Shown: positions 1 to 64,000 of the stretch, in pieces
Layout: each line of letters starts with the position of its first letter
Numbering within the stretch: position 1 is the first letter of the stretch
DNA from: Microbacterium resistens NBRC 103078
Lineage (GTDB): Bacteria > Actinomycetota > Actinomycetes > Actinomycetales > Microbacteriaceae
Assembly (NCBI RefSeq): GCF_001552355.1
Contig: NZ_BCRA01000008.1
Location: 1 to 64,000 of the forward strand
Length of the DNA stretch: 64,000 nucleotides
Direction of reading: 5' to 3'
Translations under genes and position numbers: made by a program
Notes under the pieces: generated by a model
What the model saw: the letters and a program-made list of their open reading frames with translations, nothing else
Databases searched by the model: none
What the model was told of the DNA's origin: nothing

Positions 1-1352
1 GGGCGCGCCCCCTGCTCGCGCCCCTCCGCCGCCCGGGGGGTCTGCCTGCGCACCTCCGCGTGGACGTCGTCCGGGTCCATCCCGAGGCGGCGCGCGAGAA
101 CGCGCTCGTACTCCGGGCGAAGGAGCCGATCGCGGATCTCCGCCACGATCGGCGCGGCGGCACGGAGAGCCCCGACACGCCCCTCGACGGTCGCGAGGTC
201 GTAGGACGCGAGCCTCCGGTCGATGACGAACTCGAACATCGGCACCTTCGCAGAGAGGAGGGACCGCACCGCCGCGTCACCGCGCTGCAGGCGCAGGTCG
301 CAGGGATCCAGGCCGTCCGGCGCCACCGCCACGAACGTCTGCGCAGTGAAGCGGTTGTCCTCGGCGAAGGCGCGCAGCGCCGCCTTCTGTCCGGCCTCGT
401 CGCCGTCGAACGTGAAGACGACCTCACCGTGCGCGGAGTCGTCGCCCATCACCCGGCGCAGCACCTTGATGTGCTCCGCGCCGAACGCCGTGCCACAGGT
501 GGCGATCGCGGTGGTCACCCCGGCCAGGTGGCAGGCCATGACATCGGTGTAGCCCTCAACGACCACGACCCGTCTCGGATCGCCACGGGAGATGTCGCGC
601 TTGGCGAGATCGAGCCCGTAGAGCACCTGGGCCTTCTTGTAGATCGGCGTCTCCGGCGTGTTCAGGTACTTGGGGCCCTTGTCGTCCTCGTACAGACGCC
701 GGGCGCCGAAGCCGATGGTCTGCCCGGTGACGTCGCGGATCGGCCATACGACGCGGCCGCGGAATCGATCGTAGACGCCCCGCTGCCCGGTCGACACCAA
801 CCCGGCCGCGCTCAGCTCGTCACGGGTGAAGCCCTGGGCGGTCAACGCCTTGAGCAGCCCGTCCCAGCCGCGCGGGGCGTATCCCACGCCGAAGTGCGCC
901 GCGGCGCCCGCGTCGAACCCGCGCTCGCCGAGGAAGCGGCGGGCCGACTCCGCCTCGGCGCTGAGCAGCTGGCCGCGGAAGAACTCCGCGGCCGCGGTGT
1001 TCGCGGCGTACAGCCTGCTGCGCCCGCTCGTCTCCGGCGCAGCGCCGCCGTCCTCGTAGTGCAGGGTGTAGCCGATGCGCGCGGCCAGCCGCTCCACCGC
1101 CTCGGTGAAGCTGACGTGGTCCATCTCCCGCAGGAACGAGTAGACGTCTCCGGAGGCGCCGCAGCCGAAGCAGTGGTAGAAGCCCACCTGCGGCCGCACG
1201 TGGAAGCTGGGGCTCTTCTCGTCGTGGAACGGGCACAGGCCCTTCATGGAGCCCACGCCCGCGGACTTGAGCGAGACCCGTTCGCCCACGATGTCCGCGA
1301 TGTTGGTGCGCGCCTTGACCTCGTCGATGTCGGCCTGGCTGATGCGCGGCAT
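1..1352 (-). CDS. dnaG: DNA primase DnaG (C-terminus beyond the window)
   Basis: Primase that makes the RNA primers used by the replisome. The visible N-terminal 450 residues hold the CHC2 zinc finger (Cys40, His43, Cys61, Cys64, context LCPFHDEKSPSF and YHCFGCGASGD), followed by the primase catalytic core with the Toprim motifs VVVVEGYTDVMA (about residue 265) and TFDGDEAGQKA (about 315). The helicase-binding C-terminus lies off the left edge, so the gene is cut by the window and not broken. The start ATG at 1352-1350 shares one base with the stop of dgt (TGATG), so the two are translationally coupled in the usual actinobacterial dusB-dgt-dnaG string. Confidence 0.97.
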   Translation of the reverse strand, partial: MPRISQADIDEVKARTNIADIVGERVSLKSAGVGSMKGLCPFHDEKSPSFHVRPQVGFYHCFGCGASGDVYSFLREMDHVSFTEAVERLAARIGYTLHYEDGGAAPETSGRSRLYAANTAAAEFFRGQLLSAEAESARRFLGERGFDAGAAAHFGVGYAPRGWDGLLKALTAQGFTRDELSAAGLVSTGQRGVYDRFRGRVVWPIRDVTGQTIGFGARRLYEDDKGPKYLNTPETPIYKKAQVLYGLDLAKRDISRGDPRRVVVVEGYTDVMACHLAGVTTAIATCGTAFGAEHIKVLRRVMGDDSAHGEVVFTFDGDEAGQKAALRAFAEDNRFTAQTFVAVAPDGLDPCDLRLQRGDAAVRSLLSAKVPMFEFVIDRRLASYDLATVEGRVGALRAAAPIVAEIRDRLLRPEYERVLARRLGMDPDDVHAEVRRQTPRAAEGREQGAR

Positions 1353-2755
1353 CAGTGCACCTCGACGGCGTCCGCGCCGCGTGCGGCGTGCGCCCGGCCC
1401 GCCGGCCGTGCATGCCGCGGCGTCCAGATGCCGACCTCGGCGGGATCGATGTCCCCCACCAGGCGGTTGTGCCAGTCGACCGCGGTCTGGTCCGTCAGGC
1501 TCGCGATCTGGTCCACGACCACCCGCGCTCGCTCCGCATCCGTCTCGGCCGCGAGGAAGTCCGCGGCGAACGCCGGCTCCAGCACGTCGGCGCCCGCACG
1601 CCAGAGAGTGTCCGTGGACCACAGTGCATCGGCCAGCCGCTTGAGAACGCGGCGCTGCTCCTTGTACACGCCGCGGCGCGCGTCGATCGTGACGATCGCC
1701 TGGCCCATGATCCCCTTCAGCACGGCGATCTCGGCCTCGATCACCGGAGGCACCACGACGTGCGCGCTGTACCGCGCCAGCCTCGGCCCCTCGTAGGCCT
1801 CCCGGGTCGCGGAGACCGCCGCGCGGGCGAAGCGCCCGATGAGGTCGCTGGTGAGGTTCTTCAGCCGCGCCAGGTCCCGGCGCGAGCGGTCGAAGGACTT
1901 CAGCCACATCGGCTGGCAGGTCAGCCGGTACAGAGCGTCGGCCAGGTCCTCGCGGGTGAAGTCGTAGCCCACCCACTGCTGGATGCGACCGATGAGCGCG
2001 TGGTGCTCGGCGGGATCGGCGAGCTTGGCCACATCCAGGTAGCCGTTGACGATCGCGTCCTCGAAGTCGTGGACCGAGTAGGCGATGTCGTCGGAGAGGT
2101 CCATGATCTCGGCCTCGATGCAGCGCAACCGCCCCGGGGCGCCCTCCCGCATCCAGCGGAAGACCGCCTCGTCCTCGGGGTACACCCCGAACTTGAGACG
2201 CCCTCCCGGATCCGGGAGCGGGTTGTCCACCGTCCAGGGGTATTTGCACGTGGCGTCCAGGCTCGCCCGAGTGAGGTTGAGCCCGACCGAGTGCTCGTCG
2301 TCGTCGAGCACCTTCGCCTCGAGGCGGGTCAGGATGCGGAGCGACTGGGCGTTCCCCTCGAAGCCGCCGATGGGCTCGGCCCACTCGTTCAGCGCGCGCT
2401 CGCCGTTGTGCCCGAACGGCGGATGGCCGAGGTCGTGGCTCAGGCAGGCCGTGTCCACCACATCCGCCGAGACGCCGAGCGCGATCGCCAGCTCTCGGCC
2501 CACCTGCGCGACCTCGAGCGAGTGCGTGAGCCGGTTCCGAGCGAAGTCGGCGGTGCTGGCGGGACTGAGCACCTGCGTCTTCGCAGCCAGCCGACGAAGC
2601 GCTGCGGAGTGCAGCACCCGCGCGCGGTCCCGCGCGAAGTCGTCGCGTTCGGAGCGGTGCGTCTCGGCGAAGAACCGGGCGGCGTCGTGGGCGTCGTAGC
2701 CGTCGCCGCGGGCCGCGCCCGCACGGACTGCGCCGCTCACCGTCTCAGCCGCCAC
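1352..2755 (-). CDS. dgt: deoxyguanosinetriphosphate triphosphohydrolase-like HD protein
   Basis: Dgt-type dNTP triphosphohydrolase, which splits a deoxynucleoside triphosphate to deoxynucleoside and tripolyphosphate and so limits dNTP pools. The 467-residue product carries the HD-domain metal ligands: His78 in LTHSLEVAQVGRELA, then His107-Asp108 in CLSHDLGHPPFGHNGE, and a later Asp in the MDLSDDIAYSVHDFEDA stretch. The start is a GTG at 2755 that overlaps the end of dusB by 11 bases; the stop overlaps the dnaG start by one base. Its place directly before dnaG is the normal actinobacterial order. True substrate preference in this subgroup is not established from sequence. Confidence 0.95.
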   Translation of the reverse strand: MAAETVSGAVRAGAARGDGYDAHDAARFFAETHRSERDDFARDRARVLHSAALRRLAAKTQVLSPASTADFARNRLTHSLEVAQVGRELAIALGVSADVVDTACLSHDLGHPPFGHNGERALNEWAEPIGGFEGNAQSLRILTRLEAKVLDDDEHSVGLNLTRASLDATCKYPWTVDNPLPDPGGRLKFGVYPEDEAVFRWMREGAPGRLRCIEAEIMDLSDDIAYSVHDFEDAIVNGYLDVAKLADPAEHHALIGRIQQWVGYDFTREDLADALYRLTCQPMWLKSFDRSRRDLARLKNLTSDLIGRFARAAVSATREAYEGPRLARYSAHVVVPPVIEAEIAVLKGIMGQAIVTIDARRGVYKEQRRVLKRLADALWSTDTLWRAGADVLEPAFAADFLAAETDAERARVVVDQIASLTDQTAVDWHNRLVGDIDPAEVGIWTPRHARPAGRAHAARGADAVEVH

Positions 2756-3905
2756 TGTTCTCGATCTCCGCTCCGCGCATCATCGCCCCGGTCTCCGCAG
2801 CGATCTCGCGGGACTCCAGCCAGCCGTCCGGAAGAGCCGTCCGCTTCGGCGACCCCGCACGGCCGCGCTGCCCCTCGGCGGCAGCGCCCGGATAGGGCGC
2901 GTCCTCCAGCGTGCCGAGAAGGTCGTCGATCTCCGCGAGCGTGGAGACCCGGGCGAGCGCGGCCCGCAGATCCCCGCCGACCGGGTAGCCCTTGAAGTAC
3001 CACGCGACATGCTTGCGGATGTCCTTGCACCCGCGGTCCTCGTCCTCGAAGAAGTCGACGAGCAGCTCGGCGTGCCTCCGGAACGCCTCGGACACGAAAC
3101 GGAGGGTCGCGTCGACCGGCGGACCCGCGGAGCCCTCGGGACCGAGAGCCGCCGCGAGCTCGCCGAACAGCCACGGCCGCCCGAGGCAGCCCCGGCCCAC
3201 GACGACGCCGTCGCAACCGGTCTCGGCCATCATCCGGACCGCGTCGTCGGCGGACCAGATGTCGCCGTTGCCGAGGACCGGGATCGAGGTCACCGCCTCC
3301 TTGAGCTCTCCGATGGCGCTCCAGTCCGCGTGGCCCGAGTAGTACTCGGAGGCGGTGCGCGCGTGCAGCGCCACCGCGGCCGCCCCGGCGTCCTCCGCCG
3401 CGCGCCCCGCGTCGAGGAAGGTCAGGTGGTCGCGGTCGATCCCCTTGCGCATCTTCACCGTCAGCGGCACGGAGCCCGCGGCCTTGACCGCCCGCTGCAC
3501 GATGTCCGCGAACAGCGACCGCTTCCACGGCAGCGCCGCTCCCCCGCCCTTGCGCGTGACCTTCGGCACCGGGCATCCGAAGTTCAGGTCGATGTGATCG
3601 GCGCGGTCCTCGGCGACGAGGATGGTCACGGCCTCGGCGATCGTCGCAGGATCGACGCCGTACAGCTGCACCGACCGAGGAGTCTCGCTCTCGTGATGCT
3701 GGATGAGACGCATCGTGATGGCGTTGCGCTCGACCAGCGCGCGTGAGGTGATCATCTCGCTGACGTACAGTCCCGCACCGTACTCCCGGCACAGGCGCCG
3801 GAAGGCCGTGTTCGTGATCCCCGCCATCGGGGCGAGGACGACGGGCGCCTCGATCCGGATCGGACCGATCTGCAGCGGGCGGGCGGGAGCGGGAGCAAGA
3901 GTCAT
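2745..3905 (-). CDS. dusB: tRNA-dihydrouridine synthase (DusB type)
   Basis: FMN-dependent reduction of uridine to dihydrouridine in the tRNA D-loop. The 386-residue protein begins with the TIM-barrel signature VLAPMAGITNTAFRRLCREYG (about residues 23-43), and has the catalytic cysteine Cys111 in LNFGCPVPKVTRKGGGAALP, followed by the FMN phosphate-binding segments VLGNGDIWSADDA and GCDGVVVGRGCLG. I place the start at the ATG at 3905, because the conserved core begins about 20 codons later and the open frame upstream has no homologous character; a GGAGG lies in front. First gene of the dusB-dgt-dnaG operon. Confidence 0.94.
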   Translation of the reverse strand: MTLAPAPARPLQIGPIRIEAPVVLAPMAGITNTAFRRLCREYGAGLYVSEMITSRALVERNAITMRLIQHHESETPRSVQLYGVDPATIAEAVTILVAEDRADHIDLNFGCPVPKVTRKGGGAALPWKRSLFADIVQRAVKAAGSVPLTVKMRKGIDRDHLTFLDAGRAAEDAGAAAVALHARTASEYYSGHADWSAIGELKEAVTSIPVLGNGDIWSADDAVRMMAETGCDGVVVGRGCLGRPWLFGELAAALGPEGSAGPPVDATLRFVSEAFRRHAELLVDFFEDEDRGCKDIRKHVAWYFKGYPVGGDLRAALARVSTLAEIDDLLGTLEDAPYPGAAAEGQRGRAGSPKRTALPDGWLESREIAAETGAMMRGAEIENSGG

Positions 3906-4014
3906 GGCCCCTCCATTCTCCCAGATGAGCGACCCCGGTGGCGGCGAGCGGCCGCCGCCGGGGAACCGCGCAGGATCGGGCCTCGAACACCGCCGCGCGC
4001 GTAGGCTGAGGAGC

Positions 4015-4509
4015 ATGACGAGTGCCGATGTCCGCAGCATCCCGTTCACCGACGCCTCGGGCGCCCAGACGACCCTGCAGGATCTCGACGCCGATGTCGT
4101 CCTGGTCGTGAACGTCGCGTCGAAATGCGGTCTCACTCCTCAGTACGCGCAGCTCGAAGAGCTGCAGCGCACATATGCCGACCGCGGCTTCACGGTGCTC
4201 GGCTTCCCCTGCAACCAGTTCTTCGGCCAGGAGCCCGGCTCGATGGACCAGATCCTGGAGTTCTGCTCCACGACGTACGGCGTCACGTTCCCCGTCAACG
4301 ACAAGGTCAAGGTGAACGGCCGCAACGCCGCCGAGCTCTACAAGGCGCTCACCCGGACTCCCGACGCGAACGGCAAGGCCGGTCGCGTGGAGTGGAACTT
4401 CGAGAAGTTCCTCGTCGGCGCGGACGGCTCGATCCAGCGCTTCCGGCCGAAGCAGCGACCGGATGACCCGGCAATCGTGTCGGCGATCGAGGCCGCGCTC
4501 ACGCGCTGA
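4015..4509 (+). CDS. glutathione peroxidase family thiol peroxidase
   Basis: Gpx-family peroxidase that reduces hydroperoxides. The 164-residue protein contains the active-site cysteine Cys38 in VNVASKCGLTPQY, the glutamine of the catalytic tetrad in GFPCNQFFGQEPG (Gln68) and the tryptophan in VEWNFEKFLV (Trp127). It has cysteine, not selenocysteine, and Cys66 and Cys84 are further cysteines that could resolve the sulfenic acid; most bacterial members of this family use thioredoxin and not glutathione, and actinobacteria normally lack glutathione, so thioredoxin or mycothiol is the likelier reductant (inference). A TAGGCT element ends 7 bases before the ATG, but GAGGAG within those 7 bases could also act as ribosome-binding site. 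Confidence 0.92.
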   Translation: MTSADVRSIPFTDASGAQTTLQDLDADVVLVVNVASKCGLTPQYAQLEELQRTYADRGFTVLGFPCNQFFGQEPGSMDQILEFCSTTYGVTFPVNDKVKVNGRNAAELYKALTRTPDANGKAGRVEWNFEKFLVGADGSIQRFRPKQRPDDPAIVSAIEAALTR

Positions 4510-4722
4510 CCCCGTCCTCTCGGCCCCGCGAGGGGCCCGCCACGGGCAAGCCGAACGCGCGGGCGTCCGTCGTGCGGTTCCAGCCTGAGGGGACGTTCAC
4601 GATCGTCCCCTTCAACGACACGCCCGCGCAGGAGGCCGTCTGGCCGGCGGGGCGGATCCTGCGCAGGCGTGAGCCCGGAGATCCGCGCCCACGCCGGCGT
4701 CATCCGGCGTCGGGACCGCGCG
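4510..4722. other. gene-free stretch with a possible coding remnant
   Basis: About 210 bases between gpx and the DsbA-like gene. On the plus strand one frame from about 4536 to 4680 stays open with strong G/C third positions and reads GTFTIVPFNDTPAQEAVWPA near its middle, which looks protein-like, yet it has no convincing start, no ribosome-binding site and runs into low-quality arginine/proline sequence. On the minus strand an overlapping frame is also open. I do not recognise either. It could be the tail of a decayed gene, or chance openness in high-GC DNA. Confidence 0.3.
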
Positions 4723-5448
4723 TCAGGCCGTCTCCGGCTCGCGCGCTCCGTCCGCAGTCGCTCCGTCCGCACGCTGAGCCCACAGGTCGCGGAGCAGGTT
4801 CTCGAACGCGGCAGGCGGCTGCGCCCCGCTGACGCCGTACTTGCCGTCGATGACGAAGAACGGCACGCCCTGGATGCCGTAGGCCCTCGCCTGCTCCTGA
4901 TCCTGCCGCACGTCCGCGAGGTGACGCTCGGACTCCAGAGCGAGGCGGGTCTCGTCGGCGTCCAACCCGACCTCGGCGGCGAGGTCGACCAGATCGTCGA
5001 TCCGCCCGACGTGGCGCCCCTCGGTGAAGTACGCCGCCATGAGCCGCTCCTCCATCTCGTGCTGGCGGCCGTGCGCCTTCGCGTGGTGGAGCAGCTCGTG
5101 CGCCTTCACCGTGTTCGTGTGCTGGAGCAGGTCGAAGCAGTACTCCAGACCCGCTTCACGCGCGACCCCGGTCACGCGCTCGAGCATCTGCTGGACCTGT
5201 TCGCGCGGCATCCCCTTGTGACCGGAGAGGAAGTCGATCTCGTCGCCGTCGAAGTCCACCGGCGTGTCCGGCGAGAGCTCGAACGAGTGGAACGTGATCT
5301 CCACCTCGGGGCTCTGGTCCCCCTCCGCGTCGCGGAGCGCCGCGAGGCCCTTCTCCAGGTTGCGCTTGCCGATGTAGCACCAGGGGCAGGCGATGTCGGA
5401 CCAGATGTCGATCGAGATGGGGTTGCTCACATCTTCATGCAACCGCAT
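4723..5448 (-). CDS. DsbA-family oxidoreductase, FrnE-like
   Basis: Cytoplasmic thioredoxin-fold protein of the FrnE / 2-hydroxychromene-2-carboxylate isomerase-like branch of the DsbA family. The 241-residue chain has no signal peptide; the CPWC active site follows the first strand (Cys21 and Cys24, context IWSDIACPWCYIGKRNLEKG), and the cis-proline loop is GIQGVPFFVIDGKYGVSGAQP near residue 200. These proteins act as disulfide isomerases or oxidoreductases, and some members are linked to polyketide tailoring, which nothing here suggests. The ATG at 5448 is used; a GTG six codons further in (SNPISIDI) is an equally possible start. Confidence 0.88.
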   Translation of the reverse strand: MRLHEDVSNPISIDIWSDIACPWCYIGKRNLEKGLAALRDAEGDQSPEVEITFHSFELSPDTPVDFDGDEIDFLSGHKGMPREQVQQMLERVTGVAREAGLEYCFDLLQHTNTVKAHELLHHAKAHGRQHEMEERLMAAYFTEGRHVGRIDDLVDLAAEVGLDADETRLALESERHLADVRQDQEQARAYGIQGVPFFVIDGKYGVSGAQPPAAFENLLRDLWAQRADGATADGAREPETA

Positions 5449-5483
5449 CGAATCAGGATGTATTCCGTTGGTAGCATCCTCGG

Positions 5484-6056
5484 ATGCCCTCGCCCCCGGA
5501 CGCCTCGCCCGTCCCCCTGCGTATTCTGGTCGCCGGGATCACCGGCGCCGGGAAGACGACGTTCGCGCGGCGGGTGGCCGCCGCGGCCGGAGTGCGACAC
5601 GTCGAGATCGACGCGCTCTTCCACGGCGCCGGGTGGACGCCGCGTCCCTCCTTCCTCGACGACGTCCGTGCGTTCGCCGCCGAGGAGCGCTGGGTGACGG
5701 AGTGGCAGTACACGTCCCAGGGCACGGACGCCGTTCTCGTGCCCCGAGCCGATCTTGTCGTCTGGCTCGACTATCCGTGGCGCATCGTGCGGGCACGGCT
5801 GATCCGCCGGACCCTCGCCCGCCGCATCCTCCGCACGCGACTGTGGAACGGGAACACCGAGCCGGCGATCTGGACCCGCGCCGCATGGACGGGCGAGGAC
5901 GACATCCTCCGCTGGCAGCGGCGCACCCGTCACAAGTGGGACGAGCGGATGCCCGAGATCATGCGTGCGCACCCCGATCTGCCGATCGTGCGCCTGCGGC
6001 ATCCGCGAGAGGCGCGACGCTGGCTGCGCGCTCTCTCCGCCGCCCGTCCGCGCTGA
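5484..6056 (+). CDS. P-loop kinase-like protein (adenylate kinase/topology-modulator type)
   Basis: Small P-loop NTPase of the FlaR / 'DNA topology modulation protein' group, which resembles adenylate kinases. The 190-residue protein has Walker A GITGAGKTT at residues 18-26, the pattern HVEIDALFHGAGWTPR that follows it in this group, and the WLDYPW strand that carries the second acidic residue, then an arginine-rich lid (about residues 95-115). The substrate is not known; in the cytoplasm it probably phosphorylates a small molecule. A TAGCAT element 6 bases before the ATG predicts a leaderless transcript divergent from the FrnE-like gene. Confidence 0.8.
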   Translation: MPSPPDASPVPLRILVAGITGAGKTTFARRVAAAAGVRHVEIDALFHGAGWTPRPSFLDDVRAFAAEERWVTEWQYTSQGTDAVLVPRADLVVWLDYPWRIVRARLIRRTLARRILRTRLWNGNTEPAIWTRAAWTGEDDILRWQRRTRHKWDERMPEIMRAHPDLPIVRLRHPREARRWLRALSAARPR

Positions 6057-6058
6057 GA

Positions 6059-6898
6059 TCAGGCCGGTGGGTCCGCCGTGTCCGGGGCGTCCACCGCGCC
6101 GCCGAAGCGACGATCGCGGGACAGATACACCTCGATCGCCCGCCACAGCTCGCGGCGCGAGAAGTCCGGCCACAGGGTGTCCAGGAACACCATCTCGGCG
6201 TAGGCGGATTGCCACAGCAGGAAGTTGGACGTCCGCTGCTCGCCCGAGCTGCGCAGGAACAGGTCGACGTCGGGCATGTCGGGCACGTAGAGGTGGCGGC
6301 GGATCGCCTTCTCCGTCACGGCGCTGGGCTTCATCCGCCCGGCCTTGACCTCGTCGGCGATGGCGCGGACCGCGTCCACGAGCTCCACCCGACCCCCGTA
6401 GTTGACGCACATGGTCAGCGTGAGCACGTCGTTTCCGCGGGTGAGCTCCTCGGCGAACTGCAGCTCCTTGATGACGCTCCCCCACAGCCGCGGCTTGCGA
6501 CCGGCCCACCGCACCCGCACGCCCCACTCGTTGAGCTGATCGCGGCGCCGGTGCAGCACGTCCCGGTTGTAGCCCATGAGAAAACGCACCTCCTCCGGGG
6601 AGCGCGCCCAGTTCTCGGTGGAGAACGCGTAGACCGACAGGTGTCGTACGCCCGCCTGGATCGCACCGGCGACGACGTCGAGCAGGACCTCCTCACCGGC
6701 CTTGTGCCCCTCGATGCGGCTGAGCCCGCGGCGATTCGCCCACCGCCCGTTGCCGTCCATGACGATCGCGACGTGGTTCGGGACGGCGGGGAAGGCCGGC
6801 GGCTGCTCGCCGGTCCAGTCCAGAGGGCGGTACGGCACCGCATCACGGTGCGTGTACGGCTTGGGGGAACGGGGGTGCTGCTGCGCGCGAGGGGTCAC
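6059..6898 (-). CDS. uppS: isoprenyl (polyprenyl) diphosphate synthase, cis type
   Basis: Cis-prenyltransferase that condenses isopentenyl diphosphate units onto a short allylic primer to give the lipid carrier for cell-wall sugars. The 279-residue protein has the catalytic Asp48 in [17 protein letters not shown], the [22 protein letters not shown] region, and the C-terminal [21 protein letters not shown] and [12 protein letters not shown] motifs. The start is the GTG at 6898, which overlaps the recO stop in a GTGA; an open frame upstream of it lies inside recO and is not coding. recO-uppS is a conserved actinobacterial pair. Product chain length cannot be read from sequence. Confidence 0.94.
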
Positions 6899-7623
6899 CG
6901 CGCTCCTTCCACGTGGGCGAGCGAGCGGATGCCGCGCTCGAGGTGCCATTGCGCGTACGCGGCGATCAGACCGGACGCGGCGGACGCGTCGGCGGCGGCG
7001 GCCGCATCGACGCGGCTCCAGTCACCGGCCATCAGGGAGCGCAGCAGATCGAGCGCCGACGCCGCGATCCGGGCGCTGCCCGCCGGCGCGCAGTCCTCGC
7101 ACACGAGCCCGCCCATCTGCGCGACGAACGTGGTGTGCGGGCCGGGTCGCGAGCACCGGGCGCAGTCGCCGAACGAGGGCGCCCATCCCGACAGCGCCAT
7201 GACGCGGAGCAGATAGGAGTCGAGGATGCTGCGCGCGGCGTGCTCGCCGCGCGCCAGCGCCCGAAGGCCGCCCACGAGCAGCAGGTACTGCTCCGGCGTG
7301 GCCTCGGCGTCGTTGAGCCGGTCGGCGGTCTCGACCATGGCGTTCGCCGCCGTGAACCGTTCGTAGTGCAGCGCGATGTCGGCGCCGTAGGAGCCGAGTG
7401 ACTCGGCCTGCTGCACGATGTCGAGCGAACGCCCTTCGTACAGCTGCACGTCCGCGACCATGAACGGCTCCAGGCGCGAGCCGAACTTCGAGGAGGTGCG
7501 CCGGACCCCCTTCGCGACCGCACGGAGCTTGCCGTGCCGTCGCGAGAGCATCGTGACGATGCGGTCCGCCTCACCGAGCTTGTGGGTGCGCAGGACCACC
7601 GCTTCGTCTCGGTAGGTCGGCAT
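6895..7623 (-). CDS. recO: DNA repair protein RecO
   Basis: RecF-pathway mediator that helps load RecA onto SSB-coated gaps and anneals single strands. The 242-residue protein begins with the OB fold ([20 protein letters not shown]), followed by the typical [20 protein letters not shown] segment, and has a four-cysteine zinc module CARC with C-x2-C further on (GGLVCEDC) at about residues 157-182. Start is the ATG at 7623. The stop overlaps the GTG of uppS. The gene is divergent from the TRIC-type channel gene, with only 36 bases between the two starts. Confidence 0.95.
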
Positions 7624-7659
7624 TGTTCGATTATCCCTCGCGGCGGGGACAATGGAGGG

Positions 7660-8355
7660 GTGACCGATCCGCTCTTCTCCATTCCCCTCTGGGCCGACCT
7701 GCTGGGCGTCGGCCTCGGCGGCGTCCAGGGCGCGATGTTCGCCTCGGGGTTCCAGGGACAGCGACGGCTCGATCTGCTCGGAGTGGCGATCATCGGCATC
7801 ATGATCGGCATGGGCGGCGGTCTCATCCGCGACATCCTGATCGGCCAGCCGCCCGCGACGCTGCAGAGCAACTGGTATCTGCTCACCGCCGCCGGTGCCG
7901 CGCTCGTCGGGATGCTGCTGGCGGGCGTCTTCCAGCGGCTCAACGCGGTGATCGTCGGCCTGGACGCGGTCGTCATCGGGATGTTCGGAGCCTTCGGCAC
8001 GAGCAAGGCGATCGCCTTCGGGATCCCGCCGGTGCCCGCGGTCTTCATCGGGGTGTGCGCGGCGGCGGGCGGCGGCATGCTCCGCGACGTGCTGATGGGC
8101 CTTCCGGTGGCCATCATGCACGTCGGCTCGCTGTACGCGGTGGCGGCCGGCGCCGGCTGCGCCTTCATCGTCGTGGCCCACGGGCTCGGGATGGGCATCG
8201 TCCCCGCGGCCGTCGTCGGCATCGCCGTCACGGCCGTCATCCGGGTGCTGGCGGTCGTCTTCGACCTCTCCCTCCCGGAGCAGCGACGCCTGCACCGCCG
8301 CAAGGTGGCGGCGGAGACCGGGCTCATCCCGATCATCAAGCCGTCCGCGGACTGA
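7660..8355 (+). CDS. TRIC-family membrane channel/transporter (UPF0126, YicG-like)
   Basis: Integral membrane protein of 231 residues with the internal duplication typical of the TRIC / UPF0126 family: about seven hydrophobic helices and two copies of the glycine-rich signature, [19 protein letters not shown] (about residues 48-66) and [20 protein letters not shown] (about 135-154). Prokaryotic TRIC proteins are trimeric monovalent cation channels, and the E. coli relative YicG has been linked to glycine transport, so the substrate here is open. Start is the GTG at 7660; the ATG just before it runs into a stop. A GACAAT element sits 6 bases upstream, compatible with leaderless expression. Confidence 0.86.
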
Positions 8356-8366
8356 TCCGAGCGACG

Positions 8367-8448
8367 CGCCGAGACCCCCTTTCCACGCCGAGACCCCCCG
8401 CACGCGCGCTTCCCCGGAGGGGTTTCGGCGGGCGGAGGGGGTCTCGCG
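8367..8448. repeat. nested inverted repeat between convergent genes
   Basis: Between the TRIC gene and leuA two copies of CGCCGAGACCCC (8367-8378 and 8386-8397) face GGGGTTTCGGCG (8419-8430) and GGGGGTCTCGCG (8437-8448). The inner and outer arms can pair as one long GC-rich hairpin with only a G-U or single-base imperfection. The position between two converging genes fits a bidirectional transcription terminator without a clear U-tract; it may also be a member of a dispersed intergenic repeat. Confidence 0.6.
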
Positions 8449-8490
8449 AGAGAAGGATCGGATCAGAGGGACCGGATCGGACGGATCGGG

Positions 8491-10410
<1,920 letters not shown>

Positions 10411-10501
10411 TCATGGAGGCCCGGAGCGGGCGCGGTTCCTGCGAGAATCGAAGGGCGCGCCCGTCGCGCGGCCCGACACCCCGAACGATCGAGGAGCATC
10501 C

Positions 10502-11923
10502 GTGCACTACATCTCCACCCGCGGCGGCGGGGAGCCGAGGACGTACGTCGAGACGCTGCTGGAGGGTCTGGCCTCGGACGGCGGGCTGTCGGTGCCCGCT
10601 TCGCTGCCGACGGTGTCCGCCGAGGAGCTCGAGTCCTGGCGCGGGCTGGACTACGCCGAGCTGGCGACCGAGGTCCTGGGCCGCTTCGCGACGGACATCC
10701 CCCGCGAGGACCTGGCGGCGCTGTGCCGCGCCGCATATGCGCCCGAGGTGTTCCCGACCCCCGTGCCGCTGCGGGCGATCGACGGCGGGATCACGCTGGT
10801 CGGCCTCTCCGAGGGCCCGACCCTGGCGTTCAAGGACATGGCGATGCAGTTCCTCGGACACGCGCTGGAGTACGCGCTGGAGCGCACCGACGGCGTGCTG
10901 AACATCCTCGGCGCGACGTCGGGCGACACGGGCTCCGCCGCCGAGCACGCGCTGCGCGGCAAGGACAGGATCGGCGTCTTCATGCTCTCCCCGCAGGGCC
11001 GGATGAGTCCGTTCCAGCGCGCCCAGATGTACTCGCTCCAGGACGACAACGTCCACAACATCGCGGTCGAGGGGGTCTTCGACGACTGCCAGGACCTCGT
11101 CAAGCGCCTCTCCGGCGATCTGGCGTTCAAGCAGGCGCAGCATCTGGGCGCGGTGAACTCGATCAATCTGGCGCGCATCACGGCGCAGGTGGTCTATTAC
11201 TTCTGGGCCTGGCTGCGTGCCACCGACGCCGTGCCCGCGCCGCACCGTGCCGACAGCGCGGTCTCCGTCACGGTTCCCTCCGGCAACTTCGGCAACATCC
11301 TCTCCGGGTACTACGCGAAGGGGATGGGCGTGCCGATCCGGCGGCTCGTCCTCGCGGCGAACGAGAACAACGTCCTGGACGAGTTCTTCCGCACCGGTGT
11401 GTATCGTCCGCGGTCGGCCGCAGAGACCCTCGCGACGTCCAGCCCGTCGATGGACATCTCCAAGGCCTCCAACTTCGAGCGCTTCGTCTACGACCTGTTG
11501 GACCGCGACCCCTCCCGGGTGCGCGCCGCGTGGGCCGAGCTCGCCGAGACCGGTGCGATCGACCTCTCCGCAGAGCTGTCGCGCCTCGACGGCGAGTTCG
11601 GCTTCGCCAGCGGGACGAGCACGCACGAGGACCGTGTCGCCACCATCCGAGCGGTCCACGCCGCCTCGGGCGAGGTCATCGACCCGCACACCGCCGACGG
11701 GGTGGCCGTCGCACGCCGCTTCGTCGAGGACGGGGTGCCGATGCTGGTGCTGGAGACGGCGAAGCCGGAGAAGTTCGCCGACACGATCCACGAGGCCCTG
11801 GGGATCGACCTGGACTACTCCCCCGAGCTGCGCGCCATGCTCGACGCCCCGCAGCGGGTGACCGAGATGCCGAACGACGAGCAGGCGCTGCGGACGTACA
11901 TCGCCGAGCACGCCCGGCACTGA
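10502..11923 (+). CDS. thrC: threonine synthase
   Basis: PLP enzyme that converts O-phosphohomoserine to threonine. The 473-residue protein matches the longer fold type used by E. coli and yeast and not the shorter plant-like form: N-terminal YISTRGGGEPRTYVETLLEG, the PLP lysine Lys111 in GPTLAFKDMAMQFLG, the phosphate-binding GATSGDTGSAAEHAL (about residue 140), and VPSGNFGNILSGYYAK (about 258). The start is a GTG at 10502 preceded by GAGGAG at a spacing of five bases. It stands alone and is divergent from leuA, not in an operon with hom or thrB. Confidence 0.95.
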   Translation: MHYISTRGGGEPRTYVETLLEGLASDGGLSVPASLPTVSAEELESWRGLDYAELATEVLGRFATDIPREDLAALCRAAYAPEVFPTPVPLRAIDGGITLVGLSEGPTLAFKDMAMQFLGHALEYALERTDGVLNILGATSGDTGSAAEHALRGKDRIGVFMLSPQGRMSPFQRAQMYSLQDDNVHNIAVEGVFDDCQDLVKRLSGDLAFKQAQHLGAVNSINLARITAQVVYYFWAWLRATDAVPAPHRADSAVSVTVPSGNFGNILSGYYAKGMGVPIRRLVLAANENNVLDEFFRTGVYRPRSAAETLATSSPSMDISKASNFERFVYDLLDRDPSRVRAAWAELAETGAIDLSAELSRLDGEFGFASGTSTHEDRVATIRAVHAASGEVIDPHTADGVAVARRFVEDGVPMLVLETAKPEKFADTIHEALGIDLDYSPELRAMLDAPQRVTEMPNDEQALRTYIAEHARH

Positions 11924-11960
11924 CCCGGACGCGCCGCCCGACCGGGTTAGCCTGGCCGAC

Positions 11961-13739
11961 ATGGCGAAACGACTCCGAACCATCGTCCTGGCCGTCGCCG
12001 CCCTGGTGCTCGCCGCGGTCGCGGTCGCCGTGCCGTCGGCGGCGACGGCGGATGTGAACGACTTCCGCTATTCGTCGTGGGACGCGCGCTACGAGCTCGG
12101 CATCGACGACGCGGGTCGCGCCTCGCTGCGGGTGACGGAGACGGTGGTCGCCGAGTTCCCCGAAACCGACCAGAACCGCGGCATCGTCCGGGGCCTGCCG
12201 GAGAAGTACCGCGGCGTGCCGATCTTCCCCACCGTCGTCTCCGTGCGGGACGCCGACGGCGCGTCGGTGCCGTATGAGACCGACTCGGAGGACGACGTCC
12301 TCTTCATCGCGATCGGGGACGACTCCTTCCAGCACGGCTCGACGACGTACGTCATCGAGTACACGATGCGCGATGTGGTGCACCGGCCGGACGACGCGGA
12401 CGTCGACGAGTTCTACTGGGATCTGCTCCCGCTCGACAGCACGCAGCCGGTCGACGCGTTCCAGGCCACGATCCAGTTCTCGGACGCGCTGGCGGGCCGC
12501 CTGACCGGCGATCGTTCGTGCTATCGGGGCGGCTACGGCTCGCGGGACACTTGCGAGATCGCCCCGGACGGAGCGGGCGGCTTCCGCGTCGGTGCCCGGG
12601 ATCTGCCCGCGGGTGCCGGGATCACGGTCGCGTTCGCGATGGAGCCCGGGACGGTGGAGCCGTCGCCGGCGAGCAGGCCGGACGCGGTGACCGACGTCGT
12701 GCCGTACGCGGTCGCCGGCGGTGGAGCGCTCCTGGTTCCGGTCCTGGGGGCCGTCGCGCGCGGCGCGGTCCGCCGTCGCCACCGCGCGCAGGGACGCGGT
12801 GTCGTCGTCGCGCAGTACGAGGTGCCGGCGGCCCTTCCGCCGCTGCTGGCCGGCGAGCTCCTCGGTGCCGCCTCGCGGGCGACCGCCGCCGAGATCGTGC
12901 ATCTCGGCGTGCACGGCGCCCTCCGGATCGAAGAGGGCGGGAAGAAGCCGACGCTCACGCTCCAGGATCCCGCGCGCATCCCTGACCCGCTGGACGGTGC
13001 GGCCCTCGCCGCGCTGTTCCCCGCTCGCGTCGCCGGGACGCGCCTCGACCTCGCCGAGCCCGACAACGCCGTGGCCGGACGCCTCTCCCGGCTGCCGAAG
13101 GCGGGCCGCGACGCCGCCGAGCGACGCGGCCTGATCCGTCGGGCGCGCTCGCGCACGGCCGTCGTCATCGGCATCGCGGGCGTCCTCGCCGGGCTGGTAG
13201 CGATCGGGCTGAGCGTCCCGGGCCTCGTCGTCCAGCGCGACGCCGCCATCGCCGCCTTCGTGATCTCGATCCTTCTCACGGCGGTGCTGATCGTCATGGC
13301 CGTGGTGATGTCGCAGCGCATGAGCCTGCTGACCCCGGCGGGAGCGGAGGCCTGGGAGCACCTCCAGGGCGCACGCGAGTACATCCGCCTCGCCGAGGCG
13401 GATCGGATCCGGATGCTCCAGTCCTACACGGGTGCCGAGCGGCGCCGGGACGGCCAGGCGGACGTGATCGTGCTGTACGAGCGCCTGCTCCCGTACGCCA
13501 TGCTCTTCGGGATGGAGAAGGAGTGGGGCCGCGTGCTGGCCGTGCACTACGAGAGCGAGGACGCCGCCCCGTCCTGGTACACGGGGTACGCCATCGGGTC
13601 GCTGGGGTCCTCGCTGTCGCGCATGGGATCCTCGCTCCACGCCACGCCGGTCGCGTCCTCCTCGTCCTCCTCCAGCGGATCGTTCGGCGGAGGCTTCTCC
13701 GGCGGCGGAGGAGGCGGCGGCTTCTCCGGCGGACGCTGA
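11961..13739 (+). CDS. DUF2207 membrane protein with glycine-rich tail
   Basis: Envelope protein of unknown function. The 592-residue chain starts with a signal peptide (about residues 1-30), an extracellular DUF2207 beta domain (RVTETVVAEFPETDQNRGIVRGLP at about residues 55-80), a membrane segment at about 250-272, a cytoplasmic region, two more membrane helices at about 395-455, and a low-complexity serine stretch and glycine-rich tail at the C-terminus. Such GGGGG-FSGG tails are usual in this family. The ATG lies 7 bases after TAGCCT, so the mRNA may be leaderless. The gene follows thrC by 37 bases but has its own promoter-like element. Confidence 0.85.
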   Translation: MAKRLRTIVLAVAALVLAAVAVAVPSAATADVNDFRYSSWDARYELGIDDAGRASLRVTETVVAEFPETDQNRGIVRGLPEKYRGVPIFPTVVSVRDADGASVPYETDSEDDVLFIAIGDDSFQHGSTTYVIEYTMRDVVHRPDDADVDEFYWDLLPLDSTQPVDAFQATIQFSDALAGRLTGDRSCYRGGYGSRDTCEIAPDGAGGFRVGARDLPAGAGITVAFAMEPGTVEPSPASRPDAVTDVVPYAVAGGGALLVPVLGAVARGAVRRRHRAQGRGVVVAQYEVPAALPPLLAGELLGAASRATAAEIVHLGVHGALRIEEGGKKPTLTLQDPARIPDPLDGAALAALFPARVAGTRLDLAEPDNAVAGRLSRLPKAGRDAAERRGLIRRARSRTAVVIGIAGVLAGLVAIGLSVPGLVVQRDAAIAAFVISILLTAVLIVMAVVMSQRMSLLTPAGAEAWEHLQGAREYIRLAEADRIRMLQSYTGAERRRDGQADVIVLYERLLPYAMLFGMEKEWGRVLAVHYESEDAAPSWYTGYAIGSLGSSLSRMGSSLHATPVASSSSSSSGSFGGGFSGGGGGGGFSGGR

Positions 13740-13755
13740 CCGCCCGAGGGCGGAG

Positions 13756-14736
13756 CTAGGGGGTCAGGGCGAAGGCACCGCCCGGGTGCCCCTGGGCGAG
13801 CAGGCGCAGCGCCGCCGGCGCCTCGGCCAGGGGGAAGGTGCGCGACACCGGCACCTCCAGCTCGCCGCGTTCGGCGAGCTCCACGAGGCGCCCCCGCGCG
13901 TCGTCGCGGAACCGGGCGCTGTCCGGCCGGGATCCGGCGATCCACCGGAACCCCTCCGCCGACGCGCGATCCGCGGCGGCGATGGTGACGATCCGCGCCC
14001 GATCCTGCACGAGCGCGAGCGACGCCTCCACGGCCTCGTCCGTGCCGACGGCATCCCACGCGGCGGACAGGGGGCGTCCGATCTCGGCGGCGATCGTCCG
14101 CACCCGGTCGATCAGGCCCGGCCCGTAGACGACGGGATGCCCGCCGAACCGGCGCACCCGGTCCGCTCCCGCAGCGCTCGAGGTCCCGATGACGACGGCG
14201 CCGATCCGCCGGGCCTGCTGCAGCGCGCTCATCCCGACCGAGCCGGACGCGCCGTGCAGGAGCACGAGGTCGCCGGCCGAGACCTCCGTCACCGCCAGCA
14301 TCTCGGCCGCCGTCGTCCCCGCCAGCAGCAGGTTCGCCGCCGCGGGATGGTCCATCCCCGCCGGCTTCCGGAAGGCCTTCTCGGCCGGGATCGTGAGCGC
14401 CGAGGCGTAGCCGCCCCGGACCCGGAAGGCGATGACCTCGTCCCCCTGCGCCGCCGGGCCGGAGCCGATCCGGGTGACGGGCTCTCCGGCCGTCCCCGGA
14501 CCGAGGGCGACGATCTCTCCCGAGACCTCGTAGCCGATCGGCACCGGCCACTCGACAGCGGGACCGGTGGAGCGCGGTGCCGCGACGTGCTTCGCGTCCG
14601 CGGGGTTGACCCCCGCGGCGCGGACCCGGATGGTCACCTCGCCGGGTCCGGGGTCGCGCACCGGGGTCTCGATGAATCGCCAGGTCTCCGGAGCTCCCCA
14701 GGACGGGGCGACCCACTGTCGCGCCGTGCCCGCCAT
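13756..14736 (-). CDS. zinc-independent quinone oxidoreductase / medium-chain dehydrogenase
   Basis: NADP-dependent medium-chain reductase of the quinone oxidoreductase branch. The 326-residue protein has the N-terminal GroES-like fold (PGPGEVTIRVRAAGVNPADAKH), lacks the structural-zinc cysteines, and has the nucleotide-binding motif LVLLHGASGSVGMSALQQARRIG (about residues 150-172). The substrate is not known; quinones or enals are typical. The ATG at 14736 follows the era stop by a single base, so it is probably cotranscribed at the end of the hrcA-era block, though functionally unrelated to it. Confidence 0.88.
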   Translation of the reverse strand: MAGTARQWVAPSWGAPETWRFIETPVRDPGPGEVTIRVRAAGVNPADAKHVAAPRSTGPAVEWPVPIGYEVSGEIVALGPGTAGEPVTRIGSGPAAQGDEVIAFRVRGGYASALTIPAEKAFRKPAGMDHPAAANLLLAGTTAAEMLAVTEVSAGDLVLLHGASGSVGMSALQQARRIGAVVIGTSSAAGADRVRRFGGHPVVYGPGLIDRVRTIAAEIGRPLSAAWDAVGTDEAVEASLALVQDRARIVTIAAADRASAEGFRWIAGSRPDSARFRDDARGRLVELAERGELEVPVSRTFPLAEAPAALRLLAQGHPGGAFALTP

Positions 14737-14737
14737 G

Positions 14738-15703
14738 TCAGAACCCGAGCCGGCCGAGCTGCTTCGGATCGCGCTGCCACTCCTTGGCCACACGCACGTG
14801 CAGCCCCAGGAACACCCGCGTCCCGAGCATCTCCTCGATCCCGACCCGCGCGCGCGAGCCGACGTCCCGCAGACGCGCGCCCTTGTGCCCGATGATGATC
14901 CCCTTCTGGCTGTCCCGTTCCACGACGATGCTGGCGTGCACGTCGAGGATGTCCGAGTCCTCGCGCGGGGCGACGTCGTCGATCGTGACGGCGATCGAGT
15001 GCGGCAGCTCATCCCGCACGCCCTCCAGGGCCGCCTCCCGGATGATCTCGGCCATGCGGTCCTCGTCGGACTCGTCGGTCACCGTGTCCTCCGCGTACAG
15101 CGCGGGCCCCTCCGGCATGAGGGCGAGAAGCTCGTCGGCCAGCACGTCCAGCTGCAGACGGGTGAGCGCGGAGAGCGGGATCACCGCCGCCCAGTCCTCG
15201 CGGAGGGAATCGACCTCCATGAGCCGCTCGGTGATCTCGTCCCTCGCGGCGGCATCCGCCTTGGTGACGATCGCGACCTTCTTCGCGCGCGGGTAGCCGT
15301 CGAGCGATGCCGCGATGCGGCGGTCCCCGGGCCCGACCTTCTGGTCCGCGGGCACACAGAAGCCGATGACGTCCACGTCTCCCAGGACCTGCTCGACGAG
15401 ATCGTTCAGCCGCTCCCCGAGCAGGGTGCGCGGGCGATGGATCCCCGGGGTGTCCACGATGACGAGCTGGCCGTCCGGGCGCGTCACGACCCCTCGGATC
15501 GCACGGCGCGTGGTCTGCGGCTTCTCGCTGGTGATCGCGATCTTCTCGCCCACCAAGGCGTTGGTGAGCGTGGACTTGCCGACGTTGGGCCTGCCGACGA
15601 ACGTGACGAACCCGCTGCGGTGCGGCGATTCCAGGCCGGCTCCCTCCGGGCGGGCCTGCTCGAGACCGGCCGGCTCAGCCCCCGCGTCGTGCTCAATGTC
15701 CAT
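14738..15703 (-). CDS. era: GTPase Era
   Basis: Ribosome-associated GTPase for 16S rRNA maturation and 30S assembly. The 321-residue protein has a short acidic N-terminal extension before GFVTFVGRPNVGKSTLTNALVG (P-loop, about residues 32-52), switch regions TTRRAIRG and VDTPGIHRP, the base-recognition motif in the form TKAD, where the canonical form is NKxD, and a C-terminal KH domain with GIIIGHKGARLRDVGSRAR (about residue 270). The ATG at 15703 overlaps the end of the CorC-like gene by 11 bases. It is last of the conserved block phoH-ybeY-CorC-era. Confidence 0.96.
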   Translation of the reverse strand: MDIEHDAGAEPAGLEQARPEGAGLESPHRSGFVTFVGRPNVGKSTLTNALVGEKIAITSEKPQTTRRAIRGVVTRPDGQLVIVDTPGIHRPRTLLGERLNDLVEQVLGDVDVIGFCVPADQKVGPGDRRIAASLDGYPRAKKVAIVTKADAAARDEITERLMEVDSLREDWAAVIPLSALTRLQLDVLADELLALMPEGPALYAEDTVTDESDEDRMAEIIREAALEGVRDELPHSIAVTIDDVAPREDSDILDVHASIVVERDSQKGIIIGHKGARLRDVGSRARVGIEEMLGTRVFLGLHVRVAKEWQRDPKQLGRLGF

Positions 15704-17000
15704 GCTGGTCCTCCTCCTGCTGCTGCGCCTCTTCGCCCGGGGGCTCCTCCGCGCGCTCGACGAACACCGTCGCGAGCCCGCGGCCCCGTCCTCGGGACGT
15801 CCCCCCGGTGAGGACCAGCCCCCGAACGTTCGCGGTCGAGCCGGGTTGCGGGATCCGGCCCAGCTCCTTGGCGAGGAGACCCGCGATGGAATCGACGTCG
15901 TCGTCCTCGAGCTCCACGCCGAACAGGTCGCCCACATCCTCCAGGCTCGTGCGCGCGCTCACCCGGTATCGTCCGGGCGCGACGGCCACGACCTCCGCGA
16001 TCGGCTGGTCGTACTCGTCGGCGATCTCCCCGACGAGCTCCTCGATGAGATCCTCCAGCGTGATGAGCCCGGAGATGCCGCCGTGCTCGTCGACCACCAG
16101 GCACACGTGCACGGCATCCCGCTTCATCTGCTGCAGCAGCGTCTCCGCGCGCATGGACTCCGGCACGAAGGCCGGCGGGCGGGCGATCTCGCGCATCGTG
16201 GCGTTGCGCCACCCGGTCTCGTCGCGGAAGGCGAACTGGACGAGATCCTTCAGGTACAGCACGCCGACGACGTCGTCGGCATCATCGTCGACGACCGGCA
16301 CCCGGGAGACGCCGCGGTCCAGGAACAGCGACATCGCCTCCGTCGGCGTGGCATCCGCATCCACGGTGACCATGTCGGTGCGCGGCACCATCACCGCCCG
16401 CACGAACTGATCGGTGAAGTCGAACACGGAGTGGATGAGCGCGCGGTCGTCGGCCTCGATGAGGTCATGGGACGCGGCCTCGTCGACCATGCTCAGCAGC
16501 TGCTCCTCGGAGGCGAAGCTCGTCCGCCCTCCGCCGGGGGTCACGCGCGCACCGAGCACGGCCAGCCCCTGCGCGAGCGGCCCCATGATGATCCGCAGGC
16601 CGCGGATCACCGGCGCGCACCCGCGCAGCATGGTGTCGGCGTGCCGCCGCCCGAAGGAGCGCGGGCTGGCGCCCACGAGCACGAAGGTGATGCCGGTCAT
16701 CAGCACCGCGGCTGCCAGCATGGCCCACCAGATCTCGTCCAGCAGCAGCACGAACGCGACGGTCACGAGGACCGCGGCGGTGGTCTCGGACAGCACGCGG
16801 ATGAAGGCGACGGCGTTCGCGTGCGGATCCGGATCCTGCGCGATGCGCTGGAGGGCCACGGCGTTTCGCCCTTCGCCGCTCATCTCGACCAGGTCCGAGC
16901 GAGAGGTCACGGAGAACGCGGCGTCGATGGCCGCCATCAGCCCGCCGAAGCCCACGAGCAGCACGGCGCCGGCGAGGAGGAGGAGCGCGGTGACGGTCAT
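15693..17000 (-). CDS. CNNM/CorC-type membrane protein (hemolysin family, DUF21-CBS)
   Basis: Membrane protein of the CNNM/CorC family, thought to export Mg2+ or to regulate its flux. The 435-residue chain has an N-terminal DUF21 transmembrane domain (about residues 1-130, with helices near 5-25, 65-85 and 92-112), a linker, a CBS pair (MVPRTDMVTVDADATPTEAM at about 207 and the second near 270-325, with VVDEHGGISGLITLEDLIEE), and the C-terminal CorC/HlyC domain. The name 'hemolysin' is historical. The ATG at 17000 overlaps the ybeY stop (ATGA). Confidence 0.92.
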   Translation of the reverse strand: MTVTALLLLAGAVLLVGFGGLMAAIDAAFSVTSRSDLVEMSGEGRNAVALQRIAQDPDPHANAVAFIRVLSETTAAVLVTVAFVLLLDEIWWAMLAAAVLMTGITFVLVGASPRSFGRRHADTMLRGCAPVIRGLRIIMGPLAQGLAVLGARVTPGGGRTSFASEEQLLSMVDEAASHDLIEADDRALIHSVFDFTDQFVRAVMVPRTDMVTVDADATPTEAMSLFLDRGVSRVPVVDDDADDVVGVLYLKDLVQFAFRDETGWRNATMREIARPPAFVPESMRAETLLQQMKRDAVHVCLVVDEHGGISGLITLEDLIEELVGEIADEYDQPIAEVVAVAPGRYRVSARTSLEDVGDLFGVELEDDDVDSIAGLLAKELGRIPQPGSTANVRGLVLTGGTSRGRGRGLATVFVERAEEPPGEEAQQQEEDQHGH

Positions 17001-17458
17001 CGGCGGCGACGTTCGGCGGCCGCGAAGCCGACGATCAGCTCCTTCTGGAGCCCGAACATCTCCCGCTCCTCATCCGGCTCGGCATGGTCGAAACCGAGAA
17101 GGTGCAGGAGACCGTGCGTGGTCAGCAGGATCAGCTCGTCCATGAGACTGTGGCCGGCGGTGACGGCCTGTCCCTCCGCGACCTGGGGACACAGCACGAT
17201 GTCGCCGAGCAGCCCCGGGGGCGTCGGGCGGTCCACGGTGCCCGGCCGCAGCTCGTCCATCGGGAAGCTCAGCACATCGGTGGGACCGGGCTCGTCCATC
17301 CACTGCACGTGGAGGGCCTCCATGGCGCCCTCGTCCACGAGCACGATCGCGACGTCGGCGTCCGGGCTCACGTTGAGCTGGGCGAGGTTGTGCTCCGTCA
17401 GCCGCAGCAGCACCGTCTCGTCGACGTCGATGGCGGACTCGTTGTTGATCTCGATCAT
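16997..17458 (-). CDS. ybeY: endoribonuclease YbeY (rRNA maturation)
   Basis: Zinc-dependent single-strand RNase involved in 16S rRNA 3'-end maturation and ribosome quality control. The 153-residue protein shows the family motifs PTDVLSFPMDELRPG (about residues 60-75), GDIVLCPQVAEGQA, and the zinc site HGLLHLLGFDH (about 115-125), with three histidines at the expected spacing. The ATG overlaps the phoH stop by four bases and the stop overlaps the next gene, in the conserved order phoH-ybeY-corC-era. Confidence 0.96.
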   Translation of the reverse strand: MIEINNESAIDVDETVLLRLTEHNLAQLNVSPDADVAIVLVDEGAMEALHVQWMDEPGPTDVLSFPMDELRPGTVDRPTPPGLLGDIVLCPQVAEGQAVTAGHSLMDELILLTTHGLLHLLGFDHAEPDEEREMFGLQKELIVGFAAAERRRR

Positions 17459-18558
17459 GAGCGTCCTCGTTTCGGCATGCGGTCCCGCGGCCCGCCCTGT
17501 GTCCCGTGCGCCCGCAGGGAGGATCGCCGCTCCGCGCGATTGGCGAACTCCGCGGCCTGCTCACGCTCGGTCCGCGCCGCCAGGCGCTGCTCGTCGTACT
17601 CGCTGTACGCGTCCACGATGCGGCCCACGAGCGTGTGCCGGACGACGTCGTCGCTGGTGAGCCGGGAGAAGTGGATGTCGTCGATGTCCTTGAGGACGCG
17701 CGTGACGAGCCGCAGACCGGAGGCGCCCTGCGGCAGGTCGACCTGCGTGATGTCGCCGGTGACCACCATCTTCGTGCCGAAGCCCAGCCGGGTCAGGAAC
17801 ATCTTCATCTGCTCCGGCGTGGTGTTCTGCGCCTCGTCGAGCACGACGAAGGAGTCGTTGAGCGTGCGGCCGCGCATGTACGCGAGCGGAGCCACCTCGA
17901 TCGTCCCCGTGGCCATCAGCCGCGGCACGATCTCGGGGTCCATCATCTCGTTGAGCGCGTCGTAGAGCGGGCGCAGGTACGGATCGATCTTGTCGGTGAG
18001 CGTACCCGGGAGGAACCCGAGCCGCTCCCCCGCCTCCACCGCGGGGCGCGTGAGGATGATCCGCTCGACCTCCTTGCGCTGCAGCGCCTGCACGGCCTTC
18101 GCCATCGCGAGGTAGGTCTTCCCCGTGCCGGCGGGTCCGATGCCGAAGACGATCGTGTTCTCCTCGATCGCGTCGACGTACTCCTTCTGTCCGAGCGTCT
18201 TCGGGCGGATCACGCGTCCTCGAGAGGACAGGATGGCCTCGCCGAGCACCTCGCTCGGGCGCGGACCGTCGCCGCGGCCCAGGATGCGGGCGGACTGCGT
18301 CACGTCGGCGGGACCGAGATCGTGCCCGGACCTCGTCATCGCGATCAGCTCCTCCACGAGGGCGCGGGCCGCTGCCACGGCCTCCGAAGCGCCGGTGAGC
18401 GTGATCTCGTTCCCGCGCACGAGCACCTCCACCTCCGGGTGCTCCTTCTCCAGCACGCGCAGGAGCCGGTCCTGGGGTCCGAGCAGCTGGACCATCGCGA
18501 TGCCGTCCGCCTCGATGCGCGCGGTGATGCGGCGCTCTGCCGATTCGTCAGAAGCCAA
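17455..18558 (-). CDS. phoH: PhoH family ATPase
   Basis: PhoH-like P-loop ATPase, linked to RNA metabolism with ybeY. The 367-residue protein has an N-terminal KH-like region (MVQLLGPQDRLLRVLEKEHPEVEV), Walker A FGIGPAGTGKTYLAMAKAV (about residue 140) and Walker B SFVVLDEAQNTTPEQMKMFL (about 230). The frame is open further upstream into the HIT gene; I choose the TTG at 18558 because a GAGGAG lies 10 bases before it and homology begins just after. That start overlaps the HIT stop by 11 bases, a coupling seen again in this operon. An upstream ATG at 18591 is the alternative. Confidence 0.92.
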   Translation of the reverse strand: MASDESAERRITARIEADGIAMVQLLGPQDRLLRVLEKEHPEVEVLVRGNEITLTGASEAVAAARALVEELIAMTRSGHDLGPADVTQSARILGRGDGPRPSEVLGEAILSSRGRVIRPKTLGQKEYVDAIEENTIVFGIGPAGTGKTYLAMAKAVQALQRKEVERIILTRPAVEAGERLGFLPGTLTDKIDPYLRPLYDALNEMMDPEIVPRLMATGTIEVAPLAYMRGRTLNDSFVVLDEAQNTTPEQMKMFLTRLGFGTKMVVTGDITQVDLPQGASGLRLVTRVLKDIDDIHFSRLTSDDVVRHTLVGRIVDAYSEYDEQRLAARTEREQAAEFANRAERRSSLRAHGTQGGPRDRMPKRGRS

Positions 18559-18895
18559 CGAGCTTGTTCTCCTCGATGTTGCCGAGCACATGGGCGTGCA
18601 CGTGGAAGACGGACTGGGCGGCGCTCGCGCCGTTGTTGAAGATCAGGCGGTACTCGCCGTTCGCGTGCTCATCGGCGATGCGCTTCGCGGCCGCGACGAG
18701 CTCGGCGAGCAGACCGGGGTCGCCCGCCGCCAGCTCCGTGACGTCGCGGTACTCCTCGGTCTTCGGGATGACGAGCGCGTGCAGCGGCGCCTGCGGGTTG
18801 ATGTCCCGGATCACGAACACGCGGCCGGTGTCGAGCAGGATCTCGCCGGGGATCTCGCCGTTCAGGATGCGTGTGAAGATCGAGGGCTCGGTCAT
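18548..18895 (-). CDS. HIT family nucleotide-binding protein (Hint-like)
   Basis: Histidine-triad nucleotide hydrolase of 115 residues, likely an AMP-amidate hydrolase like Hint. It begins SIFTRILNGEIPGEILLDTG, contains HALVIPKTEEY at about residue 40, and ends with the histidine triad in QSVFHVHAHVLG (about 95-106). The start is the ATG at 18895, which lies 7 bases after TAGACT and so may be leaderless or begin its own transcript for the phoH-ybeY-CorC-era genes; the frame remains open upstream but that part overlaps rsmE's 3' end and reads as non-protein. Confidence 0.93.
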   Translation of the reverse strand: MTEPSIFTRILNGEIPGEILLDTGRVFVIRDINPQAPLHALVIPKTEEYRDVTELAAGDPGLLAELVAAAKRIADEHANGEYRLIFNNGASAAQSVFHVHAHVLGNIEENKLVGF

Positions 18896-18950
18896 GCGTG
18901 CCAGTCTATCCGCGCCGGTGGGCCCGCGTCCGTCGTCGCGGCGCCTCTCC

Positions 18951-19679
18951 TCACCAGCGTCCGAGCGCGGACGAGAGCAGGGCGATCGCGGCCGGACCCG
19001 CCGTGGAGGTGCGCAGCACGGTGTCGCCGAGCCGGACGCGCTCGGCTCCCGCGTCGCTGAGCCGCTCGAGCTCCTCCGGTGCGATTCCGCCCTCCGGGCC
19101 GACGACGAGGACGAGGTCGCGGTCATCGACCTCGATGGCCGAGAGCCGTCCGGGCGCGGTGGGGTCGAGGAGCAGCACGCGCTGGGCGGCCGCCCGCGCG
19201 ACGAGGTCGGCGGTGCGCTCCGGGGCGGCGACGTCCGGGATCCAGGCGCGATGCGCCTGCTTCGCGGCCTCGCGCACGATGCTGCTCCAGCGCTCGCGCC
19301 CCTTGACCGCCTTGGCGCCCTCCCAGCGGGACACGCTGCGCGCGGCCTGCCACGGCACGATCTCGTCGGCCCCGAGCTCGCACGCGGCCTGCACGGCGAG
19401 CTCGTCCCTGTCCCCCTTCGCGAGCGCCTGCGCCAGCACGATCCGCGGAGCCGGACGGGGCACCTCCTGTCGCCCGGTGATGCGCACGTCGACCCGCCCG
19501 GGCTCGACGTGCTCGGCGCGGCCTTCGAGCCAGACGCCCTGCCCGTCGCCGAGGGTCACGACCTCGTCGGGACGCACGCGGCGGACCACCGCCGCGTGCT
19601 TGGCCTCCGCCCCGGTGAGCGAGACGACCGCGCCCGGTTCGGCGCCCGCGGCGTCGTCGGTGAGGAAGTGCAGCGCCAT
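18951..19679 (-). CDS. rsmE: 16S rRNA (uracil1498-N3)-methyltransferase
   Basis: SPOUT-class methyltransferase that modifies U1498 of 16S rRNA. The 242-residue protein has an N-terminal PUA-like domain (LTGAEAKHAAVVRRVRPDEVVTL), the RWEGAKAVKGRERWSSIVREAAKQ segment (about residue 120-140), and the knot motifs LVLVVGPEGGIAPEELE (about 193-208) and RLGDTVLRTSTAGPAA (about 217-232). The S in LRTSTA, where many homologues have E, is a small deviation. It starts 12 bases after the dnaJ stop, in the usual hrcA-dnaJ-rsmE order. Confidence 0.95.
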   Translation of the reverse strand: MALHFLTDDAAGAEPGAVVSLTGAEAKHAAVVRRVRPDEVVTLGDGQGVWLEGRAEHVEPGRVDVRITGRQEVPRPAPRIVLAQALAKGDRDELAVQAACELGADEIVPWQAARSVSRWEGAKAVKGRERWSSIVREAAKQAHRAWIPDVAAPERTADLVARAAAQRVLLLDPTAPGRLSAIEVDDRDLVLVVGPEGGIAPEELERLSDAGAERVRLGDTVLRTSTAGPAAIALLSSALGRW

Positions 19680-19691
19680 GGCCAGCCCCGA

Positions 19692-20798
19692 TCAGCCGTT
19701 GCGGAAACGGTCGCGAAGCTTGGAGAAGAGCCCCTGATGGAACTCCGACAGCCGCGGGGACGGCGCCTTGGCGCGCTTGGCGAAGTCCTCGATCAGCGCG
19801 CGCTGCTTGCCGTCGAGCTTCGTCGGGGTGAGCACCTGGACGCCGACGCGCAGGTCTCCGCGCTGGCTGCCGCGCAGCGGGGTGATCCCCCGCCCCTTGA
19901 TCGTCAGCACGTCGCCGGACTGGACGCCCGGGCGGATCTCCAGATCCACCGGCCCGTCCAGGCCGTCGATCGTCGTCGTGGTCCCGAGGATCGCATCGGT
20001 CATCGCGACCTCGAGCGTGGCGAGCAGATCGTCGCCCTCCCGGCTGAACGTCGGATGCGGCGTGACGGTGACCTCGATGTACAGGTCGCCGTTCGGCCCG
20101 CCCGCGCGCCCGACCTCGCCGGACCCGGGAAGCTGCAGCCGGAGCCCGGTCTCGACGCCGGCGGGGATGTCGAGGCCGACGGTGCGCCGCGAACGGACAC
20201 GGCCCTGGCCGTTGCAGGTGGCGCAGGGATACGGGATGGTCGTGCCGTAGCCCTCGCAGGATCCACACGGCGCCGTCGTCAGCACCGTGCCCAGCAGACC
20301 GCGGACCTGCTGCTGCACGTGGCCGGTGCCGCGGCAGATGTCGCAGGTGACCGGAGAGGTCCCCTCCTGGCAGCACGAGCCCTGGCAGGTCTCGCAGAGG
20401 ACCGCAGTGTCGACCTCGATGTCCCGGTGGACGCCGAACACGACGTCGCCGAGGTCGAGGGTGATCCGCACGAGCGCGTCCTGTCCCCGCTCGCGCCGGG
20501 AACGCGGACGTGCGGAGCGCCCGCCGCCGGCCGCTCCGAAGAAGGTCTCGAAGATGTCGCCGAACCCGCCGAATCCGCCGCCGTTCTCGTCGCCGCCCAT
20601 GTCGTAGCGGCGCCGCGCATCGGCGTCGCTGAGCACGTCGTACGCGTGCGTCACGAGCTTGAACCGCTCGGCGGCCTCTTCGCTCGGGTTGACGTCCGGG
20701 TGGAGCTGGCGCGCCAGCCTCCGGTACGCCTTCTTGATCTCCTCCTCGCTCGCGTCACGGGACACGCCGAGGACCTCGTAGTGGTCAGCCACAGTCAC
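19692..20798 (-). CDS. dnaJ: chaperone DnaJ (second actinobacterial type)
   Basis: Hsp40 co-chaperone that stimulates DnaK. The 368-residue protein has the J-domain with [20 protein letters not shown] and the HPD triad at about residues 33-35, a glycine/phenylalanine stretch, and four zinc-finger repeats [24 protein letters not shown] and CATCNGQG; the first repeat ends SC instead of GxG. The C-terminal substrate domains follow. In actinobacteria this copy goes with hrcA (dnaJ2), while dnaJ1 goes with dnaK-grpE. It lies 42 bases after hrcA and is thus under the CIRCE operator. Confidence 0.95.
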
Positions 20799-20840
20799 CT
20801 TTCCGGACGGGCGTGCTCCGCCTCGTCCCCCGCGCGTCGC

Positions 20841-21875
20841 TCAGCGACCCGCCTCATCCTCGTCGAGCAGCCGCGACAGATAGCGGGCCACGGCCCGCGC
20901 CGCCGCGAGGTTGCTCGGATAGTCCATGCGCGTCGGGCCCATGACGCCGACGCGCGCCGTCCCGCCCGGCGACATGTAGTTGCTCGCCACGATCGACGCC
21001 TCGGGCAGCCCGAAGGCCTCGTTCTCCGCGCCGATGCTCGCGGCGAGCCCCTGCTCGTCCGTGACCATCTCGCTCATCAGACGCAGCAGGGTCACCTGCT
21101 CCTCGATCGCCTCCAGGAGCGGGTGGATGCTGCCGCGGAAGTCGTGCTCCCGGCGGGCGAGGGTCGCCGCGCCCGCCATCACCAGCCGTTCCTGGCGGAA
21201 CTCCTCCAGCTCCTCGGACACGGCACGGACCAGCGCGGCCTGCGCGATCCCGAGCGGAGTGGTCTCGGGGGCGTCCTGGAGGGCCGCGATCCCTTCGAGG
21301 CCCCGACGCACCGAACGGCCCGTGAGCAGGACCGTGAGACGTGCCCGCACGACGGCGATCTCGGCGTCGTCGAGGTCGGCGGGAAGGGTCACGATGCGCT
21401 GCGAGACCCCACCGGCATCCGTGACGAGCACGGTCAGCAGGCGGTTCGGCGCGAGGGCGACCAGCTCCACGTGCGTGACGTGCGCCCGTGCGAACGACGG
21501 GTATTGCGCGAGCGCCACCTGGCCGGTCAGCCGCGTCAGCACCCGCACCGTCCGCACCATGAGGTCGTCGAGATCGGCGGGATCCGTGAGGAACGCGGTG
21601 ATCGCGGAGCGCTGCGCGCTCGAGAGCGGGCGCAGCTGCGCCAGGTGGTCGACGAAGACCCGGTACCCCTTGTCGGTCGGCACCCGGCCCGACGACGTGT
21701 GGGGCGCGACGATCAGGTCCTCGTCCTCCAGCTGCGCCATGTCGTTGCGGATCGTGGCCGCGGACACGCCGAAGGCATGCCGCTCGACGATCGACTTGCT
21801 GCCGACCGGCTCGTTCGTCTCGACGAAGTCCTCCACGATGGCGCGAAGGACCTGGAGGCCCCGTTCACTGACCAT
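20841..21875 (-). CDS. hrcA: heat-inducible transcription repressor HrcA
   Basis: Repressor of class I heat-shock genes. The 344-residue protein has the winged-helix N-terminus (SERGLQVLRAIVEDFVETNE and GSKSIVERHAFGVSAATIRNDMAQLEDEDLI, residues 2-55), the HTSSGRVPTDKGYRVFVDHL segment (about residue 60-79), and a GAF-like dimer core. The start is ATG at 21875 with an AAGGAGG ribosome-binding site; the frame continues upstream through the operator and is not translated. It represses itself and dnaJ through the CIRCE at 21891-21915; folding by GroEL normally keeps HrcA active. Confidence 0.96.
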   Translation of the reverse strand: MVSERGLQVLRAIVEDFVETNEPVGSKSIVERHAFGVSAATIRNDMAQLEDEDLIVAPHTSSGRVPTDKGYRVFVDHLAQLRPLSSAQRSAITAFLTDPADLDDLMVRTVRVLTRLTGQVALAQYPSFARAHVTHVELVALAPNRLLTVLVTDAGGVSQRIVTLPADLDDAEIAVVRARLTVLLTGRSVRRGLEGIAALQDAPETTPLGIAQAALVRAVSEELEEFRQERLVMAGAATLARREHDFRGSIHPLLEAIEEQVTLLRLMSEMVTDEQGLAASIGAENEAFGLPEASIVASNYMSPGGTARVGVMGPTRMDYPSNLAAARAVARYLSRLLDEDEAGR

Positions 21876-21890
21876 CCCGCCCTCCTTCGC

Positions 21891-21921
21891 TGGCACTCGC
21901 CCGTACTGAGTGCCAATTCTA
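21891..21921 (-). promoter_or_regulatory. CIRCE operator and -10 element of hrcA-dnaJ
   Basis: On the minus strand TGGCACTC (21915-21908), nine bases, and GAGTGCCA (21898-21891) form the classical CIRCE inverted repeat, here with GGCACTC where the consensus has AGCACTC. A TAGAAT -10 element (21921-21916) lies directly upstream, inside the last codons of the PucR-type gene, so bound HrcA would block the start of transcription. No second CIRCE is seen in the window. Confidence 0.93.
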
Positions 21922-23148
21922 CTCGGTTCCGCCGGAAACGCTCCCCGCCGCACCGCCGCGGGCGTCCTCCTCCCGCCGCGCCGCGATCAGCGCTGCCCGC
22001 AGCTGCGCGGCCCCGGTGGGCGTGGTCGCGTCCCATCCGCACAGGACGGCGATGCGGCCGAGACGGTAGTCGACCGTGTTCGGGTGCACGTGCAGAGCCG
22101 CCGCCGTCCTCCTCCTGTCCCCCTCCAGCGCCAGATAGCGCCGCGCCGTGAGGACGAGATCCTCGCTCAGGGGATCCAGGGAGCGAGCAAGGGCCTGCCG
22201 CGCAGGCCCGGGACGGGAGTTCTGGTAGTCGAGCAGCATCGCGTCCAAGGTCGCGACGCGACCGGTCCCGCCGACGTCGTCCCGGACGAGCGCGAGGGCG
22301 AGCAGCTCCTCCGCGACGCCGACCGCGTCGGCCACCCCGGCCGGCGACGCGTCGCTCCAGCCTGCTGCGGACCGGTCTCCGAATGCCGCCGCCAGACTCT
22401 CGCCGATCCGCTCAGCCACGCCCGGTCCCCGCACCGGAACGAGGGCCGTGCCGCCCGCGGACGTGAGCACCGCGAGCACTTCCTCGCCCGGGACCGCGGC
22501 GTCGATCGCCGCGCGGAGCCGTTGGACGTCCCGTCGCGCGGCGACGCCGTCCGGCGCCCCGCCGGGCTCTCCCACGATCCGCACCGCCAGCACGCCGTAC
22601 CGATCGGCGAGCGGCCGCCCGGACCGGTGCGCCGCGGAGACCGCGTCCCCACCCTGGGTCAGCGCGGTGAACAGGGCGAACCGCCCCTCCCTCTCCCCCG
22701 CATGCACGACGGTCCAGACGCGTTCCTGGTCCTCCGCGAGAGCGCCGCCGATCCGCTCCAGCAGGCGCATCAGCCGCTCGCCGGCGTCCGCCACCGCCGA
22801 CGCCTCGTCCGACGCTGCGCGCTCGCGCACGAGCGCCCAGACCTCCTGGATCCCGCGGTGGTACGCGGTCATGACCGAGGCGAGGGAGGCGCCCTCTTCG
22901 AACCGGCGGATCGCGGAGGCGCGGATCAGCTCCAGGTCCGCCTCGCGCCCGGCGAGGACATCGGCGACCGCCCGGAGGCTCTGCGCCACGGACCACCGGA
23001 TGTCCGCGGCGATCGACGTCGCGCCCATGCCGTGGGCCGCCGGGTCGGTCGGCGCGATCGCTGCGATCACCCGGTCGACGAGCTCCCGGGAATCCCTGAC
23101 CTCGGCAGAGAGGTCGCGCCCGGAGAGTCGGATAGCGGATGTTGTCAT
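21919..23148 (-). CDS. PucR/CdaR-type transcriptional regulator
   Basis: A 409-residue regulator with an N-terminal RsbRD-like helical sensor region (about residues 20-165, with RFEEGASLASVMTAYHRGIQ near 95-115), a central GGDEF-like or CdaR middle domain, and the C-terminal PucR helix-turn-helix (RRYLALEGDRRRTAAALHVH followed by PNTVDYRLGRI, about 345-380). Members control catabolic genes next to them and usually sense the substrate. It is divergent from the symporter-glycosidase-esterase operon with about 100 bases between, so it most probably controls that operon (inference from position). Confidence 0.85.
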   Translation of the reverse strand: MTTSAIRLSGRDLSAEVRDSRELVDRVIAAIAPTDPAAHGMGATSIAADIRWSVAQSLRAVADVLAGREADLELIRASAIRRFEEGASLASVMTAYHRGIQEVWALVRERAASDEASAVADAGERLMRLLERIGGALAEDQERVWTVVHAGEREGRFALFTALTQGGDAVSAAHRSGRPLADRYGVLAVRIVGEPGGAPDGVAARRDVQRLRAAIDAAVPGEEVLAVLTSAGGTALVPVRGPGVAERIGESLAAAFGDRSAAGWSDASPAGVADAVGVAEELLALALVRDDVGGTGRVATLDAMLLDYQNSRPGPARQALARSLDPLSEDLVLTARRYLALEGDRRRTAAALHVHPNTVDYRLGRIAVLCGWDATTPTGAAQLRAALIAARREEDARGGAAGSVSGGTE

Positions 23149-23246
23149 ACATCACAAACTACGCCCCGCGAGTTCCGGGAGTCGCCCACTGGTCCGAGGG
23201 AGGGCTGTGACCGACCATGAGAGAAACCCCCGAAGAAAGGTCGACG

Positions 23247-24611
23247 ATGACCGCCTCCGCGCTTCCCACGGCCCCGGCCGCCGCCGACGTCCGACTCTCC
23301 GAGAAGGCGGGCTATCTCGCCGCCAACCTCGGCAACATCGTGCTGTCCACCGTGATCGGGTCCTTCCTGCTGATCTACCTGACCGACCACGTCGGCATCG
23401 GCGCCGCCGCGGTCGGCACGCTCCTGCTGGTCGCGCGCGTCGTCGACGGGGCCACCGACCCGCTCATGGGGTACCTCGTCGACCACCTGCCGCGGACGCG
23501 CTGGGGCCGCTTCCGGACGTATCTCCTCCTCGGGGGCGGGGTCGCCGCGGTGAGCTTCGCGGCGCTGTTCCTCGTGCCGGGGTGGGCCGGCGGCGCGCTC
23601 CTGGCGGCCTGGATCACGTATCTCGTCTGGGGCATCGCCTTCGATCTCATGGACATCCCCTTGAACGCGCTCCTGCCGACCATGAGCGCGTCCCCGCGCA
23701 CCCGAGGTCGTCTCGCGGCGATCAAGGGCGCGACCTACCTGCTCGGCACCGTACTGGTGATCGGCGTGTCCCTCCCCCTCGTCTCGCTGCTCGGCGGAGG
23801 TGCTGCGGGGTGGCAGGTCTACGCCGTCGTCGTCGCCGTCGTCTCGTTCGCGCTCACCGCGACGGGCGCTATCCTGACCCGGGAGCGAGTGACGCCCGTC
23901 CATAGCGAGAGGTACGGCCTCCGCGACCTGCGGGCGCTGTTCTTCTCCTCCCGTGCCGTCCCGGTGCTCCTCGTCTCCAAGCTCGCCACGAGCGCCGGCA
24001 ACGCCGCCCTGATGGCCGGAATCCCGTTCTTCTTCACGTACTACGCGGGAAGCGCCGGGCTCGTCAGCGCGGTGGCCCTCGTGATGGCCGCGCCGATGGT
24101 CATCGGCAGCATCGGCGGCCCGCTCATCGGCCAGCGGGTCGGGTTCAAGCCCGCCTATCTCGCCAGCCTCGCCGTCGCCGCCGTCGGGATCGGCTCGATC
24201 CTCCTGCTCCCCGGTCTTCCCGGATCCGTCTACCTCGTCTGTTTCGGCGCGGCCGGACTGGGCTTCGGCGGCGCCGTCGCCCTCAACTACGCGCTGCTGG
24301 CCGAGCTGACCGACCACGTGGAGCTGCGCGGCGGGTTCCGGACCGAAGGCGCACTCGCCTCGATCGGCTCGTTCGCCGCCAAGGCCGGCGCCGGGATCGG
24401 CGGCGCCCTGGTCGCCTACGTCCTCGCCGTCACCGGCTACGTCCCCGGCGGCGAGCAGACGCCGCCGTCACTCATGGGGATCGCTCTGGCCCAGTCGGGG
24501 GTTCCCGTGGCGCTCGTCCTGCTCGGAGGTCTCGTGTTCCTGGCCTACCCCATCACCCGCGACGAGGCGGCGCGCACCCGGGCCGCCCTGGCAGAGAGGA
24601 ATCGCCCATGA
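23247..24611 (+). CDS. GPH-family sugar:cation symporter (MFS)
   Basis: A 454-residue membrane protein with about 12 helices of the glycoside-pentoside-hexuronide:cation symporter family. Family marks are NLGNIVLSTVIGSFLLIYLTD in helix 1, the loop VARVVDGATDPLMGYLVD and RTRWGRFRTYLL (about residues 65-95), MDIPLNALLPTMS (about 145) and the RGRLAAIK loop. I take the ATG at 23247 because GAAAGG lies just before it; an ATG 10 codons upstream has no such site. Its stop overlaps the glycosidase start (ATGA), so the pair is coupled: the symporter presumably imports the glycoside that the next enzyme cleaves. Confidence 0.9.
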   Translation: MTASALPTAPAAADVRLSEKAGYLAANLGNIVLSTVIGSFLLIYLTDHVGIGAAAVGTLLLVARVVDGATDPLMGYLVDHLPRTRWGRFRTYLLLGGGVAAVSFAALFLVPGWAGGALLAAWITYLVWGIAFDLMDIPLNALLPTMSASPRTRGRLAAIKGATYLLGTVLVIGVSLPLVSLLGGGAAGWQVYAVVVAVVSFALTATGAILTRERVTPVHSERYGLRDLRALFFSSRAVPVLLVSKLATSAGNAALMAGIPFFFTYYAGSAGLVSAVALVMAAPMVIGSIGGPLIGQRVGFKPAYLASLAVAAVGIGSILLLPGLPGSVYLVCFGAAGLGFGGAVALNYALLAELTDHVELRGGFRTEGALASIGSFAAKAGAGIGGALVAYVLAVTGYVPGGEQTPPSLMGIALAQSGVPVALVLLGGLVFLAYPITRDEAARTRAALAERNRP

Positions 24612-27028
24612 GCACCGCGACCTGGCCACGGCAGACGACGGCGCGCCCGTGGCGCGGCCGGTGGATCTGGTCGCGGACCACGGGCCTCGTCGTCCCCGGA
24701 CCCGAGGAGCCCCTCGGGGCTCTCGACCCCGGGACGTCGGACCAGCGCGTCCTGCTGCGCCGGTCCTTCAGCCTGCCGTCGACCCCCGGCCGCGCGACGC
24801 TGTTCGCCACGGCCGACGCGCGCTACGCCGCCTGGATCAACGGGGAACGGGTCGGCTCGGGGCCGGCACGTCATGACGCCGACGCGCTCACGTACGACGA
24901 GTGGGACGTCACGGCCCTACTGCGCCCCGGCCTGAACACCATCGCCGTCCTGGCACGCTTCTACGGCCACTCCGTCCCGTGGTGGACCCCGTCCCGGGCG
25001 TCGCACACGATGGGCGCCGGAGCCTTCGCCGCGGAGCTGGAGGCCGACGGCGAGGGAATCGTCGCGACCGACGCGGAGTGGATCGCCTGCGACGCGGACG
25101 CGTGGACGCCCGCCGCGCCGCAGGGCGTCCTCGCGTCGCAGCCTGCCGAGCTCTTCGACGCGCGCCGTCTGGACCCGGACTGGACCACGCGACCGGATCC
25201 GTCCGGTGCGTGGCACCCGGCGAGGGAGATCCGCGAGCAGTCGATCATCGGCCCCCGCGGCCGCACCACGCCGGGCGGTGAGCCGTACGGCGCGGTGCTC
25301 CCGCGGCAGGCCCCCGCCCTCGCGGAGACGCCCCTGGCGCTGCCGACCGGCGAGCTGGCTCGCAGCGGGAGCGACGCTGTCGCCGCGACGACCGCGCAGC
25401 TCGTCGCCGCGCTCGCCGACGACATCTCCACCGGACGCGTCACCGTCCTCGACGTCGGCCGCATCGTGTCCGGCCGGCTGCGGCTGACGTTCGCCGGGAC
25501 CGCCGGCGACATCGTCCGCGGCGGTCTCCTCGAGGCGGTGGGACCGGCTGCGTTCGAGAGCGCCGCCCCGCTGCAGCTCGTGCTCCGCGACGGCGAGACC
25601 GTGATCGAGCCCTTCGATCTCGTGGCCGGACGCTTCCTGGTCCTCAGCGCCTCGGCCGCCGAGGCGCTGCCGCGACTCATCCGTGCGGAACTCGTGGAGA
25701 CGCACCGACCGCGCCACGGTGCCTCGTTCTCCAGCAGCGACGAGCTCCTCAACCGGATCGTGGCCGTGAGCCTGCGCACCGTCGACCTCAGCGCGGCGGA
25801 CGCGTACCTCGACTGCCCGACCCGCGAGCGCCGCGCCTGGACAGGGGACGCGGTCGTCCATCAGAGCGTCGATCTCGTCGCCAACGCGGACTGGTCCCTG
25901 GCGGTGTGGAACCCTCAGCTGCTCGCGCGGCCCCGTCCGGACGGAATGCTCCCGATGGCGGCGGCGGGCGACTTCGCCTCACCCCGGATCCCGCCGATCC
26001 CGGACTGGGCACTGCACTGGATCGCATCCGTCCACAACCTCTTCCGGTACACCGGCGACCGCGGGCTCGTCGGCGGCCTGCTGCCGACGGTCGAGGGTGT
26101 CCTCCGCTGGTTCCTGCCCTATCTGCGGGACGGACGGCTCGTCGACGTGCCCGGGTGGGTGCTCATCGACTGGTCTCCCGTCCAGGTGCGCGGCTCGAGC
26201 GCCGCGCTCACCGCGCTGTGGGCGCGTGCGCTGCGGCAGTTCGCCGAGATGGCCTCGTGGCAGGGTGACCGGGGACGCGCCGACTGGGCGGACGGGCTTC
26301 ACGCCGACGTCCGCGACGGGTTCGAGGCGTACTGGGACGAGGCCCGTGGCGCGTATCGCGACAACATCCTCCCCGACGGGTCCCTCGGCTCCGGTGTCAG
26401 CGAGCACGTCGCCGCGGCGGCGGTCCTCGCCGGCATCGTCCCGGCAGATCGCCGCAGCGACGTCCGCCGCCTCCTCACCGACCGCGCCGTCATGTTCACC
26501 CGGAGTCCGCTCGCCGACCATGGCGCCGATCAGCGGGGCCCGAGCGCGGGTTCGCCGGTGTGGCGCCGCGATGAGCCGGACTGGGACACCGAGCGTTTCG
26601 TCGTGGGCGCGCAGCCGTTCTTCCGCTCCCTCGTGCATGCCGCCGTCGCGGAGCTCGGCGGCGATCTTCTGCCCCTGTACCGGGACTGGGATCTGCTCCT
26701 GGCGACGGGACCGACCGCTCTCCGGGAGTGCTGGGAGGGCGGGTCGTACTGTCACGGCTGGTCAGCGACGGTCGCACACGACGTCATCGTGCACACCCTC
26801 GGGGTGACGCCGGAGCTCCCCGGATACGAGCGGGCGCGGGTCGCACCGAGGCCCGAGACGCTGGAGCGTGTCCGCGCGGTCGTTCCGACTCCGCACGGCG
26901 CCATCGACGTGCGCGTGGAGGGCGACGCACTGACCCTCGCGACGCCCGTGCCCGCCACCGTCCGGTGGAACGGCGAGGAGCACGACCTCAGCCCGGGAAC
27001 GCACGTACTGTCCGGAGCCGTACGATGA
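24608..27028 (+). CDS. alpha-L-rhamnosidase-like glycoside hydrolase (GH78-related)
   Basis: An 806-residue cytoplasmic glycosidase (no signal peptide). It has an N-terminal jelly-roll (FATADARYAAWINGERVGSG at about residues 72-91 and LNTIAVLARFYGHS), a second beta domain, the six-hairpin catalytic barrel and a C-terminal beta domain. The catalytic region has DCPTRERRAWTGDA (about residue 402-415), the GH78 acid-rich signature that in typical members reads DCPQRDERLGWTGD; one position is lost here. A later LRECWEGGSYCHGWSATV (about 706-723) supplies the candidate base glutamate. Family membership is likely; rhamnose specificity is inference. It is coupled to both neighbours by ATGA overlaps. 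Confidence 0.82.
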   Translation: MSTATWPRQTTARPWRGRWIWSRTTGLVVPGPEEPLGALDPGTSDQRVLLRRSFSLPSTPGRATLFATADARYAAWINGERVGSGPARHDADALTYDEWDVTALLRPGLNTIAVLARFYGHSVPWWTPSRASHTMGAGAFAAELEADGEGIVATDAEWIACDADAWTPAAPQGVLASQPAELFDARRLDPDWTTRPDPSGAWHPAREIREQSIIGPRGRTTPGGEPYGAVLPRQAPALAETPLALPTGELARSGSDAVAATTAQLVAALADDISTGRVTVLDVGRIVSGRLRLTFAGTAGDIVRGGLLEAVGPAAFESAAPLQLVLRDGETVIEPFDLVAGRFLVLSASAAEALPRLIRAELVETHRPRHGASFSSSDELLNRIVAVSLRTVDLSAADAYLDCPTRERRAWTGDAVVHQSVDLVANADWSLAVWNPQLLARPRPDGMLPMAAAGDFASPRIPPIPDWALHWIASVHNLFRYTGDRGLVGGLLPTVEGVLRWFLPYLRDGRLVDVPGWVLIDWSPVQVRGSSAALTALWARALRQFAEMASWQGDRGRADWADGLHADVRDGFEAYWDEARGAYRDNILPDGSLGSGVSEHVAAAAVLAGIVPADRRSDVRRLLTDRAVMFTRSPLADHGADQRGPSAGSPVWRRDEPDWDTERFVVGAQPFFRSLVHAAVAELGGDLLPLYRDWDLLLATGPTALRECWEGGSYCHGWSATVAHDVIVHTLGVTPELPGYERARVAPRPETLERVRAVVPTPHGAIDVRVEGDALTLATPVPATVRWNGEEHDLSPGTHVLSGAVR

Positions 27029-28449
27029 CGAGCGTGAGCGATGCCGTCGAGGTCCGTCTGTCCCCGGGTACCGTACGCGGCGAGGAGATCGCCGGAGTCC
27101 ACCGATTCCTCGGGATCCCCTATGCCGCGGCCCCGTTCGGCGAGAACCGGTTCCGCTCCCCGCAGCCGGCTCCCGCCTGGGAGGGCGTCCGGACGGCCAC
27201 CGCCTTCGGCGCCACCGCCCCGCAGTCCCCGTACGGGGGTGCGACCGCCGAGCTGCTCGGATCGGTCCGGATCGAGGGCGACGAGATCCTCACCGCGAAC
27301 GTGTGGGCCCCGTCGTCGGCGTCCGGGGCGCCCGTCGTGCTCTGGATCCACGGCGGGGCGCTGGAGCGCGGCACCGCCGCCCTGACGATCTACGACGGCA
27401 CTCCGTTCGCCCGCGCCGGCATCGTCTTCGTCTCGATCAACTACCGGCTCGGCGCCGAAGGCTTCTCCATCCTGGACGATGCGCCTCGCAACCTCGGCCT
27501 CCAGGACGCGGCGGCCGCCCTGCGCTGGGTCCACCGCGAGATCGCGGCATTCGGCGGCGACCCTGCGCGGATCACCCTGATGGGCGAGTCCGCGGGCGGC
27601 GCCCTGGTCGCCGCGCTGCTGGCCCGCGACGACACCCGCGAACGCGTGGCCGGAGCCATCATCCAGTCCGGGCCGCTCGACGCCCAGACGCCGCAGAAGG
27701 GCGGACGCGTCACCGCACAGGTCGCACGGCTGCTGGGTGTCGGGACGGATCGCGCGTCGTTCGCCGCGGTGTCGCCGGAGCGCCTGCTCGACGCTCGCCG
27801 CCGCCAGTCCGCGGGATCGTCCCCGCTCGGAGGCGCGCCGGGCTATCAGCTCGTGATCGATCCGGAGACGCTCCCCCGCCAGCCGCGTGAGGCGGTGGCG
27901 GACGCGGGAATCCCCGTCCTGATCGGCACGAACACCGACGAGTACCGGCTGTGGTTTCCCCCGGAGTCCCTCGCGGCGATCCGTCCGGCGAAGCTGCTCC
28001 TCGCCCGCCTCGCGCTGCGGATCCCCGGACGCGCCGTCCGGGCGTACCGCGCGGATGCGCCCGGCGCCTCGACCGGTGAGATCTTCGGACAGCTCGCGAC
28101 CGACGTGCTGCTGCGCGCCCCGATGACCCGTGCCGCACGGGCCCGCCGCTCCCCCACCTACGTCTACGAGTTCGCGTGGCGCAGTCGCATCCGCGACCTT
28201 CGCGCCGCGCACGCCCTGGAGCTGGGCTTCGTCTTCGATGCGCTGGCGGATCCCGAGTCGCAGCGCATGACCGGCCCGGAGGCCCCGCAGGAGCTGGCCG
28301 ACGAGATGCACTCGGCCTGGGTACGGTTCATCCGCGAGCAGGATCCGGGGTGGCCCGCGTTCGACGAGCGCCGCACGACCCGGCTCTTCGACGCGGCGTC
28401 CGCCACCGTGCCCCAACGGCGCACGTCCGGTCTCGATCTGCTTCCCTGA
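27025..28449 (+). CDS. carboxylesterase type B
   Basis: Alpha/beta-hydrolase of the carboxylesterase/lipase B family, 474 residues, cytoplasmic. It shows FLGIPYAAAPFGENRFRSPQ (about residues 28-47), the oxyanion loop LWIHGGALERGTAALTIYDG (about 108-127) and the nucleophile elbow ITLMGESAGGALVAALL (serine about residue 190), with the acid in GTNTDEYRLWF (about 305). In many homologues the oxyanion loop reads HGGGF; here it is HGGAL. Coupled (ATGA) to the glycosidase, it may remove acyl groups from imported glycosides, which is inference from context. Confidence 0.86.
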   Translation: MTSVSDAVEVRLSPGTVRGEEIAGVHRFLGIPYAAAPFGENRFRSPQPAPAWEGVRTATAFGATAPQSPYGGATAELLGSVRIEGDEILTANVWAPSSASGAPVVLWIHGGALERGTAALTIYDGTPFARAGIVFVSINYRLGAEGFSILDDAPRNLGLQDAAAALRWVHREIAAFGGDPARITLMGESAGGALVAALLARDDTRERVAGAIIQSGPLDAQTPQKGGRVTAQVARLLGVGTDRASFAAVSPERLLDARRRQSAGSSPLGGAPGYQLVIDPETLPRQPREAVADAGIPVLIGTNTDEYRLWFPPESLAAIRPAKLLLARLALRIPGRAVRAYRADAPGASTGEIFGQLATDVLLRAPMTRAARARRSPTYVYEFAWRSRIRDLRAAHALELGFVFDALADPESQRMTGPEAPQELADEMHSAWVRFIREQDPGWPAFDERRTTRLFDAASATVPQRRTSGLDLLP

Positions 28450-28472
28450 GCGGCTCGGCCCGCCCTGCTCGC

Positions 28473-28554
28473 CCGTCAGTCGGTCGGCGGCCGGTCAGTC
28501 GGCCGCCCGGTCAGTCGGTCAGCCGGTCAGTCGGCCGCCCGGTCAGTCGGTCAG
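28473..28554. repeat. 16/32-bp tandem repeat at the hemW 3' end
   Basis: CCGGTCAGTCGG recurs every 16 bases. A 32-base unit, made of CCGGTCAGTCGGCCGC plus CCGGTCAGTCGGTCAG, is present twice in perfect copies (28491-28522 and 28523-28554), with a degenerate extra copy at about 28473-28490. The last unit contains the hemW stop codon and the codons for its final residues LTD, so the array appears to be a duplication of the gene's end. It lies between two convergent genes. Confidence 0.85.
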
Positions 28555-29760
28555 GGTGCGCACGACCGCGTCCGCCAGCAGGCGCCCGCGCCGCGTGAGC
28601 ACGAGCAGCCCGCGCACGGCGGCGCCGCCCTCGACGAGACCGTCCGCGATGAGTCCGGCCACGCGTGGCCGCACGGCTTCGGGCAGGACCTCCAGCGGCA
28701 GTCCCTCGGCCAGGCGGGATCCGAGCAGGATGCGCTCCAGCAGCGCCGCCTGCGCGTCGGGCCGTTCGGTGCCGGCGGCCGGCGACTCCCCCGCCGCCAG
28801 GCGCTGGGCATACGCGGCCGGGTGCCGCACGTTCCACCAGCGCAGGCCCGCGACGTGACTGTGGGCGCCGGGACCGAAGCCCCACCAGTCGGAACCGCGC
28901 CAGTACGCGAGGTTGTGCCGGGAGCGCTGGTCGGCGCTGCGCGCCCAGTTGCTCACCTCGTACCAGCCGAGACCCGCCGCTGCCAGCCGCTCGTCGGCCA
29001 GCTCGTACATGTCCGCCTGAAGATCGTCGTCGGGAGCGGCGACCTCACCACGGCGGATCTGGCGGGCGAGCTTGGTGCCGTCCTCGATGATCAGGGCGTA
29101 GGCCGACACGTGGTCGGGCGCGAGCGCGACCGCCGCGTCCACCGAGGCGCGCCAGTCGTCCAGGGTCTCGCCGGGGGCGCCGTAGATGAGGTCGACGCTG
29201 ACGGACAGGCCCGCTTCCCGCGCGGCCTCGACCGCCGTGCGCACGTTCTCCGGGCGATGGGTCCTGTCCAGCGCCGCGAGCACGTGCGGTACCGCCGACT
29301 GCATGCCGATCGACATCCGGGTCACCCCCGCGGCCGCGAGCTCCCGCGCGACCGGAGCCGTGACGGTGTCGGGGTTCGCCTCGACGGTGACCTCGGCGCC
29401 GGCGCACAGGCCGAACGCGTCCACGGCGCCGGCCAGCATCCGGGCGAGGTCGCCGGGCGGCAGGAGCGTGGGCGTGCCACCGCCGAAGAAGACCGTGTCC
29501 ATGGGCCGCAGCGCGCCCCGCTCCGCCAGAATGCCGCGGGCGAGCGCGACCTCCTGGAGCAGCGTGTCCGCGTACGTGTCCTGGCGGGCGCCGCGCAGCT
29601 CGGAGGCGGTGTAGGTGTTGAAATCGCAGTATCCGCAGCGGACCCGGCAGAACGGCACGTGCAGGTACGCCGAGAAGGGCGTCGACGCGTCGATCGGCAG
29701 GTCCTCCGGCAGACGGCCGTCGGCCGGGGCGGGATCGCCGAGCGGAAGGGGTCCGGCCAT
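28543..29760 (-). CDS. hemW: radical SAM heme chaperone HemW
   Basis: Radical SAM protein that binds heme and hands it to target enzymes; often mislabelled coproporphyrinogen III oxidase. The 405-residue chain has the [4Fe-4S] motif FSAYLHVPFCRVRCGYCDFN (Cys at about 38, 42 and 45, plus the neighbouring Phe rule typical of HemW), VFFGGGTPTLLPPGDLARML (about 89-108), VTRMSIGMQSAVPHVL, and the C-terminal HemN-like domain. It starts with ATG at 29760. In actinobacteria hemW follows lepA; here two DUF1990 genes and an HNH gene stand between. Its 3' end is overlaid by a tandem repeat. Confidence 0.95.
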   Translation of the reverse strand: MAGPLPLGDPAPADGRLPEDLPIDASTPFSAYLHVPFCRVRCGYCDFNTYTASELRGARQDTYADTLLQEVALARGILAERGALRPMDTVFFGGGTPTLLPPGDLARMLAGAVDAFGLCAGAEVTVEANPDTVTAPVARELAAAGVTRMSIGMQSAVPHVLAALDRTHRPENVRTAVEAAREAGLSVSVDLIYGAPGETLDDWRASVDAAVALAPDHVSAYALIIEDGTKLARQIRRGEVAAPDDDLQADMYELADERLAAAGLGWYEVSNWARSADQRSRHNLAYWRGSDWWGFGPGAHSHVAGLRWWNVRHPAAYAQRLAAGESPAAGTERPDAQAALLERILLGSRLAEGLPLEVLPEAVRPRVAGLIADGLVEGGAAVRGLLVLTRRGRLLADAVVRTLTD

Positions 29761-29787
29761 CAGCGCCGACCCCTCATCGTACGGCGC

Positions 29788-30441
29788 TCACAGCGGCGTC
29801 GTGTACAGCGGCGAGATGGCGCGCAGGTAGCGGGCGAACAGCTCGCGTCGACGACGGCGCACGAGCGCCGGGATCGTCCGGTACAGGAAGGCGTTGGGCC
29901 GGTCGAAGGCGCGGACGGTGAACCAGACCTCGTCGGTGTCCTCGCGCCAGTCCAGGTCGAACGACTCCTCGCCGCTCACCACGGACCCGCCGACGGTGCC
30001 GAGCACGAAGCCCACCCGCCGCGGCTCCTCCGTCACGGAGATGACGCGCAACTCAGCGTCCGCACGCATCCCGCCCGCTCGCCCGCGCACGCGCAGCGTC
30101 ATGCCGGGGCCGACGAACGGCGTGCCGTCGGCATCGAAGCGCTGCTCGATCTCGTTCTTGCTCGGCGCGATGGGCGTGCCCTCGGCGTCGAAGCTGACGC
30201 CCGCGTAGGCGGGGCCGGACGCCGGGCGCAGATCCTCGATCTCGAGACCCGCGGCCCGCTGCGCGGTCCATGACAGCAGCGCCTCGCTGGCGACGCGGAA
30301 ACGCTCCTCGCCACTGCCGATGCGCCACGACTCCTCGGCGGGAAGACTGTGCTCCGGCGGATACTGCATGAGGTCGGGGGCGTGAGTGGCCCCCACGGCG
30401 GCATAGTCCACCGTGCCTTCTCGGAAAGTCCCGCGACGCAT
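29788..30441 (-). CDS. DUF1990 family protein
   Basis: A 217-residue protein of the DUF1990 family, unknown function, cytoplasmic. Recognisable features are the N-terminal FREGTVDYAAVGATHAPDL, the central ADAELRVISVTEEPRRVGFV strand region, and the family signature GTVGGSVVSGEESFDLDW (about residues 147-165) followed by FTVRAFDRPNAFLYRTIPAL. DUF1990 folds are related to polyketide-cyclase-like domains. It precedes hemW by 27 bases and is probably cotranscribed with it. TAGGCT ends 6 bases before the ATG, so the message is likely leaderless. Confidence 0.85.
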   Translation of the reverse strand: MRRGTFREGTVDYAAVGATHAPDLMQYPPEHSLPAEESWRIGSGEERFRVASEALLSWTAQRAAGLEIEDLRPASGPAYAGVSFDAEGTPIAPSKNEIEQRFDADGTPFVGPGMTLRVRGRAGGMRADAELRVISVTEEPRRVGFVLGTVGGSVVSGEESFDLDWREDTDEVWFTVRAFDRPNAFLYRTIPALVRRRRRELFARYLRAISPLYTTPL

Positions 30442-30616
30442 GAGACCAGCCTACTTGCCGACCTCTCGGCGCTCACTCAGGTTCTCCACATTGTGCGCCG
30501 TTCGCGTCGCCGACGGTCCTCGTCGCACGTCTCCGGCGCAGCGTCCGCGGCGAACATGGCCCCTTCTCCCAGGCTGCGCCCTCTGCGGCCCTGCGTCCGC
30601 TGGTGGCAATGCTCCT

Positions 30617-32044
30617 CTAGGCGAACATGATGCGTCGGGGTGGTGGGTGGGCGTAGGTGCGTTGGAGGGGGCTGGTCCATTGGATGGTGCCGTCGGGGTG
30701 TTGTCGTGCGGTCCATCGGTGGGGGTCCGGGACGTCGGGGTGTTTGAGGGTGTGGTGGGTCGGGCAGAGGTGGGCGAGGTTGGTGAGGGTGGTGGGTCCG
30801 CCTCGGGCGTGGTCGTGGGTGTGGTCGATGTCGCAGTGGTGCGCGGGGGTGGTGCAGCCGGGGAATCGGCAGTGTTGGTCGCGGGCGCGGAGGTGGCGGC
30901 GCATGGGGATGGTGGGCGTGTAGGTGTCGGTGTGGGTGAGGATGCCGTCGGGGCCCAGGAAGAGGCGGGTCCATCCGGTGTGTCGGCCGGCGAGGGCGCG
31001 GGCGAGGTCGGGGTGGAGGGGGCCGTGGTCGTCGAGTTCGGCGGGTCGGTCGTCGTGTCCGGCGAGGGTGGTCGCGGCGAGGGTGGTCGCGGCGACGGTG
31101 ACCTGGATGTGCGCCTGGATGCGGTCCAGCCCTGTGCCGTGGACGGGGGTGGGGTCGGCGGCGAGGAGCAGGTCGGTGAACAGGTCCGCGCGGACCTGAT
31201 CGGCTGTCCGCCCATCCACGACATCGGCGGTGTCCGCGGTGCCCGTGGGTTCTGCGACATCGGTGGTGTCCGCGGTGTCCGTAGGTTCTGCGGTGTTGTT
31301 GGAAGCGGAGGGAACGGTGGGTTCCGTGGGTTCAGTGGCGTCCGTGGTGCTGCTGGTTTCGTTGCCGGGGGTGGTGCCCGGTGCCGGACGGCGGCGGATG
31401 TGGTGGGACATGCGGGTGAGGCGGTCCATGATCGCGACGGCGTAGACCTCGGGGATCACCGCGGTGATCAACGCGAGACCGTCATCGAGGGACCGGATCG
31501 TGACGCACCGGTCCGGCCAGGCCGCACGATGCCGCTCCACCACCGCGGCAGGCGCCAGGGCGGCGGCGACCTGCCGCGCCAACACCCGGGTCCGTGCCGG
31601 GGACTCATGCTCCGCGACCTCCAACACCGCCGCCTGATAGAGCCTCAGCACGTCCGCGTCGACGGACCCGGACGCGATCGCGTCGCGCAGGATCCGCGAC
31701 GCGTGCACGATCTCCCGCACATGCGCAGCGGTGATCGTCCCTTCCGGCCACCGCTCCTTCACGTCCGGCAGTTGCGCGGCCAGGACCTCCGCGTCGGCGA
31801 AGGCCCGCTCCACCGTCCCCCGCGACACCCGCCCCGCCGCGGCATACTCCGCGACCATCGACCGACGAATACTGTCACGATGCACCGGCTGAGCCCGCAC
31901 ATCCCCCTCGAACAGGGTCACCCGCCCCGCCAACAACGCCGACGCCTCCGCCTCCAACCGGGCGATCTGCCGACGCGTCGCCACCCACGCATCCAACAGC
32001 CCCTCCCGCGAACGAGCGGTAGACGACGGGGCCGAGGTGAACAT
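30617..32044 (-). CDS. DUF222/HNH endonuclease
   Basis: A 475-residue protein of the multicopy actinobacterial DUF222-HNH family: long helical DUF222 domain (about residues 10-330), a low-complexity Thr/Glu/Pro/Asp linker at about 215-270, and a C-terminal HNH nuclease domain with CRFPGCTTPAHHCDIDHTHD (about residue 395-415) then CPTHHTLKH. The cysteines and His-Asn-type residues for zinc and metal are present. Biological role is unknown; such genes are often multicopy and mobile. I use the ATG at 32044, six bases after TACTCT; an upstream TTG at 32062 is open but overlaps a LexA-like operator. It lies between two DUF1990 genes. Confidence 0.88.
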   Translation of the reverse strand: MFTSAPSSTARSREGLLDAWVATRRQIARLEAEASALLAGRVTLFEGDVRAQPVHRDSIRRSMVAEYAAAGRVSRGTVERAFADAEVLAAQLPDVKERWPEGTITAAHVREIVHASRILRDAIASGSVDADVLRLYQAAVLEVAEHESPARTRVLARQVAAALAPAAVVERHRAAWPDRCVTIRSLDDGLALITAVIPEVYAVAIMDRLTRMSHHIRRRPAPGTTPGNETSSTTDATEPTEPTVPSASNNTAEPTDTADTTDVAEPTGTADTADVVDGRTADQVRADLFTDLLLAADPTPVHGTGLDRIQAHIQVTVAATTLAATTLAGHDDRPAELDDHGPLHPDLARALAGRHTGWTRLFLGPDGILTHTDTYTPTIPMRRHLRARDQHCRFPGCTTPAHHCDIDHTHDHARGGPTTLTNLAHLCPTHHTLKHPDVPDPHRWTARQHPDGTIQWTSPLQRTYAHPPPRRIMFA

Positions 32045-32050
32045 GACCCC

Positions 32051-32070
32051 AGAGTAGAACAAATGTACGA
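32051..32070 (-). promoter_or_regulatory. LexA-like (SOS) box overlapping the HNH promoter
   Basis: On the minus strand TCGTACATTTGTTCTA (32070-32055) matches the actinobacterial SOS box TCGAAC-N4-GTTCGA at 10 of the 12 fixed positions. It overlaps the -10 element TACTCT (32056-32051), which lies six bases before the ATG. LexA bound here would block transcription, so the endonuclease is predicted to be DNA-damage inducible. The two mismatches are both outside the GTTC half-core on the right and change one base of the left GAAC. Confidence 0.6.
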
Positions 32071-32120
32071 CACTCGGGTGGAGGTGTGGACAACCACAGC
32101 GACCGGGAACATGCCGAGGC

Positions 32121-32220
32121 GTGAGCGCGTTTCGACTCGCTGCGCTCGCTCAACGACCGGGAGGAGGCGGACCGAACAGGTGAGCGCGTTTCGACTCGCT
32201 GCGCTCGCTCAACGACCGGG
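32121..32220. repeat. 41-bp direct repeat pair with palindromic core
   Basis: Two identical 41-base copies, 32121-32161 and 32180-32220, each beginning GTGAGCGCGTTTCGACTCGC and ending CAACGACCGGG, lie upstream of the HNH gene. Within each copy GAGTCGAAAC-like and GCGAGCG-type arms (TCGCTGCGCTCGCT) give a short hairpin. Two further truncated pieces, CACAACGACCGGG and GCGCAACGACCGAG, follow by 32260. Units of this sort are dispersed in Microbacteriaceae genomes (from memory). The rest of the 32063-32299 gap holds nothing else I can name. Confidence 0.8.
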
Positions 32221-32299
32221 ACGGCACTCGCACAACGACCGGGGGCGCGCAACGACCGAGGGCGGGCGCAGGAGAAGTCCTTCCTTGCCGGGCGTTCCG

Positions 32300-32791
32300 T
32301 CAGCGTCTCGTCGACGCCGATTCACGGACCGCGTCGTTCACCACGCGCACGTACGCGGCCATGGTGCGATGCTGCAGGATCCGCAGGGCCGGGGTGACGA
32401 CGCGCCAGCGCCACGTGGCGGGGCACGAGATCGAGCGGGCGGTGAAGCGGCCCGACTCATCGAGGACGAACGACTCCTCGCCGTACAGCGGGTGTCCCGG
32501 CATCGCCTCGTAGCCGAAGCCCGAGGCCCCCGCCCACACCACGCGCACCGGCTCGTCGAACCGCTTCCCGCACACACGGAGGGACAACGTGCCGACCTGC
32601 CCCGGCGCGGGCACCGCCTCGGGCGCACCGAAACCGACCCGGCGCTTGAAGTCCCACGTCGAGATCAACGACGCCACCGCGGTCCGCGCCGCGGGCGGAA
32701 CCTCCGTGGAGCGCTCGATCAGCCGCATCCCCCGGGGAACGCGCTGCACCGGCTCACGTGCGATCCCGCGCGGATACGCCGGTCGGCGCAT
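32300..32791 (-). CDS. DUF1990-like protein
   Basis: A 163-residue protein that resembles DUF1990: GTLSLRVCGKRFDEPVRVVW at about residues 67-86, the signature GFGYEAMPGHPLYGEESFVL (about 90-110), and C-terminal TWRWRVVTPALRILQHRTM. It is shorter than the paralogue at 29788-30441 and more divergent at the N-terminus, but the start ATG at 32791 is close behind the lepA stop (four bases between), so it is cotranscribed with lepA. Function is unknown. Confidence 0.78.
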   Translation of the reverse strand: MRRPAYPRGIAREPVQRVPRGMRLIERSTEVPPAARTAVASLISTWDFKRRVGFGAPEAVPAPGQVGTLSLRVCGKRFDEPVRVVWAGASGFGYEAMPGHPLYGEESFVLDESGRFTARSISCPATWRWRVVTPALRILQHRTMAAYVRVVNDAVRESASTRR

Positions 32792-32795
32792 CGGA

Positions 32796-34646
32796 CTACT
32801 TCTTGTCCTTGCCTTCGACGTCCCCGGACAGCGCGGCGATGAACGCCTCCTGGGGGACCTCGACGCGCCCGACCATCTTCATGCGCTTCTTGCCCTCCTT
32901 CTGCTTCTCCAGGAGCTTGCGCTTACGGGTGATGTCGCCGCCGTAGCACTTCGCGAGCACGTCCTTGCGCATGGCGCGGATGGTCTCGCGGGCGATGATC
33001 CGGGCGCCGATGGCGGCCTGGATCGGCACCTCGAACTGCTGGCGTGGGATGAGCTTGCGCAGCCGTTCCGCCATCATCGTGCCGTAGGCGTAGGCCTTGT
33101 CCCGGTGGACGATGGAGCTGAACGCGTCCACCTTGTCCCCCTGAAGCAGGATGTCGACCTTCACGAGGTCCGCTTCCTGCTGCCCGGACGGCTCGTAGTC
33201 GAGCGAGGCGTACCCCTGGGTCTTGGACTTGAGCTGGTCGAAGAAGTCGAACACGATCTCGCCGAGCGGCATGTTGTAGCGCAGCTCCACGCGCTCCTCG
33301 GAGAAGTACTCCATCCCGAGCAGCGATCCGCGGCGCGACTGGCACAGCTCCATCACCGTGCCGACGTAGTCCTTGGGCAGCAGGATCGCGGCCTTGACCA
33401 TGGGCTCGGCCACCGAGGCGACCCGCCCGTCCGGGTACTCGCTGGGGTTGGTGACGGTGACCTTCTCCCCCGTGTCTGTGGTGACCTCGTAGATCACGCT
33501 CGGCGCCGTCGTGATGAGGTCCAGGCCGAACTCACGGGACAGGCGCTCGGTCACGATCTCCAGGTGCAGCAGCCCGAGGAACCCGCAGCGGAAGCCGAAG
33601 CCCAGCGCGACCGACGTCTCCGGCTCGTACTGCAGCGACGCGTCGGAGAGCTTCAGCTTGTCCAGTGCCTCGCGGAGCTCGGCGTAGTCGCTCCCGTCGA
33701 TCGGGTACACGCCGGAGAAGACCATGGGCTTGGGGTCGGTGTAGCCCGCCAGCGCCTCGGCGGCGGGCTTGCGGGCGTTCGTGACGGTGTCGCCCACCTT
33801 GGACTGGCGCACGTCCTTCACGCCGGTGATCAGGTAGCCCACCTCGCCCACGCCGAGGCCCTTCGTCGGCACCGGCTCCGGGCTGGACACGCCGATCTCC
33901 AGCAGTTCGTGGGTCGCCCCGGTGGACATCATCTGGATCCGCTCGCGCGGCGACAGGCGGCCGTCGACCATCCGGACGTAGGTCACCACGCCGCGGTACG
34001 AGTCGTACACGGAGTCGAAGATCATCGCCCGCGCCGGCGCCTCGGCGTCGCCGACCGGGGCGGGGATCTCGGTGACCAGGCGGTCCAGGAGGTCCTCCAC
34101 GCCGACGCCCGTCTTGCCCGACACGCGCAGCACGTCCTCCGGGCGCCCGCCGATGAGGTCGGCGAGCTCCTTGGCGAACTTGTCGGGGTCCGCGGCCGGA
34201 AGATCGATCTTGTTGAGCACCGGGATGATGTGCAGGTCGTTCTCGAGGGCGAGGTAGAGGTTCGCGAGCGTCTGCGCCTCGATCCCCTGCGCCGCGTCGA
34301 CGAGGAGGATCGCGCCCTCACAGGCCGCGAGCGACCGCGACACCTCATAGGTGAAGTCCACGTGGCCCGGGGTGTCGATCATGTTCAGGGCGAACGTCTC
34401 GCCGTCGAGCTGCCACGGCATCCGCACCGCCTGGCTCTTGATCGTGATGCCGCGCTCGCGCTCGATGTCCATGCGGTCGAGGTACTGCGCGCGCATGTCG
34501 CGATCGGCGACGACGCCCGTGATCTGGAGCATGCGGTCGGCGAGGGTCGACTTGCCGTGGTCGATGTGGGCGATGATGCAGAAGTTGCGGATCTGCTCAG
34601 CGGGCGTCGAGGCCGGCTGGAGAGGGGTGAGGGCGCGGGGTGACAT
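32796..34646 (-). CDS. lepA: elongation factor 4 (LepA)
   Basis: Ribosome-binding GTPase that acts in translation, with a role in initiation/30S assembly or back-translocation. The 616-residue protein has the GTPase motifs [20 protein letters not shown] (about residues 21-40), [14 protein letters not shown] (about 95) and NKIDLP (about 148), the EF-Tu- and EF-G-like domains, and the LepA-specific C-terminus ([20 protein letters not shown], about 570-590). Start is the ATG at 34646; TAGAAT at 34684-34679 is a candidate -10. It is divergent from the oligopeptide transporter operon. Confidence 0.98.
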
Positions 34647-34892
34647 GGGTTCCTGAGCGGGTCGAAGGGATCCGGACGATTCTACGTGAGGCCCGCCTCA
34701 TCGCGATCCGGCGGCGGCGGTGATAGTCTCGCGAAGTTGCCGCGGGGCGAAACCGAGTTCCGCACGCGACTGTGCTCCGTCTCATCCGATTGCGCTCCCA
34801 CCCCCGGAGCGCGGACGGCGTGAGAACGGCTTCGACCCAGCGCCGCGTCGGAGAACCCGTGCGGCGACTGCGAAGAGAGAAAGAACACCGTC
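34647..34892. promoter_or_regulatory. divergent promoter region lepA / oligopeptide operon
   Basis: This 246-base gap holds a TAGAAT element for lepA (34684-34679, minus strand) and, in the other direction, TGATAGTCT with TAGTCT at 34724-34729 as the best -10 for the transporter operon, which would give a 5' leader of about 155 bases before the TTG at 34893. AGAGAGAAAG just before that start is the ribosome-binding site. I found no clear -35 partner, no riboswitch motif and no coding sequence in the leader. Confidence 0.5.
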
Positions 34893-35876
34893 TTGATCAA
34901 GTATCTGCTCCGCCGACTTCTCGGCTGGCTCCTCATGATCGTGGTGGCGACGAACATCACCTACTTCCTGGCGTGGGGGTTCCTCGATCCCCGCAACAAC
35001 TACGTGGGTCGTCGTCCGCCGCTCTCGCCCGAGGAGATCACCCGGGTTCTCGAGCCCCGAAACCTCAGCGACACGGTGCCCCTCATCCAACGCTGGTGGA
35101 ACTGGCTCACCGACATCGTTCTCCACTGGAACTGGGGTGTGAGCCCGGTCGGACAGTCGGTGAACGAGCAGATCGCCTATCGCATCTGGGTCTCGGCGGA
35201 GCTGGTGCTGGGGGCGACGATCATCGCCGCGATCCTCGGCGTCGCGCTCGGCGTCTACACCGCCTCCCGGCAGTACAAGCTCGGAGACCGGATCGGCCAG
35301 GCCACCTCGATCATCACGATGAACATCAACATCGTCGTCGCCGCTCTGGGTCTCGTCCTCCTCGCCATCTCCTTCAACGAGTTCGTGGGTGCTCGCGTGT
35401 TCTTCGTGACCGGCGCCGGCGGGAAGGACGTCGAGGGCTTCTTCCCCTACATCGTGGACAAGCTCCAGCACCTGACCCTGCCGACGATCGCGCTCGTGAT
35501 CATCAGCTACGCCCAGTACCACTTCCTGCAGCGCTCCCTGCTCCTCGACAACATCAAGGCCGACTACGTCCGGACGGCACGCGCGAAGGGCCTCACCAAG
35601 CCGCAGGCCGTGCGCAAGCACGCGCTGCGCACCTCCCTGATCCCCGTCGCGACGCAGCTCGCGTTCACGATCCCCGGGGTCTTCACCGGAGCGATCCTGA
35701 CCGAGTCGATCTTCGGCTGGAACGGGATGGGCAAGTACTTCATCGACACGATCAACAAGAACGACGTGCACGGCGTGGTCGCCGTCGCCGCCGTCGGCGC
35801 GGTGCTGACGGCGATCGGCGCGATCCTGGCCGACATCGTCGTCGTGGTCCTGGATCCGCGAGTGAGGGTGAGCTGA
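34893..35876 (+). CDS. oligopeptide ABC transporter permease (DppB/OppB type)
   Basis: Inner-membrane permease subunit, 327 residues. It has the N-terminal helix IKYLLRRLLGWLLMIVVATN, the short external loop, five further helices, and the EAA coupling loop with the pattern YVRTARAKGLTKPQAVRKHALR (about residues 225-246) that docks the ATPase. The start codon is TTG at 34893 with an AGAGAGAAAG site. Next to it come the second permease (1 base gap), the double ATPase and the binding protein, which together form one complete importer. Confidence 0.93.
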   Translation: MIKYLLRRLLGWLLMIVVATNITYFLAWGFLDPRNNYVGRRPPLSPEEITRVLEPRNLSDTVPLIQRWWNWLTDIVLHWNWGVSPVGQSVNEQIAYRIWVSAELVLGATIIAAILGVALGVYTASRQYKLGDRIGQATSIITMNINIVVAALGLVLLAISFNEFVGARVFFVTGAGGKDVEGFFPYIVDKLQHLTLPTIALVIISYAQYHFLQRSLLLDNIKADYVRTARAKGLTKPQAVRKHALRTSLIPVATQLAFTIPGVFTGAILTESIFGWNGMGKYFIDTINKNDVHGVVAVAAVGAVLTAIGAILADIVVVVLDPRVRVS

Positions 35877-35877
35877 G

Positions 35878-36798
35878 ATGACGACGAACACGATCCAGCC
35901 GCCCGTGGGCCCGGACACGACCGCAGCACGCCTTCCGCGCAAGCGGATGTCGACGATGGAGCTCTACTACCGGCGCTTCGTCCGCAACAAGCCCGCGGTC
36001 GTCGGAGTCTTCATCTTCGTCGCTCTGGTGCTCTTCTCGATCATCGGTCCTCTCGTGGCGAAGTACGACCACATCTTCCTCGACTTCCTCAACCTCGGCA
36101 CACCGCCGTCCGGAGAGCACTGGTTCGGGACCACTGCATCGGGCAACGACCTGTTCGCCCAGGTGGCGATCGGCACCCAGCGCTCCCTGATGATCGCGGT
36201 CACCGTCTCCGTGGGAACGACTGTGATCTCGGCGATCGTCGGCACGGCGGCCGCCTACTTCGGGGGCTTCTTCGAGCGGACCACGCTCCTCGTGATCCAC
36301 TTCCTGATGGTGATCCCGACCTTCCTGATCCTCGCGCTGGTGTCGAACAGCGCCGGCGGCGACTGGCGGGTCATCTCCATCGTGATGATCTTCACCGGAT
36401 GGTTCTTCCCTGCCCGGGTCATCTGGACGATGGCGCTGTCGCTTCGCGAACGCGAGTACGTGCACGCCGCCCGCTACATGGGCGTCCCGGGCATGCGCAT
36501 CGTGCTGCGGCATCTCCTCCCCAACATCGGGTCTCTTCTGGTGATCAACTTCACCCTCGGCATCGTGACCGCCGTCATGGCGGAGACCGGGTTGTCGTTC
36601 ATCGGCTTCGGCGTGAAGATCCCCGACGTGTCGCTCGGGTCTCTCATCGGCACGGGCGCCAACTCCATCAGCAGCGCCCCGTGGCTGTTCTACTTCCCTG
36701 CCGGCGCGCTCACCTTGCTGACCGTCTCCATGGCCCTCGTGGCGGACGGCCTGCGCGACGCCCTCGATCCCACCTCTGCGGCGGGAGGCCGCGCATGA
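35878..36798 (+). CDS. oligopeptide ABC transporter permease (DppC/OppC type)
   Basis: Second permease subunit, 306 residues, with the N-terminal helix of the OppC-N domain ([21 protein letters not shown], about residues 28-48), an external loop containing [21 protein letters not shown] (about 82-102), five helices and the coupling loop [20 protein letters not shown] (about 193-212). It starts one base after the DppB-type stop and overlaps the ATPase start (ATGA). Membrane topology and the pairing with a DppB-type partner are typical of the di- and oligopeptide importers. Confidence 0.94.
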
Positions 36799-38852
36799 CC
36801 GCTCCTCTGCTCTCCATCCGGGACCTCCACGTCAGCTTCGCCTCGGAGGCCGGCCGCGTCGACGCCGTCCGGGGCGTCTCCTTCGACCTCGAAGCGGGAC
36901 GCACGCTCAGCATCGTCGGCGAGTCGGGATCGGGCAAGTCCGTGACCTCGCTGGCGATCATGGGTCTCCTCGACGACAACGCGAAGGTCACCGGGTCGAT
37001 CCGGTTCGACGGGCAGGAGCTCGTCGGCAAGACCGACAAGCAGATGTCGTCGCTGCGCGGCAACGGGATCGCGATGATCTTCCAGGATCCGCTCACCTCG
37101 CTGACCCCGGTGTTCACCGTGGGCGACCAGCTGATCGAGGCGCTCACGGTGCACCGCAGCATGTCGGCCGCGCAGGCCACGGAGCGCGCGATCGAGCTCC
37201 TCCGCCTCGTCGGGATCCCGAGTCCCGAGCGGCGGATGAAGTCCTTCCCGCACGAGTTCTCCGGCGGTATGCGACAGCGCGTGGTGATCGCGATCGCGAT
37301 GGCGAACAACCCGAAGCTGATCATCGCCGACGAGCCGACGACCGCGCTCGACGTGACGATCCAGGCCCAGATCCTCGACCTGATCGGCACCGCGCAGCGG
37401 GAGACCGGTGCCGCGGTGATCATGATCACGCACGACATGGGGGTCGTCGCCAAGACCGCCGACGACGTGCTCGTGATGTACGCGGGCCGCCCCGTCGAAC
37501 AGGCCCCGGTCCGGGAGCTGTTCCACCAGACGCGCATGCCCTACTCGATCGGGCTCCTCGGCGCGATCCCCCGGATCGACAAGGCCGAGAAGGAGCCGCT
37601 GGTCCCCATCAAGGGCAACCCTCCGCTCCTGGTCAACCTCCCCGACGCCTGCCCCTTCGCGAATCGCTGCCCGATCGCGGTCGAGGCGTGCCGGACCGCC
37701 GAGCCTCCGCTCGAGACGATCGCGACCGCAGGCGGGGCCGAACACCGGGTCGCCTGCATCCGCGCGCACGAGATCGACGATGACGGGATGATCGGCGGAC
37801 GTCCGGTGTTCCCCGTGCCGGAGATCCCCGAGGCGGCGATCGACCGCGTCCCTCGCGAGGAGCGCCCGGTCACCCTCGACGTCCAGAACATGCGCAAGAC
37901 CTTCCCGCTCCTCAAGGGCGCGATCCTGAAGCGCAAGGTCGGCGAGGTGCACGCCGTCAAGGGCCTCACGTTCGACATCCGTGAGGGCGAGACCATGGCG
38001 ATCGTGGGCGAGTCCGGATGCGGCAAGACCACGACCCTGCTGCAGATCATGGACCTGGTGAAGCAGACCGACGGCGAGATCACCATCGCCGGGACGAAGG
38101 TCTCGGAGCTGCAGGGCGGTCGCGCCGAGCGCCAGCTCCGTCGCGACATCCAGATCGTGTTCCAGGACCCCATGGGCGCTCTCGATCCGCGCATGACCGT
38201 CACCGACGTCATCGCTGAGCCGCTGCGCGCCATCGGCGTCTCCCGCGACGAGGCGAACGCCCGCGTGGACGAGCTGATGGACCTCGTCGGGCTCGACCCG
38301 GCCCACGCCAACCGCTTCCCCGGTGCCTTCTCCGGCGGTCAGCGCCAGCGCATCGGCATCGCCCGCGCCCTCGCGACCAATCCGAAGATCGTCGTCCTCG
38401 ACGAGCCGGTGTCGGCGCTGGACGTGTCGATCCAGGCGGGTATCATCAACCTGCTGGACGAGCTCAAGGTGAAGCTCGGACTGTCCTACCTGTTCGTGGC
38501 GCACGATCTCTCGGTCGTCCGCCACATCGCGGACCGCGTCGGAGTGATGTACCTCGGCGAGTTCGTCGAGCACGGAGACGTCGACGCGGTCTTCGACGAC
38601 CCGCAGCACCCGTACACGCAGGCGCTGCTGTCGGCCATCCCGATCCCGGACCCGGACATCGAGCGCAACCGCGACCGGATCGTCCTGCAGGGCGACCTGC
38701 CGAGCCCGACGGAGAAGCTCACCGGCTGCCCGTTCGTGACCCGGTGCCCGCTGTACAAGATCCTTCCCCCCGAGCAGCAGACTCGCTGCGAGACGGTGGA
38801 ACCCGCCCTGACCGGCGGGCCCGACCACAGGAACGCGTGCCACTACCGCTGA
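36795..38852 (+). CDS. oligopeptide ABC transporter, fused double ATPase (DppD-DppF)
   Basis: Both ATPases of the importer in a single 685-residue chain. Domain 1 (about residues 5-265) has Walker A GESGSGKS, signature FSGGMRQRV and Walker B LIIADEP; its C-terminal OppC-type cysteine region ([20 protein letters not shown], about 280-300) follows. Domain 2 (about 357-610) has [24 protein letters not shown] and IVVLDEP, again with a Cys-rich end ([15 protein letters not shown]). Each nucleotide site looks intact. In most operons the two are separate genes; the fused form is common in actinobacteria. The start overlaps the permease stop. Confidence 0.94.
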
Positions 38853-38958
38853 GAAATCGGAACGGTAACGGTTTGCGATCCCTACCCCGGATCGTCCGTG
38901 GCACGTGGTTATCCTGCCCTCATCCCCTGAAAGAGCCGAAAGGCAACGAAGGAGCACC
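38853..38958 (+). promoter_or_regulatory. leader of the binding-protein gene
   Basis: A 106-base gap that carries a small perfect dyad CGATCCCTACCCCGGATCG and a TTATCCT element, about 45 bases before the binding-protein start, that would serve as internal promoter. Such an extra promoter fits the usual need for more binding protein than membrane subunits. AAGGAG sits before the ATG. Evidence is by eye only. Confidence 0.4.
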
Positions 38959-40674
38959 ATGAAAAGGCACCAGAAGCTGATGGGCGTCGTCGCCCTCGGC
39001 GGCGCCCTCGCACTCGCCATCAGCGGTTGTGCGTCGGGCAGCAACACCGGCGGCGGTAACGGCGGCGACGAGAAGCCGGCCGAGACCAAGAGCGCGGACT
39101 ACAACCCGCAGCCGCGCGAGAACCTGAAGGAGGGCGGCGAGGTCCACTTCGAGATCAACGAGATCCCGCCGCAGCTGAACGCGTTCAACAGCGACGGCAG
39201 CGCCGACACGCAGCGCCTCGCCTCGTGGTACACGCCCCAGGTGTTCCTGATGGACCCGGACGGGACGGTCAAGCCGAACCCCGCCTACGTCTCCGACTAC
39301 AAGATCGGTGTCGAGGGCGGCAACACCACGGTCTCGTTCACGGTGAACGAGAAGGCGACGTGGAACGACGGCACGCCGATCGACTACACCGCCTTCGAGA
39401 CCACCTGGAAGGCCAACAACGGCACCGACGAGGCCTACGCCCCGAACTCGACCGACGGCTACAAGGCCATCACCTCGGTCACGCAGGGCGCGACGCCGAA
39501 GGACGTCGTCGTGACGTTCGACGGCGAGTTCGCCTGGCCGCAGATGCCGTTCCTCACGGGGATCATGCACCCGGCCGTCAACACCCCGCAGATCTTCAAC
39601 GAGGGCTTCATCAGCAACCCGCACCCCGAGTGGGGCGCCGGGCCGTACAAGATCGACAACTTCGACGCGAACGGCCAGACGGTCACGTTCGTCCCGAACG
39701 AGAACTGGTGGGGCGACAAGCCGCTGCTGGACAAGGTCACCTTCACCGGGATGGACGCGTCGGCATCGATCAACGCGTTCAAGAACGGTGAGGTCGACGA
39801 GGCGCCGACCAACAACAAGGACCGCCTCGCGCAGGTCGCCGACATGAAGGACGTCGTGACCTACCGCGCCCAGCGCACCTCGAAGACGGTTCTGCTCGTC
39901 GACTCCGAGAAGCCGCAGTTCCAGGACATCAAGGTCCGCCAGGCGTTCTTCATGGGCGTCGACCGCGAGCAGCAGAAGCAGATCGCGTGGAACGGCCTCG
40001 GCTACGAGGAGCCGGACGCCGGTTCGCTGAACCTCTACGCCTTCCAGGACGGCTACAAGGACTCGTTCGCCGAGGCGGGCCTGAAGCACGACGTCGACGC
40101 GGCCAAGAAGCTGCTCGACGAGGCGGGCTGGACCGAGGGCAAGGACGGCATCCGCGAGAAGGACGGCGTCAAGCTCTCCGTCACCTACCCGGTGTTCAGC
40201 GACGACCCGACCATCGAGGCTCTGGCCAAGGCGCTCCAGCAGCAGCAGAAGGCGATCGGCATCGAGATCAAGATCGACAAGCGCGCGTCGGCGGACTTCT
40301 CCAGCGACTTCACCTCGAAGAACTGGGACACCGTCTCGCTGCAGTTCACCGATTCCGACCCGTTCGGCCCGCTGTGGTTCTGCCAGCTGTACTGCTCTGA
40401 CAGCAGCCTGAACCTGTCGGGGACCAGCACGCCGGAGATCGACGAGAAGATCAAGGCGGAGGTCGAGTCCCAGACGACGGCCGAGGCCTGGACCGAGGCG
40501 TCGATGAAGCTCGAGCCGGAGATCATCAAGGAGACCTGGGGCGTCATCCCGCTCTACAACGGTCCCTGGATCGTCACCGCGAAGAAGGGGCTCGCCAACC
40601 TGACCCCGGAGCCCTACGTGGGCCTCGACGGCTACGGCGTCACCCCGGTGGAGAACGTGGGCTGGGAGAAGTAA
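38959..40674 (+). CDS. oligopeptide-binding lipoprotein (ABC transporter substrate-binding)
   Basis: Extracytoplasmic binding protein of the SBP_bac_5 family, 571 residues. The N-terminus is a lipoprotein signal peptide, MKRHQKLMGVV then a hydrophobic run and the lipobox LAISGCA with the modified cysteine at residue 23, then a glycine/asparagine linker. The body has the family patterns EKATWNDGTPIDYTAFETTW (about 138-157) and QTVTFVPNENWWGDKP (about 235-250). Ligand is unknown; peptides are the default. The gene follows the ATPase and ends at a strong terminator. Protein-rich Asn/Asp/Lys content is typical of an exported protein. Confidence 0.94.
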   Translation: MKRHQKLMGVVALGGALALAISGCASGSNTGGGNGGDEKPAETKSADYNPQPRENLKEGGEVHFEINEIPPQLNAFNSDGSADTQRLASWYTPQVFLMDPDGTVKPNPAYVSDYKIGVEGGNTTVSFTVNEKATWNDGTPIDYTAFETTWKANNGTDEAYAPNSTDGYKAITSVTQGATPKDVVVTFDGEFAWPQMPFLTGIMHPAVNTPQIFNEGFISNPHPEWGAGPYKIDNFDANGQTVTFVPNENWWGDKPLLDKVTFTGMDASASINAFKNGEVDEAPTNNKDRLAQVADMKDVVTYRAQRTSKTVLLVDSEKPQFQDIKVRQAFFMGVDREQQKQIAWNGLGYEEPDAGSLNLYAFQDGYKDSFAEAGLKHDVDAAKKLLDEAGWTEGKDGIREKDGVKLSVTYPVFSDDPTIEALAKALQQQQKAIGIEIKIDKRASADFSSDFTSKNWDTVSLQFTDSDPFGPLWFCQLYCSDSSLNLSGTSTPEIDEKIKAEVESQTTAEAWTEASMKLEPEIIKETWGVIPLYNGPWIVTAKKGLANLTPEPYVGLDGYGVTPVENVGWEK

Positions 40675-40692
40675 CCCTCTCCCTCCCTCGCG

Positions 40693-40730
40693 AGCGGGGT
40701 CGGCGGATTCGTCCGCCGGCCCCGCTTTCT
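40693..40730 (+). terminator. terminator of the oligopeptide transporter operon
   Basis: GCGGGGTCGGCGGA, a TTCG loop, and TCCGCCGGCCCCGC form a near-perfect stem of 14 pairs, followed by TTTCT. The UUCG tetraloop and T-run are a typical intrinsic terminator. It separates the binding-protein gene from the small secreted peptide gene. Confidence 0.85.
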
Positions 40731-40756
40731 CGTGCTCGGGCCACCGGCATGGCGCG

Positions 40757-40785
40757 TTGCCGCTCATCGTCCGCCGACATAGGGT
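40757..40785 (+). promoter_or_regulatory. promoter of the small secreted peptide gene
   Basis: TTGCCG (40757-40762), a 17-base spacer and TAGGGT (40780-40785) make a plausible sigma-A promoter about 95 bases before the peptide's start codon. It lies after the terminator at 40693-40730, so the peptide gene should be transcribed independently of the transporter. Confidence 0.5.
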
Positions 40786-40881
40786 CGTGACCATGGATCG
40801 CTCGGGGGGAGCGATGCACCGCACTCCCCGTCGATCGTTCGACCCACAACGGATGTGGGCGACGACACGGAAGGAAGTTCG

Positions 40882-41034
40882 ATGAAGATCTCTCTCACGA
40901 AGAAGACCGCCGGGGTCCTGGCGGCGTTCGCGCTCGCGCTCGGCGCGGTGGGCGTCGCCGCGTCCGCATCGCAGGTGGAGACCTCCTCCCCGCAGGCGCT
41001 GCTGATGATCTGCAACGGCGCGAACCTCTGCTGA
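40882..41034 (+). CDS. small secreted peptide with two C-terminal cysteines
   Basis: A 50-residue precursor not matched to any family I know. It has a basic start MKISLTKKTAG, a hydrophobic core VLAAFALALGAVGVAA, and a probable signal-peptidase site after ASA (about residues 30-31), leaving a mature peptide of about 20 residues that ends QALLMICNGANLC. The two cysteines, six residues apart, include the very last residue; they could close a seven-residue disulfide ring or be modified. GGAAGGAAG lies before the ATG, the codons have strong G/C third positions, and the gene is bracketed by its own promoter and a perfect terminator, so it looks real. It could be a signalling peptide, a bacteriocin-like peptide or a cell-surface small protein. 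Confidence 0.75.
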   Translation: MKISLTKKTAGVLAAFALALGAVGVAASASQVETSSPQALLMICNGANLC

Positions 41035-41047
41035 GATCGACACAGGC

Positions 41048-41080
41048 GGGGCCGGCGGATCCCTCCGCCGGCCCCTTCTC
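41048..41080 (+). terminator. terminator after the small secreted peptide gene
   Basis: GGGGCCGGCGGA (41048-41059), a TCCC loop and TCCGCCGGCCCC (41064-41075) form a perfect 12-pair stem, followed by TTCTC. It begins 13 bases after the peptide's stop codon. The stem sequence resembles that of the terminator at 40693-40730, which also contains the GGCGGA/TCCGCC arms. Confidence 0.86.
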
Positions 41081-41126
41081 GTCATGTCTGCGAAGTCTCC
41101 TTCCGGGGGCCTCTTAGGCTGGTGCC

Positions 41127-41876
41127 GTGACGGTGAGCGTGGTGCTGGTGCATGGGATCCGGACATCGGCGACGATGTGGCGCTCCCAGCTGGCGTATCT
41201 GACCGAGCGGGGGACTCCGGCCGTCGCCGTCGACCTGCCGGGACACGGTACCCGCATGGACGAGGTCTTCACCCTCGACGAGGCCTTCGCCACGATCGAT
41301 TCCGCTGTCAGAGACGCTGCGGCGGCCGGCCCGGTCCTCCTCGTGGGGCACTCGATGGGCGGGCTGCTCTCCACGGTCTACGCAGGCAGCGACGCGACCC
41401 CGCCCGTCGCCGGGTTCGTCGCGGCGTCCTGCACCGCCGTGCCGCGGGGAGCGGGCCTCGCCGCCTACCGGATGCTCGCCGGGGCGATGAACTCACTGCC
41501 GGACCAGGGCATGTGGCTGAGCCAGCGCGTGCTGGCAGCCACGCTGCCCGAGCACACCCGGGAGGATTTCGGAGCGGGCGGTTACGCGCTGCGTGCGCAG
41601 GACGTCGCCCTGGGCGCGCTGCGGACGCTCGATCTGCTGACGGCGGTCGAGCGTCTGACGATGCCGACCTGGTTCGTGAACGGGCAGTACGACCAGCTGC
41701 GCATCCATGAGCGGCTGTTCCTCGGGATCGCGCCGAACGCCGAATTGATCCTCGTCCCCCGGACGACCCATCTCGTCACCGCGATGCGTCCGCGCGTCTT
41801 CAACGCCGTCCTGGGCCTGGCGCTCGCGACGCTGGAGTCGGAGGGCGCCCGCCCGCCCGTATCGCCCCGGTCATGA
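41127..41876 (+). CDS. alpha/beta-fold hydrolase
   Basis: A 249-residue single-domain alpha/beta hydrolase. It shows VSVVLVHGIRTSATMWRSQL (residues 3-22, with the HG oxyanion element), VDLPGHGTRMD, the nucleophile elbow LLVGHSMGGLLSTVYAG (serine about residue 75), and the late histidine in RTTHLVTAMRP (about 214). Substrate is not known. The start is GTG at 41127, six bases after TAGGCT, so the mRNA is probably leaderless. The last 77 bases overlap the convergent exporter gene. Confidence 0.87.
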   Translation: MTVSVVLVHGIRTSATMWRSQLAYLTERGTPAVAVDLPGHGTRMDEVFTLDEAFATIDSAVRDAAAAGPVLLVGHSMGGLLSTVYAGSDATPPVAGFVAASCTAVPRGAGLAAYRMLAGAMNSLPDQGMWLSQRVLAATLPEHTREDFGAGGYALRAQDVALGALRTLDLLTAVERLTMPTWFVNGQYDQLRIHERLFLGIAPNAELILVPRTTHLVTAMRPRVFNAVLGLALATLESEGARPPVSPRS

Positions 41877-43080
41877 GAGCTCCCCCGAGCGACAGCACGG
41901 CAGCGCCGACGAACAGGAGCCAGAAGCCGCTCACCGCGGCGACCAGTCCCGCACCCAGCAGCGGCCCCACGAGCTGGCCGAGGGCCGCGGAGACGTTCAC
42001 GAGCCCCAGGTCGCGGGCGTGGTCGTCGGGATCCCGGAGCAGGTCCGTCGCGAACGCCAGGCTCACCGCCATGTAGGCGCCGTAGCCCGTGCCCATGACC
42101 GCCGCCGCCACCGAGGTCACCACGAGGTCGGGACTCAGGAGGATGACGACGCCCGAGGCGGCCTGCACGACGGCCGAGAGCACCGTCAGAAGCCGGCGGC
42201 GGCCCCACCGGTCCGAGAGGATGCCCACCACCACCGAGGCGGCCACGACGAAGGCCGTGTACACGACGATGAGCAGCAGCAGGTCGTCCTCGGCCTCCGC
42301 GGCGGGCACGCCGATGCCGTATCGAAGGAAGAACAGCAGGAGGGAGGTGCCCAGGGCGTTTCCGACGTTGACCACGAACCGGCTCGCGAGAAGCCAGAGA
42401 AAGTCGCGGTCGTGCAGGGAGGACCGTCGTGCGCCGGGCGCGTCGACCGTGCCGCGTGTCGCCGGCCGGTCCGGGAGCAGCGCTGCGGCGCCCACCCCGA
42501 CGACCGCGATGATCCCGGCGAGGAGCGCGTACGCCGCCCCGGTGCCGAGCCCGAGCACCACCACCGCCCCGACGCCGACGACCACCCCCGCGGCCTGCGC
42601 GGCGCTGGCCGCCGCGGACGCGCTCCCGCGCTGCGTGTCGAGCTGATCCGCGATGAGCGCGGTGAACGCCGCCCCCGCCGTCGAGACGCCGACCGACACG
42701 ACCACCCACGAGGCGCCGATCCCGAGGGGCCCCTCCGCGGCACCTGTGAGCAGGAGGCCGACGGCGGCGACGAGCGATCCGCCCGCCGCCCACGGGCGCC
42801 GTCGTCCCCATACGAGCCGGGTGCGGTCGGACATCCGGCCCGCCAAGGGTGCGGCCAGCACGCCGGCGAGCCCGCCGGCGGACAGCACCACGCCGGCGCG
42901 GACCACGCCCTCGATCCACCCGTCGCCGGGGGTGTCGAGCTGAAGCGGGAGCAGCAGCTGGATCGGAGTCAGCTGCACCGTCCACACCGCCAGCCATGCC
43001 AGGGTGAACAGGAGGAACCATACTCCCCCGACCCTGCGTGCCGTGGGGCGGGCGGGATCGGGCACGGACGACTCGGGCAT
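41800..43080 (-). CDS. major facilitator superfamily transporter
   Basis: A 426-residue membrane protein with about 12 helices. Motif A-like loops are GRMSDRTRLVWGRRRPWAAGG after helix 2 (about residues 75-95) and VGILSDRWGRRRLLTVL in the second half, which points to a drug- or sugar-type exporter of the MFS; the substrate is unknown. The ATG at 43080 has GAAGGAG at a good distance; the open frame extends 23 codons further upstream. The final 25 codons or so overlap the convergent hydrolase gene. Confidence 0.88.
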   Translation of the reverse strand: MPESSVPDPARPTARRVGGVWFLLFTLAWLAVWTVQLTPIQLLLPLQLDTPGDGWIEGVVRAGVVLSAGGLAGVLAAPLAGRMSDRTRLVWGRRRPWAAGGSLVAAVGLLLTGAAEGPLGIGASWVVVSVGVSTAGAAFTALIADQLDTQRGSASAAASAAQAAGVVVGVGAVVVLGLGTGAAYALLAGIIAVVGVGAAALLPDRPATRGTVDAPGARRSSLHDRDFLWLLASRFVVNVGNALGTSLLLFFLRYGIGVPAAEAEDDLLLLIVVYTAFVVAASVVVGILSDRWGRRRLLTVLSAVVQAASGVVILLSPDLVVTSVAAAVMGTGYGAYMAVSLAFATDLLRDPDDHARDLGLVNVSAALGQLVGPLLGAGLVAAVSGFWLLFVGAAVLSLGGALMTGAIRAGGRPPTPASRAPGPGRR

Positions 43081-43168
43081 GGAGGACTCCTTCGACTCCT
43101 CCGCCCAGCATGGACCCGCGAGCACGACGGGACGCGGCACGACGCGCACGCGACACGGCCGAACGCCG

Positions 43169-43198
43169 TTCGGCGCCGATACGGAGACCTGTTAGACT
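43169..43198 (+). promoter_or_regulatory. candidate rpsT promoter
   Basis: TTCGGC (43169-43174), an 18-base spacer and TAGACT (43193-43198) lie about 100 bases before the rpsT start, giving a leader of about 95 bases. I see no recognisable S20-binding structure in that leader. Confidence 0.45.
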
Positions 43199-43300
43199 CG
43201 GTGATTGGCTTGCGTGTGGGTTTTGCCCTCACGACCGCCGCTCAACGCCCCTCTCCCGTTGACGGCACACCATCCGAAACACGAACGAAGGTTCCCGCAC

Positions 43301-43561
43301 GTGGCAAACATCAAGTCGCAGATCAAGCGCAACAAGACCAACGAGAAGGCGCGCGAGCGCAACAAGGCCGTCAAGAGCGAGCTGAAGACCGCCGTGCGCA
43401 CCACGCGCGCCGCGATCGCCGCCGGTGACAAGGCCGCCGCCGAGGCCGCCCTGAAGAAGGCGTCGAAGAAGCTGGACAAGGCCGTCAGCAAGGGTGTCAT
43501 CCACTCCAACCAGGCCGCGAACCGCAAGTCGTCGATCGCCAAGCAGGTCGCCGCGCTCTGA
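43301..43561 (+). CDS. rpsT: 30S ribosomal protein S20
   Basis: An 86-residue basic protein of the small subunit that binds 16S rRNA. The sequence opens [20 protein letters not shown] and ends [19 protein letters not shown], both clear S20 signatures, with the lysine/alanine-rich helices between. Start is GTG at 43301 after a GAAGG. A strong hairpin terminator follows immediately. It is divergent from the exporter gene and convergent with holA. Confidence 0.98.
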
Positions 43562-43577
43562 CGCCTCGCCGCATCAC

Positions 43578-43610
43578 GAAGGCCCGTCTCCTCGGAGGCG
43601 GGCCTTCGTC
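43578..43610 (+). terminator. rpsT terminator
   Basis: GAAGGCCCG (43578-43586) pairs perfectly with CGGGCCTTC (43599-43607), with a TCTCCTCGGAGG interior that can continue the stem, followed by a short GTCGTCGTC tail. It lies 17 bases after the rpsT stop and may serve both rpsT and the convergent holA. Confidence 0.8.
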
Positions 43611-43644
43611 GTCGTCCGGCACGGCGTCGGCCGTTCCGACGTGC

Positions 43645-44694
43645 TCAGCCGCCGAAGGGACGACGCGTCGCGACCACCGTGATCATGCGCTCCAGGGCGA
43701 AGACGGGATCCCGCGCGGCGCCCTTGACCTCGGCGTCCGCGCGCGCCGTCGCCTGGATCGCGAGCCCGAGGGAGCGCTCGTTCCAGCCGGACAGATCGCG
43801 ACGGGCGCGATCGACCTGCCAGTCCTTCATCCCGAGCCGTGAGGCCAGAGCCGCCGCCGGTTCCCGGGACCCGGCGACGCGCGCCATCGTGCGCAGCTTC
43901 ATCGCGAACGCCGCGACCATGGGCACGGGGTCCGCGCCGGAGGACAGGGCGTGGCGGAGCGCCACGAGCGCCTCGCCGTAACGGCCCGCGATCGCCGTGT
44001 CGGCCACGACGAACGCCGACACCTCGACCCGTCCCCCGTAATACCGTTCCACCACGGCGGGCGTGATCTCTCCCTCGACGTCGCCGATGAGCTGCTGGCA
44101 CGCCGCCGCCAGCTCGGTGACGTCATCCGAGAATGCGGAGACGAGAGCTCGCAGCGCCTGGGGGGCGATGCGCTTGTCGGCAGCCTTGAACTCCCCCGCC
44201 GCGAAGTCGAACTTGTCGCTGTCGCGCTTGATCGCGGGGCACGGGATCTCGATCCCCTCGCCGGTGCCGGCGCGCACGGCGTCGAGCAGCTTCTTGCCCC
44301 GCACCGACGCCCCGGTGTGGCGGAGGATCACCGTCGCGCCCTCCTGAGGATGCTCCAGGTACGCCACGGCCTCCTGGATGAAGGCGTCCGTCGCCTTCTC
44401 GACGCCGGCCACGCGCACCAGGCGCGGCTCGCCGAACAGGGACGGCGAGGTCAGCGCGAGAAGGGTGCCCGAGGCGTAGTCGTCAGCGCGGACGTCGCTG
44501 ACCTCCAGCGCCGGGTCCTCCAGCCGCAGGTAGTCGCGGACTCCCGCGATCGCGCGCTCGGCGCAGATCTCCTCGGGCCCCGAGACCAGGACGATCGGCG
44601 CGGGCCGGGGCTCCCGCCAGGACACCTGCGGAATGCTCGCGGCCTTGCTCCCGCGCTTGGCGCCGCCGCGGGCAGAGGAACGGGGGGCAGCCAT
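43645..44694 (-). CDS. holA: DNA polymerase III subunit delta
   Basis: Clamp-loader delta subunit, which opens the beta sliding clamp. The 349-residue protein has the family's N-terminal AAA-like fold without Walker motifs (APIVLVSGPEEICAERAI at about residues 32-50), the segment SPSLFGEPRLVRVAGVEK (about 88-105), and the C-terminal collar region with RVEVSAFVVADTAIAGRYGE (about 230) and ALERMITVVA. A TAGGCT ends 7 bases before the ATG. It is convergent with rpsT, the usual neighbour in actinobacteria. Confidence 0.9.
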   Translation of the reverse strand: MAAPRSSARGGAKRGSKAASIPQVSWREPRPAPIVLVSGPEEICAERAIAGVRDYLRLEDPALEVSDVRADDYASGTLLALTSPSLFGEPRLVRVAGVEKATDAFIQEAVAYLEHPQEGATVILRHTGASVRGKKLLDAVRAGTGEGIEIPCPAIKRDSDKFDFAAGEFKAADKRIAPQALRALVSAFSDDVTELAAACQQLIGDVEGEITPAVVERYYGGRVEVSAFVVADTAIAGRYGEALVALRHALSSGADPVPMVAAFAMKLRTMARVAGSREPAAALASRLGMKDWQVDRARRDLSGWNERSLGLAIQATARADAEVKGAARDPVFALERMITVVATRRPFGG

Positions 44695-44761
44695 GCGTCC
44701 CAGCCTACCGGCGGGCGCCGACGTCCCCGCCGGTGCCGGGGACACCCCGTGACGATCCGGG

Positions 44762-45427
44762 TCAGCGCCCGCCCACGGCATCGCGGACGGCGTCGCCCAG
44801 GTCGTCGAAGCGCTGCAGGGCGACCTGCTCGCCGTTGAGGAAGAACGTCGGGGTGCCGGTGATCCCGAGCGCACGGCCGTCCTCGACGTCCCGGTTCACC
44901 CGTTCCGTCGTCGCGGGGTCCGCGACCGCCCGGTCGTACGAGGCCATGTCCAGACCCAGCTCCTGAGCGTAGGCGCGGAACACCGCGGGATCGGGCGTCG
45001 ACGCCTCGCCCCACTCCGCCTGCGTCCGGAACAGCAGGTGGTACATGTCCTCGAATCGCCCCTGCTGCGCCGCGGCCTCGACGGCGACGGCCGCGTTCAT
45101 CGCGTTCACGTGGCCCGGGAGCGGGAAATAGCGCACGACGTAGGTGATCTCGCCGGCGTACTCGGCGCGGAGGTCCTCGACCACCGGATAGAAGGCGCCG
45201 CAGGCCTCGCACTCGAAGTCCAGGAACTCGACGACGGTGACCCTGCCGTCGCTCTCCTCCCCCAGCACATGCGAGTCGTCGCGCACGACCGCGGCGGTCG
45301 GGTCCGCCGAGGGATCCGTCGCCTCCGGCGCGGCGCCGCGGGTGGCGAGGACGAAGAGCAGCCCGCCGAGCAGCAGCACCACCGCCGCGCCGACGGCGAC
45401 GAGGATCGCCCTGAGTGTGCGGTTCAT
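44762..45427 (-). CDS. membrane-anchored DsbA-family thiol-disulfide protein
   Basis: A 221-residue extracytoplasmic thioredoxin-fold protein. It has one N-terminal membrane anchor (about residues 7-28), a Pro/Asp-rich spacer, and a thioredoxin domain with the active site Cys73-Glu-Ala-Cys76 in VVEFLDFECEACGAFYPVVE; the cis-proline loop is GITGTPTFFLNGEQV (about 190-205). Such proteins oxidise or isomerise exported disulfides. The ATG at 45427 follows GGAGGGT. A short (ATCCCG)5 tandem repeat lies 18 bases upstream within the leader. Confidence 0.9.
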   Translation of the reverse strand: MNRTLRAILVAVGAAVVLLLGGLLFVLATRGAAPEATDPSADPTAAVVRDDSHVLGEESDGRVTVVEFLDFECEACGAFYPVVEDLRAEYAGEITYVVRYFPLPGHVNAMNAAVAVEAAAQQGRFEDMYHLLFRTQAEWGEASTPDPAVFRAYAQELGLDMASYDRAVADPATTERVNRDVEDGRALGITGTPTFFLNGEQVALQRFDDLGDAVRDAVGGR

Positions 45428-45444
45428 CGGACCCTCCAAAGGAA

Positions 45445-45474
45445 CGGGATCGGGATCGGGATCGGGATCGGGAT
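45445..45474. repeat. hexanucleotide tandem repeat (CGGGAT)5
   Basis: Five perfect CGGGAT units, followed by two degenerate ones (CAGGGAT, CAGGAG), occupy the leader of the DsbA-like gene, between its likely -10 TACCCT near 45520 and its ribosome-binding site. The array is exactly in multiples of six, so length changes would alter leader length and spacing, not a coding frame. The rest of the 145-base gap to comEC shows nothing else. Confidence 0.85.
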
Positions 45475-45572
45475 CAGGGATCAGGAGCCGGGGATGAGGA
45501 CGGTGGACGGATCGCGGCCGAGGGTAGCAGTGTGTGCCATGCACCCCCTGGGGAGGCGTCGTCCGTTCTCCG

Positions 45573-47960
45573 TCACGGCGCGCGCTCGGCCCACAACCGG
45601 AGGCCGCCGGGCGTGCCTCTGACGAGGATGAGGCCCGACTGGTCCGTGCGCGCGACCCGTGACCCGGTGGCGTGCAGCAGCTCCAGCGTCTGCGCCCGGG
45701 GATGCCCGTAGTCGTTGCCGGCGCCGACGGAGACGATCGACAGGGACGCGGAGAGCAGACGATAGACATCCGGATCCTGGTCCGCACTGCCGTGGTGGGC
45801 GACCTTGACGACGTCGTACGGACCGCGCAGGGTCTGCGTCCGCGCCATCATGCGCTGGGAACGGGCCGAGGTGTCCCCCAGCAGCAGTGTGCGCGGCATG
45901 TCGGGACCGGAGACCTCCATCACCACGCTCGTGTCGTTGCCCGCCGGGAAGACACGCTCGTCGCGCCGGGGCCACAGCACCCGCCAGGAGGCGTCCCCGA
46001 GCATCCCCGAGTCTCCGGCCGCTGCGGCGGAGGCGTGTGCTCCCGCATCGGTCAGGGCAGCGAGGATCCGCTCGTCGCCCCCGTCGGCGGGGACGCCGTG
46101 CAGTACGGCGTCGACCCGGCCGATGACGGCCTCGGTCCCGCCCACGTGGTCCAGGTCGAAGTGCGTGAGCACGAGGAGGTCCACCCGGTCGATCCCGAGC
46201 TCCCTCAGACAGCGTTCGAGGGCGTCGGGATCCGGCCCGGTGTCCACGAGCAGGATGTCGCCGGCGCTGCGGACGGCCACGGCGTCGCCCTGGCCCACGT
46301 CGCAGGCGGCCACCGTCCAGTCGCCGGGGCGCGTCATCGGCGCGACGGGGCCGCCCAGCAGCGCCAGGCCCGTGCCCGTGCCGATCACGACGGCGAGGAC
46401 GACGACCGACGCGGTGGACACCGCGGCGTTCGGGGAATGCGGGACGAGGATCCAGATCACCGCCGCACCCAGGACCGCCGTCATCAGCGCGGTGAGCGGA
46501 CCCGGCGGTACCTCGACCGCCGCTCCCGGCCACGACGCGGTGGTCTCCGCGGTCGCCGCGATCCACGCCGAGGGCAGCCACGCGCAGGCCGCGAGGAGGT
46601 CCGCCAGCGGCGGAACGGGCAGCGCGAGGCAGGCCAGCAGTCCGAGCATCGTCGCCACCGGGGCCGCTGGCTGGGCGATCAGGTTCGCGGCCACGGAGAC
46701 AAGGGACTGCTCGGTCGCGAACAGGGCGATGACGGGTGCGCACGCCAGCTGCGCCGACAGCGGCACGGCGAGCACCAGCGCGACCGGAGAGGACATCCAT
46801 CGCGACAGGCCCCGTGCGAGCGGCGGAGCGAGCACCAGCAGCGCGGCCGTGGCCGCTGCGGACAGCACGAAGCCGATGGACGTGCTCAGCCAGGGGTCGA
46901 CGACGAGCAGGAGCGAGACCGCGAGCAGCAGGATCGACAGCCCGGCACGGGGCCTGCCGCGGAGGACCGCGAGCATCGCGAGCCCGGACATCGTCGCCGC
47001 ACGCACGACGCTCGGCTCGGCGGTGACGAGCACGACGAACGCCGCCAGCGCAGCAAGGGCGCCGAGAACGCGCAGGGCGCGACCGCGGCGCAACAGCACG
47101 ACCAGCCCATACCCGGCTGCGGTGACGATGGCACAGTTGCTGCCGCTGACCGCGACCAGATGCGACAGTCCGCTGGCGATCATCGCGTCCTCCAGCTCGC
47201 CGGGAACCGCCCTGGTGTCCCCGATCGCGAGGCCGGGAAGCAGCGCCGCCCCGGGCCCGGGAAGCCTCGACGCCCGGTCGGCGAACGCGCGGCGCACGTC
47301 CGCCGCCATCCGGACGATCAGCGGCCCGCGCGACAGGATCTCGGGAGGCTCCTCGACGAAGAGCACCAGGGCGGCGCGCTCTCCTCCGTCCGTCGCCACG
47401 GCCCGTCCGCGGACGCGGATCACCGTGCCCGGGTCGATCCCCTCCTCCGTCTCCGGGACGCCCAGACGCACCGGGACGTGGATGGCTCCCGGACGGCCCG
47501 GCGGTCCTAGGCTCCGCGAGTCGGCGTCCGCCCACAATCGCCCGTCCGCGCCGCCGGTCGGCGACGAGGAGACGACCGCGACCGCTTCGAGGACCCGGCC
47601 CTCGAATTCTGCCGCGTGCACCCGAGAGGGGGACGACATCAGGAGAGTGCTCGCCACCGCGCACACGGTGGCGCCGCACAGCAGCGCCAATCCGGCCGGG
47701 CCGTCCGGCCGACGCCGCGCACGCCGGAGGAACCACCGGGAGAGGGCGAGAGCCACGATGAGTCCCCCGAGGACGAGGAGCGGGAGCGCAGCGGCCGGGA
47801 CGGTGACGCCGAGCAGCGCCGCACCGCTCGCGCATCCCGCCACCGGGAGCATGCGCAGATCCCGCCTGGCCCGTCGCGGGATCGATCCGTCCGCGACGGA
47901 GGAGGCTCCCTTCTCCCCCGACCGGTGACCGTTCGAGCCTGCCCATGCGGCGCCGGTCAC
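45573..47960 (-). CDS. comEC: competence protein ComEC/Rec2
   Basis: Inner-membrane channel for single-stranded DNA uptake. The 795-residue protein has an N-terminal cluster of helices and DUF4131 (about residues 30-220), the Competence domain with VSGSNCAIVTAAGYGLVVLL (about 265-285) and a further group of helices, and a C-terminal metallo-beta-lactamase-like domain (from about 520) with VLTHFDLDHVGGTEAV, where His-x-Asp-x-Asp-His is kept. The start is GTG at 47960, overlapping the comEA stop (GTGA); the open frame upstream lies in comEA. The gene pair is whole, so a DNA-uptake apparatus is possible if the rest exists elsewhere. Confidence 0.92.
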   Translation of the reverse strand: MTGAAWAGSNGHRSGEKGASSVADGSIPRRARRDLRMLPVAGCASGAALLGVTVPAAALPLLVLGGLIVALALSRWFLRRARRRPDGPAGLALLCGATVCAVASTLLMSSPSRVHAAEFEGRVLEAVAVVSSSPTGGADGRLWADADSRSLGPPGRPGAIHVPVRLGVPETEEGIDPGTVIRVRGRAVATDGGERAALVLFVEEPPEILSRGPLIVRMAADVRRAFADRASRLPGPGAALLPGLAIGDTRAVPGELEDAMIASGLSHLVAVSGSNCAIVTAAGYGLVVLLRRGRALRVLGALAALAAFVVLVTAEPSVVRAATMSGLAMLAVLRGRPRAGLSILLLAVSLLLVVDPWLSTSIGFVLSAAATAALLVLAPPLARGLSRWMSSPVALVLAVPLSAQLACAPVIALFATEQSLVSVAANLIAQPAAPVATMLGLLACLALPVPPLADLLAACAWLPSAWIAATAETTASWPGAAVEVPPGPLTALMTAVLGAAVIWILVPHSPNAAVSTASVVVLAVVIGTGTGLALLGGPVAPMTRPGDWTVAACDVGQGDAVAVRSAGDILLVDTGPDPDALERCLRELGIDRVDLLVLTHFDLDHVGGTEAVIGRVDAVLHGVPADGGDERILAALTDAGAHASAAAAGDSGMLGDASWRVLWPRRDERVFPAGNDTSVVMEVSGPDMPRTLLLGDTSARSQRMMARTQTLRGPYDVVKVAHHGSADQDPDVYRLLSASLSIVSVGAGNDYGHPRAQTLELLHATGSRVARTDQSGLILVRGTPGGLRLWAERAP

Positions 47961-48607
47961 ACGCGGACCCGGTCCCGCAGCCCGGCCAGGAGCTTCTCCC
48001 CGATGCCCGGCACCGCGAGGAGATCGTCGACGGCGACGAAGCGACCGTTCTGCTCCCGCCACTCGATGATCCGTGCCGCGAGGGCGGGACCGATCCGCGG
48101 CAGCTCCTCCAGCGTCGCGGCGTCAGCGGTGTTGAGGTCGATGAGCCCGCCGGCACCGGGCGCCCCGCCGACCCCGCCCGGGGCCTGCGCGACGGCGCCG
48201 GGCGCCGCGACCATGATCTGCTCCCCGTCGGAGACGGGCCGCGCCAGGTTGATGCTCCCCAGATCAGCGGAGGCCAGGGTGCCGCCCGCCGCGGCCACCG
48301 CCTCGGCGACGCGCGCACCGTCTCCGAGCACGTACAGCCCGGGGCGCTCGACCTCGCCGAGCACGTGCACGTAGACGGACGCGGCCCCGGGGGCCGGCAC
48401 CCCGCCCCGTGATGCTCCGGGGGCCTCGGTCGTCACCGGCAACGGCTCGTCCGGGTGCAGCGCGCCCTGTCCGCGGACCAGCCCGATGCCCACGGTCACG
48501 GAGAGGACGACGATCGCGACGATCACGGCGGCGCCGATTCCGAGACGGAACCGCGGCGTGGCCGGGCGCAGTCGAGAGGTGGGGCGAGGCGGAGGTTCTG
48601 GGGTCAC
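47957..48607 (-). CDS. comEA: competence protein ComEA (helix-hairpin-helix)
   Basis: DNA receptor of the competence system, 216 residues. It has one N-terminal membrane helix (about residues 22-45), a SLBB-like beta domain with VYVHVLGEVERPGLYVLGDG (about 79-98), a Pro/Gly linker, and two HhH motifs near the end: IDLNTADAATLEELPRIGPA and LLAVPGIGEKLLAGLRD (about residues 155-213), which bind the DNA backbone. Start is GTG at 48607. It is coupled to comEC. Confidence 0.93.
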   Translation of the reverse strand: MTPEPPPRPTSRLRPATPRFRLGIGAAVIVAIVVLSVTVGIGLVRGQGALHPDEPLPVTTEAPGASRGGVPAPGAASVYVHVLGEVERPGLYVLGDGARVAEAVAAAGGTLASADLGSINLARPVSDGEQIMVAAPGAVAQAPGGVGGAPGAGGLIDLNTADAATLEELPRIGPALAARIIEWREQNGRFVAVDDLLAVPGIGEKLLAGLRDRVRV

Positions 48608-48725
48608 ACCGCGACGCTACGAGCCGGGCGCGGTCGCTGGATCGCGAGTCATGCCTTCCGTGGACAAGCGCCTCGGGGGCGAGCCCGTGCAGGACGAGCG
48701 GGGAACGCGAAAGGCCGTGATGCCG

Positions 48726-50516
48726 TCATCGCCCGAGGACCGCGCGGAGCGCGTCGGCGTACGGGCCGGCGACCCGGTCGTGCCCGGCCTGGGACAGATG
48801 GATCGGATCCGCCTGCGGGGCGCGGCGATCCGTGATCCAGCCCGCCACCGAGATCGTCGGGAAGCCCATCGCCTGGGCCTCGGGCAGGATGAGCGCCTCC
48901 ACGGCGCGCCGCTCCGCGTGCGACGCGTCCCGCCGGCTCATCACGCCGTTCACGACGATGCTCGCCTCCGGGTAGGCCGCGCGCACCTGTTCGAGAAGAC
49001 GCCGCTCCGCCGCGACGATCTGATCGCCCGGCACACCCTGGGTCGCATCGTTCCCCCCGAGTGTGATGCTGACCAGTCCCGGGTTCCCCTCGGGGAGGAG
49101 CACGAGGTGGGAATCCAGCGCGTCCGTCACGCTCATGCTTAGGGCGCCGGAATGCGCGACGTATCCGCCACCGCCGTAGGAGCGCTCCACGATGTCGGTG
49201 AAGCCGTTGGCGCGGGCGCCCTGTTCGACCCACGAGGAGCCGTCGCACTGCGAGTCGCACAGGAGCACCGCCGTCTGCGGTCCCACCGGCTCCGCGCTGT
49301 AGAGGATGCCGTCCCGCTGGATCGTCTCCACCCGCTCGAACGCCGTATGGGACCCGCGCTCGTCGCTCCAGGCGTCCTTGACGGGCCAGCCGAACCGGTC
49401 GGGAAGCCGCGTCCACTGGTCGAAGGTGGTGCGGTCCAGCACCGACGTGCCCCGCGGCGACGACAGCAGCACCCCGCCGGAGAACGCCTGATACCAGGCG
49501 TCGGCGAACGCGGTGCGTTCGCCGACGGGCAGTCCCAGGGCCCCGCCGGCGTCGCCGAGCTCGCGATAGCGCGCCTCGATATCGCCCGGCCACGTCGCGT
49601 GGACAGCGCCGTCCTCGTCGGCGCGGTAGAGCACGCCGTTCTGGAACGTCTGCCGGGCTCCGCCCTTGACGGCGGTCTCCGCCGCCGTCGGCCAGCCCAG
49701 ATCTCCCTCCTGCGCGCCGCGCCGGAGATAGTCCCCACGCATCCCGTCCAGGACCGGGACGGCACCGGTCGCCTCGGACCACCAGATCGCCCCGTGCTCG
49801 AATCGCTGCACGCGCCCGTCGCCGGCGGCCTCCTCGGGCAGCCGGGGGTACCCGAGCGGCCCCTGCTGCGCGCCCGAGTCGGCGTAGGCGCGTGCGATGT
49901 CCTCCCGCACCGCAACGGCGACGCCGTCTCGCAGGTAGACGGAACCGCGCCGGAACTCCTGGATCCCCACGCCGTTGGCGTCCCGTCGCACGCCGGACCG
50001 CGGCTCGCCGAGACCTCCGCGGTCCTCACGATGCCGCAGCCACGCGCCCCACATCGGCCCTCGGACGGCGGTCACCGCGTCGCCGCCGCGCACGAAGAGC
50101 CCGCCGCGCTGGAACTCCTGCCACCGCAGCGAGCGGTCCGCGTCGCGCTGCACGTCGTCCACAGGCAGGCCGAACGCGTGCTCCGCGCCCGCCTCGGCGA
50201 AGGCCGTTCCGAGAGCGCCGTCATGCACGGCGTGAGCCCCCGTCCCCCGTGACCAGTACACCCACCCGTGGTCGAAGCGCTGCGAGCACTCGCTCCCCCG
50301 GGAGACGCACGTCTCGGGCGTCCGGGCGGTGCCGAGCTCCTCCTGCGCTGCCGCCCAGGCGCGACCGATCGGACGCGTCAGATCCACGGGAGCCGCCAGC
50401 TGCGCGACCATGCCGAGCAGCAGACCCGCCAGAGCGCCGCCGGTCAGGAGCACCGTGGACAGACGCCGGATCACCCTCAGGGCGCGGGCACGCACCCGGC
50501 GGGGCGATCCGCGCAC
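48726..50516 (-). CDS. secreted LGFP-repeat protein with SGNH/GDSL hydrolase domain
   Basis: A 596-residue exported protein. An N-terminal helix (about residues 18-40) is followed by five or more LGFP-type repeats, seen as GWVYWSRGTGAHAVHDG, GLFVRGGDAVTAVRG, GSVYLRDGVAVAVRE, GAIWWSEATGAVPVLDG and GVLYRADEDGAVHATW (about 80-330). A SGNH-like hydrolase domain follows from about 420: VLLCDSQCDGSSW (the serine segment, reading CDSQ and not GDS), ITLGGNDATQG and DPIHLSQAGHDRVA. LGFP repeats are linked to envelope binding. Start is GTG at 50516, four bases after the leuS stop. Substrate is unknown. Confidence 0.82.
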   Translation of the reverse strand: MRGSPRRVRARALRVIRRLSTVLLTGGALAGLLLGMVAQLAAPVDLTRPIGRAWAAAQEELGTARTPETCVSRGSECSQRFDHGWVYWSRGTGAHAVHDGALGTAFAEAGAEHAFGLPVDDVQRDADRSLRWQEFQRGGLFVRGGDAVTAVRGPMWGAWLRHREDRGGLGEPRSGVRRDANGVGIQEFRRGSVYLRDGVAVAVREDIARAYADSGAQQGPLGYPRLPEEAAGDGRVQRFEHGAIWWSEATGAVPVLDGMRGDYLRRGAQEGDLGWPTAAETAVKGGARQTFQNGVLYRADEDGAVHATWPGDIEARYRELGDAGGALGLPVGERTAFADAWYQAFSGGVLLSSPRGTSVLDRTTFDQWTRLPDRFGWPVKDAWSDERGSHTAFERVETIQRDGILYSAEPVGPQTAVLLCDSQCDGSSWVEQGARANGFTDIVERSYGGGGYVAHSGALSMSVTDALDSHLVLLPEGNPGLVSITLGGNDATQGVPGDQIVAAERRLLEQVRAAYPEASIVVNGVMSRRDASHAERRAVEALILPEAQAMGFPTISVAGWITDRRAPQADPIHLSQAGHDRVAGPYADALRAVLGR

Positions 50517-50520
50517 CGGT

Positions 50521-53115
50521 TCAGCCCTTGACGGCGAAGTTCACGATCTTCGGCGCGCGGACGATCACGCGGACGATCTCCTTGTCCGCGAGGGCCCGCT
50601 GCACGCGCTCGTCCGCGCGGGCGAGGGCTTCGAGCTCGGCGTCGCCGATCCGTGCCGGGACCTCGAGCGTCGCACGCACCTTCCCGTTCACCTGCACGGC
50701 GGTCGTGACGGTGTCCTCGACCAGCAGCACCGGATCCGCCTGGCGCCAGGGCACCAGTCCCACGGACGGCTCGTGTCCGAGGATCTCCCACAGCTCTTCC
50801 GCGGTGTGCGGCGCGACGAGGTCCAGCATCACCGCGATGGTCTCCGCCGCCTCCCGCACCGCCGGGTCGGCCCCTCCGGCGCCCGTGTCGATCGTCTTGC
50901 GGGTCGTGTTCACCAGCTCCATCAGCCGCGCGACGAGCACGTTGAACTTCGTCTGCTCCACCAGACCCGGAGCCTCGGCCAGGAGCCGGTGGGTGGCGCG
51001 GCGCAGGGCGGCGTCTCCGCCGTCGAAGGGGACGCCGACGGGGGACGTGACATCCTGCGCAACGCGCAGCGCGCGGGAGAGGAACTTCTGGGCGCCGGTC
51101 GTCGAGACGTCCGCCCAGTCCTTGTCGTCCTCCACCGGGCCGGCGAAGGCGAGCGCGACGCGCAGCGTGTCCGCGCCGTGCGCGTCCAGCTCCTCCTGGA
51201 ACAGCACCAGATTGCCCTTGCTCTTGGACATCTTGGCGCCGTTGAGGATGACCATCCCCTGGTTGATGAGGCTGGAGAAGGGCTCGGTGAAGTCGATCAG
51301 CCCGATGTCGAACAGGACCTTGGTGAGGAACCGCGCGTACAGCAGGTGCAGGATCGCGTGCTCCACACCCCCGATGTAGGAGTCCACCGGCGCCCAGCGC
51401 CGCGCCTCGTCCACGTCGAAGGCCACGGCGTCCGACGTCGGCGACAGGAAGCGCAGGAAGTACCAGGAGCTGTCGACGAACGTGTCCATCGTGTCGGGAT
51501 CCCGAAGGGCCGGCTCGCCGGTGGACGGGTCGACGGTGCGGACCCAGCCCTCGGCGGCCCCCAGCGGCGACGATCCCTTCGGCGACAGGTCCAGCCCGTC
51601 GACGCTGGGCAGGCGGACCGGGAGCTGGTCCTCGGGCACCGGGACGATCCGGCCGTCCGTCGTGTGCAGCATCGGGATCGGCGTCCCCCAGAAGCGCTGC
51701 CGAGAGATCAGCCAGTCGCGCAGACGGTAGTTCTTCGCGGCGCGTCCGTTCCCGGACGCCTCCAGCTGCTCGATCGCGCGGGCGATCGCGTTGCGCTTGG
51801 AGAGGCCGTTCAGCTCGCCGGAGTTGATCATCCGACCCTCGCCGGTCAGAGCGATCCCGGTCGTGGCGGGGTGCTGGTCGTCCAGGGTCCCCGCAGGCTC
51901 GATCGGGACGCCGTCCTCGTCGACCTCGATCACGGGCATCGCCCCGGTGATGGGCGCCGTCGTGTCGACGACGACCTTCACGGGCAGATCGAACGCCCGC
52001 GCGAAGTCCAGGTCGCGCTGGTCATGGGCGGGAACCGCCATCACCGCGCCGTGACCGTAGTCGGCGAGCACGTAGTCGGCGGCCCAGATCGGCAGCCGTT
52101 CGCCGTTGACCGGGTTGATCGCGTAGTGCTCCAGGAACACGCCCGTCTTCGGCCGCTCCGTCGACTGACGGTCGATCTCGCTCGTCTTCTGGACCTGCGT
52201 CAGATAGTCCTGGAAGCGCATCCGCACCTCCGGCGAGGCCGACGCGGCCAGCTCGGCGGCCAGGTCCGAGTCCGGAGCGACCACGAAGAACGTGGCCCCG
52301 TGCAGGGTGTCCGGACGCGTCGAGAACACCGTGACGACGCCCTCGCGCCCCTCGATGCGGAAGTCGACGTCGGCGCCCACCGACCGGCCGATCCAGTTGC
52401 GCTGCATCTGCAGCACCTTCTGCGGCCAGGAGCCCTCCAGCTGGTTCAGGTCGTCCAGCAGCCGGTCCGCGTACTCCGTGATCCGGAAGTACCACTGCGT
52501 CAGCTTCTTCTTGACGACCTCGGCGCCGCAGCGCTCGCACCGCCCGTCGACGACCTGCTCGTTCGCCAGCACGGTCTGATCGTTCGGACACCAGTTGACC
52601 GGGCTCTCCTTGCGGTACGCCAGCCCCCGCTCGTACAGCTTCAGGAACAGCCACTGGTTCCAGCGGTAGTACTCGGGGTCCGACGTGTGCAGGACCCGGC
52701 TCCAGTCGAAGGAGACGCCGTAGTCGCCCAGGCTCTCCCGCTGCTGGGCGATGTTCTGATACGTCCACTCCCGCGGATCCGCTCCCCGGCGGATCGCGGC
52801 GTTCTCGGCGGGCAGGCCGAAGGAGTCCCACCCGATCGGGTTCAGCACGTTGTGCCCGCGGTGACGCCAGTACCGCGCGACGATGTCCGAGTACAGGTAG
52901 TTCTCGGCGTGCCCCATGTGCAGGTCGCCGGACGGGTAGGGGAACATCGCCAGGACGTACTTGCGCGGGCGGGTGTCGTCGGCGCCGCCGGCGCGGAAGG
53001 TCTCGTTGTCGGCCCAGTACTTCTGCCACTTGGCCTGAAGCGCGTGCGCCGTCAGCGGCTCCTCAGCGGACACGGCGGCGGTGGGCGACAGGTTCTCGGA
53101 CAACGAAACGACCAA
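50521..53115 (-). CDS. leuS: leucyl-tRNA synthetase
   Basis: Charges tRNA-Leu. The 864-residue chain shows the class I HIGH motif as [17 protein letters not shown] (about residues 58-74), the zinc knuckle [21 protein letters not shown] (about 170-190), the editing domain (about 235-430), and KMSKSKGN (about 630). The start I use is a TTG at 53115; a TTG four codons in (SENLSPTA) is equally possible, and neither has a strong ribosome-binding site. No T-box motif was found upstream, in contrast to the AspRS gene at 60976. Divergent from dedA. Confidence 0.97.
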
Positions 53116-53199
53116 TCTCTGCAGAACGGAAGGACCCGGAGTTCGGGATATTCCAGGTTATCCCAGGCGGCGCCATATCCCGGCCCGTATCCTCGTGGG

Positions 53200-53847
53200 G
53201 TGGACGACATCCTGGGCTGGCTCCTCGACGCCGTGCAGTCCGTCGACCCGGTGCTGCGCACCGTGCTCGCCGGCATCGCGATCATGCTGGAGACGAGCAT
53301 CCTGATCGGGCTGATCGTTCCCGGAGACACCGTGGTGATCGTCGCGGCCATGGGCGTCGCCAGTCCGGTGGAGGGCGTGGTCCTGGCGCTCGTCGTCGTG
53401 ATCGGGGCGCTCATCGGCGAGAGCATCGGATTCTGGCTCGGGCGCTGGCTCGGGCCCCACATCCGCCATTCCTGGGTCGGTCGCCGGGTCGGCGAGCAGA
53501 ACTGGATCCGTTCGGAGCGCTACCTCCAGCGCCGTGGCGGCATCGCGATCTTCCTGTCGCGGTTCCTGCCCGTGCTGCACTCCCTCGTGCCGCTCACCGT
53601 CGGGATGAGCGGGTACTCCTACCGCCGGTTCCTCGCCTGGACCGCCCCCGCGTGCATTATCTGGTCCGCCGCCTACGTCAGCGTGGCGTCCCTCGCCGCG
53701 GGCAGCTACCGGGAGCTCTCGGAGCGGGTGCACTTCGCCGGTTACGTGTTCGTCGGCGTCATCGCCGTCTTCCTCATCGCGATCTTCGTCGTGAAGAAGG
53801 TGCTGGAGAAGCGCGAGGCCCGCCACATGCACGACGACCCCGCCTGA
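53200..53847 (+). CDS. DedA-family membrane protein
   Basis: A 215-residue membrane protein of the DedA/SNARE-associated family, which includes flippases for undecaprenyl phosphate and related lipids. Marks are ETSILIGLIVPGDTVVIVAA (about residues 30-50), GALIGESIGFWLGRWLG (about 67-83), and FLSRFLPVLHSLVPLTVGMSG (about 120-140), followed by the last helices and a short cytoplasmic tail. Start is GTG at 53200, six bases after TATCCT, so it is probably leaderless. It faces leuS across a shared short promoter region. Confidence 0.92.
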   Translation: MDDILGWLLDAVQSVDPVLRTVLAGIAIMLETSILIGLIVPGDTVVIVAAMGVASPVEGVVLALVVVIGALIGESIGFWLGRWLGPHIRHSWVGRRVGEQNWIRSERYLQRRGGIAIFLSRFLPVLHSLVPLTVGMSGYSYRRFLAWTAPACIIWSAAYVSVASLAAGSYRELSERVHFAGYVFVGVIAVFLIAIFVVKKVLEKREARHMHDDPA

Positions 53848-53898
53848 TCCCTCCTTTTCGCTCCCGCGTTCTGTCCTGCGCGCGCGGGGACTCCCTCT

Positions 53899-53997
53899 CG
53901 AGATCAGGCGAACGCGCCGCATCAGGCGTGTTTCCGCCGGATCCGCCTGATCTCGCGCGATCGCCTGAACTCACGCGCGCGAGAACAGGCGATCGCG
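53899..53997. repeat. two adjacent hairpins built on a CAGGCGATC-type motif
   Basis: CGAGATCAGGCG (53899-53910) pairs perfectly with CGCCTGATCTCG (53944-53955). Directly beside it, CGCGATCGCCTG (53956-53967) pairs perfectly with CAGGCGATCGCG (53986-53997). The motif ATCAGGCG also occurs at 53921-53928. The two 12-bp stems share their core, as in a paired palindromic repeat. Nothing else is seen in the 225-base gap between dedA and the next gene; one hairpin may serve as the dedA terminator, though no T-run follows. Confidence 0.75.
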
Positions 53998-54072
53998 ACG
54001 GTGCGCGCGGCGGACGTCGCGGGCGGCAGGGGGCTGGCAGCGGGGCACCGCGAGACGTGAAAGACTGAAGCG

Positions 54073-55101
54073 ATGCCCTCAGCCCGCCGCCGACCGGCAC
54101 GGATCCACTGGTTCGCCCGCCTGGAGCACCGCTTCCACGCGTGGCGCGAACGTCGTGCACGTCGGCGCGGCCGCACCGCGACGATCCTCCCGTTCCCCGG
54201 TTACGGCGGAGAGGGGTGGGTCCGCGTCGTCGGGCGCGTGCTCATCGTCCCGCCGCGGCGGCGCACCCCGTCCGGCGAGTACGCGAGCGTCCGCGGCTGG
54301 CGGAGCTTCGTCGGGATCCCGGTGAGCTTCGCGACGGTCCAGATCACGATCGACGGCCGCACGCACGACGTCACCGCGGACCGCGGCGGCGTGGTTGACA
54401 GCCGGATCGAGGCGGACCTCGCGCCCGGATGGCAGACGCTGACCATGAGCGTCGAGGGGCAGGAGCCCGTCGAGGCCCGCGTCTTCGTGGTCTCGGCGGA
54501 CGTGCGCTTCGGGGTCGTGTCGGACGTGGACGACACCGTGATGGTCACGGCGCTGCCTCGCCCACTGATCGCCGCGTGGAACTCGTTCGTGGTGACCGAG
54601 CACGCCCGGCTCCCGGTCCCCGGCATGGCCGTCCTCCTGGACCGGCTGATGCGAGAGAACCCCGGCGCCCCGATGGTGTACCTCTCCACGGGCGCCTGGA
54701 ACATCGCCCCGACGCTGAGCCGCTTCCTCACCCGCCACCTCTTCCCGGCGGGCGCGATCCTGCTCACGGACTGGGGCCCGACCCACGACCGCTGGTTCCG
54801 CAGCGGGCGTGAGCACAAGCTGACCAACCTCCGTCGCCTCGCCGCGGAGTTCCCCCAGGTGCGCTGGCTGCTCATCGGCGACGACGGGCAGCACGACGAG
54901 GCCATCTACTCGGAGTTCCTCGCCGAGCACCCCGACTCCGTCGCCGGGGTCGCGATCCGCCGGCTCCTGCCGGCCGAGGCCGTCCTCGCCGGCGGGCGGG
55001 CCGCCGGCGACGATCATTCCGAGGACGCGGTGCCCTGGGTGAGCGACGAGGACGGGGCGGGCATCCTGGAGAGGCTGATCGCCGAGGGGATCGTACGCTG
55101 A
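54073..55101 (+). CDS. App1-like phosphatase (DUF2183)
   Basis: A 342-residue protein of the App1/DUF2183 family, HAD-type phosphatases related to yeast phosphatidate phosphatase App1. The catalytic segment is FGVVSDVDDTVMVTALPR (about residues 150-167, with the DxDxT motif as DVDDT), followed by AAWNSFVVTEHARLPVPGM and VYLSTGAWNIAPTLSRFLTR (about 205-225) and LLIGDDGQHDEAIYSEF (about 275-290). Substrate in bacteria is unknown, phosphatidate being the nearest guess. AAGACT lies six bases before the ATG. The coding orientation matches the neighbouring downstream gene. Confidence 0.87.
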   Translation: MPSARRRPARIHWFARLEHRFHAWRERRARRRGRTATILPFPGYGGEGWVRVVGRVLIVPPRRRTPSGEYASVRGWRSFVGIPVSFATVQITIDGRTHDVTADRGGVVDSRIEADLAPGWQTLTMSVEGQEPVEARVFVVSADVRFGVVSDVDDTVMVTALPRPLIAAWNSFVVTEHARLPVPGMAVLLDRLMRENPGAPMVYLSTGAWNIAPTLSRFLTRHLFPAGAILLTDWGPTHDRWFRSGREHKLTNLRRLAAEFPQVRWLLIGDDGQHDEAIYSEFLAEHPDSVAGVAIRRLLPAEAVLAGGRAAGDDHSEDAVPWVSDEDGAGILERLIAEGIVR

Positions 55102-55147
55102 GGCCGGACGACGGCGTCACGCAGGACTCGGGTCGTATCCTCGAAGG

Positions 55148-56089
55148 ATGCCCGTGATCCGTGCGACGCTCGACCCCGCCGTCTGGCGTGACCGGGCAGC
55201 GGCGCACGCGGAGCGGGCCGACGCCCTGACCGCCGCGCACCGCGACCGCGCGCGCCGCCGAGAGAAGCACCCGGTCTGGGACTTCCTCTTCACCTACTAC
55301 GGGTACAAGCCCGCGCAGCTGCGCCGCTGGCACCCGGGAGCGGGCATCGCTCTGGCGGACGCCGCCGAGCGCGCCTCCTGGCGCTGGTATGCGAGTACGC
55401 CGGCGGACGCCGTGGTCCCGGATGCCGCCCGCTTCGCCGCCGAGAAGCCCGAACTCGCCGCCCTCGTCGAACGGATCCTCCGCTCCACCGCCGTCCGGCC
55501 CGCACGGTTCGGCTGTTTCGGCCTGCACGAATGGGCCATGGTCTACCGGACCGAGGAGCATCGTCACCCCGTGCCGCTGCGCCTCGGCCAGGCGGGCACG
55601 GACGCGGTCGTCGAGGCGCACGAGCTGCGCTGCACGCACTTCGACGCCTTCCGGTTCTTCACCCCTCCCGCCGTTCCCCGCAACGAGCAGACGCTGGATC
55701 GCGCGTCGCAGCCACGACACGAACAGCCCGGCTGCCTGCACGCGGGCATGGACGTGTACAAGTGGGCCATGAAGCTGGGGCCGCTCGTCCCGGGCGAGCT
55801 GCTGCTGGACGCCTTCGAGCTCGCCCGCGACATCCGGCTGCTGGACATGGAGGCCGCCCCGTACGACCTGTCGGAGTGGGGCGTCGTTCCCGTCCGGATC
55901 GAGACCGCCGAGGGAAAGGCGGAGTACGTCCGACGCCAGCGCGCCTTCGCCGAGCGGGGGACGACCCTGCGGCAGCGGATCCTCGACGCCTGGTCACCGG
56001 GATCGGCGCACGCGGAGACCGACACCGGTCAACCGGCCGGGGTGCACTCCGGACACGGCCGCCACGTCGGCGCCGCGGCCGCGATCTGA
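55148..56089 (+). CDS. conserved actinobacterial protein, commonly labelled 3-methyladenine DNA glycosylase
   Basis: A 313-residue protein recognisable by HPVWDFLFTYYGYKPAQLRRWHPG (see the segments WDFLFTYYGYKP and LRRWHPGAG, about residues 43-60), FGCFGLHEWAMVYR (about 120), CTHFDAFRFFTPPA (about 160) and EQPGCLHAGMDVYKWAMKL (about 195-213). Homologues in actinobacteria carry the glycosylase label in annotations, but I see no helix-hairpin-helix or other known glycosylase motif, so that label should be treated with care. It starts with ATG at 55148 six bases after TATCCT. The last 61 bases overlap the convergent GH3 gene. Confidence 0.7.
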   Translation: MPVIRATLDPAVWRDRAAAHAERADALTAAHRDRARRREKHPVWDFLFTYYGYKPAQLRRWHPGAGIALADAAERASWRWYASTPADAVVPDAARFAAEKPELAALVERILRSTAVRPARFGCFGLHEWAMVYRTEEHRHPVPLRLGQAGTDAVVEAHELRCTHFDAFRFFTPPAVPRNEQTLDRASQPRHEQPGCLHAGMDVYKWAMKLGPLVPGELLLDAFELARDIRLLDMEAAPYDLSEWGVVPVRIETAEGKAEYVRRQRAFAERGTTLRQRILDAWSPGSAHAETDTGQPAGVHSGHGRHVGAAAAI

Positions 56090-57222
56090 AGCCGCAGGGC
56101 CATGACGCGCTCCGCAGCCTCCGTGAGCCGGTCGCCGGGAATGCGGCCGTCCTTCACGGCGGCGGCGATGCCCTCCGCCATCCGCCCGGCGGTGGACGCG
56201 TCGGAACCCACGACCATCAGCACCATGTCGCTTCCCGCCGCGATGGCGGCCACGGCGTTGCCGACCGGGTCGGCGTAGGCCGGATCCCCCGAGGAGACCA
56301 GCATCCCGAGATCGTCGGTGACGCTGACGCCGTCGAATCCCAGCTCGTCGCGGAGGATCCGGTGCCAGACCGGGGACAGCGAGGCCGGCACGCGGTCGAC
56401 GGCGGTGTAGGCGAGATGGCCGAACATCACGAGGTCCGCGCCCGCGTCGACCCCTGCCGCGAAGGGAGGCGCCGTCGTCCGCCGCCACTCCGTCATGCTC
56501 ATCGGCGTGGCGGGGATGACCCGATGCGAGTCCCCTTCGGCCGCCCCGTGGCCGGGGAAGTGCTTCAGCGTCGACATCGCGAAGGGCGCCTCCCCTCGGA
56601 CGGCCGCCGCGACCCGCGCCGCGGCGTCGTCCGCGGTGGTGCCGAGCGCGCGCGAGAAGATGAAGGACGCCGGTCCCGTGGCGACATCGGCGACCACGCC
56701 GAAGTTCACCGAGGCGCCACCGGCCGCGACCAGCGCGCCACGGCCGGCGAACGCGGCCTCCGCGGCGGACGACGGCCCCGCGGCCAACGCCGACCCCGCA
56801 GGAAGGCCGTCCCAGGGCAGGCGCGTGACGTCTCCCCCTTCCTCGTCCACGGCGATCAGCGGCGGCATCGCGGGGTCACGGACGAGCGCCGCCGTCACCG
56901 CACGCAGGTCGGTCGCGGAGGCGGGGACGTTGGATCCCATCAGGATGAAGCCGCCCAGGCCCGACGCCATGTAGTCGCCCAAGGCGGACGCGTCGGTGGT
57001 GGGGATGTGCCCCATCACGACGCTCCGCGCTCGGGCGCCGACGTCCATCGCGGCGACGATCCGCTGCGCCTCCGCCGTGATCGAGGACCCCTCCGCGGCG
57101 ACGACCTGCACCGCCGGCTTCTCCGCCGCGTGTGCCGGTGCCGCAGCGGGTGCGGCCACCAGGGCGGCACCGAGGCTCCCGAGCAGCGCGGGCACGGCCA
57201 GCAGGCGTCCGGTTCGTCGCAT
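56029..57222 (-). CDS. secreted GH3 beta-N-acetylhexosaminidase-like enzyme
   Basis: A 397-residue glycoside hydrolase family 3 enzyme with a Sec signal peptide (MRRTGRLLAVPALLGSLG, cleavage after about residue 32). The GH3 NagZ-type loop is present: TLKHFPGHGAAEGDSHRVIP (about 220-240), with the Asp-His pair that serves as acid/base in this branch, and the nucleophile aspartate in GFDGVSVTDDLGML (about 310). The family acts on N-acetylglucosamine-linked sugars of peptidoglycan or chitin; here it works outside the cell. TACCCT lies 7 bases before the ATG. Confidence 0.87.
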   Translation of the reverse strand: MRRTGRLLAVPALLGSLGAALVAAPAAAPAHAAEKPAVQVVAAEGSSITAEAQRIVAAMDVGARARSVVMGHIPTTDASALGDYMASGLGGFILMGSNVPASATDLRAVTAALVRDPAMPPLIAVDEEGGDVTRLPWDGLPAGSALAAGPSSAAEAAFAGRGALVAAGGASVNFGVVADVATGPASFIFSRALGTTADDAAARVAAAVRGEAPFAMSTLKHFPGHGAAEGDSHRVIPATPMSMTEWRRTTAPPFAAGVDAGADLVMFGHLAYTAVDRVPASLSPVWHRILRDELGFDGVSVTDDLGMLVSSGDPAYADPVGNAVAAIAAGSDMVLMVVGSDASTAGRMAEGIAAAVKDGRIPGDRLTEAAERVMALRLQIAAAAPTWRPCPECTPAG

Positions 57223-57254
57223 CCCCTCCAGGGTACGGGGTCCCGACGGCGCGG

Positions 57255-57782
57255 TCAGGAGGTTCCGGACGCGTCCGTCGCGATCACGAACGCCTGGGGG
57301 TGCTCGCGCAGGTAGTGCACGACGACGGGATCGCCGCTGCCCACCCATGCACGGGAGTCCGGGTACGCGGCCGGGGTGAAGAAGGGGTTCTCCAGCGTGT
57401 AGGTCTTCCCGTCCTCCGCCGTGAACGTGACCCAGTCCCCGTCCACGGTCGCCTCCGCGGCGACGCCGTTCGCGTGGATGTAGGCGTTGGTGACGGGCAC
57501 GCCGACCAGGGACAGGATGCCGACCGCGCCACCGGTGAGCATGACGAGCAGCAGGATCCGGAAGAACCACTGACGCAGCCGACCGCGGATCCGTCGGGCC
57601 GCCTCCCCGGTGTCCGCCACGGCCAGGCCCTCCCTCGCGCGGATCACCGCGAGAGCGTCTCGCCCGGCCGGCCGGCGGACCGCCATCGCGATCAGCCCGA
57701 ACAGCGAGAAGCCCGCGACGAACACCATCTGGTACCCGTGCGACGCCGGGAAATTCAGCAGCCACATCAGCGTGTCGAGCAT
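57255..57782 (-). CDS. membrane protein of unknown function
   Basis: A 175-residue protein with two predicted membrane helices, one at about residues 15-35 and one at about 73-95, and an extracytoplasmic beta-like domain (ATVDGDWVTFTAEDGKTYTL at about 110-130, PVVVHYLREHPQAFVI near the end). I do not recognise a family; the domain layout recalls DUF3592-type small envelope proteins. The ATG at 57782 shares one base with the stop of the gene before it (TGATG), so the two are coupled and probably act together. Confidence 0.65.
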   Translation of the reverse strand: MLDTLMWLLNFPASHGYQMVFVAGFSLFGLIAMAVRRPAGRDALAVIRAREGLAVADTGEAARRIRGRLRQWFFRILLLVMLTGGAVGILSLVGVPVTNAYIHANGVAAEATVDGDWVTFTAEDGKTYTLENPFFTPAAYPDSRAWVGSGDPVVVHYLREHPQAFVIATDASGTS

Positions 57783-58570
57783 CAGCGTACCTCCTCCTTC
57801 TCGATGGTGACGGCGACGGTGTGCGGGTCCTCCCGCCGGTAGAACGCCCAGATCGGCGCCCCGACCTGCAGATGCGCGAGCGCCTGCGGGTACACGAACA
57901 CCGTGGTGTCCGCCTCCCAGGGCTCCTGACCGTCCGGCGTCAGCAGCACGCGCAGGGAGAGCTCCACCTGCCCCTGCAGGCGCCGTCCGGTCGGGCGCAC
58001 AGCGACCACCGACGCCGGGACCTGGATCCCGGTGGTACGCGCGCGGACCTGCTCCGGAGCGATCAGTCCCTTCGCGATCCGCCAGTCCAGCAGGGCCGCG
58101 CGCACCGCCGGGTCCTCCGGATCCGCGAGGGCCAGGTCGTCGGGGTTCGCGGGATCGAACGCGATCGGCAACGGGGTCCCGACCTGCAGCGCCCCCTGCT
58201 CCTCGGACGGGACGAGGGTGCGCAGCCGCCCGATGACATCGTCGCCCTGCGCCGGAGTCACGCGTACGTAGATGTCGAACTGGGGCACGTCGTTCACGGT
58301 CAGCCCCGTGCGGGAGACGTCGACGATCGTGCCGGTGGCGGTGACCGCACGCCCGGCGCGGACGCGGCTGCGAGAGCTCGGCATCATCGTCCCGCCGAAG
58401 GTCAGCAGCAGTCCCCACGCCACGCCGACCATGATCGGGAGCCCCAGGGAGTCCCCGGTCCACGACAGCGGGCTCTGGCGCTGATCGACACCGAACAGGC
58501 CGATGCCCGCCCACAGCAGGAGCACGGCCGACAAAGCGAGCCAGATGACGATGCCGATGACCCTGATCAT
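57782..58570 (-). CDS. membrane protein of unknown function (DUF3592-like)
   Basis: A 262-residue protein with two N-terminal membrane helices (about residues 4-28 and 43-65) and a soluble C-terminal part that has two related beta segments (ATGTIVDVSRTGLTVNDVPQ at about 78-97 and ASVVAVRPTGRRLQGQVEL at about 188-206). The pattern of variable-proline beta strands recalls DUF3592 domains, whose role is unknown. TAGCCT lies six bases before the ATG, predicting a leaderless message for both membrane genes. Confidence 0.65.
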   Translation of the reverse strand: MIRVIGIVIWLALSAVLLLWAGIGLFGVDQRQSPLSWTGDSLGLPIMVGVAWGLLLTFGGTMMPSSRSRVRAGRAVTATGTIVDVSRTGLTVNDVPQFDIYVRVTPAQGDDVIGRLRTLVPSEEQGALQVGTPLPIAFDPANPDDLALADPEDPAVRAALLDWRIAKGLIAPEQVRARTTGIQVPASVVAVRPTGRRLQGQVELSLRVLLTPDGQEPWEADTTVFVYPQALAHLQVGAPIWAFYRREDPHTVAVTIEKEEVR

Positions 58571-58605
58571 GCGCTCAGGCTACCGACGTCGCTCGTCCCT
58601 CCCGG

Positions 58606-59706
58606 TCACAGGTCCGTGACGCCGACTGGCTGCGTCGATCGCGTCCGCTCTCTCGCGGCGTCGGAGGCCAGGTACCTCTGCACGCCCCGCGCCGCCGTGC
58701 GGCCGGCGCGGTTGGCGCCGATCGTGCTCGCCGAGGGGCCGTACCCCACGAGCTGGATGCGCGCGTCCCGCACGGCCTGCGTTCCCCGTCCCGCCCGATC
58801 GAGCTGGATGCCGCCCGCGGCGCTCCGAAGGTGCAGCGGCGCGAGGTGGCTGACGGCGGGACGGAACCCGGTCGCCCAGAGGATCGCGTCCACGGGCTCG
58901 AACGATCCATCCGCCCACCGGACGCCGTCGGGCTCGATGCGGGAGAACATCGGACGCCGCGCGGCATAGGCGCCGAGCCGCTCGGCTTCGCGCTCCTGCT
59001 CCCGCAACGCGAGCCCGGTCACGCTGACGACGCTCTGGGGAGGAAGGCCCTGCGCCACCCGCTGCTCGACGAGGGCCACCGCGGCGGCGCCCGCCTCCGG
59101 GGTGAAGTCGTCCGTGCGCCACACCGGCTCGCGACGCGTCGCCCACAGCGTGTCCGCGATCGGTGCGAGCGCGCCGAGGAACTGCACGGCCGACGCCCCG
59201 CCGCCCACCACGAGCACCCGGCGACCGCGGAAATGCTCGGGCCCCGGGTAGTCGACGGTGTGGAACTGCTCCCCGAGGAAGGTCTCCATCCCCGGGTAGT
59301 GCGGCAGGAAGGGCTGCGTCCACGTCCCCGTGGCGTTGACGAGGGTGCGCGAGCGCCATTCTCCGACGTCCGCGCGCACGAGCAGGATCCCCTCCTCGTC
59401 CTCCACCCTCTCGACGGAGACGGGTCGGATCACGGGCAGCTCGTTGGCCTCCTCATACGCCGCGAACAGCGCCGGGATCGCCTCGTTCGCCCGACGGTCA
59501 TCGTGGACCGGCGGGGTGTCGCCCGGAAGCTCGGCGACGCGATGGACGTCCCGCATCGTCAGCGCGTCCCAGCGGTGACGCCATGCGCCGCCCGGCGCGT
59601 CGTCGGCGTCGAGGACCACGTGTGCGATCCCCAGACGACGCAGGTGGTACGACGCGGACAGCCCGGCCTGGCCCGCGCCGATGACGATGCTCGGAAGGAT
59701 GTCCAC
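58606..59706 (-). CDS. flavin-dependent monooxygenase / NAD(P)-binding oxidoreductase
   Basis: A 366-residue flavoprotein of the FMO-like class. It has a first dinucleotide motif SIVIGAGQAGLSASYHLRR (about residues 6-24, FAD), DADDAPGGAWRHRWDAL, and a second VLVVGGGASAVQFLGALA (about 160-178, NADPH), and DAILWATGFRPA (about 290). Substrates are not known. The gene is open further upstream, inside ogt; I choose the GTG at 59706 because homology begins two codons later. No ribosome-binding site is seen in front, so the start is less certain. Confidence 0.82.
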   Translation of the reverse strand: MDILPSIVIGAGQAGLSASYHLRRLGIAHVVLDADDAPGGAWRHRWDALTMRDVHRVAELPGDTPPVHDDRRANEAIPALFAAYEEANELPVIRPVSVERVEDEEGILLVRADVGEWRSRTLVNATGTWTQPFLPHYPGMETFLGEQFHTVDYPGPEHFRGRRVLVVGGGASAVQFLGALAPIADTLWATRREPVWRTDDFTPEAGAAAVALVEQRVAQGLPPQSVVSVTGLALREQEREAERLGAYAARRPMFSRIEPDGVRWADGSFEPVDAILWATGFRPAVSHLAPLHLRSAAGGIQLDRAGRGTQAVRDARIQLVGYGPSASTIGANRAGRTAARGVQRYLASDAARERTRSTQPVGVTDL

Positions 59707-59822
59707 GGCGAGGACAACGCCGCGCAGCGTCGTGTTGTTCCGGTGGCCCCCGGTGGGCAGCACGGATGGCGAGGGCAACGCCGTCGGGCGCGCCGGTCGG
59801 AAGCGGGACCAGGACGACCTGG

Positions 59823-60317
59823 TCAGAACAGGGCGGCGGGCAGCGCCCCCTCCTTCTCCAGCAGCCAGCGCTTGGTCACCAGGCCGTTGCCGTGTTCTCC
59901 GCCGGAATAGCCGCCCAGCCCGTCGCTGGCGAGCACCCGGTGGCACGGCACGATGATCGGGATCGGATTCGCCCCCATGACGGCGCCGATCGCGCGCGCG
60001 GGGACGCCCGTCCCGCTCCGGGCGGCGAGCTCGCCGTACGTGAGCGACTCGCCGTAGCCCACCGTCGTGAACAGGGTGGTGAGGACCGCCCGCACCGCCT
60101 CCGAACGCTCGCCCAGATCGATCGGCACGTCGAACGCACGGCGCGCGCCGGCGAAGTACTCGTCGAGCTGTCGCAGCGCCGCCACGAGCACCTCGTCGGG
60201 CCGCGCGTCGGCCTCGGGAGGCGCCGTCGTCCGCCATCCGACCGCGGTGACGGCGCGCCCGTCGGACAGCACGCCCAGGACTCCCACGGGTGTGTCGATG
60301 CGGCCGAACGAGGTCAT
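59823..60317 (-). CDS. ogt: methylated-DNA--protein-cysteine methyltransferase
   Basis: Suicide DNA-repair protein that takes the alkyl group from O6-alkylguanine. The 164-residue protein has the active-site motif PIIVPCHRVLASDGLGGYSGG (cysteine about residue 126) and the wing segment GYGESLTYGELAARSGTG (about 87-104). No ada-type N-terminal domain is present, so this is the Ogt form. The ATG at 60317 lies six bases after TAGCCT and is likely leaderless. Confidence 0.94.
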   Translation of the reverse strand: MTSFGRIDTPVGVLGVLSDGRAVTAVGWRTTAPPEADARPDEVLVAALRQLDEYFAGARRAFDVPIDLGERSEAVRAVLTTLFTTVGYGESLTYGELAARSGTGVPARAIGAVMGANPIPIIVPCHRVLASDGLGGYSGGEHGNGLVTKRWLLEKEGALPAALF

Positions 60318-60369
60318 GCGAAGAGGCTAGTCCCGGGCACCGACACCGGGTACCGACGGCACACGGCGT

Positions 60370-60687
60370 TCAGTTCCGCGGCCACTCGTCGATGAGGACG
60401 TCCCAGCGCGAGACCTGGGCGAGGCGGAGGATCCGGTGGACGTACCAGGGGTCGTTCGCCAGACGTCGCCGGATCGTCTCCTCGTCGGGAGCGCGCATCA
60501 CGAGCACGGCGCCGCCCTCGTCGGGGAACGCCCCGCCGAGGAGGACATCGCCCTCGTCCACCAGCGCGTTGATGAAGGCCGCATGGTCGTCCCACCACGG
60601 CTGCTGCCGCATGGGGATGCGGAGGTCGCGGTCCGCTCCCGCTTCGGATCGGACCACCCAGACGTGCGTCGTCGTCGACTCGTTCAT
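60370..60687 (-). CDS. YCII-related domain protein
   Basis: A 105-residue single-domain protein of the YCII family. It has the paired His/Asp pattern of the fold: WWDDHAAFINALVDEGDVLLGGAFPDEGGAVLVMRAP (seen in WWDDHAAFINALVDEG at about residues 31-46 and GGAFPDEGGAVLVMRA at about 50-66) and NDPWYVHRILRLAQVSRWDV near the end. The family is related to muconolactone isomerase-like enzymes, but its reactions are mostly unknown. CAGACT lies six bases before the ATG. Confidence 0.85.
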   Translation of the reverse strand: MNESTTTHVWVVRSEAGADRDLRIPMRQQPWWDDHAAFINALVDEGDVLLGGAFPDEGGAVLVMRAPDEETIRRRLANDPWYVHRILRLAQVSRWDVLIDEWPRN

Positions 60688-60800
60688 CGCCGCAGTCTGG
60701 CACGCCCCACCGACACTCGCCGCACCCGCACTCGCGCCCTGTCGGCCGTCGCCTCACGCCGCCGGGCACCGCGTCGGCGCAATCCGCCGCCCGGGAGCGG

Positions 60801-60975
60801 TAACGTGGTCCGCGGCGGACGTGAGGAGTGACGACCCTCGCGCCGGATCCCCGGCACCCGTCCCCCGCGCGTCCCGGCGTACCGACGAGAGGCCGGCGCT
60901 CGCCGGCGAAGGTGTGGTGGCACCGCGATCTGGCCCCCGCCCGCACCTCCAGGGCTTCCCGCATCTGGAGGAAGA
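60801..60975 (+). promoter_or_regulatory. translational T-box riboswitch (aspartate type)
   Basis: The 5' leader has a TAACGT -10 (60801-60806), a short stem I (GTGAGG, 60821-60826, with CCTCGC, 60836-60841) whose loop reads AGTGACGAC and holds the Asp codon GAC as specifier, and the T-box core GGTGGCACCGCG (60916-60927). The UGGN tRNA-binding bulge is UGGC, the pairing partner of the G73 discriminator of tRNA-Asp. AGGTGT (60910-60915) can pair with GCACCT (60943-60948); alternatively CCTCCAG (60946-60952) pairs perfectly with CTGGAGG (60965-60971), the ribosome-binding site five bases before the ATG. Uncharged tRNA would free the site and turn on translation. Confidence 0.88.
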
Positions 60976-62277
60976 ATGTCGATACCGCCCGTCCCCCGCG
61001 TCCTCGCCGCGCACCTGCCCGAAGCCGCCCCCGGCACGACGGTGACCCTGCGGGGCCACGTCCATCGCCGCCGAGTCCTGTTCGCCGTGACCTTCCTCGT
61101 CGTGCGCGACCGCTCGGGAACGGCGCAGGTGGTCCTGCGCGCCGACGAGGCGGGCCGCACCGACGTCCCGCCGGAGGAGACGCCGATCCGCGTCACCGGC
61201 GTCGCGACACCGAACCCGAACGCCCCGGGCGGCGTCGAGGTGACCGCGCCCCGCATCGACCTGCTCTCCGACCCGGCCCGCACTCCCCCGTTCGAGCTGT
61301 GGCGCCCGTCCCTCGGCGCGGGCCTCGCCGCGATCCTCGACCACGCCCCGGTCTCGCTGAGGCACCGGAGCCGCCGCGCCGCCTGGGAGATCGCCGCGGC
61401 CAGTCTCCGGGGCTTCCGGGACACCCTCGACCGACAGGGCTTCCGAGAGGTGCACACGCCGAAGCTCGTCGGGTCCGCCACCGAGTCGGGGGCGGACGTG
61501 TTTCCCGTGGACTACTTCGGCCGGCCGGCGTTCCTGGCTCAGAGTCCTCAGTTCTTCAAGCAGCAGCTCGTGGGCGTGTTCGAGCGGGTGTACGAGGTGG
61601 GCCCGGTGTTCCGCGCCGAGCCCCACGACACGGTCCGCCATCTCGCCGAGTACCGGTCCCTCGACGCGGAGCTCGGGTTCATCGACGACCATCGCGACGT
61701 CTTGCGCTGCCTGCGCGACGTGCTCGACGGGATGGTCACGGAGATCCGCCGGTCCGCCGACGAGGCGGTGGCGGTGCTCTCCCCCGACCTGCCCGTCGTC
61801 CCGGACGAGATCCCGACGATCCACTTCCGGGACGCGCTCCGGCTCGTCGGCGCGCCGGCCGACGAGCCCGACCTCGCGCCCGAGCACGAACGCGCGCTCG
61901 GCGCCTGGGCCCGCTCGGAGCACGGCAGCGACTTCCTCGGGGTCGAGGGCTATCCGATGGCGAAACGGCCCTTCTACACCCATCCCCAGCCGGACGACCC
62001 GCGCTGGAGCAACAGCTTCGACCTGCTCTTCCGAGGCATCGAGCTCGTGACGGGCGGGCAGCGCCGGCACCGGTACGACGACTGCGTCAGCGCCCTTCGT
62101 GCCAAGGGCGAACGTCCCGAGGACCACGCCGAGTATCTCTCGGCCTTCGCGCACGGGATGCCGCCCCACGGCGGGTTCGCGATCGGGCTCGAACGCTGGG
62201 TCGCACGCGTGATCGGAGCCGCCAACGTCCGCGAGGTCACCCTGTACCCGCGGGACCTGCACCGCCTGACGCCTTAG
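60976..62277 (+). CDS. aspartyl-tRNA synthetase, archaeal/eukaryal type
   Basis: A 433-residue class IIb synthetase. It lacks the GAD insertion of the standard bacterial AspRS (about 590 residues) and so is of the archaeal/eukaryal type. The OB fold comes first (VTLRGHVHRRRVLFAVTFLV, about residues 23-42), then the catalytic core: FREVHTPKLVGSATESGADVF (about 155-175), motif 2 FRAEPHDTVRHLAEYRSLDAE (about 213-233) and motif 3 GGFAIGLERWVARVI (about 395-410). The LDAE reading, instead of EPE, marks it as AspRS and not AsnRS. It may charge tRNA-Asp only, or both tRNA-Asp and tRNA-Asn. Probably a transferred extra copy; the usual aspS should be elsewhere. Confidence 0.9.
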   Translation: MSIPPVPRVLAAHLPEAAPGTTVTLRGHVHRRRVLFAVTFLVVRDRSGTAQVVLRADEAGRTDVPPEETPIRVTGVATPNPNAPGGVEVTAPRIDLLSDPARTPPFELWRPSLGAGLAAILDHAPVSLRHRSRRAAWEIAAASLRGFRDTLDRQGFREVHTPKLVGSATESGADVFPVDYFGRPAFLAQSPQFFKQQLVGVFERVYEVGPVFRAEPHDTVRHLAEYRSLDAELGFIDDHRDVLRCLRDVLDGMVTEIRRSADEAVAVLSPDLPVVPDEIPTIHFRDALRLVGAPADEPDLAPEHERALGAWARSEHGSDFLGVEGYPMAKRPFYTHPQPDDPRWSNSFDLLFRGIELVTGGQRRHRYDDCVSALRAKGERPEDHAEYLSAFAHGMPPHGGFAIGLERWVARVIGAANVREVTLYPRDLHRLTP

Positions 62278-62957
62278 CCCTCCGCGGCCCCCAAGCGGCG
62301 CAGCCACTCGATGAGCAGCGCCGTCTCCGCAGCGCCGAGGACACCGGGACTCGCGGCGGCGATCTCGATCGCCGCCGCGAGGGCGTCGTCGCGCCCGGAG
62401 GCCGTCCCGGTGATCGCCGCGAGGACGCCCTCGCGCACCTCTGCGGACAGGTCCGGATCGGGCTCAGCCAGCACGATCTGGCGGAGGGTCACGCCGATGT
62501 TCGCCACGAGCACGTGGGCGGCCGCCCGCTCCGGCGTGGTCACGAGCCGTCCCTGCGCCGCGGCGCGCCCGGTGAGCCCTCGGAGGATCTCGCTCGCCCT
62601 GGCCTGCGGCGCCGGCGAATGCCCCGGGCGCACCTTTCCGTACATGAGCGTGTAGAAGCCGGGATGGGCGAGACCGAAGGCGACGTGCGCATCCCACCCC
62701 GCACGGATGTCCTGGATCGGGTCGCCCGTCGTCTCCATCGCGGACTTCTCGCCGAGGTACAGATCGAAGCCGCGCTCCACGACGGCGTCGATCAGCCCCT
62801 GCTTCGAGCCGAAGAAGTGATACAGCGTCGGCATCTTGACGCCCACCGCGTCGCAGACCGCACGCAGCGAGAAATCCTCGCCGGGAGCGGCCGCGATGAG
62901 ATCCGCGGCGGCCCGGATGAGGCGCTCTCGTGTATCGCTTCCACTCGACGCTGTCAT
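62274..62957 (-). CDS. TetR/AcrR family transcriptional regulator
   Basis: A 227-residue repressor. The N-terminal helix-turn-helix is RERLIRAAADLIAAAPGEDF then SLRAVCDAVGVKMPTLYHFF (about residues 10-50), and the C-terminal half is the ligand-binding region. Its ATG lies six bases after TAATGT and 16 bases from the palindrome at 62973-62991, so it probably represses itself and the divergent SDR gene. The stop overlaps the aspartyl-tRNA synthetase stop by four bases (convergent). The ligand is not known. Confidence 0.9.
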   Translation of the reverse strand: MTASSGSDTRERLIRAAADLIAAAPGEDFSLRAVCDAVGVKMPTLYHFFGSKQGLIDAVVERGFDLYLGEKSAMETTGDPIQDIRAGWDAHVAFGLAHPGFYTLMYGKVRPGHSPAPQARASEILRGLTGRAAAQGRLVTTPERAAAHVLVANIGVTLRQIVLAEPDPDLSAEVREGVLAAITGTASGRDDALAAAIEIAAASPGVLGAAETALLIEWLRRLGAAEG

Positions 62958-62972
62958 GCTGCTACATTACCT

Positions 62973-62991
62973 CGTGTAGCGTTACTACACG
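62973..62991. promoter_or_regulatory. probable TetR operator
   Basis: CGTGTAG (62973-62979), a five-base spacer CGTTA, and CTACACG (62985-62991) form a perfect inverted repeat between the divergent TetR and SDR genes. It lies next to the TetR -10 (acatta, 62964-62969) and before the SDR start. Position and symmetry suggest it is the autoregulatory operator. Confidence 0.75.
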
Positions 62992-63020
62992 ATTCCATTC
63001 CATTGCTATAGGAGGCATCC

Positions 63021-63776
63021 ATGGTCGACCACCCCCTCTCCGGGAAGAACGTGCTCATCGCGGGCGGCGCGAAGAACCTGGGCGGGCTGATCGCCCGGCA
63101 GGCCGCCGACGCCGGCGCCGATGTCGCGATCCACTACAACTCCGAGAGCACCCGGGCCGACGCCGAGCAGACCCTCGCGGCCGTCGAGGCCGCCGGTCGC
63201 AAGGGCGTCATCCTGCAGGGCGACCTCACCGTCCCCGCGAACGTGACTCGCCTGTTCGCCGACGCGGCGGCCGCCCTCGGGACCATCGACGTGGCGGTGA
63301 ACACCGTCGGCAAGGTCCTGCGCAAGCCCATCGTCGAGACCACCGAGGACGAGTACGACTCGATGTTCGACATCAACGCGAAGGCGGCATACTTCTTCCT
63401 GCAGGAAGCGGGGAAGAACCTCGCGGACGGAGGGAAGATCATCACGATCGTCACGTCGCTTCTCGCCGCGTTCACCGACGGCTACTCCACCTATGCCGGC
63501 GGGAAGTCCCCGGTCGAGCACTTCACCCGCGCCGCGGCGAAGGAGTTCGCCCCTCGCGGCATCTCCGTCACCGCGATCGCCCCGGGCCCGATGGACACCC
63601 CGTTCTTCTACGGCCAGGAGACCCCGGAGCGCGTCGCGTTCCACAAGTCGCAGGCCATGGGCGGCGACCTGACCAAGATCGAAGACATCGCCCCGATCGT
63701 CCGGTTCCTCGCCACCGAGGGCTGGTGGATCACCGGACAGACCATCTTCGCCAACGGCGGCTACACCACCCGCTGA
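63021..63776 (+). CDS. short-chain dehydrogenase/reductase (SDR)
   Basis: A 251-residue classical SDR. The nucleotide-binding site is VLIAGGAKNLGGLIARQAA (about residues 12-30), the NAG-like element is VNTVGKVLRKP (about 92), and the catalytic triad is seen in VTSLLAAFTDGYSTYAGGKSPVE (Ser about 147, Tyr about 158, Lys about 162; the YxxxK pattern is YAGGK). The C-terminus has GWWITGQTIFANGGYTT. It most resembles 3-oxoacyl-ACP reductase-like SDRs of catabolic clusters. TATAGGAGG lies before the ATG. It is followed by the SnoaL-like gene, and both are likely under the TetR protein. Confidence 0.92.
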   Translation: MVDHPLSGKNVLIAGGAKNLGGLIARQAADAGADVAIHYNSESTRADAEQTLAAVEAAGRKGVILQGDLTVPANVTRLFADAAAALGTIDVAVNTVGKVLRKPIVETTEDEYDSMFDINAKAAYFFLQEAGKNLADGGKIITIVTSLLAAFTDGYSTYAGGKSPVEHFTRAAAKEFAPRGISVTAIAPGPMDTPFFYGQETPERVAFHKSQAMGGDLTKIEDIAPIVRFLATEGWWITGQTIFANGGYTTR

Positions 63777-63797
63777 GAACGAAAGGAAAAGATCGAC

Positions 63798-64000
63798 ATG
63801 ACCACCCCCACCCTTCCCGAACCCGTGTCCTCGTTCTTCGAGGCCGTGCACAGCCAGGACGAGGACGCGTTCCTCGGCGCGTTCACCGACGACGGCTCCG
63901 TCGACGATTGGGGACGCGTGTTCACCGGCCGCGCGCAGATCAAGGCCTGGAGCGACAAGGAGTTCCTCGGCTCAGCGGGACGCCTCGCCGTCCAGTCCGT
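63798..64000 (+). CDS. SnoaL-like protein (3' end beyond the window)
   Basis: The first 67 residues of a NTF2/SnoaL-like domain protein: LPEPVSSFFEAVHSQDEDAF (about residues 7-26) and TDDGSVDDWGRVFTGRAQIK then AWSDKEFLG. Such small cone-shaped folds bind or isomerise small hydrophobic molecules. GAAAGG lies just before the ATG. It follows the SDR stop by 21 bases and probably belongs to the same transcript. The rest is off the right edge, so it is cut by the window and not a pseudogene. Confidence 0.85.
   Translation, partial: MTTPTLPEPVSSFFEAVHSQDEDAFLGAFTDDGSVDDWGRVFTGRAQIKAWSDKEFLGSAGRLAVQS

Follow-up and report, generated by a model that had tools for sequence, protein, structure and literature searches.

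A T-box-type leader with an aspartate specifier upstream of a second, archaeal-type aspartyl-tRNA synthetase gene in Microbacterium resistens

Duplicate aminoacyl-tRNA synthetases under T-box control are exemplified by thrZ and tyrZ of Bacillus subtilis. The aspartyl-tRNA synthetase (AspRS) can also be present in two forms, as in Thermus thermophilus, where AspRS2 coexists with a bacterial AspRS; we know of no T-box for that AspRS2. In actinobacteria, T-boxes have been reported for ileS only, according to an excerpt of Seliverstov 2005 (PMC1262725), and actinobacterial his T-boxes are mentioned in an excerpt of another paper (PMC9413887). TBDB, as described in part of its publication (PMC7778990), scanned reference genomes of actinobacteria with a class II model. 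No aspartate T-box of actinobacteria was found in the literature searched, which comprised excerpts of PMC1262725, PMC2494555, PMC7583486, PMC10482949, PMC10651847, PMC9437257, PMC12452182 and PMC7778990, though the TBDB tables may already list such leaders; the priority of the Asp specificity in actinobacteria is uncertain.

Here we analyze the leader of a second AspRS gene in Microbacterium resistens NBRC 103078, located in a window of 64,000 nt (the whole stretch of DNA analyzed, positions 1 to 64,000 of contig NZ_BCRA01000008.1). We conclude that this T-box-type leader very probably monitors tRNA-Asp charging and regulates the translation of a backup AspRS. The core of the reading put forward in an earlier note on this DNA, namely a T-box that has an Asp specifier and a translational platform and precedes an archaeal-type AspRS gene of an actinobacterium, stands on conservation, covariation and linkage to AspRS.

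The aspS2 gene and the layout of its leader

The product of the downstream gene, denoted aspS2, scores 511 bits against NCBIfam NF003483 (cut-off 353), and the structure best matching it is that of T. thermophilus AspRS2 (1n9w, E 2e-108, residues 14-433), which bears out the archaeal-type AspRS named in the earlier note. The M. resistens genome also encodes a bacterial AspRS (667 bits), and a search of the same genome returned no AsnRS over the cut-off. In the 5' to 3' direction, the leader consists of an outer helix, P0, around the specifier hairpin and a variable hairpin, a pseudoknot of two helices, stem III, the T-box core and a helix hiding the Shine-Dalgarno sequence. The features are as follows:

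60801-60975, plus strand: leader, 5' of aspS2 (start codon at 60976)
60801-60806, plus strand: TAACGT, probable promoter -10 box, following the TANNNT pattern before stem I
60817-60863, plus strand: outer helix P0, GGACG (60817-60821) with CGTCC (60859-60863), enclosing stem I and the variable hairpin
60823-60839, plus strand: stem I hairpin, GAGG/CCTC, with a 9-nt specifier loop (covariation)
60830-60832, plus strand: specifier GAC (Asp), followed by a purine at 60833 (conservation)
60866-60887, plus strand: pseudoknot at the place of stem IIA/B, CGC (60866-60868) with GCG (60877-60879) and CGT (60870-60872) with ACG (60885-60887)
60892-60907, plus strand: stem III, GCCGGC/GCCGGC (covariation)
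60910-60948, plus strand: anti-sequestrator, helix A1 (60910-60917/60941-60948) and helix A2 (60925-60927/60938-60940)
60916-60927, plus strand: core GGTGGCACCGCG, read in the sequence
60918-60924, plus strand: bulge UGGCACC, of which UGGC (60918-60921) is complementary to NCCA ends with G73
60932-60956, plus strand: helix X, GGCCC (60932-60936, loop of helix A2) with GGGCT (60952-60956) (covariation across groups)
60946-60971, plus strand: sequestrator, CCTCCAG (60946-60952) with CTGGAGG (60965-60971), holding the Shine-Dalgarno GGAGG
60976-62277, plus strand: aspS2, archaeal-type, probably non-discriminating aspartyl-tRNA synthetase of 433 aa (NCBIfam NF003483)

The core, the UGGC bulge and the GAC triplet in a short stem I loop, all described in the earlier note, could be located in the sequence. 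The stem I hairpin reads GAGG-AGTGACGAC-CCTC and reaches up to 7 pairs if extended; in the M. resistens leader, P0 overlaps and competes with this possible extension. The variable hairpin is formed by GCCGG (60842-60846) and CCGGC (60851-60855). Further upstream, a TANNNT sequence is found 19-22 nt 5' of stem I in 34 of the 41 group-1 leaders taken into the count (5.2 expected by shuffling), and a scan with the sigma-70 consensus gave 0 matches. Because TAACGT fits this conserved pattern, it is probably the promoter -10 box, and the transcript would start near 60812 rather than at 60801.

Conservation, covariation and covariance models

Two simple measures were discarded as evidence. The bare 11-mer GTGGNACCGCG occurs at the chance level, with 28 sites in the 3.98-Mb M. 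resistens genome versus 40 for a reversed-pattern control, and minimum free energy was not used, the folding energy of the leader being unremarkable (z -1.05) and that of the anti-sequestrator stretch alone giving z -0.89. Conservation of the core across relatives is more telling. Among the best 80 of 501 relatives, the relaxed core GGTGGNAC[CA]G[CG]G was found at most 400 nt upstream of 79 genes and the exact core upstream of 60, versus 5 occurrences of the relaxed core in 685 length-matched control stretches taken from these loci. The lone exception among the 80, AspRS2 of Nocardioides litoris (L045), has hardly any leader and no T-box (2976-3001).

Covariation was assessed in alignment A1, which comprises 44 of the 47 group-1 leaders (L006, L023 and L048 were left out). 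Over the 28 pairs counted, 97.8% of the cells are paired, with changes on both sides in 11 pairs and 61 cells (5.1 and 17.2, respectively, upon shuffling; 0/500), and sliding the partners abolishes pairing. Both-sided changes were detected in 3 of the 4 pairs of stem I, in which 98.3% of the cells are paired, and in 5 of the 6 aligned pairs of stem III. The two pseudoknot helices are paired in 100% and 97.7% of the cells, and at one pair 3 sequences have changes on both sides. For P0, the best-stem score was 13.14, compared to 12.07 (sd 0.33) with shuffled partners (0/200), a modest effect obtained with 44 leaders scored and 3 not matched. The anti-sequestrator was examined in 58 leaders of all groups (alignment A2, 58 of 71 stretches; L022, L040 and L069 were not cut), in which both-sided changes affect 4 pairs and 30 cells (shuffled mean 8.4; 0/500) and include G-C to A-U, U-A to C-G, U-A to A-U and C-G to G-C replacements. 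Helices A1 and A2 covary around the UGGNACC bulge that lies between them, as in other T-boxes.

The region between stem I and stem III is not uniform across the leaders. In Terrabacter, Intrasporangium, Humibacillus and their kin (L043, L050-L052, L054, L057, L058, L061, L065 and L072), it spans about 15 bases; stem II and the pseudoknot are seemingly absent from these leaders, which perhaps represent a minimal T-box.

Of the joint refuting outcome named in the earlier note, the half concerning covariance models went against the reading, as no Rfam match was obtained, but the other half did not, the specifier and the sequestrator pairs being conserved. A model built from relatives singles out the leader in the genome. 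No Rfam family was detected in the M. resistens leader at the gathering threshold, and RF00230, the classical T-box family, was absent even at E 10 from the region searched (60700-61100), where just a weak match to a CRISPR repeat model was recorded, on the opposite strand. The same Rfam search also misses the ileS T-box of M. resistens itself (L081, contig 38), which is located at nt 1326-1348 and contains GGTGGTACCGCG and an AGTAGAA stretch. The whole of the RF00230 model aligns with three relatives of the leader, L047 (E 8e-10, 56.5 bits), L137 (3e-9, 54.2 bits) and L066 (3e-6, 42.7 bits), all under the gathering score of 93. Through these relatives, a chain of homologues connects the leader to RF00230, and the leader is thus of the T-box kind. 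Model R2 holds 51 leaders, with all Microbacterium rows excluded (alignment A3, that is, the 58 leaders of alignment A2 without the M. resistens leader, L001, L005, L007, L008, L014 and L018). In the 3.98-Mb genome, R2 gave the M. resistens leader 71.8 bits (E 3.8e-13) and the next match 27.4 bits, and six leaders located before bacterial aspS and outside the model scored 70-74.5 bits. The ileS T-box of M. resistens was not strongly matched by R2, which is thus specific to this type of leader. Taken together, the conservation (79/80 versus 5/685), the covariation and the single strong model match place the leader beyond chance.

A search of 396 genomes of the phylum with model R1 yielded 3 strong and 4 weak matches, numbers that are no measure of frequency, as the first pass scored 13 candidates per genome. 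The weak matches L138-L141 (31-34 bits) come from distant lineages of the phylum and have UGGU cores before other genes.

Linkage to two types of AspRS and the specificity of the leader

A search for the pattern AAGGNGNGGTGGCACNGCGA in 396 genomes of the order retrieved 24 sites in 23 genomes, and every one of them precedes a gene for AspRS: 18 precede AspRS2 (M. resistens included) and 6 precede bacterial aspS, the product of which shares only 31-35% identity with AspRS2 over the region matched. The 6 genomes with the T-box before bacterial aspS encode no AspRS2 over the cut-off, whereas the other 15 genomes tested do. Because one and the same RNA precedes two different types of AspRS, Asp is strongly supported as the signal; by the standards of a computational analysis, this double linkage backs the specificity unusually well.

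The distribution of the T-box is related to the AspRS complement of the genomes. AspRS2 over the cut-off was identified in 36 of 394 genomes of the class. A T-box lies upstream of AspRS2 in 22 of these 36 (21 of 30 fetched loci plus G400, from a further stretch), and all 22 also encode a bacterial AspRS over the cut-off. In the remaining 14, judged on fetched loci in 8 cases and on stretches of some 570 nt in the other 6, no intact T-box core was found upstream of AspRS2, and none of the 14 has a bacterial AspRS over the cut-off. Thus, the T-box accompanies AspRS2 as a second enzyme (22/22 with both types versus 0/14 with AspRS2 alone). The genomes that by cut-off carry AspRS2 without bacterial AspRS (G343, G679, G747, G597, G686, G623, G733, G647, G553, G268, G694, G571, G562 and G225) belong to the same family as M. 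resistens, and in these fourteen AspRS2 has apparently replaced the housekeeping AspRS. In the AspRS2 tree, genes with and without the T-box are not cleanly separated: L160, which has the T-box, falls among T-box-free Microbacteriaceae, so the T-box is not confined to one AspRS2 clade (the tree marks L171 as T-box-free; its T-box lies in L202).

Two genomes have unusual AspRS2 loci. G845 carries two AspRS2 copies (contig 1, 42595 and 404169), each with its own T-box, and one of the matches contains TAG. In G400 (contig 895; L171 and L202), AspRS2 is matched at 303-500 and again, about 3.2 kb further on, at 3699-4739; the gene looks interrupted, with the T-box preceding the first part. A gene-neighbourhood test was discarded, as neighbours are common only within genera and several are antisense reading frames.

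Positions 60830-60832 read GAC in 43 of the 44 rows of alignment A1; the 44th row, L030, is misaligned, and its raw sequence holds TGAC in the same kind of hairpin. Position 60833 is a purine in all 44 rows (29 G, 15 A), and the bases 3' of it vary. A context pattern that does not require GAC fits 30 of 34 group-2 leaders, all 30 of which read GAAGAC; the specifier counts thus derive from an aligned column and from a pattern free of the triplet itself. Accordingly, the stem I specifier matches the gene downstream. The bulge is equally constant: among 114 distinct leaders, 111 have UGGC and 3 have UGGU, followed by ACC in 95 and ACA in 19. In M. resistens, the discriminator is G73 in tRNA-Asp and tRNA-Asn and A73 in tRNA-Ile, and the ileS T-box of the same genome has UGGU, matching the latter. 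The fit between the UGGC bulge and G73 of tRNA-Asp that had been noticed earlier is therefore confirmed, the bulge base being complementary to the cognate discriminator of M. resistens. From the discriminators, the two bulges and the conserved GAC, it follows that the bulge tells Asp and Asn from Ile and the specifier tells Asp from Asn. The leader is read as specific for tRNA-Asp, binding of which is predicted.

It is unlikely, in our estimate, that the T-box instead senses tRNA-Asn, or tRNA-Asp together with tRNA-Asn, and so monitors the Asp-tRNA(Asn)/transamidation pathway. In favour of this are the probably non-discriminating nature of AspRS2, the lack of an AsnRS over the cut-off in the genome, the G73 that tRNA-Asn carries as well, and its anticodon GUU, which can pair with GAC through one G-U wobble, as the base-pairing rules allow. 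Against this stands the triplet, which is GAC rather than AAC in 43 of 44 group-1 rows and in all 30 group-2 leaders that fit the context pattern (4 of 34 do not fit), as well as the presence of the same RNA before bacterial aspS, though that enzyme may charge tRNA-Asn too. Thus, because the conserved triplet is GAC, not AAC, tRNA-Asn is a less likely ligand than tRNA-Asp, though G73 is common to both.

The expression platform and comparison with known T-boxes

The helix between CCTCCAG and CTGGAGG over the ribosome-binding site, proposed in the earlier note, is present, and both it and the specifier are conserved in related genomes. In alignment A1, each pair of the sequestrator is formed in 41 to 43 of the 44 rows; the helix is nearly invariant, with one compensatory change, and its covariation is weak (1 pair; 28/500 shuffles). 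GGAG lies within the 3' strand of the sequestrator in 77 of 83 leaders. This count does not include the 22 leaders that have an AAGGG platform or the 6 that precede bacterial aspS; the sequestrator pattern was found in neither group. The claim of two mutually exclusive helices holds in part: both helices can form, but they overlap by just three bases, 60946-60948. The folds computed with forced pairs overlap at 60946-60947, the eighth pair, A60910-U60948, adds one base, and a sequestrator remnant of 4-5 bp can persist in the ON fold. Without tRNA, the computed energies are -41.5 kcal/mol for the sequestrator and -34.6 kcal/mol for the anti-sequestrator, 6.9 in favour of the former. An alternative OFF fold is thus obtained by computation, with three bases common to both folds.

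Action of the RNA mainly on transcription, by Rho-dependent or other termination, or on mRNA stability, rather than on translation initiation, has little probability. It would suit the six leaders before bacterial aspS, in which some 100-160 nt separate the T-box from the matched protein region and no sequestrator of the M. resistens kind was found, but no terminator-like site was found in the M. resistens leader, and the helix hiding the Shine-Dalgarno sequence is kept in 77 of 83 comparable leaders. A structured leader that binds a protein, for instance AspRS itself in autoregulation, or that has lost its response to tRNA and persists as a relic would be in line with the compactness of the group-1 aptamers but is highly improbable, given that the specifier, the next purine and UGGC are fixed while the surrounding stems change by compensation.

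The sequestrator could act in concert with helix X, an element that is new here. Across 111 leaders, the mean score of helix X is 13.0, compared to 10.4 (sd 0.19) with the loop shuffled (0/200), and complementarity is kept despite changed letters (CCCC/GGGG, TCCCTT/AAGGGA, CCCG/CGGG and GACCC/GGGTT). Helix X crosses the anti-sequestrator, and because only about four linker bases would span ten pairs, the two are likely to compete. Together with the sequestrator, helix X (60932-60935/60953-60956) can build an H-type pseudoknot whose 5'-to-3' strands directly adjoin each other, and it could make the OFF state a pseudoknot. In L177 and L178, helix X is kept although the Shine-Dalgarno sequence lies further off, and its role may thus be broader than hiding that sequence.

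In the preferred reading, a translational switch governed by tRNA-Asp, plentiful charged tRNA-Asp would leave the leader in the OFF fold, with CCUCCAG paired to the Shine-Dalgarno strand CUGGAGG and helix X probably completing an H-type pseudoknot. Once uncharged tRNA-Asp builds up, the anticodon GUC would pair with GAC in the loop of stem I, and the 3' end of the tRNA (G73-CCA) would pair with UGGC. This pairing is expected to stabilise the anti-sequestrator, which would reclaim 60946-60948 and, by its topology, exclude helix X, so that the ribosome-binding site would open and AspRS2 would be made.

A bolder extension of this model is possible but falls short of probable. The leader might represent a new T-box architecture with an H-type pseudoknot as the OFF state, driving an emergency AspRS and lost once AspRS2 is the only AspRS. 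Its aptamer would start with the transcript itself, as a three-way junction of P0, the specifier hairpin and the variable hairpin, and would have no S-turn stem II; AspRS2 would be induced upon failure of the housekeeping bacterial AspRS, for example under antibiotics that mimic aspartyl-adenylate. That the backup enzyme answers AspRS inhibitors is a guess, for which resistant second synthetases, as described in part of PMC9437257, offer an analogy.

The leader widens the tRNA-sensing leaders of actinobacteria from Ile (ileS) to Asp, and it suggests a testable reason for the second AspRS of many actinobacteria, namely a reserve enzyme whose synthesis is limited to times of uncharged tRNA-Asp. 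If true, the compact aptamer and the pseudoknotted OFF state would illustrate how few features suffice for a T-box to recognise a tRNA. Reporters for inhibitors of AspRS could also be built on the leader.

Among known systems, the closest are the ileS T-boxes of actinobacteria such as Nocardia farcinica and Mycobacterium tuberculosis (class III, as described in part of PMC10482949). In common with the leader, these have a short stem I whose apical loop carries the specifier, the purine 3' of it, a UGGN bulge in the anti-sequestrator and sequestration of the Shine-Dalgarno sequence, in the same phylum. The leader analyzed here differs in its Asp rather than Ile specifier, in C rather than U in the bulge, and in the possession of P0 and helix X. 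It shares with class III a pseudoknot in place of stem IIA/B, the homology resting on position only, whereas the apical loop, a penta- or hexanucleotide in class III according to the same excerpt, has 9 nt in M. resistens. The AGUA string of the S-turn is absent from all 61 group-A and all 22 group-B leaders but also from 30 of 32 group-C leaders, and is thus a weak marker; it is present in the ileS leader of M. resistens. A strict kink-turn rule for stem I of group B was abandoned, as just 3 of 22 leaders follow it.

With the classical T-box, RF00230, the leader has in common the core, the bulge, stem III and the logic of the specifier, though it does not itself match that model. The closest solved relative of its gene product is T. 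thermophilus AspRS2 (PDB 1n9w), which likewise coexists with a bacterial AspRS. Finally, Firmicutes place one of two synthetase copies under a T-box, including aspS of C. acetobutylicum, as described in part of PMC2494555. The logic, a duplicate enzyme under the control of its own tRNA, is the same; in Firmicutes the control is transcriptional and stem I is long, whereas here the duplicate is of the archaeal type and the platform is translational.
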